A DNA stretch of 36,985 nucleotides from NCBI GenBank assembly GCA_030950085.1, contig JAUZRW010000265.1:1-36985 (forward strand), given 5' to 3'. The number at the start of each line of letters is the position of its first letter. Positions within the stretch are counted from its first letter, which is position 1. The notes under the pieces are model-generated. The model did not search any database, was not told the origin of the DNA, and worked only from the letters and a program-made list of their open reading frames with translations. A program made the translations under genes and the position numbers. This stretch comes from Anaerolineae bacterium. Its GTDB lineage: Bacteria; Chloroflexota; Anaerolineae; Aggregatilineales; Phototrophicaceae. Of this stretch, positions 1-36,985 are shown piece after piece.

Positions 1-1
1 T

Positions 2-1855
2 CTACTGGATAAAGACCCTGAATCTATCCGCGAAGTCGGCATCAAAAAAGTTCTTGAAGATAATGTCATTGAAGCATGGACAGCGAATCGTGGTTTACGC
101 CAAGTCATGATTCATCTGCAAAGTTATGGCATATCTGGAAAAATGGCGAAGCGCATTTATGACCAATATGAGGACGAAGCACTGCAAATTGTACAGAACG
201 ACCCTTATCAACTGGCTGATGATGTCCATGGTATCGGATTCAAAAAGGCTGACCAGATAGCCTTTGGTATTGGCATTGCGCCGGATGCTCCCTCACGCTT
301 ACGAGCCGGCTTGATTTATGCGCTGTCACAAATGGCAATGGATGGTCATACGTATGCTCCACGAGAAATTTTGCTAGAAAAAGCGACGGAATTGCTGCAA
401 GTAGAGGCGCGTGACATTGACCTTGAGCAAGCAATTGGCGAGAATGTGCTGCAAAATAAGTTGCGGAATGAAAAATTGCTCTTTCATGAGAGTAAAATCG
501 ACGCGATATATTTGCCTCTCTATCACGGCAGCGAACGTGGGGCAGCGAATAAACTCCGCAAACTTGCCAAGAGTCCGTCAAATGTCAGCAAGCATATGAA
601 GTCCCTCGATTGGAATCAATTTTTATCCGAATTAACGCGCTTGAATAATGTCAAGCTATCAGAACAGCAAGAAGGGGCGGTACAAGCGGCGCTCACAAGC
701 AAAGTCAGTATTCTAACAGGGGGCCCCGGTACGGGAAAAACGACGACGCTACAAATGGTCATCAATGCCTTACACGCCGAAAAGTTCACATTCTTGCTTG
801 CCTCACCGACAGGACGGGCTGCGAAACGTCTCGCCGAAGCGACGGGCTATGATGCCAGTACGATTCATCGTTTGCTGGGTTGGAATCCGCATGGCGGTGG
901 TTTTGAAAAAGACGAGGACGACCCACTTGTCTGCGATATGATTGTCATTGATGAAGCCTCAATGATTGATATTGTGCTGTTTAACAGTTTGCTCAAGGCA
1001 ATTCCGATAGGCGCACATTTGCTCTTAGTGGGTGATGTTGACCAATTACCGAGTGTGGGCGCAGGGAATGTCTTGAATGATGTGATTGCTAGTGATATCG
1101 CCCATGTCACGCGCTTGAATCAGATTTTCCGCCAAGATGATGATAGCCTGATTGTCACCAATGCCCACCGCATCAATAACGGTAAAATGCCGATTACCAA
1201 TAATGAGAGCCGTGATTTCTTCTTTTTCAGTATTGAAGACCCTAGCGAAGCCGCCGATATGGTGGTTGATATTGTGGCTAATCGACTCAGCAAAAAAATC
1301 GAAGATTATGACCCGATTAGCACGGTACAAATCATTGCCCCTATGTATCGCGGTCCCATTGGTGTCAATGCACTCAATACGGCGCTACAAGAAACACTCA
1401 ATCCCGGTAGTTTTCGCACTGCCGAAATCCGCATCGGGGGTAAGGTTTTCCGACGTGGCGATAAAGTGATGCAGACGAAAAATAATTATGACAAAGAAGT
1501 CTTCAATGGCGATATTGGCATTGTGCGTGGGATTCATGTCGATGAAAACACAATTGAAGTGGTCATTGATGGGCGTGATATCGTCTATAATTATGAAGAT
1601 GCTGATGAGCAACTCATTCATGCTTATTGTATCAGCACGCACCGTTCGCAGGGGTCAGAGTATCCGGTGGTGGTGATGCCTGTCATGACACAGCATTGGA
1701 TTATGTTACAACGTAATTTGCTCTATACGGCAATTACTCGCGCCAAAACAATGGTTATTCTCGTTGGCACGCGCAAGGCAATTGCACTCGCTGTCAATAA
1801 CAACAAAGTCGCCGAACGCTATAGCGGTCTCTTCATCCGCTTGCAAGAAAAATAG
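2..1855 (+). CDS. recD2: RecD2-like DNA helicase, 5' end cut off by the window
   Basis: Superfamily 1B 5'-3' DNA helicase of the RecD/TraA type, the stand-alone RecD2 form that works in DNA repair without RecBC. The reading frame is open back to base 2, so the start lies outside the window and about 617 residues are visible. The visible N-terminal part has the helix-hairpin-helix-rich region typical of RecD2 (NDPYQLADDVHGIGFKKAD near bases 206-250). The Walker A motif GGPGTGKTTT is near base 720, the Walker B motif VIDEAS near 945, and the UvrD_C_2-type motif STHRSQGSEYP near 1635, followed by TAITRAK. RecBC-type partners are not visible. The stop codon runs directly into a GC-rich hairpin, so the gene is probably the last of its transcript. 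The family call is firm; the exact cellular role is inferred. Confidence 0.93.
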   Translation, partial: LLDKDPESIREVGIKKVLEDNVIEAWTANRGLRQVMIHLQSYGISGKMAKRIYDQYEDEALQIVQNDPYQLADDVHGIGFKKADQIAFGIGIAPDAPSRLRAGLIYALSQMAMDGHTYAPREILLEKATELLQVEARDIDLEQAIGENVLQNKLRNEKLLFHESKIDAIYLPLYHGSERGAANKLRKLAKSPSNVSKHMKSLDWNQFLSELTRLNNVKLSEQQEGAVQAALTSKVSILTGGPGTGKTTTLQMVINALHAEKFTFLLASPTGRAAKRLAEATGYDASTIHRLLGWNPHGGGFEKDEDDPLVCDMIVIDEASMIDIVLFNSLLKAIPIGAHLLLVGDVDQLPSVGAGNVLNDVIASDIAHVTRLNQIFRQDDDSLIVTNAHRINNGKMPITNNESRDFFFFSIEDPSEAADMVVDIVANRLSKKIEDYDPISTVQIIAPMYRGPIGVNALNTALQETLNPGSFRTAEIRIGGKVFRRGDKVMQTKNNYDKEVFNGDIGIVRGIHVDENTIEVVIDGRDIVYNYEDADEQLIHAYCISTHRSQGSEYPVVVMPVMTQHWIMLQRNLLYTAITRAKTMVILVGTRKAIALAVNNNKVAERYSGLFIRLQEK

Positions 1856-1870
1856 CCCCTTTCGGGGTTT
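1854..1870 (+). terminator. Short hairpin terminator after the helicase gene
   Basis: CCCC-TTTC-GGGG stem-loop starting at the stop codon and followed by TTT. The stem is only four strong GC pairs plus weak AT/GU pairs and the T-tract is short, so efficiency is uncertain. The same 17-base sequence occurs inverted near 2187-2203. Confidence 0.5.
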
Positions 1871-2060
1871 CATCACTTTCCAGACTCTAATCTAGCACAA
1901 GATAGTACCCGACCAATTTCAGTGAATCACAGATTCAGGCAATGTTTGATGTTCGGTCATTTTCGGACACGTAATTGTTCACCTATCTATGAGAAAATGC
2001 CTAAAAATTCATCACGGAGGCGCTTGAATAACACGAAGATAGGGTCAAAAAAGGCAAATT

Positions 2061-2107
2061 GTAGGGACTGGCTTCTGCCTGTCCGAAGAATCTCACTGCG
2101 CCCCTAC
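2061..2107. repeat. Palindrome-ended intergenic repeat (GTAGGG...CCCTAC)
   Basis: The 366-base gap between the helicase and the methyltransferase holds no convincing gene. It contains this 47-base element bounded by GTAGGG and CCCTAC, with an inner GGAC/GTCC pair. Related elements with GGGCG/CGCCC arms occur near 10779 and 12080 in this window, so it looks like a dispersed palindromic repeat family. No transposase or target duplication is visible. Confidence 0.5.
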
Positions 2108-2186
2108 ATAAAATCTTGTTTAACAAACTACCCCTGATAACCCTCTAACATCGGTCTCACTTTGCAATTTTGTGTGAGGCGCGGTG

Positions 2187-2206
2187 AAACCCCGAAAGGG
2201 GCTTTT
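2187..2206. terminator. Bidirectional terminator downstream of the methyltransferase
   Basis: AAACCCC-GAAA-GGGGCTTTT. It has T-rich flanks in both directions and lies 15 bases past the stop codon of the minus-strand methyltransferase gene. It is the inverted copy of the hairpin at 1854-1870. Confidence 0.6.
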
Positions 2207-2221
2207 GTTGCGTAACATCAC

Positions 2222-3007
2222 TTACTTAATAATGGCTTCAACCACATAGCCACTACGGTCACGGCTGCGTTTACTGCCATCGACACCAATTTCAACCCAC
2301 CGCTCAGGATATTCCAACAAAAGGTGCGTCGTATGTAAGACTTTAACACCATAATCCGCTAAGTCTTGCTCCTCAACCCCCCATTTCATTGCCGCATCAA
2401 GGTTTTGGAAAGTCTCCGCAATACTGTCGATATAGCCCTGATTCACAACATCAAATACAAAACTTGCTCCAGAATACCGTTGACGCATATCCTGAAACAT
2501 ATCGCCTATGCCTTCAGGTTCAATAAACATTAAAGCGCCTTCGGCAATAAATAGTGTATTTTTAGGGTCATATTCAGGTAATCTGTCATACCAATTTTCG
2601 GCAGTGATATCGGTCTCCAAGAACCAATGGTCAGCATGTTCAACATCGAGTTTGCGCCGTACTGCAATCGCCTCGCCCAAATCGACTTCAACCCACTCTG
2701 TCTTGCCTTCACCCAGCCGATAATAGCGTGTCGAGAAACCCGCGCCTAATTCCACAACTAAGGGTTTATCATGTGCCTCAATAAATTCTTTGACGGCATC
2801 ATCTATCAAACGAGTCCGAATCAGTGTCGCCAATTGAAATGCTGGGTTATACCATTTTTCGTAATCTTCATACTTGGGTAATAATTTATACCAGTTTGCT
2901 GACCAAGTGTCTTTGACTAATCGTTTATCGCGTTTTTGCTCATCCGCTCGTGCCTGTAGCGTCAATACTAAAGTCCGCGCTGCGCCACTCAGTTTGGCAT
3001 TAATCAT
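2222..3007 (-). CDS. Class I SAM-dependent methyltransferase, Tcmp/LCM type
   Basis: 261-residue protein of the leucine carboxyl methyltransferase / TcmP-like family, which transfers methyl groups from S-adenosylmethionine to carboxyl or hydroxyl groups. The SAM-binding motif ELGAGFSTRYYRL lies around residues 92-104. It is followed by the acidic strand end WVEVDLGEAI and then by LFIAEGALMFIEPEG, which corresponds to the family's conserved AEGLLMYL-like segment. The ATG start is supported by AGGAG six bases upstream. It is followed by the bidirectional hairpin at 2187-2206, and upstream lies a terminator of hyuB, so it is probably a single-gene unit. The family includes polyketide O-methyltransferases, but nothing nearby suggests a polyketide pathway, so the substrate is unknown. 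Confidence 0.85.
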   Translation of the reverse strand: MINAKLSGAARTLVLTLQARADEQKRDKRLVKDTWSANWYKLLPKYEDYEKWYNPAFQLATLIRTRLIDDAVKEFIEAHDKPLVVELGAGFSTRYYRLGEGKTEWVEVDLGEAIAVRRKLDVEHADHWFLETDITAENWYDRLPEYDPKNTLFIAEGALMFIEPEGIGDMFQDMRQRYSGASFVFDVVNQGYIDSIAETFQNLDAAMKWGVEEQDLADYGVKVLHTTHLLLEYPERWVEIGVDGSKRSRDRSGYVVEAIIK

Positions 3008-3087
3008 ATAAGCTCCTTGTGTTGGGGATTTCTAAAAGTGCTTAATGATAACACACCTCAGCAAACCATCGGAATCTGACTGCAACA

Positions 3088-3120
3088 TTAAAACAAAATA
3101 GGGCAAGTTCAACCCTGCCC
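3088..3120 (-). terminator. Rho-independent terminator of the hydantoinase-B-like gene
   Basis: On the minus strand GGGCA pairs with TGCCC across a ten-base loop, followed by a T-rich run (TATTTTGTTTT). It lies about 33 bases past the stop codon of the gene ending at 3153. Confidence 0.6.
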
Positions 3121-3152
3121 CATGTGCTGCTCTAGCGTCAATTAGCAATGGC

Positions 3153-4730
3153 TCATCTATTTCGCCGTTTACGTTGTGTTCCATAGCCACCGCCCCCGGG
3201 AGTCTCGATAGTCATTGTATCACCTGCGGAAACTTGTGTTGTATATTTCGCGCTGACTATCTCCTGTGACCCATCGGCACGCTGTAGGGTATTGACTCCT
3301 TTTGTGCCAGATTCCCCACCTTGTAAGCCATAGGGCGCACGGATTCGCCGTTCGCTATTAATCGTTACTGTCGCGTCAGATAAAAATTCATACTCGCGCA
3401 CAATGCCATCACCGCCATTTTGCCGACCTCTACCGCCACTATCATCGCGCAAGCTATAACGCAGCACACGCATCGGATAGGTCATTTCCAGCGATTCGAC
3501 AGGCGTATTCATCGTATTCGTCATATGACTTTGCCGCCCTGATAAGCCGTCGCCTTGCGCCGATGCCCCATGTCCGCCGCCAATCGTTTCATAATAGACA
3601 AATTGTTTCCGTTTGAAGATGCCGCCGACAGTGAAATTGTTCATTGTCCCTTGTGAAGCTGCCGGAATCTTATCAGGCAATGTTTGAGCCAATGCACCCA
3701 AAACTGTATCGGTCACACGCTGTCCTGTTTCCGTATTGCCGACACTCACTGCTGCCGGAAAATAAGGATTCAACACCGACCCTTCGGGAGCAATCACAGT
3801 GACAGGGGCAAAGCAGCCATCGTTCACAGGCACATCATCTTGGGCTAAGAGACGCACACAATACCATGTCGCACTACGAACAATCGCTATCACAGCATTG
3901 ACATTTCCGGCAACTTGCGGCGCACTGCCCTCAAAATCGACTGTCATTGACTTGCCTTTAACCGTCACTGTCGCACAAATCGGAATATCAGATTCGGTCT
4001 GACCATCACCTTCTAAGCCATCTTCATAGTAATACGTGCCATCGGGAATCGCGGCAATCACACTTTCAGTCATCCGTAGCGAATAATCCATGAGGGCGGC
4101 GGCGTGTTCATGAGCCACATCGACTCCATGCTCAACCATAATGTCCATCAAACGCCGTTCACCGACTCGATGCGCGGCTAATTGTGCCTCAATATCGCCA
4201 ATACGCTCTTCGGGATTACGGCTATTGGAGATAATCAGCGCCATTACGCCCTCATTCGTCCACCCACTGAGGCGTAATTTCACAGGCGGAATAATAATGC
4301 CTTCCTGATACAATTCCGTACTGAGGGGCAGTGAACCCGGCGACATCCCTCCAACATCGGCATGATGAGCGCGACTAGCAATATAAAAGGCAATGTCACT
4401 ACCCGCAAAAATAGCCGAGACCATCGTAATATCCGGCAAATGTGTCCCACCGCGATAGGGGTCATTCAGGACAATGACATCACCTTGATTGATATCTTCA
4501 AAATGCCGAATCGCATAGTCAACACTCGCGGGCATACTACCAAGATGTACCGGAATATGTGCCGCTTGAGCGACCATCCGCGCCTGTGCATCAAAAACCG
4601 CACAACTAAAATCCAGCCGTTCGCGGATATTGGGGCTAAAACTCGCTCGTTGCAGTGTCACGCCCATTTCTTCGGCAACACTGGCAAATAAATTCTTGAA
4701 AACTTCTAAAGAAATTGCATCGACGGACAT
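3153..4730 (-). CDS. hyuB: Hydantoinase B/oxoprolinase family protein
   Basis: 525-residue cytoplasmic protein of the HyuB/oxoprolinase beta-subunit family (ATP-dependent hydantoinase, 5-oxoprolinase or acetone-carboxylase-like hydrolysis of cyclic amides). The length is normal for a HyuB subunit. Family hallmarks are ISLEVFKNLFASVAEEMG at the N-terminus, LNDPYRGGTHLPDITM near residues 85-100, GGGHGASAQGDG in the C-terminal half, and the glycine-rich tail TPGGGGYG. The ATG is preceded by GGAG at nine bases. HyuA, the ATPase-like partner that normally lies next to it, is not in this window: downstream is a methyltransferase and upstream an HNH remnant. It may pair with a distant HyuA or act alone on an unknown substrate. 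Confidence 0.9.
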   Translation of the reverse strand: MSVDAISLEVFKNLFASVAEEMGVTLQRASFSPNIRERLDFSCAVFDAQARMVAQAAHIPVHLGSMPASVDYAIRHFEDINQGDVIVLNDPYRGGTHLPDITMVSAIFAGSDIAFYIASRAHHADVGGMSPGSLPLSTELYQEGIIIPPVKLRLSGWTNEGVMALIISNSRNPEERIGDIEAQLAAHRVGERRLMDIMVEHGVDVAHEHAAALMDYSLRMTESVIAAIPDGTYYYEDGLEGDGQTESDIPICATVTVKGKSMTVDFEGSAPQVAGNVNAVIAIVRSATWYCVRLLAQDDVPVNDGCFAPVTVIAPEGSVLNPYFPAAVSVGNTETGQRVTDTVLGALAQTLPDKIPAASQGTMNNFTVGGIFKRKQFVYYETIGGGHGASAQGDGLSGRQSHMTNTMNTPVESLEMTYPMRVLRYSLRDDSGGRGRQNGGDGIVREYEFLSDATVTINSERRIRAPYGLQGGESGTKGVNTLQRADGSQEIVSAKYTTQVSAGDTMTIETPGGGGYGTQRKRRNR

Positions 4731-4794
4731 TTAATTATTCTCCGTTACAAATTGTGGTATTCTACATAATCTGAAAAACTTTTAGGACTAGACA

Positions 4795-4964
4795 TCATTT
4801 GGGTGGATGAACACCTGCCATAACCCAGATTTTGCGAGCTTCTACTATGCGTAATTGATTCATTTTCAAACGTATCACAGTTGAGATGTTTGACAATATT
4901 CGCAGCGATACAATGCACGTTCATGAACTTTATTAAGGGTAGCTTGCCATGATAAATCACTCAT
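4795..4964 (-). pseudogene. Internally deleted, frameshifted HNH endonuclease remnant
   Basis: Two pieces of one HNH endonuclease can be read on the minus strand. The N-terminal piece starts at an ATG (4962-4964) that overlaps the stop of the upstream gene by eight bases. It reads MSDLSWQATLNKVHERA then LYRCEYCQTSQL, and stops at 4875. CxxC (RCEYC) is the zinc-binding start typical of these nucleases. The C-terminal piece, in another frame from about 4872 to the stop at 4795, reads RLKMNQLRIVEARKIWVMAG then VHPPK, which matches the usual 'ARxxWVxAGWHPP' end of the family. The middle, with the His-Asn-His catalytic region, is gone: about 55 codons remain of the 130-170 I would expect. The pair with the upstream gene is a common two-gene unit in Cyanobacteria and Chloroflexota. 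Confidence 0.75.
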
Positions 4965-5376
4965 CATAAGGCGCTAAATCATCCAATATGACAGTATGCC
5001 CACGTTGTAGGAGTAGTTTCATCGCTTCGGACTTTCGCAGCATGAGGCGTTGTCCCTGTTCAACCAATTCACTGAGAACAGTGTATTCATCGGGGCTTAT
5101 TGTTCCCTGTGTATTTTTATCCATGAGTGTTTGCATTTGCGCTTGTTTTGGGGCTACCATTTGCTCACGGGTGATTGTCCACAGCGCATCGTCTGATAGA
5201 AAATGCAAGGCTTCTAATTCTGAACGTTCATCAGCAGGTAAGGCTAAACGTGGGTTATCCAGCGCATTTTCGAGGTGAATACGAATGATTTCGTCAACCG
5301 TTTCCGAAGATGCGTCAGCAATACGACGCGCCTTATTGTATAGTGATTCAGATATTGTTATTGTATGGTTAGTCAA
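4957..5376 (-). CDS. Small antitoxin-like partner of HNH endonuclease
   Basis: 139-residue soluble protein with no catalytic motif that I recognise. The N-terminus (TITISESLYNKARRIADASS) looks like a ribbon-helix-helix or short helical DNA-binding segment. The rest, with LSDDALWTITREQM and QGTISPDEYTVLSELVEQGQ, is helical and charged. In Cyanobacteria and Chloroflexota such genes often lie directly before an HNH endonuclease gene, as here, where only the decayed HNH remains at 4795-4964. A TTG start is chosen because GGAG lies seven bases upstream and no ATG is available before the middle of the protein. Role as a regulator or antidote of the nuclease is inference; persistence after loss of the nuclease argues for either recent decay or an independent job. 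Confidence 0.72.
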   Translation of the reverse strand: MTNHTITISESLYNKARRIADASSETVDEIIRIHLENALDNPRLALPADERSELEALHFLSDDALWTITREQMVAPKQAQMQTLMDKNTQGTISPDEYTVLSELVEQGQRLMLRKSEAMKLLLQRGHTVILDDLAPYDE

Positions 5377-5434
5377 GTGTAAACTCCGATAGACATTATC
5401 CTATTCTATCATACAACAGTTTTTGACTGAGTGA

Positions 5435-6676
5435 TTATTCGACAATAACCCACTCGACATCAGGATTCATTTGGTCGGGGGTGGGGACAAGTTGAAACCA
5501 AGTATTGCCCGGTCTCAAATAGATGATGTCACCATCAACGGTCTCGAATGTCATTAAATCGGGACGAGTCGGGCGTAACCAGCGACCTTCATAGCGTAAA
5601 CCATCACGCAGAATTATAGCATCCCCTTGAGGCCAGATAGTAATTTGGGCGCTCCAATGAATGGTATCTTGATATTGGCTTTCGATAATATCGGTCAAGA
5701 AGTGTCCAGCATAGACAATCACCACATTTGAGGCGCTGATTTGTTCTTCGCTATTGGCATCAAAATGTCGTTGACCATCTGTTGTACGATAATAACGCGC
5801 CGTTTCGGGGTCATAGTGCCACTCAACGAGCGTTGTCCGATAACGCACTTGTGCATAGAGTCCGCTACCGGATGCTGTCCCTTGCGGAGTCTCATGGAAT
5901 GCCATGCCCGATAAATTAGGTCGTTCGCCATTGCCATCAGCATCAGCTAATTGCCATAGTGCCTCAAGGTTGACGAATAAATTATGTGGCACGGGGATTG
6001 TCTCATCACGATAGAAATACGGTGCGCCATATAGCACGCCCTTGTAGGCACGATTTACAAAATCTGACGGTGGCACTAACCCAGCCGGACCAATCGCATC
6101 CGCTTCAACCCGACACTGTTCAATATCGTCACGATTGCGGCACAAATTTTCAATAATCGTTTCGCTACCATAAATGCGTTTATCAACCCCGATGCTGGCA
6201 CCGGCAAAAGCTAACAAACCCTGATACATCGGCATCAATTCAGTGTCAATCAAACGCGCACTACGAATCGACCCGACACGCTGCGGTGCATTCGTATAGA
6301 AAATCGCAGAAAAACGTGTTATGCCGACTTCGGTATAGTGTTCAAATACAAGGTCAGCCGCATTAAGCCCAGCTTGTGGACGCACAATCGCCGGAGAATT
6401 CGAGATTTTTACGATAATTGGGCGACGGTTCAATTGTGCGATATTATCGACAAGGAGTCCTGTCAAGGGGTTGATATTATCTGCGTAAATCGTGGGACCA
6501 ATTGCACCCTCAACAACAGGGTACGCTTGTGATGTTGCCTCTTCTATTATAGTCTCTTCTGTTGCTTCTGTAGAAGGATTGGGTATGTTATCTTGTGCTT
6601 GTGCTGCTAAGATGATAAAGCAAGCAGCGAGAGCGAATAGGACGATTATCCCACTGTGGACATGTGTTTTTTGCAT
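5435..6676 (-). CDS. Exported DUF3048 (YerB-like) protein
   Basis: 413-residue extracytoplasmic protein. After a signal peptide (residues 1 to about 28, ending AAQAQ) comes a DUF3048 domain with the typical opening NPLTGL, then RRPIIVKISN, RPQAGLNAADLVFEHYTEVG, ITRFSAIFY and RVGSIRSARLID. The C-terminal domain (WFQLVPTPDQ near the end) completes the YerB layout. LAAC inside the hydrophobic stretch resembles a lipobox, but further hydrophobic residues follow it, so ordinary Sec cleavage after AQA is also possible. The ATG at 6676 is chosen over a TTG 12 bases upstream because GAGGG lies five bases before it. Family function is unknown; Bacillus YerB is a lipoprotein. It stands alone, divergent from the DUF4388 gene. 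Confidence 0.85.
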   Translation of the reverse strand: MQKTHVHSGIIVLFALAACFIILAAQAQDNIPNPSTEATEETIIEEATSQAYPVVEGAIGPTIYADNINPLTGLLVDNIAQLNRRPIIVKISNSPAIVRPQAGLNAADLVFEHYTEVGITRFSAIFYTNAPQRVGSIRSARLIDTELMPMYQGLLAFAGASIGVDKRIYGSETIIENLCRNRDDIEQCRVEADAIGPAGLVPPSDFVNRAYKGVLYGAPYFYRDETIPVPHNLFVNLEALWQLADADGNGERPNLSGMAFHETPQGTASGSGLYAQVRYRTTLVEWHYDPETARYYRTTDGQRHFDANSEEQISASNVVIVYAGHFLTDIIESQYQDTIHWSAQITIWPQGDAIILRDGLRYEGRWLRPTRPDLMTFETVDGDIIYLRPGNTWFQLVPTPDQMNPDVEWVIVE

Positions 6677-6819
6677 GAATACCCTCAAAAAGTCCGCTTA
6701 ATTTGCAGATTGTAGCATAGCAATGCTAAAATCAATTGTGGGAAAAAGCAATTTGATTTACAATATGGAAGTAGTGACAACACAAGTTTTAGCAATAACC
6801 AATACTGTACTTGCTTGTG

Positions 6820-6848
6820 TTGACGCACTTTGAACGTCAGGTTATAAT
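6820..6848 (+). promoter_or_regulatory. Strong sigma-70 type promoter with inverted repeat over the -35 box
   Basis: TTGACG (6820-6825), 17-base spacer, and a perfect TATAAT (6843-6848), giving a start near 6855 and a leader of about 65 bases before the DUF4388 gene. TGACG-N9-CGTCA (6821-6839) is an inverted repeat covering the -35 box and spacer, a plausible repressor or activator operator. Confidence 0.75.
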
Positions 6849-6919
6849 CAGGGTTATGGTTAAGAAAAATAAACCACCCCATCGAACATGCGTAAACCGT
6901 TTGGATTCAGGGGGCTTAC

Positions 6920-7801
6920 ATGCCACTTCAGGGTAACATCCGTGATTTCAGTACCACTCAGTTATTAAACTTGGTGAATTTGAGTCGCCGTACAGGAATG
7001 CTGACAATTTTTGAGGCTGTACCAACCGGCGAAAAAGATGCCATGAAAAATGAAAAAATGGCAGCCGGCGCGGAACGGGCAAAAGTCGCATTTAACAAAG
7101 GCAAATTAGTCTATGCGACACTTTCAGACCGCGATAATGGTTTGGTTGCCGTTCTCAATAAAGCTGGCAAACTCACCGATTCACAAGCGAAAGTGCTGCG
7201 CGAGAAAGCTAAGGGGATATCTGATAAGGCATTAGCTATGCGACTTATCGGCGCAAAATATGTCACGCAGGCTGATATTGTGAATTGTATCAAGAATCAT
7301 ATTCTTGATGTGGTTTACAACCTCACCACATGGGTAGAAGGACCCTTCCGTTTTGATGATAATATGACACCAACGAGTGATAATATTCTGATACCGATTG
7401 AGTTGGAAAATGTCATCATTGAAGCCTCGCGCCGCCAACAAGATGTGCTTAAAATCAATGCCGTGATTGAAGACCTTGATGTATCGTTGCGCTTCCCAGA
7501 AAATCCCAAAGAAAAATTTAAGGGTGTGCATCTCGGTGTGGATGAATGGAAGGTTGTCTCTTATGTCAACCCGAAGAATGCTATCCGACAAATCATGAAA
7601 GTCCTGAATATGTCGGAAATAGAAATTAAGAAGGTTGTGTATGGCTTGCATCAGGCGGGTTTAGTGGAAATTGTCGCTAGAAGCCAACAACCGGACGCGA
7701 AGAAAGCCCCGACAACCGCTCGCGGCAGACGGCGTGCGCGTGGGACGAGACCGGATAAAAAGGTACTCAATAAACTCATTGATAAATTGAAATCAATGTA
7801 A
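6920..7801 (+). CDS. DUF4388 (PATAN-like) signalling protein with winged-helix-like tail
   Basis: 293 residues. The N-terminus (MPLQGNIRDFSTTQLLNLVN, then LSRRTGMLTI) is a DUF4388/PATAN domain, found in bacterial signalling proteins next to GTPases and response regulators. The middle includes a helical section (SDKALAMRLIGAKYVTQADI) and a segment WVEGPFRFDDN that is typical of these proteins. Residues about 205-250 (VDEWKVVSYVNPKNAIRQIM to YGLHQAGLVEI) resemble a winged-helix repeat seen at the C-terminus of other DUF4388 proteins. The tail is strongly basic (RGRRRARGTRPDKK), which could bind nucleic acid or an acidic partner. It is first of a co-directional group with a small GTPase and driven by the 6820 promoter. 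It is likely a scaffold or effector of the GTPase; this is inferred from context. Confidence 0.82.
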   Translation: MPLQGNIRDFSTTQLLNLVNLSRRTGMLTIFEAVPTGEKDAMKNEKMAAGAERAKVAFNKGKLVYATLSDRDNGLVAVLNKAGKLTDSQAKVLREKAKGISDKALAMRLIGAKYVTQADIVNCIKNHILDVVYNLTTWVEGPFRFDDNMTPTSDNILIPIELENVIIEASRRQQDVLKINAVIEDLDVSLRFPENPKEKFKGVHLGVDEWKVVSYVNPKNAIRQIMKVLNMSEIEIKKVVYGLHQAGLVEIVARSQQPDAKKAPTTARGRRRARGTRPDKKVLNKLIDKLKSM

Positions 7802-7805
7802 GGCA

Positions 7806-7882
7806 CTTGTTGGCACTTGTCCAACCGTCGCCGTTGTATTGATGGAGACGTAAAACGCTTGTTGGCACTTATTTCCAACAAG
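7806..7882 (+). repeat. Two copies of a 13-base repeat forming tandem hairpins
   Basis: CTTGTTGGCACTT occurs identically at 7806-7818 and 7858-7870. Each copy is followed by CCAAC, so each can fold on its GTTGG. The second has a perfect eight-pair stem, CTTGTTGG (7858-7865) with CCAACAAG (7875-7882), around a nine-base loop. There is no T-tract after it. It lies between the DUF4388 and GTPase genes and could tune downstream expression or protect the upstream message end. Confidence 0.55.
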
Positions 7883-7938
7883 AATCCCATCTAACGGGAA
7901 TTGTCTATCCAGTTATCTGACTAGAAGAGCGGGGCATT

Positions 7939-8475
7939 ATGCAAACAGTAAAAATGGTTGTCACCGGACCGTTCAGTTCTGGCAAGACTGAATTTATAAA
8001 GTCCATCAGTGAAATTGAAGTGGTTTCAACAGAGCAAGGGATTGCAAAAGATACAGCTGAAGCCTTAGAAAAAGATAATACGACTGTGGCGATGGATTTT
8101 GGTCGTATTACGGTGGATGATGATTTGGTCTTGTATCTGTTCGGGACACCCGGTCAACGGCGTTTCGACTTCATGTGGGAAATCCTCGCAGAAGGTATGT
8201 TGGGCTTCATCGTGATGGTTGATAGCGCCAAACCGGAAACTTTCCGTGAGGCAAAAAGCATCCTCGAAACCTTCCGAGCCTATGCGCCAACACCGTATGT
8301 CGTGGCAGCGAATAAGCAAGACCATCCCGATGCTTGGAATCCGGATGACTTGCGTATTGCATTACGGATTGAACCTGAAGTAAAATTACTTCCCTGTATC
8401 GCCAAGGAAAAAGACAGCGTTCGCAATGTTTTGTTAGAATTGCTGTATACTATCCTTGAAGAGATGGAAGGCTAA
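7939..8475 (+). CDS. Small Ras-like/MglA-like GTPase
   Basis: 178-residue cytoplasmic GTPase of the bacterial Ras-superfamily group often annotated 'ATP/GTP-binding protein' and related to MglA. P-loop GPFSSGKT is at residues 10-17, G3 region GTPGQ at 69-73 with the usual glutamine, and G4 ANKQD at 124-128. The likely G5 region is PCIAKEKDS. Switch I lies around STEQGIAKDT. It follows the DUF4388 gene, which fits a GTP-controlled switch acting with that protein. A GAP such as MglB (Roadblock/LC7) is not visible in the window. Expected to cycle between GDP and GTP forms; the process controlled is unknown. Confidence 0.88.
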   Translation: MQTVKMVVTGPFSSGKTEFIKSISEIEVVSTEQGIAKDTAEALEKDNTTVAMDFGRITVDDDLVLYLFGTPGQRRFDFMWEILAEGMLGFIVMVDSAKPETFREAKSILETFRAYAPTPYVVAANKQDHPDAWNPDDLRIALRIEPEVKLLPCIAKEKDSVRNVLLELLYTILEEMEG

Positions 8476-8530
8476 AAGCGATAAATTTATCACTAACGAC
8501 CTACATTAATCTCGAAAAGGACACAATAGC

Positions 8531-9319
8531 GTGCCGACACTCGTAACTGAACAAGGTATTGTCCACTATGAGACTTATGGAAGAGGTCGTCCGGTGATTT
8601 TGTTACACGGCTGGTTAGGCTCGTGGGCACTGTGGCGTGATACGATTGAAGAATTGGGTAAATATTTCAGAACTTATGCTCTGGATTTTTTTGGCTTTGG
8701 TGATTCACTTGACCGAAGCACTGATTTTTCTGTGAGTAATTATGTTGAAGTTGTTTACCAATTCATGGATCGACTCGGTATCGTTAAAGCACCCCTTGTC
8801 GGACATTCGATGGGTGGGTCAGTCTCTTTAGGTGTTGCGGCACGTTACCCAGAAAAAGTCGTTAAGGTGATTGTGGTTGGCGCACCAGTTGATGGCTCTT
8901 CACTCAATTTTTTCCTCAAACTCAGTGGTTATCAAACGATTGCTAAACTCATCTTTGCAATGCCGATTATTTTACGCAGTTTCATTTGGGGTCTCACCCA
9001 CCTGGCGGCTAAAGATGGACCCGGTTTGCATCGTATGGTATCAGCCGATGTGACCAAAGTGTCTGCTGATTCTTTTTTCCAAAGTATTGGCACACTACGA
9101 GAAACCGACCTCCGTAATGATTTATCTGACTTGACGATGCCGATTTTAGGGATTTATGGGCGCAATGATATTATCGTGCATCCCAATCAAGGTAAACTGC
9201 TACTCAAATCTGCTCCAACTTCCTATGAGGAACGGTTTGAGAATTCTGGGCATTTTCCAATGATGGATGAGCCACAACGTTTTTTGACAACTGTGAATGA
9301 CTTTTTACATTATGGGTAA
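8531..9319 (+). CDS. Alpha/beta hydrolase with intact catalytic serine
   Basis: 262-residue alpha/beta-fold hydrolase. The oxyanion region is HGWLGSW near residues 26-32, the nucleophile elbow GHSMGG has Ser93, an acid candidate is in YGRNDIIVHP, and the catalytic His is in SGHFPMMDEP near the C-terminus. The start is GTG, supported by AAAGGA upstream. It follows the GTPase by 55 bases and may share its transcript. The first hundred residues align without gaps with the protein at 33021, which lacks the serine. The substrate is unknown (ester, amide or haloalkane chemistry all occur in the family). Confidence 0.88.
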   Translation: MPTLVTEQGIVHYETYGRGRPVILLHGWLGSWALWRDTIEELGKYFRTYALDFFGFGDSLDRSTDFSVSNYVEVVYQFMDRLGIVKAPLVGHSMGGSVSLGVAARYPEKVVKVIVVGAPVDGSSLNFFLKLSGYQTIAKLIFAMPIILRSFIWGLTHLAAKDGPGLHRMVSADVTKVSADSFFQSIGTLRETDLRNDLSDLTMPILGIYGRNDIIVHPNQGKLLLKSAPTSYEERFENSGHFPMMDEPQRFLTTVNDFLHYG

Positions 9320-9398
9320 GCAAGCCTCATTCGCTAAATCCACGCTATACTTAAAGACAATGTTGCCTTATTTGCTGTGATAGCAAAAGGATGTTTTT

Positions 9399-10751
9399 AT
9401 GTACCGCTATATCATAGAAGATGAAAATCATGTGCCGCCATTTAATCAACCAGCTAGTGAGTTGACGATTGGGCGGCGACCTCTCAAACTACATCAAGAG
9501 ATTCTACTCAATGAATACTTTGACCGCGCCTTGGGGAAATCACCGGAGTTGCGCGGTGTGTTTAAGGATGTGCGTGATTTGGTTGAAGTCGGTGGCGAAT
9601 CAGTTGCCTATCGTGACAACCTCTGGTTTGATGAAGAATTCCTTGAATACTTCATGGACGAGGCACTGAAAGAAGCTAAAAAAAGCGGACAGGCAAGTCG
9701 GGCAGCTTTTTCACGTTCCGATGATGCGTTTCGCAATTATACATTACCTTTAGCACACGACCTTGAAAGTTCAGTCGATTCTGAAACAGGTGAGGCTATT
9801 TATCTGCTAGATTTATGGTATTTCCCAAAAGGATTTACCCGTGATGTCAAGGCGATTGTTGTGCCGAGTGATGCTCATGAAATGGGATTTTTCGCTGTAC
9901 CGGATTATATGACGATGGAACAAGGTGATTTAACGCACTATGCACCGATGCGAGCCGTGGTCAGTATTGAAAGCTGGGTTCATGTGTACTTTGCCAGCAT
10001 TATCTTCGGTACATTTGCGCGTGGCGGACGTATAGATAAAGAAATTGAGAGTAGTTTCTTCACAAGTCTCAAACTTTTGTGGCAAGCAGTTTTGGAACAA
10101 AAGCAAATTTTGAGTTCTTCTAGCATGGTTGAAATTGGCGTTGCTTGTGATATAGACCCGACGGCAATTATCAAGGGACCGACTAAAATTGGCGATAGAG
10201 TGACTATTGGTGCTGGTGCGATTATTGACAATTGCACACTTGGGAATGATGTATCCATTGATGCCGGCTGCATGTTATACCAAAGCACGGTTGCCGATAA
10301 TTGCTTTTTACCTTTTCGAGCTTCCCTCTATTTAACTGCCGTGATGGAAAATTCGATTATTGCACAAAACACCTGTCTGCAAATGTGTGTCGTCGGACGA
10401 AATACCTTCGTTGGTGCTGGCAGTACATTCACAGATTTTAATATGATTGGCAACATCCCCATTAAAGCGGCAAATCGTCATGGTCAACTGGAATCTGTTG
10501 GGCAAGGTGTCTTAGGCGGAGCCGTGGGGCATAATTGTCGTATTGGTGCTGGCATGGTGATTATGCCGGGACGCATGATTGAATCTGATGTCGTACTGAT
10601 TGCATCACCACAGCGCCGCGTTATCAATCGTAGTATCACATTTGAGGAAAGTGACCATTTGCTTTTTGGGCGCGATTTACATTCGCGTATGTTCCCGCGT
10701 CTGGGTGAAAAAGTAGGCGAAGATGATACATCATGGGATGAAGCGTGGTAA
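9399..10751 (+). CDS. Left-handed beta-helix (hexapeptide repeat) protein, GlmU-like C-terminal half
   Basis: 450 residues. The N-terminal half (1 to about 245) is a conserved-looking but unrecognised domain with acidic helices such as LWFDEEFLEYFMDEALKEA, and contains VESWV/SIESWVHVYFASI-like hydrophobic stretches. The C-terminal half shows hexapeptide repeats typical of a left-handed beta helix: DPTAIIKGPTKIGDRVTIGA, then GAIIDNCTLGNDVSIDAG and GAVGHNCRIGAG, as in sugar-phosphate nucleotidyltransferases and acyltransferases. No nucleotidyltransferase GxGxR motif is seen at the N-terminus. The ATG is preceded by AAAGGA. It lies 79 bases after the hydrolase gene. It may bind or modify a nucleotide sugar or polysaccharide; the function is not established. 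Confidence 0.72.
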   Translation: MYRYIIEDENHVPPFNQPASELTIGRRPLKLHQEILLNEYFDRALGKSPELRGVFKDVRDLVEVGGESVAYRDNLWFDEEFLEYFMDEALKEAKKSGQASRAAFSRSDDAFRNYTLPLAHDLESSVDSETGEAIYLLDLWYFPKGFTRDVKAIVVPSDAHEMGFFAVPDYMTMEQGDLTHYAPMRAVVSIESWVHVYFASIIFGTFARGGRIDKEIESSFFTSLKLLWQAVLEQKQILSSSSMVEIGVACDIDPTAIIKGPTKIGDRVTIGAGAIIDNCTLGNDVSIDAGCMLYQSTVADNCFLPFRASLYLTAVMENSIIAQNTCLQMCVVGRNTFVGAGSTFTDFNMIGNIPIKAANRHGQLESVGQGVLGGAVGHNCRIGAGMVIMPGRMIESDVVLIASPQRRVINRSITFEESDHLLFGRDLHSRMFPRLGEKVGEDDTSWDEAW

Positions 10752-10778
10752 TTAACTCATGTTACGCAGAAATCGTAA

Positions 10779-10800
10779 GGGCGTATCCGCATGTGCGCCC
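10779..10800. repeat. GGGCG...CGCCC palindromic element
   Basis: Within the 210-base gap 10752-10961 GGGCG (10779-10783) pairs with CGCCC (10796-10800), preceded by GTAA. It is related to the elements at 2061 and 12080. It lies 27 bases after the stop of the hexapeptide-repeat gene and could also act as a weak transcript end. Confidence 0.45.
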
Positions 10801-10961
10801 GAAAATCACAAGTAACTGCATAAGTCCTAAATTTCTCCATTTGCTTAACAGGCATAACAATTGAATAGCTCTATGGTGCTAGTCGAGCGAATTCACATCT
10901 TTTTTATGGCTTCCTGCGTTACAATACAATGAGATATAAGTCGCTAAGGGAGCAATCATAA

Positions 10962-12071
10962 ATGTCAGAAAACACGTTTGGATTTATTTTTCACCCGATT
11001 CTGATTCGGGAGCATGTCAACAAGAAATTTCCACCGCTTGGCACTGTGCTACCGATATCGGTGATTAACTGGGCGTGTCAATTTTTTCCACCACAATATA
11101 TTAGCGAAATTACGGGAATCACTTCGCAAGATACCGGTGAAAGTGTACGCGGCTGGTTTGTTGCTGCACCTTATACGCCGCAAGCACTCCATGACTTACC
11201 GCTTGAAAAAGTCTATAGCAAAATTGTCGATACTATTAATCTCGCCGAGAGCAAGGGCGCGAAAATTATGGGATTGGGCGCTCATATTGCTGTTGTCGGC
11301 GATGCCGGATTAACGATTGCCGAGCGCGTTAATATTCCGGTGACGACAGGGAATAGTTACACCGTCGGTATGGCTGTTGACTCGTTAATTGAAGCGGCAA
11401 CTGTGATGCACATCGACATTCATCAAGCGACTGTTGCCATTGTGGGTGCAACAGGCTCAATTGGCAAAGCAAGCGCACGTATTTTGGCAGATACTGTTGG
11501 CAAGTTGATTCTAGTGGGACGGCGTGACGATGCCACCCACGAAGTCCGTGAATTGTGCGAAGGCAAGGGCGCAGAAGTCATTGCTTCTACTGATATGGAT
11601 GCCATCTATGAAGCGGATTTGCTTGTCACCGTATCGAGTGCCATTAATGCCATTGTGAAACCCAAGCACCTGAAACCCGGTGCGGTCATTCTTGATGTTG
11701 CCCGTCCACGCGATGTTTCCGCAGCCGTAGCCGCCGAGCGCGATGATGTGCTAGTCATTGAAGGCGGTATGGTGCAAGTGCCGGGTATCAATGCCAATTT
11801 TAACTTTGACTTTGGTTTTCCGCCACAGATGGCGTTTGCCTGTATGGTCGAGACAATGGCACTGGCAATGGAAGGGCGCTACGAAAATTTCACACTGGGG
11901 CGCGATATTGAACCTGATAAAGTCCGTGAAATCAGCGCGATATGCACGCGACACGGTTTTAAGTTGGCAGGTTTCCGTGCCTTTGAACATGCCGTCACGC
12001 CGGAAGCGATTCATCAGGTGCGCGAACGGGCTATCGAAAATCGCAAAGTGTGGAGTCCGGTTTTAACGTAA
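10962..12071 (+). CDS. Long-chain acyl-ACP reductase-like protein (AAR family)
   Basis: 369-residue cytoplasmic oxidoreductase resembling cyanobacterial acyl-ACP reductase (COG5322), which reduces acyl-ACP to fatty aldehyde with NADPH. The N-terminal domain is followed by TTGNSYTVGMAVDSL and a Rossmann motif VAIVGATGSIGKASARIL (GATGSIG at 162-168), then LILVGRRDD. Near the C-terminus AFACMVETM places a cysteine at residue 294, in the segment that holds the active-site cysteine of the cyanobacterial enzyme (FACFAES). FTLGRDI and RHGFKLAGF also match that family. AAGGGAG precedes the ATG. The partner aldehyde deformylating oxygenase is not present here. It could make aldehydes, alcohols or wax precursors; an amino-acid dehydrogenase-like function is the alternative. 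Confidence 0.78.
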   Translation: MSENTFGFIFHPILIREHVNKKFPPLGTVLPISVINWACQFFPPQYISEITGITSQDTGESVRGWFVAAPYTPQALHDLPLEKVYSKIVDTINLAESKGAKIMGLGAHIAVVGDAGLTIAERVNIPVTTGNSYTVGMAVDSLIEAATVMHIDIHQATVAIVGATGSIGKASARILADTVGKLILVGRRDDATHEVRELCEGKGAEVIASTDMDAIYEADLLVTVSSAINAIVKPKHLKPGAVILDVARPRDVSAAVAAERDDVLVIEGGMVQVPGINANFNFDFGFPPQMAFACMVETMALAMEGRYENFTLGRDIEPDKVREISAICTRHGFKLAGFRAFEHAVTPEAIHQVRERAIENRKVWSPVLT

Positions 12072-12079
12072 TCTTGTAG

Positions 12080-12099
12080 GGGCGTAAGGCATTACGCCC
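12080..12099. repeat. Perfect palindromic repeat GGGCGTAA-GGCA-TTACGCCC
   Basis: Eight-pair perfect stem with four-base loop directly after TGTAG, nine bases past the stop of the AAR-like gene. It is the clearest member of the GTAGGGGCG-type dispersed repeats in the window. Confidence 0.6.
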
Positions 12100-12114
12100 A
12101 ATAATCTGTGATAT

Positions 12115-12139
12115 AAAATTCCCCACAACAGGGGATTTT
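12115..12139 (+). terminator. Rho-independent terminator after the AAR-like gene
   Basis: AAAATTCCCC-ACAACA-GGGGATTTT, a strong stem with flanking A and T runs on both sides and six-base loop. It separates the AAR-like gene from the small membrane protein gene. Confidence 0.75.
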
Positions 12140-12192
12140 CTGCTTTATTGTGGTTAGAATGAATACATGACAAATATGAGAAGGGATGAAAG

Positions 12193-12528
12193 ATGCCAAA
12201 TCTTCAAGAAGCGCGTGCCGAAGCGATTACTGCTGGCTTGTTAGTGATTGTGATTGCGTTATTTTTGCTCGGTGGATTAGCCGACTCGTTGGCGATGGTC
12301 GCAGCAGGATTGGTCTTACTAGGGTCGGGATTATATCAATCGTCGCGTGGATGGCATGTCGCGGTGACAACATGGCTACTCGGTATTGTGCTGCTTTTTG
12401 GTGGAATCGGTGTGCGGATGTTTCTCGTCGCCTATCTACAAATCAATTGGGTGGCAATTTCGCTGGTCTTAATTGGCGGCGTGCTTATCTGGCAGAACAT
12501 CTTCCGACGTAATGATAAGGAAAAATGA
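12193..12528 (+). CDS. Small integral membrane protein of unknown function
   Basis: 111 residues, almost entirely hydrophobic, with about four predicted transmembrane helices: roughly residues 10-30 (ITAGLLVIVIALFLLGGLAD), 33-50, 57-79 and 84-102. It has a short charged C-terminus (RRNDKEK). GGGATGAAAG precedes the ATG. I recognise no family motif. It stands after a terminator and ends convergent with the glycosidase gene, with a shared hairpin between them, so it appears to be a single-gene unit. Confidence 0.7.
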   Translation: MPNLQEARAEAITAGLLVIVIALFLLGGLADSLAMVAAGLVLLGSGLYQSSRGWHVAVTTWLLGIVLLFGGIGVRMFLVAYLQINWVAISLVLIGGVLIWQNIFRRNDKEK

Positions 12529-12541
12529 TGAGATGCCATAG

Positions 12542-12566
12542 ATGGGACGCGAATACCACGCCCCAT
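12542..12566. terminator. Hairpin between convergent genes
   Basis: ATGGG (12542-12546) pairs with CCCAT (12562-12566), with extra GC pairs inside (CGC/GCG). It lies in the 57-base gap between the ends of the membrane protein and glycosidase genes, so it can serve as a terminator for both. T-tracts are weak. Confidence 0.45.
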
Positions 12567-12585
12567 ACTCTTCTAATTCTTTGCG

Positions 12586-14256
12586 CTAATTTCCGAGTGC
12601 AAAACAAGCAGGACAACCGCCTCCGGGACGAATAATGGCATAACCGCCCATGGGGTCTGCACCATATTGTTGGAAATTGATATTCCAGATGATGACAATC
12701 CGCACACGACCACTGCGTCGCGCCATACCCATTACTTGGTCGAGCCATGCGGCTTGCTGGGCAACAGTCACATTTTGCGCCCATCCAAAATGACCCGGTA
12801 ACGGTGGGAAACCTTCTGGTGTGAGATAGCCCAGTTCGGTAAAGCACAAGGGACGACGACCACCGATGATGCTCCAATACGTATTGACCATGCCATTATA
12901 GAAGCGCGTATAATAACTATCGCCACGTGGGTCGCCAGCATTTTGAGTGGGTGGCACAATGCCTTCATTGTAATGGATACCCACACAATCTGCATAATTT
13001 AACGCACCAGCCGCAACCATCCCTGACAGATAGCGATTATCATTCCATACCTGACCGGGGAAAGCAGCTTCAGCCCCTGTAGGAGCGAGTGCGCCTGTAA
13101 TCACCAGCGTATTGGGATTATTAGCCTTGATAGCGTTAAAGGCTTGCGCCAATAGTTGGGTATACCGTCCGGGGTCAATTTGGTCACGCGGCCACTCACG
13201 GTCAAGATTCATCTCATTCCACACTTCAATCGCATCTGCGCCTTGTGCGGCTAGAGCGCCAACAAAGCTGGCATAACTCTCGAAATAGCCACCATTATTC
13301 ACCTGTTGCGGCAACCCAACCACACCCAGCAAGACACGAAAACCCTTGGCATGGGCATCATTAATCAGCCCAGCAATCGCACCCGGATTATCACCCTGTG
13401 TATAGCGAACTTGGTACTTCGCCCACGACATACCAGCTATCCGCATATAATTGACACTCACCTCATCCAACCCACGGACATGCCCACCATAACCGAAACC
13501 CGTAATTGGTGTGGTACTCACAACAGGGGCTGCTGGTGCAGCAGAGTCGGTTGTCGCTGTTGTCGCGCTACTTCCGGCAGGTGTGCCAAGCCCAAATGGT
13601 GAACTGATATTGACAAAGGGTAGTCCTGCAACTTGAGTATAATTGAGGTTAATGTATGCCGCAGAGACCCAGCCCACTGTCCCATTCGGGCTAATACCCC
13701 GTACCCAACCGACAGAGCTATCGCGCCCATCAATATTAAATTGCGCCCCAGCCCGTAATAGACCCAAAATGCGATATTGCGTGCTAGGACCACTGCGAAT
13801 ATTAACAGTTGCAGTGGCCGTAGCAATTGTTCCACCTTCAATGGGTGCGTTAGACGCCGCAGCTTCAGGTTGCGATACTTCGGCAGGAGCAGCCGCGACA
13901 ACAGCAACATTACCGGGCGGAGGCACACTGACAGAAATGGCTGCTTCACGGTCAATTACAGGCAGGGCAAAGACGGCATCAGTGGTTACTGTCAGATAAC
14001 GCGCCGCCATCCAGCCGACAGTACTATTTTGGGTGATACCCCGTACCCATAAACCGGATGTATCACGTCCATCAAGCGCGACATTGGTACCAATCGGCAT
14101 GGTTGTTAGGGTGCGCCATTGTGTGCCGGGACCAACTCGCAGCGTTAATTCAATTTCTACAGCACCGACAATACCAACCTGAGCGACACTGACAATCGTG
14201 GTCAACAGTAGTATAACCACAAGTGACAATACAAAAAATAAACGCGAATGTTTCAT
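12586..14256 (-). CDS. Secreted glycoside hydrolase (clan A-like) with two SH3b domains
   Basis: 556 residues. It has a Sec signal peptide (about 1-25), a first bacterial SH3 domain (35-90, LRVGPGTQWRTL and GWMAARYL), a linker rich in Ala/Pro/Val, and a second SH3 domain (about 147-203, VNIRSGPSTQYRIL and VGWVSAAYI). After a Ser/Thr/Ala linker there is a TIM-barrel-like catalytic domain (about 250-556). EVWNEMN puts the acid/base at Glu348 and FTELGY the nucleophile at Glu474, the arrangement of clan GH-A enzymes (GH5/GH39-like). Tandem SH3b domains usually bind cell-wall or surface polymer. It is probably extracellular and acts on a beta-linked polysaccharide. GGGGAG precedes the ATG. Confidence 0.85.
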   Translation of the reverse strand: MKHSRLFFVLSLVVILLLTTIVSVAQVGIVGAVEIELTLRVGPGTQWRTLTTMPIGTNVALDGRDTSGLWVRGITQNSTVGWMAARYLTVTTDAVFALPVIDREAAISVSVPPPGNVAVVAAAPAEVSQPEAAASNAPIEGGTIATATATVNIRSGPSTQYRILGLLRAGAQFNIDGRDSSVGWVRGISPNGTVGWVSAAYINLNYTQVAGLPFVNISSPFGLGTPAGSSATTATTDSAAPAAPVVSTTPITGFGYGGHVRGLDEVSVNYMRIAGMSWAKYQVRYTQGDNPGAIAGLINDAHAKGFRVLLGVVGLPQQVNNGGYFESYASFVGALAAQGADAIEVWNEMNLDREWPRDQIDPGRYTQLLAQAFNAIKANNPNTLVITGALAPTGAEAAFPGQVWNDNRYLSGMVAAGALNYADCVGIHYNEGIVPPTQNAGDPRGDSYYTRFYNGMVNTYWSIIGGRRPLCFTELGYLTPEGFPPLPGHFGWAQNVTVAQQAAWLDQVMGMARRSGRVRIVIIWNINFQQYGADPMGGYAIIRPGGGCPACFALGN

Positions 14257-14374
14257 AAATTTCTCCCCTATAATCTCACAAGTTTTAATGACTGTTCGAT
14301 TTCAATTTTGGCGGCGAAATTGTAACAGACAGACTCTGTTTCAGCAATTTCTGCCTCACAATATACATTGTAGA

Positions 14375-14411
14375 GTAAGCCAGCCTGTAGGTCAAAATAC
14401 GCTTACCCTAC
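14375..14411. repeat. Inverted repeats GTAAGC/GCTTAC and GTAGG/CCTAC
   Basis: In the 241-base gap 14257-14497, between the divergent glycosidase and cytochrome genes, GTAAGC (14375) matches GCTTAC (14401-14406), and GTAGG (14387) matches CCTAC (14407-14411). The arms interlock rather than nest. This may be a degenerate relative of the GTAGGGGCG repeats or an operator. No other feature is seen in the gap. Confidence 0.35.
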
Positions 14412-14497
14412 GGTGTTATTATCTGCCTTTTTGAAAGTCTTTTACTGCCCTATACTCATTACGCATAGTGATTATTGTACTGATGTTAGGTTCTACA

Positions 14498-15004
14498 ATG
14501 CGATATTATTTTTTCTCGCTCATATTTTTTCTTGCTGCTTGCGGCAATAGCGTGACAATGCCACAGGCAAGCATACCCATTGCAGTTGAAGCAGTGCCAA
14601 CTATCAGCCCAGATAATAGCCAATTGGCAGCAGCACAGCGCAATTACAACACACTTTGCGCTCATTGTCATGGTTATGGCGGTGACGGGCAACCCCTTGA
14701 GACTGCCGAGCGGACTGAAACATTGGGTTATCATACTGTCCCACTGCACAATTCGGCAGGGCATACATGGCAACATCCCGACCAACTGCTTTTTGAGACG
14801 ATTAAATATGGCGTAGAATCGCCCATCAATCTTTATACAATGACACCCTTTGGCGACTTGTTGAGTGACGACGAAATTTTTGCCATCATTGATTATCTGC
14901 GCCTGTGGTGGACAGATGACCAGCAAACATGGCAAGAGCAACTCACAACGCAATTCGCTGAAAATAATCCGTATTGGTCTGAATCACCAGTAGATGAGGA
15001 GTAA
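14498..15004 (+). CDS. Lipoprotein class I c-type cytochrome
   Basis: 168 residues from the ATG at 14498, chosen over a GTG 30 bases upstream because it gives a clean lipoprotein signal peptide (MRYYFFSLIFFLAACGNS, lipobox LAAC with Cys15). The single heme site is CAHCH at residues 54-58. The distal methionine is most likely in the MTPFGDLLSDDEIFAIIDYL segment, the typical C-terminal helix of cbb3-III-like cytochromes. It is membrane-anchored on the outer face. It is the first gene of the redox operon, with the next start six bases after its stop. It is a paralogue of the cytochrome at 18175 (AGHTW and the MPxFGELLSDEEI block are shared). Probably carries electrons; the partner is unknown. 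Confidence 0.85.
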   Translation: MRYYFFSLIFFLAACGNSVTMPQASIPIAVEAVPTISPDNSQLAAAQRNYNTLCAHCHGYGGDGQPLETAERTETLGYHTVPLHNSAGHTWQHPDQLLFETIKYGVESPINLYTMTPFGDLLSDDEIFAIIDYLRLWWTDDQQTWQEQLTTQFAENNPYWSESPVDEE

Positions 15005-15010
15005 AGAAGC

Positions 15011-15613
15011 ATGAGTCGTGCTAAACGCCGTAAATCTCAAAAGCAAAAAGGACAAAAACAATCAAATTGGTTGCTTCGAGGTGGCGCAGCTGTCGTTGCT
15101 ATCGTGATTGTTGGTCTTATTATCTTACAACTGAATACAGAACGTGAAGTCGTTTTAACCGAAGATGGTCGTCCCACTTGGCAGACAATAGAACTGCGTG
15201 ATGCTCGCACAGGTGAAACATTTACCTTAGCTGATTTTGATAACCAAGATGTGGTTGTTAAAATCACATCCCTGTTCTGAGGGACTTGCCTTCAAGTGCA
15301 GCGCAGTTTGCGTTCTGCCATCCCTGAACTTGGAACAGATAATTATAAATTCATTTCGCTCGTTGTGGATACCAATGTGACCGATGCTGATGTGGTCAAT
15401 TATGCCAACACACAAGGCTTTGATTGGACATTCACAGTTGCCGCGCCGGAATTCTTGACTGCCTTTGTGAATCAATTTGGACGCACAGTCGTTACAATCG
15501 GGAGTATGGGACATTTTGTCTTACGTCCAGATGGCTCACAATCGGAATTTTTCCTAGGTACGCCACCACCAGCGCAACTGATACAAGAAATCCGTAGTGT
15601 GAGCAGTCAGTGA
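15011..15613 (+). CDS. Candidate selenoprotein: membrane-anchored thioredoxin-fold protein with UxxC
   Basis: A single frame of 201 codons interrupted only by TGA at 15278-15280 (residue 90). Read as selenocysteine it gives VVVKITSLF-U-GTC-LQVQRSL, so U90 and C93 sit exactly where TlpA/SCO-like thioredoxin-fold proteins have the redox CxxC. Before it are a basic N-terminus, one transmembrane helix (about 19-41) and a beta-strand TFTLADF. After it come KFISLVVDTNVTDADVVNYA and GHFVLRPDGSQSE, all typical of the fold. A SECIS-like hairpin lies downstream (15298-15318). The ATG follows GGAG that overlaps the preceding stop. Alternatives are a nonsense mutation or a sequencing error at that one base. 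It would be a thiol-disulfide reductase or metallochaperone on the outer membrane face, reduced by the CcdA encoded next. Confidence 0.72.
15298..15318 (+). promoter_or_regulatory. Candidate bacterial SECIS element
   Basis: GCAG-CGCA-GTT-TGCG-(TT bulge)-CTGC stem-loop. It starts 17 bases after the in-frame TGA, and the apical loop begins 25 bases after it, with G as first loop base. Known bacterial SECIS elements have a small apical loop 16-37 bases from UGA with a G among the first loop positions, so the geometry fits. A second small stem, ACTTG-CCTT-CAAGT (15284-15297), competes or stacks below it. Confidence 0.5.
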
Positions 15614-15620
15614 AACAGCG

Positions 15621-16313
15621 ATGAATGATATTCTTGCCGCTTTTGTACTAGGCAACACAGCAATCTTGACGAATGTTTGCCTGTTGCCTCTCTATCCGGG
15701 ATTAGTAGCCTTCCTTGCTGGCAATGCGACACGCGCCGATAAACCAAAGGTGCAAGATGCAACGGCATGGCTGGGTGTATTCGTACTGGGGGGTATCCTC
15801 AGTACGATGTTGTTGATTGGCTTGGTACTTTTTCTGCTGCAACGTTCCTTTGCCTCTATACTGACCCTGCTACTACCAGCAACCTATTTGCTCATCATTA
15901 TTCTTGGCGTGATGACATTTATAGGACGTAATCCTTTTGCACGCATGGGAACATCGCAATCTCCGATGTTGAATAATCCTTACGCTACAGCGTATGCTTA
16001 CGGGGCTTTCCTTGCACCCATGACTCTACCCTGTACCGGACCTCTTATTCTGAGTACATTTGTCTTGGGTGTTGGAAGTGCGGTATCATTGGCTAATGGC
16101 TTACTCTTTTTTCTGGCATTTGGTCTAGGTTTTGGTTGGCCCTTGCTCGTATTACCAATCGTCGCACAATCAACGCAGCGTCATTTCATCACTTGGATGA
16201 AAGACAAGCATCAATTGCTCAATCAGGTTTCTGGAATCTTGCTGATTGTGATTGGCATTGCGGGTATCTGGTTTGAGTTGCTGCCGCTTTATGGCTACAA
16301 CTTCACAGCTTAA
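15621..16313 (+). CDS. ccdA: CcdA/DsbD-type transmembrane electron transporter
   Basis: 230-residue polytopic membrane protein with six or so helices. The two conserved redox cysteines of CcdA are visible: Cys20 in NVCLLPLYPGLVAFLAG and Cys138 in LAPMTLPCTGPLI. CcdA moves electrons from cytoplasmic thioredoxin through the membrane to reduce extracytoplasmic thioredoxin-fold proteins, notably those preparing apocytochrome c. The start lies seven bases after the candidate selenoprotein's stop, and the DsbA-like gene follows 12 bases after, so all are likely one operon. The length is typical of the family. Its place beside a UxxC and a CPYC protein supports the thiol-redox role. Confidence 0.88.
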   Translation: MNDILAAFVLGNTAILTNVCLLPLYPGLVAFLAGNATRADKPKVQDATAWLGVFVLGGILSTMLLIGLVLFLLQRSFASILTLLLPATYLLIIILGVMTFIGRNPFARMGTSQSPMLNNPYATAYAYGAFLAPMTLPCTGPLILSTFVLGVGSAVSLANGLLFFLAFGLGFGWPLLVLPIVAQSTQRHFITWMKDKHQLLNQVSGILLIVIGIAGIWFELLPLYGYNFTA

Positions 16314-16325
16314 AGGAGATTTTGT

Positions 16326-17165
16326 ATGGAAGATAGCACCACAGAATATGTTGAAATAGAACCAGAGAAAAATTCACAGATAGACAAACACGCATCACAA
16401 ACAGCGATGATTGCTAGTCTATTCTTGATAATTGGGATTCTGATTGGGGCATTTGGCTATGATGCCTTTATCAAGAGTCAGCGCGACATCATCGAAGAAG
16501 TGATTGAAGAAGTGATTGCCGCGCAATTTGATGGGCAAGATACCAGAATTGCTGAAACAGTCGTGACCACCTTACTAGACAATGTTCAAGGGCAACGACA
16601 ACCGGAACGTGCCGCACCGGGCGCGGGCCCACGCCGCGATGTTGATGACGATGGCGACCCCGCAATTGGTTCGGCGGATGCCCCTGTCGTCATTATTGAG
16701 TTCAGCGATTTTCGTTGTCCCTATTGTGGACGCTTTGCTACGACAACCATGGGTCCGCTACTAGAGGAATATGGCGACTATGTTTACTTCGTATATAGAG
16801 ATTTTGCCATTCTAGGCGCAGAATCTGTGAGTGCTGCGATTGCTGCGGAGTGTGCCAATGAACAAGGTGAATTCTGGGCATATCATGATTTATTATTTGC
16901 TAATCAGCAAAACCTGAATCAAAGTGCCTATATCGCATTTGCTGGCGAATTAGGTCTGGATGTTGATGCTTTTACGGGCTGTATTGACAATGAAACCTAT
17001 CTAGCAGAAGTACGGGCAGACACCGCAGCCGCACAGCAACTTGGGGCAACGGGAACACCGACATTCTATATCAATGGGCGCTTTGTCAGTGGCGCACAGC
17101 CTTATGAGGTCTTCGCTGCCATTATCGAAGAAGAACTTGTGGCGGCGGGTATTGAATTTGACTAA
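16326..17165 (+). CDS. Membrane-anchored DsbA/BdbD-like thioredoxin-fold protein
   Basis: 279 residues. One transmembrane helix (about 27-45) is followed by an acidic helical stretch (IIEEVIEEVIAAQ) and a Pro/Ala/Arg linker, which leads to a DsbA-like domain (DSBA/thioredoxin_4) on the outer face. The active site is CPYC at residues 131-134 after FSDFR, and the cis-proline loop is TGTPTFYINGR. Additional cysteines lie in AAECANEQ and FTGCIDN. It is probably a disulfide oxidase/isomerase for exported proteins. It follows ccdA in the same operon, with AAAGGAG before the ATG. The next 100 bases contain a hairpin, so it is probably the last gene of the first half of the locus. Confidence 0.88.
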   Translation: MEDSTTEYVEIEPEKNSQIDKHASQTAMIASLFLIIGILIGAFGYDAFIKSQRDIIEEVIEEVIAAQFDGQDTRIAETVVTTLLDNVQGQRQPERAAPGAGPRRDVDDDGDPAIGSADAPVVIIEFSDFRCPYCGRFATTTMGPLLEEYGDYVYFVYRDFAILGAESVSAAIAAECANEQGEFWAYHDLLFANQQNLNQSAYIAFAGELGLDVDAFTGCIDNETYLAEVRADTAAAQQLGATGTPTFYINGRFVSGAQPYEVFAAIIEEELVAAGIEFD

Positions 17166-17192
17166 GAAGCCCTACTTTATGTGATTTTATGT

Positions 17193-17220
17193 AGACTGTC
17201 GGCGATTCTGTTGGCAGTCT
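17193..17220 (+). terminator. Possible terminator after the redox operon
   Basis: AGACTG (17193-17198) pairs with CAGTCT (17215-17220) across a long loop in the 104-base gap before the CDF gene. There is no strong T-tract, so it may only be a weak or regulatory hairpin. Confidence 0.35.
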
Positions 17221-17269
17221 CTTCAACCCTACCTATCAGGTGTAGAATCCTGAAAAATCGAGGTGTTTG

Positions 17270-18178
17270 ATGTCAGGTAATCACGACCATTCTCACAGTA
17301 CAAGCAACATCCGACTTGCATTTTTCCTCAATTTAAGTTTTACCATCTTCGAAATCATTGGTGGCTTGGCAACGAACAGCATCGCTATTCTTTCCGACGC
17401 AGTGCATGATTTAGGCGATAGTATTTCTCTTGGGATGGCATGGTTTCTCGGTAACTACTCTGAAAAAGACAGCAATCAGAAATATACCTATGGGTATCGC
17501 CGTTATTCACTACTAGGGGCATTGATTAATTCAGCCGTTTTAGTGGGTGGGTCGATTTTTGTACTCTCTGAGGCGATTCCCCGTCTCATGAATCCACAAT
17601 CGTTTGATGCACAAGGCATGGTCTTGGTGGCGATTGTCGGCGTGCTTGTCAATGGTGCTGCCGTTTTACGTCTGCGCGGTACATCATCCATGAATGCTGA
17701 AGTTGTCACATGGCACCTCTTAGAAGATGTTTTGGGTTGGGTGGCTGTGTTGGTTGTGGGTATCGTTTCGCTCTTTATTGATTTGCCGATTTTAGACCCG
17801 ATTTTGTCTATCCTGATTACGCTGTATGTTATGGGCAATGCTGTACAGAACTTGCGAAAAACAGTCATGCTATTTTTGCAAGCCTCTCCACAAGGTGTTG
17901 ATATGAAAGCGATTGATGAGCAATTACAGAAAATCGAAGGCGTGAAATCAACTCATCATACGCACATTTGGTCATTAGATGGCGAACACAATGTTTTTAC
18001 AAGCCATTTTGTCCTCTCCGATGGTATGAATTTTGCCACAGTGAGACGTATCAAGCGCGATGCTCGTGAGATTATCAAAGACTTGCGGCTTGAGCATACA
18101 ACCATTGAGTTTGAATTTAGCGATGCAGATTGTTCAATGGTTGAAGATGTTGTTGCCGATGAGGTACAGGGTAAATGA
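17270..18178 (+). CDS. Cation diffusion facilitator (zinc-type) efflux transporter
   Basis: 302 residues, six transmembrane helices and a cytoplasmic C-terminal domain, the CDF/ZnT layout. A His-rich N-terminus (NHDHSHS) is followed by the intramembrane site SDAVHDLGDS (His46, Asp50) in TM2 and a second site VTWHLLEDVLG in TM5. The His/Asp pairs indicate zinc rather than manganese. The C-terminal domain begins near MKAIDEQLQKIEGVK and contains HHTHIWSLDGEHNVFTSH, the metal-sensing fold. It exports Zn(II) (or Co/Cd) by proton antiport. The ATG at 17270 is chosen over a TTG one codon upstream, with AGGTG before it. Its stop overlaps the cytochrome start by four bases, so the two are translationally coupled. 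Confidence 0.9.
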   Translation: MSGNHDHSHSTSNIRLAFFLNLSFTIFEIIGGLATNSIAILSDAVHDLGDSISLGMAWFLGNYSEKDSNQKYTYGYRRYSLLGALINSAVLVGGSIFVLSEAIPRLMNPQSFDAQGMVLVAIVGVLVNGAAVLRLRGTSSMNAEVVTWHLLEDVLGWVAVLVVGIVSLFIDLPILDPILSILITLYVMGNAVQNLRKTVMLFLQASPQGVDMKAIDEQLQKIEGVKSTHHTHIWSLDGEHNVFTSHFVLSDGMNFATVRRIKRDAREIIKDLRLEHTTIEFEFSDADCSMVEDVVADEVQGK

Positions 18179-18666
18179 CAAGCAAAAATATTAGATACCT
18201 TGGCATAGCTATCGTATTAGCCGTCTCAGCGGCAGGCATCCTGTTTTTCGTCTATTCCACCCAAAAGGAAACAGACCTAGAGCGTTTCATTGCCACGAAC
18301 CCACAAGCCTATGAGACCGGGCAGCAGATTTTTGCCCAGACTTGTTCTGCTTGTCATGGACTCAATGGAGAAGGTCAATTCCCCGATAATCCACGACAAC
18401 GCGACGAAACAGGGCGTATTGGTGCGCCACCCCATACCGACGCAGGGCATACATGGCATCACGATGATGATTTGCTCTATCAGATAGTGCGTGAGGGCGG
18501 CATGGGCAATCCGGAAGATTTTTATCCGATGCCAGCTTTTGGGGAATTGTTGAGCGATGAAGAAATTGAAGCTGTGATTTTCTATATCAAAACCTTCTGG
18601 ACAGAAGAACATCGCCAGATGCAGCGTGCCAATACAGAGGCTGTTCGTAATCAGAATAATCCCTAA
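18175..18666 (+). CDS. Membrane-anchored class I c-type cytochrome
   Basis: 163 residues, with an N-terminal transmembrane helix (about 6-27, LGIAIVLAVSAAGILFFVYS) acting as anchor. The heme-binding motif is CSACH at 57-61, and the likely distal Met is in MPAFGELLSDEEIEAVIFYI. It shares the 'AGHTWHHDDDLL' block and C-terminal helix with the cytochrome at 14498, so the two are paralogues with different anchors (helix versus lipid). It overlaps the CDF gene by four bases (ATGA). A link between zinc export and electron transfer is not obvious; the coupling may reflect metal stress on the respiratory chain. The family call is firm. Confidence 0.85.
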   Translation: MTSKNIRYLGIAIVLAVSAAGILFFVYSTQKETDLERFIATNPQAYETGQQIFAQTCSACHGLNGEGQFPDNPRQRDETGRIGAPPHTDAGHTWHHDDDLLYQIVREGGMGNPEDFYPMPAFGELLSDEEIEAVIFYIKTFWTEEHRQMQRANTEAVRNQNNP

Positions 18667-18690
18667 TACCTCCATACTCAGAAACGGTGT

Positions 18691-18718
18691 TTGCACTTCT
18701 ATTTGAATGCGCTACACT
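18691..18718 (+). promoter_or_regulatory. Possible promoter directly before the crotonase gene
   Basis: TTGCAC (18691-18696), 16-base spacer, TACACT (18713-18718). The start of transcription would fall at or near the ATG at 18725, which would give a nearly leaderless message. Only the match to sigma-70 boxes supports this. Confidence 0.35.
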
Positions 18719-18724
18719 GTTGCT

Positions 18725-19510
18725 ATGAGCGACACAATCCAACTAACACATCATGAAAATGGCGTAGTGGTCATCACCTTTAATCGACCTCGCGCCCATA
18801 ATGCTCTCACGATTGAAGCGATGCAATTGTTTCAGCAGTCTATCTATCGCCTTACTGATGATTCGACGATACGGGCTGTCATTCTCACAGGCGCGGGCGA
18901 AAAAGCCTTTTGTAGCGGTGGCGACCTTGTGGAACTGAGTCAGCGCACAACAGAAGCAGCAGCGCGTGAATTCATCACCATTATGGGCGATGCTTTACTG
19001 GCACTTGAACGCTTGCCTGTGCCAGTCATTGCGGCGATAAATGGCTTTGCACTCGGCGGCGGCAGTGAAATTGCCCTCGCCTGTGATATACGGATTGTCG
19101 ATGAAGCGGTCAAGATGGGTTTGGTGCAAATCAAAATGGCTGTCACGCCCGGCTGGGGGGCAGGTCAACGCTTATTACGCACGATAGGTTATGCCAAAGC
19201 GATGGAAACCTTGCTGAGAGGCGCTATTTTGCGTGCTGATGACTTACTCGCATTAGGTTTGGCGAATCAAGTTGTAGCAACAGGGCAAGCATTAACGACT
19301 GCACTCGAATTTGCCAATGAAAGCGCCTCACAACCACCGAATGTCGTGCGCGGAATCAAAGCACTGTTACAAGCAGGATTCAATCAACCGTATGAAGAGG
19401 CACTGCAAACCGAACGCGAAATTTTTCCGCCATTATGGGTTTCTGATGCTCATATTGAAGCTGTAGAGCAGTTTTTCCAACGCCAACAAGCGAAAAATAA
19501 TGGGGATTAA
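18725..19510 (+). CDS. Enoyl-CoA hydratase/isomerase (crotonase) family protein
   Basis: 261-residue soluble protein of the crotonase fold. The ATG at 18725 is chosen over one 18 bases upstream because the protein then begins MSDTIQLTHHENGVVVITFNRP, as usual in the family. The oxyanion-hole segments are AFCSGGDL and the loop GFALGGGSEIALACD, whose Glu matches the first catalytic glutamate of hydratases. The segment that normally holds the second catalytic glutamate (PExxxG) reads VQIKMAVTPGWG, with Gln in its place. The 'PGWG' variant is seen in crotonase relatives such as acyl-CoA decarboxylases, so water addition to enoyl-CoA may not be the reaction. It acts on a CoA thioester; the pathway is unknown. 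Confidence 0.85.
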   Translation: MSDTIQLTHHENGVVVITFNRPRAHNALTIEAMQLFQQSIYRLTDDSTIRAVILTGAGEKAFCSGGDLVELSQRTTEAAAREFITIMGDALLALERLPVPVIAAINGFALGGGSEIALACDIRIVDEAVKMGLVQIKMAVTPGWGAGQRLLRTIGYAKAMETLLRGAILRADDLLALGLANQVVATGQALTTALEFANESASQPPNVVRGIKALLQAGFNQPYEEALQTEREIFPPLWVSDAHIEAVEQFFQRQQAKNNGD

Positions 19511-19569
19511 GCTGTGTTTAGATATTTCATGGGAATAGTGTTAATCATAGACTCGGAGACTGTCCAATC

Positions 19570-20334
19570 GTGACTGCTTTTTACGAAACTGTTGCTCGTT
19601 ATTATGATGCCGAAGTCGGCGCAAAAACCGATGATTTACTGCTTTATAGTCGCTTGGCAGAAGATTATGGCGCACCGATTTTTGATGTCGGCTGCGGAAC
19701 AGGGCGCGTGCTATTGCATCTCGCACAAGAGGGTTATCGTGTACATGGCATAGATGACAGTCGCCAAATGCTGAAGCGTCTCGAAAATAAGCTGAACGGA
19801 TTGCCGCATCTCAAAGAATTTGTGACCTACAGCGAAGGTGATATTCTCAAATTCCAATCCAAAGAAACATATAAACTCGTTTTGCTGACCTATAATTGCC
19901 TGATGCACTTTCATACTCAAGAGAAGCAAATTCAACTATTGGAACGCTTGCATAGCCTGATAGACAAAGAGGGCTTGCTGGTTTTAGATTTACCCAATGC
20001 TGGTGAAGTTTTTGCTACACAAGATACCGATGCGATTTTATTAGACCGCAAATTTATCGAGCCAGAAACAGGGCATCTTGTGATGGTATCGTCGGTGAGT
20101 TATATGGATAGAACGACACAATTGCTACAAGTTGATTGGATTTATGATGAAATCGACTCAGAAGGAATTGTCCGCCGTTTGATTGCGCCTCATATTTTGC
20201 GTTACTATTTCTATGCCGAAATTAAACTCTTGCTAGAACGAACAGGTTTTCAGATAACAGCTGTCTATGGTGGCACGGATGAAGAACCTTTTGAAGACGG
20301 CTGCGAACGCATGATAATCTATGCCCAACCTTAG
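19570..20334 (+). CDS. Class I SAM-dependent methyltransferase
   Basis: 254 residues with a Rossmann-type SAM domain. Motif I is FDVGCGTGRVLLHLAQEG (residues about 38-55), motif II GIDDSRQML, and the later strand LVLLTYNCLMHF. The C-terminal region (LRYYFYAEIKLLLERTGF) is typical of the methyltransferase_11/25 group. A GTG start is used. The gene ends by overlapping, tail to tail, the stop codon of the acylphosphatase gene on the other strand. The substrate cannot be read from the sequence; this broad group includes small-molecule methyltransferases. Confidence 0.85.
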   Translation: MTAFYETVARYYDAEVGAKTDDLLLYSRLAEDYGAPIFDVGCGTGRVLLHLAQEGYRVHGIDDSRQMLKRLENKLNGLPHLKEFVTYSEGDILKFQSKETYKLVLLTYNCLMHFHTQEKQIQLLERLHSLIDKEGLLVLDLPNAGEVFATQDTDAILLDRKFIEPETGHLVMVSSVSYMDRTTQLLQVDWIYDEIDSEGIVRRLIAPHILRYYFYAEIKLLLERTGFQITAVYGGTDEEPFEDGCERMIIYAQP

Positions 20335-20624
20335 TCTAAATAATATTTCGTCTGAAACACTGTAAATTCATCTGTCGCACTTTCCCATGTGACATCGACT
20401 CGTTCAACCTGTGCCGATGGCGACCCGTCGTGTAACCATCGCTGCAATGCCTCTAAATTTTCACGACTGCCTTCTGCCACAACTTCAACGGTTCTATCAC
20501 GGCGATTCATAACCCATCCTGTGAGTTTGAAGTCACGCGCCTTTTCTGTGGTGTAATAGCGAAAACTGACTCCTTGCACGATGCCGTGGACTATCGCGTG
20601 CAGTCGTTCGTTGCTGTCAGTCAT
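20331..20624 (-). CDS. acyP: Acylphosphatase
   Basis: 97-residue cytoplasmic acylphosphatase, the normal length of the family, which hydrolyses acyl phosphates such as 1,3-bisphosphoglycerate or carbamoyl phosphate. The signature VQGVSFRYYTTEKARDFKLTG carries the catalytic Arg, and the partner Asn lies in GWVMNRRDRTVEVVAEG. The ATG at 20624 is preceded by AGAGGA. A longer reading frame upstream would add about 59 residues, but these come mainly from a CAGAG repeat and are not protein-like. The stop overlaps that of the methyltransferase. Confidence 0.92.
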   Translation of the reverse strand: MTDSNERLHAIVHGIVQGVSFRYYTTEKARDFKLTGWVMNRRDRTVEVVAEGSRENLEALQRWLHDGSPSAQVERVDVTWESATDEFTVFQTKYYLD

Positions 20625-20633
20625 GGCAATATT

Positions 20634-20665
20634 CCTCTGCGCCTCTGATTCTCTGCGTCTCTGTG
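20634..20665. repeat. Four CAGAG units with 8-base period
   Basis: On the minus strand CAGAG occurs four times at eight-base spacing (CACAGAG, ACGCAGAG, AATCAGAG, GCGCAGAG). This is the short-period 'GCAGAG' type repeat scattered in many bacterial genomes. It lies just upstream of acyP and also supplies the AGAGGA used as its ribosome-binding site. Confidence 0.6.
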
Positions 20666-20783
20666 TTAGGCTTTTTCTTGGTGGTTCAACCGTTTCATGT
20701 CTACGATTTTTTGCGTCTATTGACAATACTGCAATGTTCATCTTAACATGGCAGACAATTCTATCTGGCAGAAGGAATCTATC

Positions 20784-21638
20784 GTGCCAAAATTGACTCA
20801 TGCTATTGTCATGCTTATTTTTGCTGTGACAGGTTGTAGTACATTGCCGCCATCACAAGCAACAGCCACCACACGTAATTTTAGCGCACCGACACTCGCG
20901 CCAACAAGTGAAATCATCATCCGCAATTCACAAGAACTCTATGGCGATACCACGCCCTTTGGTGGAGTCGGGCAGAATAGCATTGCCGCCGCCGCATTAC
21001 CGAATGAAGCTGCATTGCCGCCCTTATTATCAGGTACTCGTGAGCCGAGTGGCGCGGAAAGCGTGCAACTCTTGTTGGATAGTGGCGAAGTCATCATTGG
21101 CGATTTGTACGAACAGATTTCGCCCGAAAGTCGTGTAGCAGGGGTACTGATTATCGGGCGCGATAGATTGTCATGGGGCTTATTGCCAGTCGAATTATTC
21201 GGGGCAGGATTTACTGTTCTCGTGCTAGAATTACCACAAACAGTACGAGTGACAGATTTGGATGCACTACTGACTTCATTCAGCGAGGCTGCAACTGTTG
21301 ACCCGTCACGAATTGCTGTTATCGGTGCGGAAGGGAGCGCAGATATGGCATTACTGGCTTGTGCGACCTTTGCGATATGTGATGCTGTCGTGATGTTGAC
21401 TCCGCAAGGGCGCGATACCTTGCTCAATGTTTTGCCGAATTTTAGCCCACGTCCTGTTTTTGTTTCTGCTGCCCAAAATGACACAGAGGGTTATCCGATA
21501 GCTGTAGCGATTGCGTCTCAATTTGCGGAAGGCTCACAATTTGTCGAAGTCGCCGCCGGACGCGGAACGAGCCTACTTGCCCTCAACAGTGATTTAAGCC
21601 GCACCATTGCGACATGGTTGCGCGGAGTTTTTTCGTAG
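20784..21638 (+). CDS. Lipoprotein with degenerate alpha/beta hydrolase domain
   Basis: 284 residues from the GTG at 20784, chosen over the upstream ATG because AAGGA lies before it and the protein then begins with a lipoprotein signal peptide (MPKLTHAIVMLIFAVTGCST, lipobox VTGC, Cys18). After a Thr/Ala/Pro-rich linker there is a region that resembles dienelactone-hydrolase-like proteins: VAGVLIIGRDRLSWGLLPVE, FGAGFTVLVLELP and DPSRIAVIGAEGSADMALL. At the nucleophile elbow the usual GxSxG reads GAEGS, with Glu183 where the Ser would be, so catalysis in the usual way is unlikely. A late Asp in SAAQNDTEGYP is present, but no clear catalytic His. It may bind rather than hydrolyse. Confidence 0.65.
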   Translation: MPKLTHAIVMLIFAVTGCSTLPPSQATATTRNFSAPTLAPTSEIIIRNSQELYGDTTPFGGVGQNSIAAAALPNEAALPPLLSGTREPSGAESVQLLLDSGEVIIGDLYEQISPESRVAGVLIIGRDRLSWGLLPVELFGAGFTVLVLELPQTVRVTDLDALLTSFSEAATVDPSRIAVIGAEGSADMALLACATFAICDAVVMLTPQGRDTLLNVLPNFSPRPVFVSAAQNDTEGYPIAVAIASQFAEGSQFVEVAAGRGTSLLALNSDLSRTIATWLRGVFS

Positions 21639-21641
21639 AGG

Positions 21642-21836
21642 ATGCTGCGTACATATCTTGATACTACCTTTGGCTGGCGACGTGGCTATAGCGTCCTCAC
21701 CTTTGGAAAACGAAATCAGCCATTTGTGGTGCGTTACATTGAGAAGCAAAAAGAACATCATCAGATAAATACAGTGGAATCTTGTCCGGAATATCTTGTC
21801 GATGAGAGTCTGCCTCTGAATAAACCCAGAGGCTAG
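21642..21836 (+). CDS. Short open frame of doubtful status
   Basis: 64 codons starting three bases after the lipoprotein stop (YLDTTFGWRRGYSVLTFGKR, then QPFVVRYIEKQKEHHQ). The residue composition is protein-like. However, GAGG touches the ATG, which is a poor spacing for translation, and the last six codons overlap the terminator hairpin at 21812-21833. It may be a small protein or just read-through sequence. I recognise no homologue. Confidence 0.3.
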   Translation: MLRTYLDTTFGWRRGYSVLTFGKRNQPFVVRYIEKQKEHHQINTVESCPEYLVDESLPLNKPRG

Positions 21837-21840
21837 TTTT
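21812..21840 (+). terminator. Rho-independent terminator
   Basis: GCCTCTG (21812-21818) pairs perfectly with CAGAGGC (21827-21833) around an eight-base loop, followed by TAGTTTT. It ends the lipoprotein transcript. Confidence 0.65.
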
Positions 21841-21950
21841 GATTGGACATCGGCTGCGCCGACATTGTTACAAGATAGTCGTGATTGCCATCTTTAGACA
21901 ATGTAAAAAATACAGTATTCGGGTTTATCCGAATGTAGAAAGAAGCTGAT

Positions 21951-23264
21951 TCACTCGTCATGAATACGGAAACCGTTGCGCTTTGCTTTGCGTTCGGCAG
22001 CGAGTCCCATCGGTTGCTTCTTGTGTGATGTCAAGAAACCGTCTTTCGCTTCAATCTGATTCACGAGTGTATCTAATGAATCGCGTAACATCTCTAACGA
22101 TAATTCGGTTTCGCCACGATAGGCTGCCATTGTCAGAGCATAGAGCGCCACTTCGCGGATAAATGCGCCGGGTCGTCCGAGCAATTTCGGCACGATTTGG
22201 CGGTGGTCTTCTTGCCACGCATCGCCCAAATATTGCATCAACATCAGCCGCGCTGTTTCTTCATGTTCCATCTCTGGAATGATGAAAATACGGTCTAGTC
22301 GTCCGGGACGTTTCATCACACGGTCATCAATTTTTTCGGGGTGATTAGTGGTCGCAATCATAATCGTCCCGTGCTTATTAGTCGGCGATTCACTACCATC
22401 CAACACATTGAGCAACTGCGCCTTATCATCATCATCAAGATACGAATCGAGTTCTTCGACAATGATGATAGTCGGGGCATCGCTGCTGGCAGCCATTTCT
22501 AGCGCCTCATGGATTTTCCAGAATTTCGCGCCATATTGATTACTGCCCGAAACATAGACCACGAAGTAATCTTTTTCTTGTCCCCAACCCGCAATCGCCG
22601 AGCAGAGCATCGTTTTACCCGTTCCCGGCACCCCAGCAAATAGTAATTTACGAAACGGCTTGATATTCAGGCGCGTGTAAATATCAACACCTTTTTCAAA
22701 GAAGGCATCAATATCTTGCAAAATATCAGTTTTCAATTGCTCTGGCAGGTAAATCTCATCCCAATGAATCGTCGCATCAAATGTGGTTTCGACACCACCG
22801 ACGATATAGACCTTGCCACGATAGGGGATGGCACTCTGATAAATGCGCTGCACTTCTTTCTCGAAGACGAGCCAATGCTGCATGTGTTCTTGCGGCACAC
22901 TGGCGATACACATCAAATTATTGTTCATATCAGCATCATAAACCCACGCCGACAGTACCAGCACATCAAAATTAGCATCGTCGCTCTCAAAATGGAAGCA
23001 CATGCCACCGCTACGTTGTGCTGGACGTAAATCAAAGTAAGTGGTCACGGGCGAAATCATATCGCAATCATGATGGTCATAACCACGATAGAGAAACCCA
23101 TCGCCTACACCATAATTCTCGCCCACATAACTGAGTGCCGTTATATTAGCTGTCGCTGAGTTGGCAATCATCAGGTCGCTTATCACCTCTGCATGAGGGG
23201 GATAATGCTTTTTAATCCAATTGCAAATGGCTTCATGGGTTGCTTCTGCGCCAATTTGCATCAT
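21951..23264 (-). CDS. AAA+ ATPase (BCS1/FtsH-like module) with unique N-terminal domain
   Basis: 437 residues from the ATG at 23264, preceded by GGAG at ten bases; an ATG 90 bases upstream in the same frame lacks a ribosome-binding site. The N-terminal half (to about residue 200) is an unrecognised domain. The C-terminal half is an AAA+ domain: Walker A GVPGTGKT, Walker B IIIVEELDSYL, sensor 1 MIATTNHP, arginine finger KRPGRLDRIF, and the lid helices after it. In Walker B the usual Asp-Glu is replaced by Glu-Glu (VEELD). BCS1-like AAA proteins often act as unfoldases or chaperones; the substrate is unknown. No partner protease is visible. Confidence 0.85.
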   Translation of the reverse strand: MMQIGAEATHEAICNWIKKHYPPHAEVISDLMIANSATANITALSYVGENYGVGDGFLYRGYDHHDCDMISPVTTYFDLRPAQRSGGMCFHFESDDANFDVLVLSAWVYDADMNNNLMCIASVPQEHMQHWLVFEKEVQRIYQSAIPYRGKVYIVGGVETTFDATIHWDEIYLPEQLKTDILQDIDAFFEKGVDIYTRLNIKPFRKLLFAGVPGTGKTMLCSAIAGWGQEKDYFVVYVSGSNQYGAKFWKIHEALEMAASSDAPTIIIVEELDSYLDDDDKAQLLNVLDGSESPTNKHGTIMIATTNHPEKIDDRVMKRPGRLDRIFIIPEMEHEETARLMLMQYLGDAWQEDHRQIVPKLLGRPGAFIREVALYALTMAAYRGETELSLEMLRDSLDTLVNQIEAKDGFLTSHKKQPMGLAAERKAKRNGFRIHDE

Positions 23265-23354
23265 ATTTTGACTTCTCCGATAACTAAGACGGTATTTATT
23301 GTGGATAGGCATATGCGCCTCGATTTGACTTGTCGATAGGTTGGAGTTGGGCAT

Positions 23355-23805
23355 TGTGACACAATAACAATGCCAGAAACCTCATTGTACAGGAAAAAGG
23401 TATATTGTGCGTAATATTTTGGAAGAAATGATGGATAGTTGTATCAGAGCGACGTATGAAATTTGAAATCCTAATATGTCACAAAACGTATTTATGTTTT
23501 CCAGACAGACTCGTTCAGCCATTCCGGATTTATAGTATTCTAATATTAGCTTATGAACTTTTATGACCTTTATACACAGTTTATCATACAACAAGGCATC
23601 ACCCTGTCAAGTCAGAATTGTTAGGATGTTCTGATGTGTCAACGACAAATTAAATGACTTGCGCTAAAATGGGACTTAAGTTAGCGAATTGAAATATTTC
23701 TCAACCGTCAGGATGCACTTTATAGGCATATGATGTATAGTAGCAGTAGATTTGTTCGCTAACTAAAATAGACCAACCACCCCAAAATCTAGCGAGGGTT
23801 TTTTC
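23355..23805. other. 450-base gap upstream of the response regulator
   Basis: No convincing gene. A 70-codon frame on the minus strand (23382-23594) has hydrophobic, unordered composition and no ribosome-binding site. The right part is regulatory in appearance: CGCTAA near 23662, TTAGCG near 23682, CGCTAA near 23757 and TAGCGAG near 23790, which may be copies of one operator half-site on both strands. A possible -10 box lies at 23736. Confidence 0.45.
23713..23741 (+). promoter_or_regulatory. Possible promoter of the response regulator gene
   Basis: TATAGT (23736-23741) as -10 box, with a weak -35 (ATGCAC, 23713-23718) at 17 bases. This would give a leader of roughly 60 bases. The -35 match is poor, so an activator may be needed. 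Confidence 0.35.
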
Positions 23806-24732
23806 ATGAGCAAAGGTTCAATACTGGTCGTAGAAGACGACTTCGATATTTCTAATATGTTACGCATTTACTTCAGTGGGCAAGGGTATGCGGTTGAAGT
23901 GGCAGCCAAAGGCGGAGATGCTTTGACAGCAACGCGCAAACAATTGCCAAATCTGATTGTGTTGGATATCAACCTGCCGGATATGGATGGTTATGAAGTG
24001 TGTAAAGAACTTCGCACTACAACTCGCACGAGCCACATTCCGATTATCTTCCTTACTCAAAAAGACGAACGCAGTGACAAGATTCGCGGCTTAGAATTAG
24101 GGGCAGATGATTATGTTACCAAACCCTTTGATATTGAAGAACTGAAATTGCGTATCAACAATGCGATTGAAGCATCCATCAAGCACAAACAGATTGACTC
24201 GGTGAGTAATCGTCCAAAAGGTAGTTTGATTGAAGATCATCTGCGTGAACTCATGCGCGGTACAGATGAGTGGGCATATGTGGATGTTAAGATTCAGAAT
24301 TTTATATCGTTTAGCGAAGTTTATGGTTGGCAGGCTGGGGATGAAGTGATTCGCGCAACATCGCTCATGATTTCTGACATTGTGGATGAAATTGGGACAC
24401 AAGATGATTTTATCGGGCATCCCGGACGCGATAATTTTGTTATCATTACCCACAATAATGATGAAGACACACTGGGCGAAAAAATGGTTGAGCGTTTTGC
24501 CAAAGAGATTTTGCAGCATTATTCCTTCATTGACCGCGAACGGGGTTATATGCTAGATGGTGATAATCAGAAAGATTTGATGTCACTCTCAATAGGGTCA
24601 GTGAGTACGCGCACCCATCAGTTTAGTGATATTCGTGAAATCACAGAATTAGCCGCGAGTGACCGTCGCCGCAAACGCGATGGTACGGTGGGTGAAGATG
24701 ACGCGGCTGATGATATCCTGACAGCGTGGTGA
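23806..24732 (+). CDS. Response regulator with degenerate GGDEF output domain
   Basis: 308 residues. The REC domain (1 to about 122) has the acidic pair DD11-12, phospho-acceptor Asp54 in VLDINLPDMDG, and Lys107 in TKPF. A linker leads to a GGDEF-like domain (about 135-300), recognisable by the fold pattern DVKIQNFISFSEVYGWQAGD ... GHPGRDNFVII. Where an active cyclase has GG[DE]EF it has GRDNF (207-211), so it should not make cyclic di-GMP. It may bind GTP or act as a protein-interaction module. It lies immediately before the giant histidine kinase, so it is a likely phosphorylation target. Confidence 0.88.
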   Translation: MSKGSILVVEDDFDISNMLRIYFSGQGYAVEVAAKGGDALTATRKQLPNLIVLDINLPDMDGYEVCKELRTTTRTSHIPIIFLTQKDERSDKIRGLELGADDYVTKPFDIEELKLRINNAIEASIKHKQIDSVSNRPKGSLIEDHLRELMRGTDEWAYVDVKIQNFISFSEVYGWQAGDEVIRATSLMISDIVDEIGTQDDFIGHPGRDNFVIITHNNDEDTLGEKMVERFAKEILQHYSFIDRERGYMLDGDNQKDLMSLSIGSVSTRTHQFSDIREITELAASDRRRKRDGTVGEDDAADDILTAW

Positions 24733-24742
24733 TAGTTTATCT

Positions 24743-24797
24743 GGGCGAGATACTACTCGCCCCCAATGTCTTAACCTTCAATTGAGTTTCGGGTTAA
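24743..24797 (+). promoter_or_regulatory. Two hairpins between the regulator and kinase genes
   Basis: GGGCGAG-ATACTA-CTCGCCC (24743-24762) is a perfect seven-pair stem. After it TTAACC (24771-24776) can pair with GGTTAA (24792-24797), whose second arm sits next to the kinase start at 24804. This arrangement could attenuate transcription or control kinase translation. There is no T-tract after the first stem. Confidence 0.45.
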
Positions 24798-24803
24798 AAA
24801 TTC

Positions 24804-27800
24804 ATGGGCAACTTTGCGTTAATCGCTATTATCATTGGCTTGCTTTTATTAGTTGGATTGGTCTTGTGGCTACGCAGTCGTGAAGAGACGAGCAAATCTG
24901 CCAATGCAGATGCTATTTTGGGTCGTGTACCCCAAGCCTCTGAGAATGTTTCTTCGGCTGTTTTTGTTACCGCCACTGGGTCGCTGATTCATAGCAACGA
25001 ATTAGCCTTGGACTGGATGGGAATGTCTGATGCCGAGCCTGATTTGGAAGATGTTTTAGAACTCGTGCAACCTGCCGACAATTTTGTGGAGTTACTCACG
25101 CAGGAATCGGCGACTTCTTTCCAAATTAATGGTCACTGGGTCGAAGCCACCTCACATTATGTTCCAAACCCTAGTGGGGCGCGGATGGTGGTTGTGATGC
25201 GCGAACTAGCACAGAAAAAGGCGAGTGCAGACGACAAGCAAGAAGATATTATGGATGTCTCTAAGGCGATGTCCATCATCAATGATATTGGGGAAACCGT
25301 CAACGCGGGTATGGGTATTGAACTCGCTCTACAGGTATTGCTAGAAATTCTCAATCGGGCTATCCCGTCTGATGCAGGTGAAATTTGCATTTACGATGAC
25401 GTGCGGAAATTTTTGCAACAACGCGGTTGGATTGGCGATACACGCTATCTGCTGACAGTTGCTTCGCATGGTGGCGGTTATGAAGAAGGTCAGGGGATTG
25501 CTGGATGGATGTGGCAGCATCGTAAACCAGTGCTTATTAGTGGTCGTCGTGACGCTGTGAGCATTCAGAATCTGATGAAAAATAACCCCTATAAAAGTGC
25601 TATCGGTGTTCCGATTTGGCTAGGGGATGTTTTCATCGGTACACTGACAATGTTTAGCGATGATACGGGCATTTATCACTCTGATGCCGTTTCGCTATTA
25701 CAAGCAGTTAGCAACGCCGTCGGTATGACAATCCGCAATGCTGAGATGTATGCTAAACAAGAAGACCGCATCCGTGATATTGCGAGTTTGCAGCAAATCG
25801 CCGAACAACCTAAAGGGGAACGCGGTGGTGGGGCAATTTATGCCTTGTTGAATGAGCGTATGGCAAAGCTGCTGGATGCGGATATGTGCGGTGTGCTGCT
25901 TTATGATGAAGTACGACAGGCGCTGATGCCACAATTGCCCTTCTATGGTTTGCCAGACCATGTGGCAGATAAAGTCATCATTCCAATGCCTCCCGACTCG
26001 CCACAATTTGATATATGGCGTAATCAACCGTATTGGGTCTCCAACGATATTCGGGATGAACCCCTGCTCGAAACATTGCAATTAGGGGGGATTGTTGAAG
26101 CGGCAGGCGTTGATAATACGGCGCTATTCCCGTTGCAAATTGCGGGCGAACGTATTGGTATTATGGCAATTAGCAATACAAAAAGCGGCTTCATGCCCAA
26201 CGATATACAAAATCTGCGCGTGCTGTCATCCCAAGCGGCTATCGTGGTAGAAAATGTACGGCTCTATGAACGGGAACGGCGCATTGATACGGAACTCGTC
26301 GGCTTGCAAGAAATGACTTATGCTATCGGCGCACTCAGTCATGAAGGTGAGTTCTATTACGAAATTACGGAACGCATCGCTCGCCTGATGGAAAGCCAAA
26401 TGTGTGGTGTGTTATTGTATGATGAGAATCGCGGCGCATTGGTCAGTCAATTGCCGTTTTATGGTGTCAGCGATGATGTCATTGCCGATTATGCGATTGA
26501 TGTCCCGTCTGGCTCAATTATGGAACAATTGTGGACTGAAGAAAACTTCTGGTTTAGTAATGCTGTGATGACTGATACCTTGGTTTTCGAGGCTGGACTA
26601 GACAATATTGCTGAGAAGGTCGGCATAGAGAAAACCCTAATCGCGGCTGTTACGGCTGGTGGACGGCGTATTGGTGTGCTTCAGGTGTCGAATAAGATTA
26701 GCGGTGTTGATTTCGATGGCAAAGATGCCCGTTTACTCCAGATTTTTGCGACACAAGCTGGGGCAATTATCGAAAATGCACGTCTCTATCGTGAGGTACA
26801 AGTTCGGGCAGACCAAGCCGAAAGTCTACGGCGTGTTGCAGAATTAGCCAGTACCACCATGACAACCGAACAATCGTTTATACCGGTTTTGCAAGAAATT
26901 GCGACTCTCATCAATAGTGACATGGTTTATATCAATGTTGTTGATTACAACACCAATACGCTTATTACCTACCCACGTTGGGTTTATGGTATCAACATAG
27001 ACCAACCTGTCCGCCAAAATTTGATGGAAGAGGGCTACGAGCATATTCCAGCATGCTCAGGACGCTATTTCCTCACCAATAATCTCGAAACAGATACCCG
27101 TATTTTGACAGGCTATAAAGAGGTAGCCGAAAAATTTGGTATCAAGAATAGTGTCATTGTGCCATTGATGGTGGGCGACCACTTACTCGGTGAATTAGGG
27201 GTTGCCAATCGTCGTGAGGGCATATATACCGAAGATGATGTCGCAACATTTAGCACCGTAGCCGCACAAATTACCGCATCTGTAGAACGATTAATGCTTT
27301 ATGAAGCGACGGGCGAGAATCTGCGTCGCCGTGTTGAAGAACTAAATGCTATTGCCCGTATCAGTAACCAGTTAACTGTCACAGTTGAGTTAGATAAAGT
27401 GTTAGAAGTCATCCGCGAAGAGGCAGCAAAGGCGACTTATGCTGATGCTGGGTCGATTGTTTTGCTACGCCCTGTGGCTGATGAAAATGGTGATAATAAG
27501 CCCCAAATAGATAAACGCATTGGTGTCATTGAGAACTTGCGTGATTTTGCACCAATTGAGTATGAAGCGATTTTGAAAGCTAATGAAGCGGTTGTTGTTC
27601 ATGATTATGATGAATCTAACGCCTTAACAGCTTTTCCAAGCACTGCGCGTTCGGCACTCGCCGCACCTATCCTTTACCTTGAGAATGTTGTGGGTGTCAT
27701 CCATGTGTATGACAAAGACCCCAACGCCTTTGATGAGCAAGCATCGGTTTTCTTGATGACCCTTTCCGCAAAAGCATCATTAGCCTATCAGAATGCCTTG

Positions 27801-30800
27801 CTCTATAACCAGCAGATGGAACGGAGTGAAGTATTGCGGCGACGGGTTGACCAGTTGAATCGCATCTTTGAACTAGGGCAGATGGTACAAAGCGATACCG
27901 ACCCTGTGATGGTGCTAGAGGCGATTGCTTATAGTGTGCAACAATCAGTGGGTTTTGATAGTGTACTGATGACCCTTTTCGATGAAGATGAAGGCGTATT
28001 GCGGCGTGTCGCACAAGCGGGTATGCCTCTAATGGCTTTTATCGAATCACAAGAACGTATTTTAACAAGAGAGCAACTGGATAAGATTTTACAAGATGAA
28101 TTCCGTACCAGCGAAACTTACTTTTTCCCTGTGGAAAGGGTTAAAGATTGGTACACGCCAGATATCAATGCGCTCAGTGCATCTTACGAAGATAATCGTA
28201 GTGTTGATGTCCGTAGTAAAGAGTCATGGCATGATGGTGATATGTTGCTCGTGACTATCAATGGGCAAAATAACCAACTTTTAGGAGTCGTTTCACTAGA
28301 CCGTCCTTATAATAATCTTCGCCCCAACCGTGGCACGATTGAAGTTTTGGAAATTTTCGCGCATCAAGCCTCTAATTTGGTTGAAAATACCCGTATCTTC
28401 CGTGAAAGCCAACGCAGTGCGGAACATGAAGCGACGCTGAACGACACGCTAGAAGCTATTTCTGGTACATTGGATTTGAATGAGATGGCTGTTTCGCTGG
28501 CAACAGGGGTTCATGACCTTGTTCCATTTGACCGTTTGACATTGGTGCTGCTCAACGAACAAGATGAGGCGTTTGATTATTTGCGGACAACCTTTAACGA
28601 TGACGGCGACTCCGAACTTGTAGAAAGCCAACATAGTACGCTTGAACAGACAGCATTAGGGCGTACTTTTGATGAGCGTGAAGTCTATACCTATACAGTT
28701 GATGATGATGCCGTCAAAAATTATGATGATTTGCGCTCATGGTACGCGCAGGGTGAACAATCCACGATTATTCTCCCACTTTCATCAGGTGGTGAGTGTC
28801 TCGGTGCTTTGCATCTTGGTAGCAATGACCCACATTTATTGACAGGCTTCGATGTCTTACAAATCTTGCTGAGAACAGCGCAGATTGTCGCCAGTACCGT
28901 TCAGAATGCGCGTTTATTCAACCAAACAATGAACTTGCAAGTATTGAATCGTTCGGTTGTCGAGTCTATTCAGCAAGGGATTGTTGTGCTGGATAGTAGT
29001 GGACGCATCATCAGCATTAATGACTTCATGAAAAATAAATACGATTGGGATGATTCTGCACGCGGACAAGATTTGTTTGTCTATCAACCCGATTTAGCCG
29101 ATTTCTTGGTGGGCGATTTGCAGACTGTCTTGGAAAAAGGGGAACAGACCGAACATTTTAATAAACCATCTAGCACAGCAAAAGACGCGATTGTGCGTAA
29201 TTTCTACCTCTACCCACTGCGGTCTGGTGAGCAGGTGCGTGGGGCGGTGTTGTTGGTCGAAGATGTGACCGAACGCACACGGCTAGAAGAAGCGATTGAA
29301 AACCGCGCTAATCAACTTGCCGCATTGACAGAGGTTTCGACACGTATTACAGCTTCTTTAGAACGTGAAGAAGTTATCGAACTGGGGATGGATGAAATGG
29401 GTTGGATTATCCCCTTCGATACGATGACGATGTGGCGGCGCAACGGCTCATTTATGGTTCTGGAAGGGGGCAGTGGTTTTGACGAAAAGTTAGCCGATGA
29501 CTTCCATTTTCGCTTCCCTGATTATGATGTTGTGCAACAGCTTGTCGAGACAAAGCGCGTCATAAATCTTACGGCGACAAATGATGAAATTCCACAAATT
29601 GGTTTACCGAGCGATGAATCTATCCAAAGTTGGATGGGTGTGCCGCTTGTTAATCAAGGGCATGTCGTTGGCATGTTTATGCTGACAAAAGATGACCCCG
29701 ATTCGTATATCACACGGCAAGAGCATCATGTGGCATTTGCCTTTGCATCACAAGTAGCGATTGCCCTAGCCAATGCCGACCTCTTTGAACAAACATTTGA
29801 ACGCACGAATGAACTGGGAACACTTTTAGAAGCCGCACAATCGACATCCCTCACCCGTGATTTGAACGATGTGTTCAACACGGTTGCTGAGTTGATGTTC
29901 AGTGCCTTAGAAATGGAAAACTGTACCATCCTCATCTGGGATGAAGTCGATAATGAACTGGAAGTACAATTCAGTGGTAATCGTAGGCGCGATGACCAAC
30001 TCTTATTGTCCTTGGGAACACGTTACAGCGTATCGGATTATCCGGCACGGCAAAAAGCATTGCGTGACCGTGAAGTGGTGGTCATTGTTGATATTGAAGA
30101 TAAAAGCCGCGTTGCCCCTTACCCCTCCGAAATAGAAGAAATGCGGACATCTGGTAACACTGCGCGGATGATTGTGCCGTTGGTCGTGCGTGACCAAGCG
30201 ATTGGGCTTATCCAATTGGAGCAGGTTTCCAATGAGGAAGATGGGGTTTCTCAGCAAAAAGTTCGTTTGGCGCGTGCCTTGGGCTCACAGGTAGCGGTTG
30301 CCATTGAAAATGCTCGTCTTACCAGCGAAACAACAGCTCGCTTTGAAGAATTGCTGACGATTAATCAACTTTCGCAGGCAATTTCTTCCACATTGAAATT
30401 GGAAGATATGATGCCCATCATTCGTGACCAAGTGCCACAGGTGACAAGTGCTGAGGAGTTGTATCTCGCTCTGTATAATCCTGTCGATGAAAAGATTACT
30501 TTCCCACTAGCGGTACGTGGTGATGGCGAAGAGTTTCTAATTCCAACACGTCAACTAGGAAATGATGAGGTCTCCTATATCATTAAAAGAAAACATTCGT
30601 TGAGTCTGGGTGCGGATTATTTCAGCATTGATGAACTACGAAAAAGTATGAAAATTAGCAACGGCGAAGGGGATGTGAAAGCCTATATGGGTGTGCCACT
30701 TAAATCTGGCGATGAAGTGCTGGGTGTGCTGGCTATCCGTAACTTCGAGCGCAAGCGTGCCTTTACCCTCAATGATGACCGTATTCTGACCACAGTGGGG

Positions 30801-32609
30801 TCACAATTGGGCGCGGCTATTCAGAATGCCCGTCTTTTTGAGCGTATTCAAGAATCAGCAGAAGTGTTAGAAGGTCTGGTGCAAGAGCGGACTGATGAAC
30901 TAGAAGAAGAACGTGACCGTCTGGACACACTGTATCAGATTACGTCGGAATTGGCGCGAACACTGGATATGGAACAATTGCTAGAACGTTCACTTGGGAT
31001 GGTGAGTAAGGCTGTCGGTGCTGATGATGGTGTTATTATGCTCAATGACCCAGCAACGGATAATCTCTACTCACGAGCATGGATTAACCCTAATCATCTC
31101 ATTAGCCTTGAGAACGAAGATATTCGTACTCATCCGGCAGAAGGTTTGGCAACTTGGTTGATTAACAATGATAATACGAGTGAGCACGTTGTTGTGATTG
31201 AAGACCTCAATGATATGGATTACTGGGATGAGGCTGGACGTAAAACAGGCTTACGCAGTGCCTTGGCGGTGATGCTGGAAAATAATGAAGACCCGATGGG
31301 TGTGATGGTGTTGCTGGCTAAAGACCCCGGCGCATTCACAGAAAGTCACCTCAAATTACTTGTACCAGCAGCTAATCAGGTGGCAGCAGCCATCAATAGT
31401 GCTGACTTGTATCAACTCATCCGCGACCAAGCAGATCGCATGGGTAAATTGCTCCGTAACGAACAAGAAGAAGCACAGAAGAATAGTGCTATCCTCGAAA
31501 GTATTGAAGATGGTGTCATGCTTGCCAACTTCTCTGGCGAAATTGTCTTGTTCAATAGCTCGGCAGAACGTATTCTGGAATTAGCTCGCGACCAAGCAAT
31601 CGGTCAGAATGTGAATAAATTGACGGGGATTTATGGTGTATCGGCAAATCGCTGGACACAACTCATCAATGATTGGGCTAAAAGTGCGGAACATCCACAA
31701 TTTGTTGAAGAAAGTGTCACGGAACAAATCAAGTTAGGTGATAAAATCATTCAGACACAACTCTCACCTGTCTATATTGGCGACCTCTTCTTAGGAACAT
31801 TATCTGTATTCCGTGATATCACCAAAGATGTTGAGGCTGACCAAGCAAAATCGGCTTTTATTGCCAATGTATCACACGAATTTCGTACCCCATTAACACC
31901 CATTAAGGGCTTCGCGGATTTGCTGCTGATGAATGCCAGTGGTGCTTTGAGCGAGATGCAAGTGGATATGGTGCAGCGCATCAAAGACAATACACAGCGC
32001 CTAGAAGTGCTGGTTGAAGATGTGTTGAACATCTCGAAACTTGATAGTGGTGAAAGTACACTACAAATGGTGATGGTGAACTTGCGCGACTTTGTGACAA
32101 AATTACTAGACGAAATTGCCAATAATCCCACCAATACCGAGAAAAACCTAAAACATTCACTTCATCTGGCGGATGATATCCCATTCATCCGGGCTGATAA
32201 AGATAAGCTGCACGATATTCTCAAGAATGTGATTGATAATGCTTTCAATTATACGCTGGCAGGGGGTGAGGTGAGTGTTACTGTGGAGCGTTTGGCGGAT
32301 GCTGAAGCTGTACAGATAACGATTGTCGATAGCGGTGTGGGTATCCCCGAAGAATTCCATAGTGCAGTGTGGCGACGCTTTGAACGCCATGACCAAACGG
32401 CTGTTACACTTGATATTGCTGGAACGGGCTTGGGACTTTCGCTTGCAAAAGAATTGGTTCGCTTGCACAATGGGGATATCTGGTTTGAATCGACAGTTGA
32501 TGTCGGCACGACATTTTTTATCCGCTTGCCTATCGAACAAGCCAATTATCGCACTTCAACAATTGAGATGCCAGCAGTAGACGAAACTGAATCAATAGCA
32601 GGGGATTAA
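24804..32609 (+). CDS. Giant multi-GAF sensor histidine kinase (2601 residues)
   Basis: Membrane-anchored hybrid-free sensor kinase. One transmembrane helix (about 5-24) is followed by a PAS-like segment. Then come about eleven GAF domains, roughly at residues 169-320, 338-490, 503-663, 676-835, 848-1003, 1013-1200, 1212-1373, 1504-1663, 1671-1840, 1850-2013 and 2039-2203. A PAS domain lies after the seventh (about 1379-1493) and another after the last (2226-2343). A coiled coil with VQERTDELEEERDRLDTLY precedes the last GAF. The HisKA domain has SHEFRTPLTPIKGFADLLL with His2358. The ATPase domain shows NVIDNAFNYT, DSGVGIPEE and GTGLGLSLAKEL. It is followed after three bases by a CheY-like gene. 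It probably senses several small ligands or redox/light cues via the GAFs; which ones cannot be read from the sequence. Confidence 0.93.
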   Translation: MGNFALIAIIIGLLLLVGLVLWLRSREETSKSANADAILGRVPQASENVSSAVFVTATGSLIHSNELALDWMGMSDAEPDLEDVLELVQPADNFVELLTQESATSFQINGHWVEATSHYVPNPSGARMVVVMRELAQKKASADDKQEDIMDVSKAMSIINDIGETVNAGMGIELALQVLLEILNRAIPSDAGEICIYDDVRKFLQQRGWIGDTRYLLTVASHGGGYEEGQGIAGWMWQHRKPVLISGRRDAVSIQNLMKNNPYKSAIGVPIWLGDVFIGTLTMFSDDTGIYHSDAVSLLQAVSNAVGMTIRNAEMYAKQEDRIRDIASLQQIAEQPKGERGGGAIYALLNERMAKLLDADMCGVLLYDEVRQALMPQLPFYGLPDHVADKVIIPMPPDSPQFDIWRNQPYWVSNDIRDEPLLETLQLGGIVEAAGVDNTALFPLQIAGERIGIMAISNTKSGFMPNDIQNLRVLSSQAAIVVENVRLYERERRIDTELVGLQEMTYAIGALSHEGEFYYEITERIARLMESQMCGVLLYDENRGALVSQLPFYGVSDDVIADYAIDVPSGSIMEQLWTEENFWFSNAVMTDTLVFEAGLDNIAEKVGIEKTLIAAVTAGGRRIGVLQVSNKISGVDFDGKDARLLQIFATQAGAIIENARLYREVQVRADQAESLRRVAELASTTMTTEQSFIPVLQEIATLINSDMVYINVVDYNTNTLITYPRWVYGINIDQPVRQNLMEEGYEHIPACSGRYFLTNNLETDTRILTGYKEVAEKFGIKNSVIVPLMVGDHLLGELGVANRREGIYTEDDVATFSTVAAQITASVERLMLYEATGENLRRRVEELNAIARISNQLTVTVELDKVLEVIREEAAKATYADAGSIVLLRPVADENGDNKPQIDKRIGVIENLRDFAPIEYEAILKANEAVVVHDYDESNALTAFPSTARSALAAPILYLENVVGVIHVYDKDPNAFDEQASVFLMTLSAKASLAYQNALLYNQQMERSEVLRRRVDQLNRIFELGQMVQSDTDPVMVLEAIAYSVQQSVGFDSVLMTLFDEDEGVLRRVAQAGMPLMAFIESQERILTREQLDKILQDEFRTSETYFFPVERVKDWYTPDINALSASYEDNRSVDVRSKESWHDGDMLLVTINGQNNQLLGVVSLDRPYNNLRPNRGTIEVLEIFAHQASNLVENTRIFRESQRSAEHEATLNDTLEAISGTLDLNEMAVSLATGVHDLVPFDRLTLVLLNEQDEAFDYLRTTFNDDGDSELVESQHSTLEQTALGRTFDEREVYTYTVDDDAVKNYDDLRSWYAQGEQSTIILPLSSGGECLGALHLGSNDPHLLTGFDVLQILLRTAQIVASTVQNARLFNQTMNLQVLNRSVVESIQQGIVVLDSSGRIISINDFMKNKYDWDDSARGQDLFVYQPDLADFLVGDLQTVLEKGEQTEHFNKPSSTAKDAIVRNFYLYPLRSGEQVRGAVLLVEDVTERTRLEEAIENRANQLAALTEVSTRITASLEREEVIELGMDEMGWIIPFDTMTMWRRNGSFMVLEGGSGFDEKLADDFHFRFPDYDVVQQLVETKRVINLTATNDEIPQIGLPSDESIQSWMGVPLVNQGHVVGMFMLTKDDPDSYITRQEHHVAFAFASQVAIALANADLFEQTFERTNELGTLLEAAQSTSLTRDLNDVFNTVAELMFSALEMENCTILIWDEVDNELEVQFSGNRRRDDQLLLSLGTRYSVSDYPARQKALRDREVVVIVDIEDKSRVAPYPSEIEEMRTSGNTARMIVPLVVRDQAIGLIQLEQVSNEEDGVSQQKVRLARALGSQVAVAIENARLTSETTARFEELLTINQLSQAISSTLKLEDMMPIIRDQVPQVTSAEELYLALYNPVDEKITFPLAVRGDGEEFLIPTRQLGNDEVSYIIKRKHSLSLGADYFSIDELRKSMKISNGEGDVKAYMGVPLKSGDEVLGVLAIRNFERKRAFTLNDDRILTTVGSQLGAAIQNARLFERIQESAEVLEGLVQERTDELEEERDRLDTLYQITSELARTLDMEQLLERSLGMVSKAVGADDGVIMLNDPATDNLYSRAWINPNHLISLENEDIRTHPAEGLATWLINNDNTSEHVVVIEDLNDMDYWDEAGRKTGLRSALAVMLENNEDPMGVMVLLAKDPGAFTESHLKLLVPAANQVAAAINSADLYQLIRDQADRMGKLLRNEQEEAQKNSAILESIEDGVMLANFSGEIVLFNSSAERILELARDQAIGQNVNKLTGIYGVSANRWTQLINDWAKSAEHPQFVEESVTEQIKLGDKIIQTQLSPVYIGDLFLGTLSVFRDITKDVEADQAKSAFIANVSHEFRTPLTPIKGFADLLLMNASGALSEMQVDMVQRIKDNTQRLEVLVEDVLNISKLDSGESTLQMVMVNLRDFVTKLLDEIANNPTNTEKNLKHSLHLADDIPFIRADKDKLHDILKNVIDNAFNYTLAGGEVSVTVERLADAEAVQITIVDSGVGIPEEFHSAVWRRFERHDQTAVTLDIAGTGLGLSLAKELVRLHNGDIWFESTVDVGTTFFIRLPIEQANYRTSTIEMPAVDETESIAGD

Positions 32610-32612
32610 TCC

Positions 32613-32990
32613 ATGGCGCATATTCTAGTTGCGGAAGATGAACGTGATATACGTGAACTCATCGCCTTTACGTTGAAATTTGCAGGACATGAAATAACAC
32701 CAGCAGCGAATGGCGAGGAAGCTGTTAATCTCGCTAAAGAGAAATTGCCAGACCTCATCATGACAGATGTACGAATGCCCAAAATGACGGGTTATGAGGT
32801 GTGTAAAGCTATCAAAGCTGATGATACCACCAAGCATATCCCTGTCATCATTTTATCGGCAAAAGGGCAAGATGAAGAAATTGGGCAAGGGAAAGATGCT
32901 GGGGCAGATGACTATCTATTAAAACCATTTGCGCCAGATGAATTGACACGACGAGTAGCAGAAATATTAGAACGATTGGGCGTTTCTTAG
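32613..32990 (+). CDS. Single-domain CheY-like response regulator
   Basis: 125 residues, only a REC domain. Acidic residues are in VAEDERD, phospho-acceptor Asp52 in MTDVRMPKMTG, Thr/Ser switch in ILSAKG, and Lys104 in LLKPFAPDE. The start lies three bases after the kinase stop, so it is almost certainly co-translated and the direct partner of the kinase. With no output domain, it must act by protein contact, or pass phosphate to another component. Confidence 0.93.
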   Translation: MAHILVAEDERDIRELIAFTLKFAGHEITPAANGEEAVNLAKEKLPDLIMTDVRMPKMTGYEVCKAIKADDTTKHIPVIILSAKGQDEEIGQGKDAGADDYLLKPFAPDELTRRVAEILERLGVS

Positions 32991-33020
32991 GGAGTGCCTC
33001 CAGTTATTGGGTAGGAACGT

Positions 33021-34109
33021 ATGAGCGCCATTACTATCGGTGGAGACTTGATTCATTACGAAAAACTAGGACGGGGTCGTCCAGTCATCTTGATTCATGG
33101 CTGGGTTGGCTCGTGGCGCTATTGGATTCCATTGATGCAGAAGTTGCATCTCAAATTCAGTGTCTACACCTTAGATTTGATTGGCTTTGGGGACAGTACC
33201 AAAGACCCTAACAATTATACGGTTGATGCCCAAGTCAAGATGTTGGAACAATTTCTTGACCAATTGGGTATCGCTAAAACAGCGATGGTCGGCCATGGAT
33301 TGGGGGCATTGGTGGCGATACGCTTCGCTGGCAAACACCCCGACAAAGTTGCGCGACTGATGTTGTCGAGTTTGCCGCTTTACAATCCCGGTGACTTAGA
33401 GAACCGCATCCCTGCCGGAACAAGCGTGAAGTTAACAGGCAATACGCGCTATTCTCTGTCACCGAGTATCGAGGATGCCACCGGCGGTCAATACTCGGAC
33501 AATACGATTGCGACAATTGATAAAACGATAGCGAGTCGTGGGACAAATGTTGGCGGTGATATGACAATTGCCAGTAGTAGCGGCAGTGGTGTCTTGAATG
33601 ATTCTCCAACTGTGCGTCGTCCTATTAACATTGACCGTGAGGCTTTGCGGCGAGCTGCCGAAGAAAGAGATAAGCCGAAGCGCAATCACTTGATGGAATC
33701 TTTCAATGATGCAACGATGACAGGCTTGCTAGAAAGATGTTTTAAGCAAAGTGAAGTTGAGTATGGTAAACTGAAAATTGATGTTGAGAAATCAGACAGT
33801 CAGGTCTTGGCTAAGTCTGCGATGGGTTATGAAGCCGGCGCATTCTTAGATGAAATTCGTCAATTGACAGCGCCTGTTGTGGCAGTGCATGGTGTGGATG
33901 ACCCCATTTTTACTGTGCCAAACGAAGATATCTGGAATTATCTGACACTGAGCAAAGAAGATGTGTTTGTCCCTATCCCACTACCCGATGTCCGCCACTT
34001 CCCGATGCTAGAGCATGTTGCCTTTCCACGCTTAACCAGTGATTTTCTAACAGTTCCTGATATTAGCAAATTGGAAATTCGTGAGCGTTGGCGGCGGCGG
34101 AGTCGCTAA
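33021..34109 (+). CDS. Alpha/beta hydrolase paralogue lacking the catalytic serine, with long insert
   Basis: 362 residues. The first hundred align without gaps to the hydrolase at 8531 (YEKLGRGRPVILIHGWVGSW against YETYGRGRPVILLHGWLGSW). The nucleophile elbow reads GHGLG with Gly93 where the other has Ser93. An insert of about 100 residues (124-225), rich in Ser, Thr, Gly and Asn, separates core and lid, and the C-terminus is Arg-rich. HGVDDPI and VRHFPMLEH retain acid and His positions. It starts 30 bases after the CheY-like gene, so it probably belongs to that signalling operon. It probably binds a ligand or partner rather than hydrolysing one. An alternative is that another residue supplies a nucleophile. 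Confidence 0.82.
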   Translation: MSAITIGGDLIHYEKLGRGRPVILIHGWVGSWRYWIPLMQKLHLKFSVYTLDLIGFGDSTKDPNNYTVDAQVKMLEQFLDQLGIAKTAMVGHGLGALVAIRFAGKHPDKVARLMLSSLPLYNPGDLENRIPAGTSVKLTGNTRYSLSPSIEDATGGQYSDNTIATIDKTIASRGTNVGGDMTIASSSGSGVLNDSPTVRRPINIDREALRRAAEERDKPKRNHLMESFNDATMTGLLERCFKQSEVEYGKLKIDVEKSDSQVLAKSAMGYEAGAFLDEIRQLTAPVVAVHGVDDPIFTVPNEDIWNYLTLSKEDVFVPIPLPDVRHFPMLEHVAFPRLTSDFLTVPDISKLEIRERWRRRSR

Positions 34110-34117
34110 TTTGTGCT

Positions 34118-34768
34118 ATGAAGGCACTCATATTCGCTAATGGAAAAGCAAAAAATGGGGTGATGGTAGGTCGCGCCCTGTCTGACGTAGAGGGTGCGCT
34201 CATCATTGCGGCTGATGGTGGTGCGCGGCTTGCCTCAAAATTAGGGTTTAGTCCGCATATTGTCATTGGTGATATGGACTCGCTTTCCTCTGATGAACTG
34301 CATCAACTTGAACAAGATGGCGCAAAATTATGTCGCTATCCCCCAGAAAAAGACGAAACCGACCTCGAACTCGCGCTGATAGTTGCTGCTGAAAAAGGAG
34401 CAACATGGATACGTGTATTGGGAGCAACAGGAGGGCGCTTTGACCAAACACTGGCAAATGTCTATTTGCTTGCCTTACCACAGCTTGACAACATAGATAT
34501 TGCGCTGGTGGCTAAAAAGCAGATAATCCGCCTGTTTCGTGCAGGACAGCATACTATCCATGGCGCAGTCGGTGATACGATTTCGCTAATTCCAGTGAGT
34601 GGCGATGTTTTCGGTATTACAACCCACAATCTTCAATATCCCCTAAGAGATGAAACACTGCATTTTGGTCCCGCACGCGGTATCAGCAATGTGATGCAAG
34701 CTGAAACCGCGCAAATAAGCGTTGGCGATGGTTGGGTGCTATGTGTGCATACTGTCGGACGGGCATGA
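34118..34768 (+). CDS. thiN: Thiamine pyrophosphokinase
   Basis: 216-residue cytoplasmic enzyme transferring pyrophosphate from ATP to thiamine to give thiamine diphosphate. Hallmarks are ADGGARLASKLGFSPHIVIG followed by DMDSL, then DETDLELAL and GATGGRFDQTLAN. The ATG at 34118 is chosen; a TTG 30 bases upstream would overlap the preceding gene. No strong ribosome-binding site is seen before it. It ends with a four-base overlap (ATGA) with the DUF402 gene. Other thiamine genes and a TPP riboswitch are not visible here. Thiamine salvage is the likely role. Confidence 0.92.
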   Translation: MKALIFANGKAKNGVMVGRALSDVEGALIIAADGGARLASKLGFSPHIVIGDMDSLSSDELHQLEQDGAKLCRYPPEKDETDLELALIVAAEKGATWIRVLGATGGRFDQTLANVYLLALPQLDNIDIALVAKKQIIRLFRAGQHTIHGAVGDTISLIPVSGDVFGITTHNLQYPLRDETLHFGPARGISNVMQAETAQISVGDGWVLCVHTVGRA

Positions 34769-35235
34769 ACGATTTTACGGTGATTAAATGCAATCATCGC
34801 GGCGAAACTGTACTGTCTTATCAGGGCGAGATTGTTGTGCGCGGCGAAAATTATGTTTGCGTCCGTGCGCTCTTCACATTCTCTTCGCGTGACTTGGGCT
34901 ATGTAGCACTCAAAACAGGCGATATTTTCACAGAATGGTTTTACAGTGATAAATGGTATAACGTTTTTCGTGTGCAAGATGTCGATAGTGGCGCTTTGAA
35001 AGGCTACTATTGCAACCTGACTCGTCCGGCAGTCATCAGTGCAAATAGTGTCAAAGCTGATGATTTAGCCTTAGATATTTTCGTTAAACCCAATCGCAAT
35101 ATTCTCTTGCTTGATGAAGATGAATACAACGACTTGCCCTTATCCGACGATGAACGCAAGCAGGTGCAAGCCGCCATTGATGAAATTTATTCGTTGGTCA
35201 AACAGGCAATTGCGCCTTTTGATGAGTTAAAATGA
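34765..35235 (+). CDS. DUF402 family protein
   Basis: 156 residues. The DUF402 core is visible: YVALKTGDIFTEWFYSDKWY then NVFRVQD, GALKGYYCNLTRP and LALDIFVKPNRNILLLDEDEY, followed by acidic helical C-terminus (LSDDERKQVQAAIDEIYSLV). Characterised relatives include nucleoside di/triphosphate phosphatases and RNA-binding domains fused to ribonuclease-type proteins; the activity here is not determined. The start codon overlaps the stop of the thiamine pyrophosphokinase gene by four bases, so the two are translationally coupled. It ends one base from the end of the convergent stress protein gene. Confidence 0.82.
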   Translation: MNDFTVIKCNHRGETVLSYQGEIVVRGENYVCVRALFTFSSRDLGYVALKTGDIFTEWFYSDKWYNVFRVQDVDSGALKGYYCNLTRPAVISANSVKADDLALDIFVKPNRNILLLDEDEYNDLPLSDDERKQVQAAIDEIYSLVKQAIAPFDELK

Positions 35236-35236
35236 C

Positions 35237-35701
35237 CTATTCGCCTTTATCGGGGCGGATAAGCATAACCGGTACACTTACATCCTGCATGACCTTCTGT
35301 GCCACACTGCCAAATAACCAACGCCGAATACCCGTGCGTCCATGCGAACTCATGACGACAAGGTCAACATCTTCACCATTGATGTAATCACAGATGATAC
35401 TGGCAACCCCAGTGCCTTCAATGAATTGAACACGCGCTGTCACTTTTTCGCTGCGAATTTGGTTGCGTAAAGCCATTAAATGTTGCTTTGCCTCTTCGCG
35501 GAGTTGCTGCAATTGCTCTTCTTGATTGGCGAGGGCGATTTCACCAATATACTCATTGGCAGGTGGTTTGAACACATGCAGCAGAATAAGTTCGGAATTG
35601 TTGTTGCGGGCAATATCTACAGCATGAGGAATGGCGCGTTCGCTCCATCCCGACCCATCAATTGGTACGACGATTTTCTTATAACGTCCCTGCTCTGGCA
35701 T
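35237..35701 (-). CDS. Universal stress protein (UspA family)
   Basis: 154-residue soluble protein of the ATP-binding UspA type. The N-terminal strand is KIVVPIDGSGWSERAI, and the ATP-binding signature GRTGIRRWLFGSVA follows SSH near residues 126-142 (G-x2-G-x9-G-S), then VPVMLIRP. AGGAG precedes the ATG at nine bases. It stands alone, divergent from the PucC-like gene with about 175 bases between them, and convergent with the DUF402 gene. It is probably induced under stress; the partner is unknown. Confidence 0.93.
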   Translation of the reverse strand: MPEQGRYKKIVVPIDGSGWSERAIPHAVDIARNNNSELILLHVFKPPANEYIGEIALANQEEQLQQLREEAKQHLMALRNQIRSEKVTARVQFIEGTGVASIICDYINGEDVDLVVMSSHGRTGIRRWLFGSVAQKVMQDVSVPVMLIRPDKGE

Positions 35702-35786
35702 GGCATCTTGCTCCTTATATAGAATAAATATTTCCTAAATTCTAACATCAATGATAAACATTTGCCCTAGAAAATAAAAAATCGTT

Positions 35787-35866
35787 GATTTTACCCTAGC
35801 AAAACAATATGGTTTGCAGGTAAAATCTACTAAATTCTACTAAAAACTACTAAAAACTACTAAAAA
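35787..35866 (+). promoter_or_regulatory. Palindrome followed by four 10-bp repeats before the PucC-like gene
   Basis: GATTTTACC (35787-35795) matches GGTAAAATC (35819-35827) exactly in inverse, enclosing a second pair GCAAA/TTTGC. Directly after it the unit CTACTAAAAA occurs in four tandem copies at 35827-35866 (first copy CTACTAAATT). The ten-base period is about one helical turn, so all copies face the same side of the DNA, as for cooperative protein binding. It lies 10 bases before the gene start. Confidence 0.6.
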
Positions 35867-35876
35867 TTGGGTAAAG

Positions 35877-36985
35877 ATGTCAGAAAAAGAAAAAGGACTC
35901 TCAGTCCTCTCTAATCTCAAAATAGCTTTATTCCATCTCGGTTCGGGGATGGTCGATGTGTTAACGCTTGGCATGTGGAATCGCATTATGATTAGCGATT
36001 TAGGCATTGCAGCGACTCCCGTGAGTTTGTTGGTGAGTCTGCGTTACTTTCTCGCGCCGTTGGGTATTTGGGCAGGGCGTGTTTCCGATAAGCGTGACAT
36101 TCTGGGATTTCGCCGCTTATTCTGGGTTTGGTTGGGGCGTTTACTGATGGTACTGAGTACCTTCGGTTTGGGCTATGCCACATCGGAGTTTGCCCGTAAC
36201 CCGGCAGACGCATCGGTCATGATATGGTCAATTATCGTGGCATCTATGGTGTTGTTTAGCTTTGGTAATGCGATATCGGGGTCAACTTTCCTTGCCCTCA
36301 TTTATGACCGCGCTACAGAAAAACAACGTGGACGGGCAGTTGGCATCGTCTGGACATTTTTACTACTGGGTTTCACAATTGGCGGCATATTGTTCAGTAT
36401 TCTTTTGCCCAAACAAGAGACTGTAGATACAGGACTCACTTTTCTGCCATCGGATTTGTTGCGTCTCTTTCTGATTGCCGGTGGCATATTTTTCAGTTTA
36501 TGGTTTTTCTCGTTATTGGGTGAAGAAAAACGTCATAGTGATAATCTTCGGCGCGATGCAGGTGAAAGCCCGACTTCATTGCGTGGCGATTTGGCGCTTG
36601 TGTGGCGTAGTTTACCAATGCGCTTCTTCTTGTTTTATCTCACATTGTCGATGTTTTTCGCTTTCTCGCAAGACCCTGTACTTGAACCTTTTGCTGGCGA
36701 TGTTTTTGGCATGGCGGCTTCAGTCACAAATCGTTTTGCGGCTTATTGGGGTAGTATGTCAATTTTTGCCTCACTATTCGCTTTGTGGTTGCTACGGAAA
36801 GGCGAACGCTTTACACATCAACGCTTATCACAAACAGGCATTGTTATCCTCATTGTGACCTTTGTATTGTTTACAGTGGGCGCTGTGCTGCAAATTGAAG
36901 CAAGCATCATACCGGGTTTGTTGCTATTGGGTTTGGGGCTTGGCTTTTGGAATATTGGCACACTGGGCTTGATGATGGATATGAG
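35877..36985 (+). CDS. PucC-family (BCH-type) major facilitator protein, 3' end cut off
   Basis: The frame from ATG 35877 is open to the end of the window, with 369 codons visible. It is a polytopic MFS transporter of the PucC/bacteriochlorophyll delivery family: LKIALFHLGSGMVDVLTLGM then WNRIMISDLGI at the N-terminus, PLGIWAGRVSDKRDILGFRR, LALIYDRATEKQRGRAVGI, and QDPVLEPFAGDVFGMAASVT, which matches the family's 'QD.LLEPYGGEVLG' segment. About ten helices are visible. In phototrophs PucC-like proteins assist light-harvesting complex or pigment assembly. Whether this organism is phototrophic cannot be told from the window. The ribosome-binding site is weak (GGGTAAAG). It is preceded by the repeats at 35787-35866. 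Confidence 0.85.
   Translation, partial: MSEKEKGLSVLSNLKIALFHLGSGMVDVLTLGMWNRIMISDLGIAATPVSLLVSLRYFLAPLGIWAGRVSDKRDILGFRRLFWVWLGRLLMVLSTFGLGYATSEFARNPADASVMIWSIIVASMVLFSFGNAISGSTFLALIYDRATEKQRGRAVGIVWTFLLLGFTIGGILFSILLPKQETVDTGLTFLPSDLLRLFLIAGGIFFSLWFFSLLGEEKRHSDNLRRDAGESPTSLRGDLALVWRSLPMRFFLFYLTLSMFFAFSQDPVLEPFAGDVFGMAASVTNRFAAYWGSMSIFASLFALWLLRKGERFTHQRLSQTGIVILIVTFVLFTVGAVLQIEASIIPGLLLLGLGLGFWNIGTLGLMMDM

Follow-up and report, generated by a model that had tools for sequence, protein, structure and literature searches.

Does a TGA codon in the middle of a thioredoxin-like gene end its translation, or is it read as selenocysteine (Sec)? The question is raised by a frame at positions 15011-15613 of a 36,985-nucleotide stretch of DNA from an Anaerolineae bacterium; this whole stretch, which we call the window, was analysed together with the genome it belongs to and with homologous loci of related genomes. 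The frame in question, its elements and the gene that follows it lie on the forward strand.

One reading frame with a TGA at the redox site

The frame comprises 201 codons, that is 200 residues and a TGA stop at 15611-15613. An AGGAG motif (14997-15001) placed 9 bases 5' of the ATG is presumably its ribosome-binding site. The sole internal TGA is codon 90 (15278-15280), the proposed selenocysteine, aligned with the first cysteine of a CxxC motif; with the TGC codon 93 (15287-15289), which contributes the other member of the redox pair and lies in an invariant column, it gives the site U-G-T-C. With the standard code, the frame yields two ORFs, one of 89 and one of 105 residues.

A preliminary description of this DNA, made from its letters, had claimed one continuous frame with a single TGA at the CxxC position, two flanks that form one protein with no frameshift, and a standard annotation that would split the gene into an 89-residue fragment and a second short gene. 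All of this stands. The stretches 5' and 3' of the TGA both align with one protein family without a frameshift, and the invariant CxxC columns of that family are occupied here by U90 (entered as C in the alignment) and C93. The 74 relatives compared are on average 47% identical over residues 55-89, 35% over residues 91-150 and 30% over residues 151-198.

Homologues carry cysteine or TGA at the same codon

We searched 61 genomes, the window's own and 60 relatives, and found matches in 26 of them. A search across the class gave matches in 198 of 396 genomes at E 1e-8, with 51 rows above 100 bits: five of these rows, from four genomes (G000, G011 twice, G015 and G092), contain one TGA, and one row (G373) contains a TAA. 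The 78 loci gathered come mostly from Anaerolineae and other Chloroflexota, with some from Trueperaceae and Spirochaetota, one from a cyanobacterium and one labelled DPANN.

Re-reading 158 loci yielded 147 domain matches, 130 with CxxC and 14 with UxxC; the remaining 3 are unaligned at this column. After merging repeats among the fetched loci and removing the three unaligned and the short-flank ones, 97 distinct sequences were left, and their catalytic codon is Cys in 91 cases and TGA in six, the two states at residue 90 that the preliminary description had expected of homologues. Their aligned domains contain no further in-frame TGA; as each frame was ended at any TAA or TAG, an extra TGA is the only stop that this count can register.

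The six TGA sequences belong to five genomes: the window's own, G011 with two genes in tandem on the contig of L126 (WTGJ01000022), G015 (L035 = L113), the genome of L137 (JALHQT010000006) and G092 (L155). A phylum-wide search at E 1e-25 matched 22 of 400 genomes and revealed no additional Sec genome among them; its 25 loci, re-read together with L058, make 26 sequences, 24 with Cys and two with TGA (the window and G092). Two of the phylum sequences contain TAA and TAG, 107 and 105 codons past the redox site, near the end of the domain.

Selenocysteine machinery

The genome of the window, 97% complete in 266 contigs, possesses all four components of the Sec machinery that the preliminary description had proposed to look for. 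The tRNA-Sec is located at C124:13382-13474 (64.7 bits against a cut-off of 47; tRNA-SeC(tca) according to ARAGORN), selA on contig C164 (571.8 bits), selB on C237 (369.6 bits, spanning positions 2-578 of 581) and selD on C189 (366.1 bits). The selD gene has one in-frame TGA of its own, which we read as lying within AG-TGA-ASK near the start (L156:2004-2006, minus strand, C189), a usual place for Sec in SelD; the SelD of this genome is probably a selenoprotein too. Within the window, Rfam at gathering cut-offs and ARAGORN found nothing, the tRNA-Sec being on another contig. Formate dehydrogenase alpha is a frequent Sec protein; its best match in this genome has no in-frame stop and thus gives no evidence of another Sec client.

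Both selA and selB are above cut-off in all five TGA-bearing genomes. In G011 and G015 the tRNA-Sec exceeds its cut-off as well; for G092 and the L137 genome the matches above cut-off are selA and selB. Relatives in which no selA exceeds the cut-off (e.g. G002, G025, G027) have the Cys form. Since Cys forms also occur in genomes with the machinery (e.g. G003, G005, G009), the link between machinery and Sec runs one way.

The continuation of the frame past the TGA would also fit a UGA that stands for an ordinary amino acid in an altered code, or one that is read through without targeting. We rejected an altered genetic code, as TGA ends 8 of the 29 ORFs of the window (genes picked by eye), this one included. 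The full Sec machinery of the genome and the Cys found at this codon in 91 of the 97 relatives speak further against either variant, to which we attach hardly any credence.

A SECIS-like hairpin downstream of the TGA

A SECIS-like hairpin occupies positions 15298-15318, with an apical stem of four pairs (15301-15304 with 15310-15313). The rules for bacterial SECIS elements, as quoted in PMC13188914, place the loop 16-37 nt past the UGA and a G among its first two bases. The hairpin of the window agrees with them: in the tighter fold its loop, GUU, starts after 25 nt and its first base is G, just as the preliminary description had it.

In five Sec genes the sequence 3' of the UGA aligns without gaps and shares the pattern CAGCGC-N-G-NNN-GCG, in which 24 nt lead from the UGA to a five-base loop with G as second base, closed by four pairs. 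Four stem pairs together with a G among the first two bases of the loop occur at this position in 5 of 6 Sec sequences versus 3 of 91 Cys sequences (Fisher p 5e-6, for related rows and a comparison devised after the Sec sequences were inspected). Of the 29 ORFs of the window, eight end in TGA, and none of these stops is followed by such a stem. The best rule-conforming hairpin has a mean energy of -10.4 kcal/mol in the six Sec sequences, against -5.2 in the 91 Cys sequences (Mann-Whitney p 0.007).

The hairpin of the window, at -6.8, lies inside the range of the Cys sequences. For its 48-nt fold z is -0.79 and 36 of 200 shuffles are as stable; for the 88-nt fold z is -1.95, with 6 of 200. We did not accept folding energy by itself as evidence of a SECIS element; the stability of the window's hairpin is not above chance. 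Weaker hairpins allowed by the loose rules (-3.4 to -5.9) follow three of the eight TGA stops, including the gene's own. Among the five aligned Sec sequences the hairpin exhibits no compensatory (double) changes. One Sec sequence, L155, has no such stem in this position but another, stronger hairpin. What gives the hairpin weight is its recurrence: other TGA genes have it in the matching position, whereas the window's eight TGA stops are not followed by it.

Four Cys genes (L019, L131, L124, L134) have all four stem pairs, L019 without the loop G. All of them group with two Sec sequences in a single clade of eight rows (support 100/86); these Cys genes may be former Sec genes, or their stem may arise from Gln-Arg-x-x-Arg codons alone.

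The TGA at 15278-15280 is known from a single assembly, and a sequencing or assembly error could have created it. Four other genomes likewise have TGA at this codon of the redox site, and the hairpin recurs 3' of it, so that such an error is extremely improbable.

Evolution of the family and oddities of the window copy

On a tree of 96 rows (143 columns, many weak forks), the distribution of Sec takes five state changes, at least four of which are forced by well-supported branches. At L137:2980-4173, a Sec copy and then a Cys copy of the same protein stand side by side.

The protein of the window sits on a long branch (0.94). At residue 167 (15509-15511), which we take to be the cis-proline position from the family pattern, as in thioredoxins, 73 of 75 rows have proline, one has a gap and the window protein has glycine. 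Residue 89 is Trp in 73 of the 75 rows, Phe in the window protein and Thr in one row, and at residues 163-164 the window protein has Ile-Gly where proline prevails at both positions (63 and 72 of the 75 rows, respectively). The long branch and the missing cis-proline and Trp could reflect relaxed constraint.

These same traits, along with the single base that separates TGC from TGA, would suit a decaying gene copy in which a nonsense mutation hit the Cys codon. Decay is nevertheless hard to reconcile with the 110 codons past the TGA, free of any other stop or frameshift, or with the five other distinct sequences that have TGA at the same codon and nowhere else in their aligned domains. All five TGA genomes have selA and selB, moreover, and the window gene has its SECIS-like stem in common with four of the other five Sec sequences. 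We consider decay very unlikely.

Domain and fold of the protein

Pfam Redoxin (PF08534) matches the protein with 27.8 bits (cut-off 26.6), the site being U-G-T-C; AhpC-TSA reaches 22.3 bits, under its cut-off of 26, and no NCBIfam model matches at its cut-off. The AlphaFold2 model, based on a 75-row alignment, has a mean pLDDT of 89.1, with values of 86-98 per ten-residue block from residue 51 onward. It contains a thioredoxin-fold domain in which residue 90 is placed immediately ahead of a helix formed by residues 91-107. A helix of residues 15-43 (15053-15139; pLDDT 60-84 here) coincides with a hydrophobic stretch and is a probable membrane anchor.

The top structural matches to the model are ResA, aq_2194 of Aquifex, TlpA and SCO, with PrxQ also matched, in keeping with the TlpA/SCO-like fold that had been read from the sequence. 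ResA (1st9_B) superposes with Z 17.1 and rmsd 2.1 over 134 residues; human SCO1 (1wp0_A), ranked below it, with Z 14.9 and rmsd 2.4 over 141 residues. A sequence-only search of solved structures gave 3or5_A as its only match (E 0.003). As modelled, then, the protein is an N-terminal helix followed by a TlpA/ResA-like thioredoxin-fold domain. We infer that it is exported, with the domain probably at the outer face of the membrane.

A CcdA/DsbD-like partner gene

Seven bases separate the stop of the proposed selenoprotein from the ATG of the next gene (15621-16313), which encodes a putative membrane partner of the CcdA/DsbD-like type with cysteines C20 (15678-15680) and C138 (16032-16034). By tblastn, this partner was detected at 120 of 139 loci. 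Of 135 thioredoxin-bearing loci, 115 have it on the same strand and no more than 900 bases downstream, a count in which copies from the window itself and multiple copies of one contig are included. Both cysteines are invariant across all 81 distinct partner sequences, and the partner of the window is 51-60% identical to the 35 relatives compared.

Pfam DsbD_TM matches 10 of 36 members of the partner family at E 0.1 or better (best 3e-9), and no Pfam model matches the partner of the window at E values up to 1. We call it CcdA-like rather than CcdA. Its structural model is of low confidence (pLDDT 65.8), and a PDB sequence search returned no match of note.

Among the Sec genes, only that of the window has the partner directly downstream. 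In G011 the partner, 43% identical, lies upstream of the Sec gene pair; the fetched flanks of L035/L113, L137 and L155 gave no match to it. With the window copies excluded, tblastn for other neighbours over the 139 loci, many of which span just 1.5 to 3 kb per side, found a DsbA-like gene three times, an efflux gene once and cytochrome c in none. In these sequences no conservation of other neighbour genes was seen.

Within the window, positions 16326-17165 encode a DsbA-like protein with Cys at its CPYC site, which scores 148.7 bits against NF041057 (Rcas_1661 thioredoxin-like (seleno)lipoprotein), under the cut-off of 190. Two cytochrome c genes (14468-15004 and 18175-18666), about 30% identical to each other, flank the redox genes.

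Proposed decoding and electron pathway

From the alignment with Cys, the machinery and the recurrence of the hairpin in other TGA genes, we infer that UGA codon 90 is read as selenocysteine, with a probability of roughly 95%. The ordinary stability of the hairpin, the absence of its stem in L155, the long branch and a partner that is usually not directly downstream of Sec genes were counted against this reading. The preliminary description had arrived at a Sec-containing oxidoreductase, and the machinery, the Cys/TGA homologues and the rule-conforming hairpin support it.

We propose that the UGA of codon 90 would be decoded by the genome's own SelA, SelB, tRNA-Sec and SelD, with insertion guided by the hairpin shortly downstream; the terminal UGA of the same gene would serve as stop. 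The N-terminal helix would anchor the product, leaving the TlpA/ResA-like domain probably at the outer membrane face, where the U90-C93 pair most likely reduces disulfides or similar substrates. Sec would ionise more readily and react faster than Cys. The CcdA-like protein would re-reduce the pair, electrons passing from the Cys pair of the partner to U90/C93 and on to the outside substrate. This supply of electrons to the Sec-Cys pair is suggested by the position of the CcdA-like gene, next in line here and the usual neighbour of the family, and we regard it as reasonably probable. As for the biological role, the likeness to ResA/TlpA and the nearby cytochrome c genes lead us to a guess, namely maturation of cytochrome c or of cytochrome oxidase.

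The glycine in place of the cis-proline and the phenylalanine in place of Trp would allow a different assignment, in which the Sec-Cys pair, rather than being a plain disulfide reductase, forms a metal-binding or peroxide-type site, a Sec counterpart of SCO or PrxQ fed by the CcdA-like protein as a membrane reductase. We find this unlikely.

Relation to known redox proteins and selenoproteins

ResA and TlpA, with CcdA, are cytochrome maturation thioredoxins. The window protein shares with them the fold, the N-terminal anchor and the CcdA-like neighbour, and differs in having Sec for the first Cys and Gly at the cis-proline position. By fold and context it appears to work like the TlpA/ResA type; because of Gly167 we do not file it as ResA or TlpA proper. 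The SCO copper chaperones also share its fold (1wp0_A), but their site is CxxxC plus His, whereas that of the window protein is UxxC.

Selenoproteins of the UxxC redoxin and TlpA-like kinds are already known in print. The tables of a 2026 review (PMC13188914) include 'Redoxin family protein PF08534 UxxC' and 'Thiol-disulfide isomerase-like protein cd02966 UxxC'; PMC2398784 gives 68 Prx-like 3 (pfam08534, UxxC) and 321 Trx-like 1 (COG0526, UxxC) sequences, and a Redoxin family UxxC protein is also present in PMC9312934. Going by these entries, the window protein is alike in its PF08534 match, the UxxC at the redox site and the TlpA-like fold. Compared by description, the window copy differs from them in lacking the presumed cis-proline and in standing beside a CcdA-like gene. 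Words starting with 'Chloroflex' or 'Anaerolin' are absent from the main text of PMC13188914, and in the portions of PMC13188914, PMC2398784 and PMC9312934 available to us we found no description of the family, of the CcdA-like partner or of the cis-proline loss.

Reading codon 90 as Sec restores a gene that would be broken in two by standard annotation, and would add selenoproteins to Chloroflexota. In addition, Cys and Sec forms are interspersed in this family, down to both in one genome (L137), so the contribution of Sec to a thiol reductase of this kind becomes testable in closely matched pairs.

Farther along the window, positions 24804-32609 hold an ORF of 2601 residues that by eye resembles a sensor histidine kinase in which sensor domains are repeated many times.
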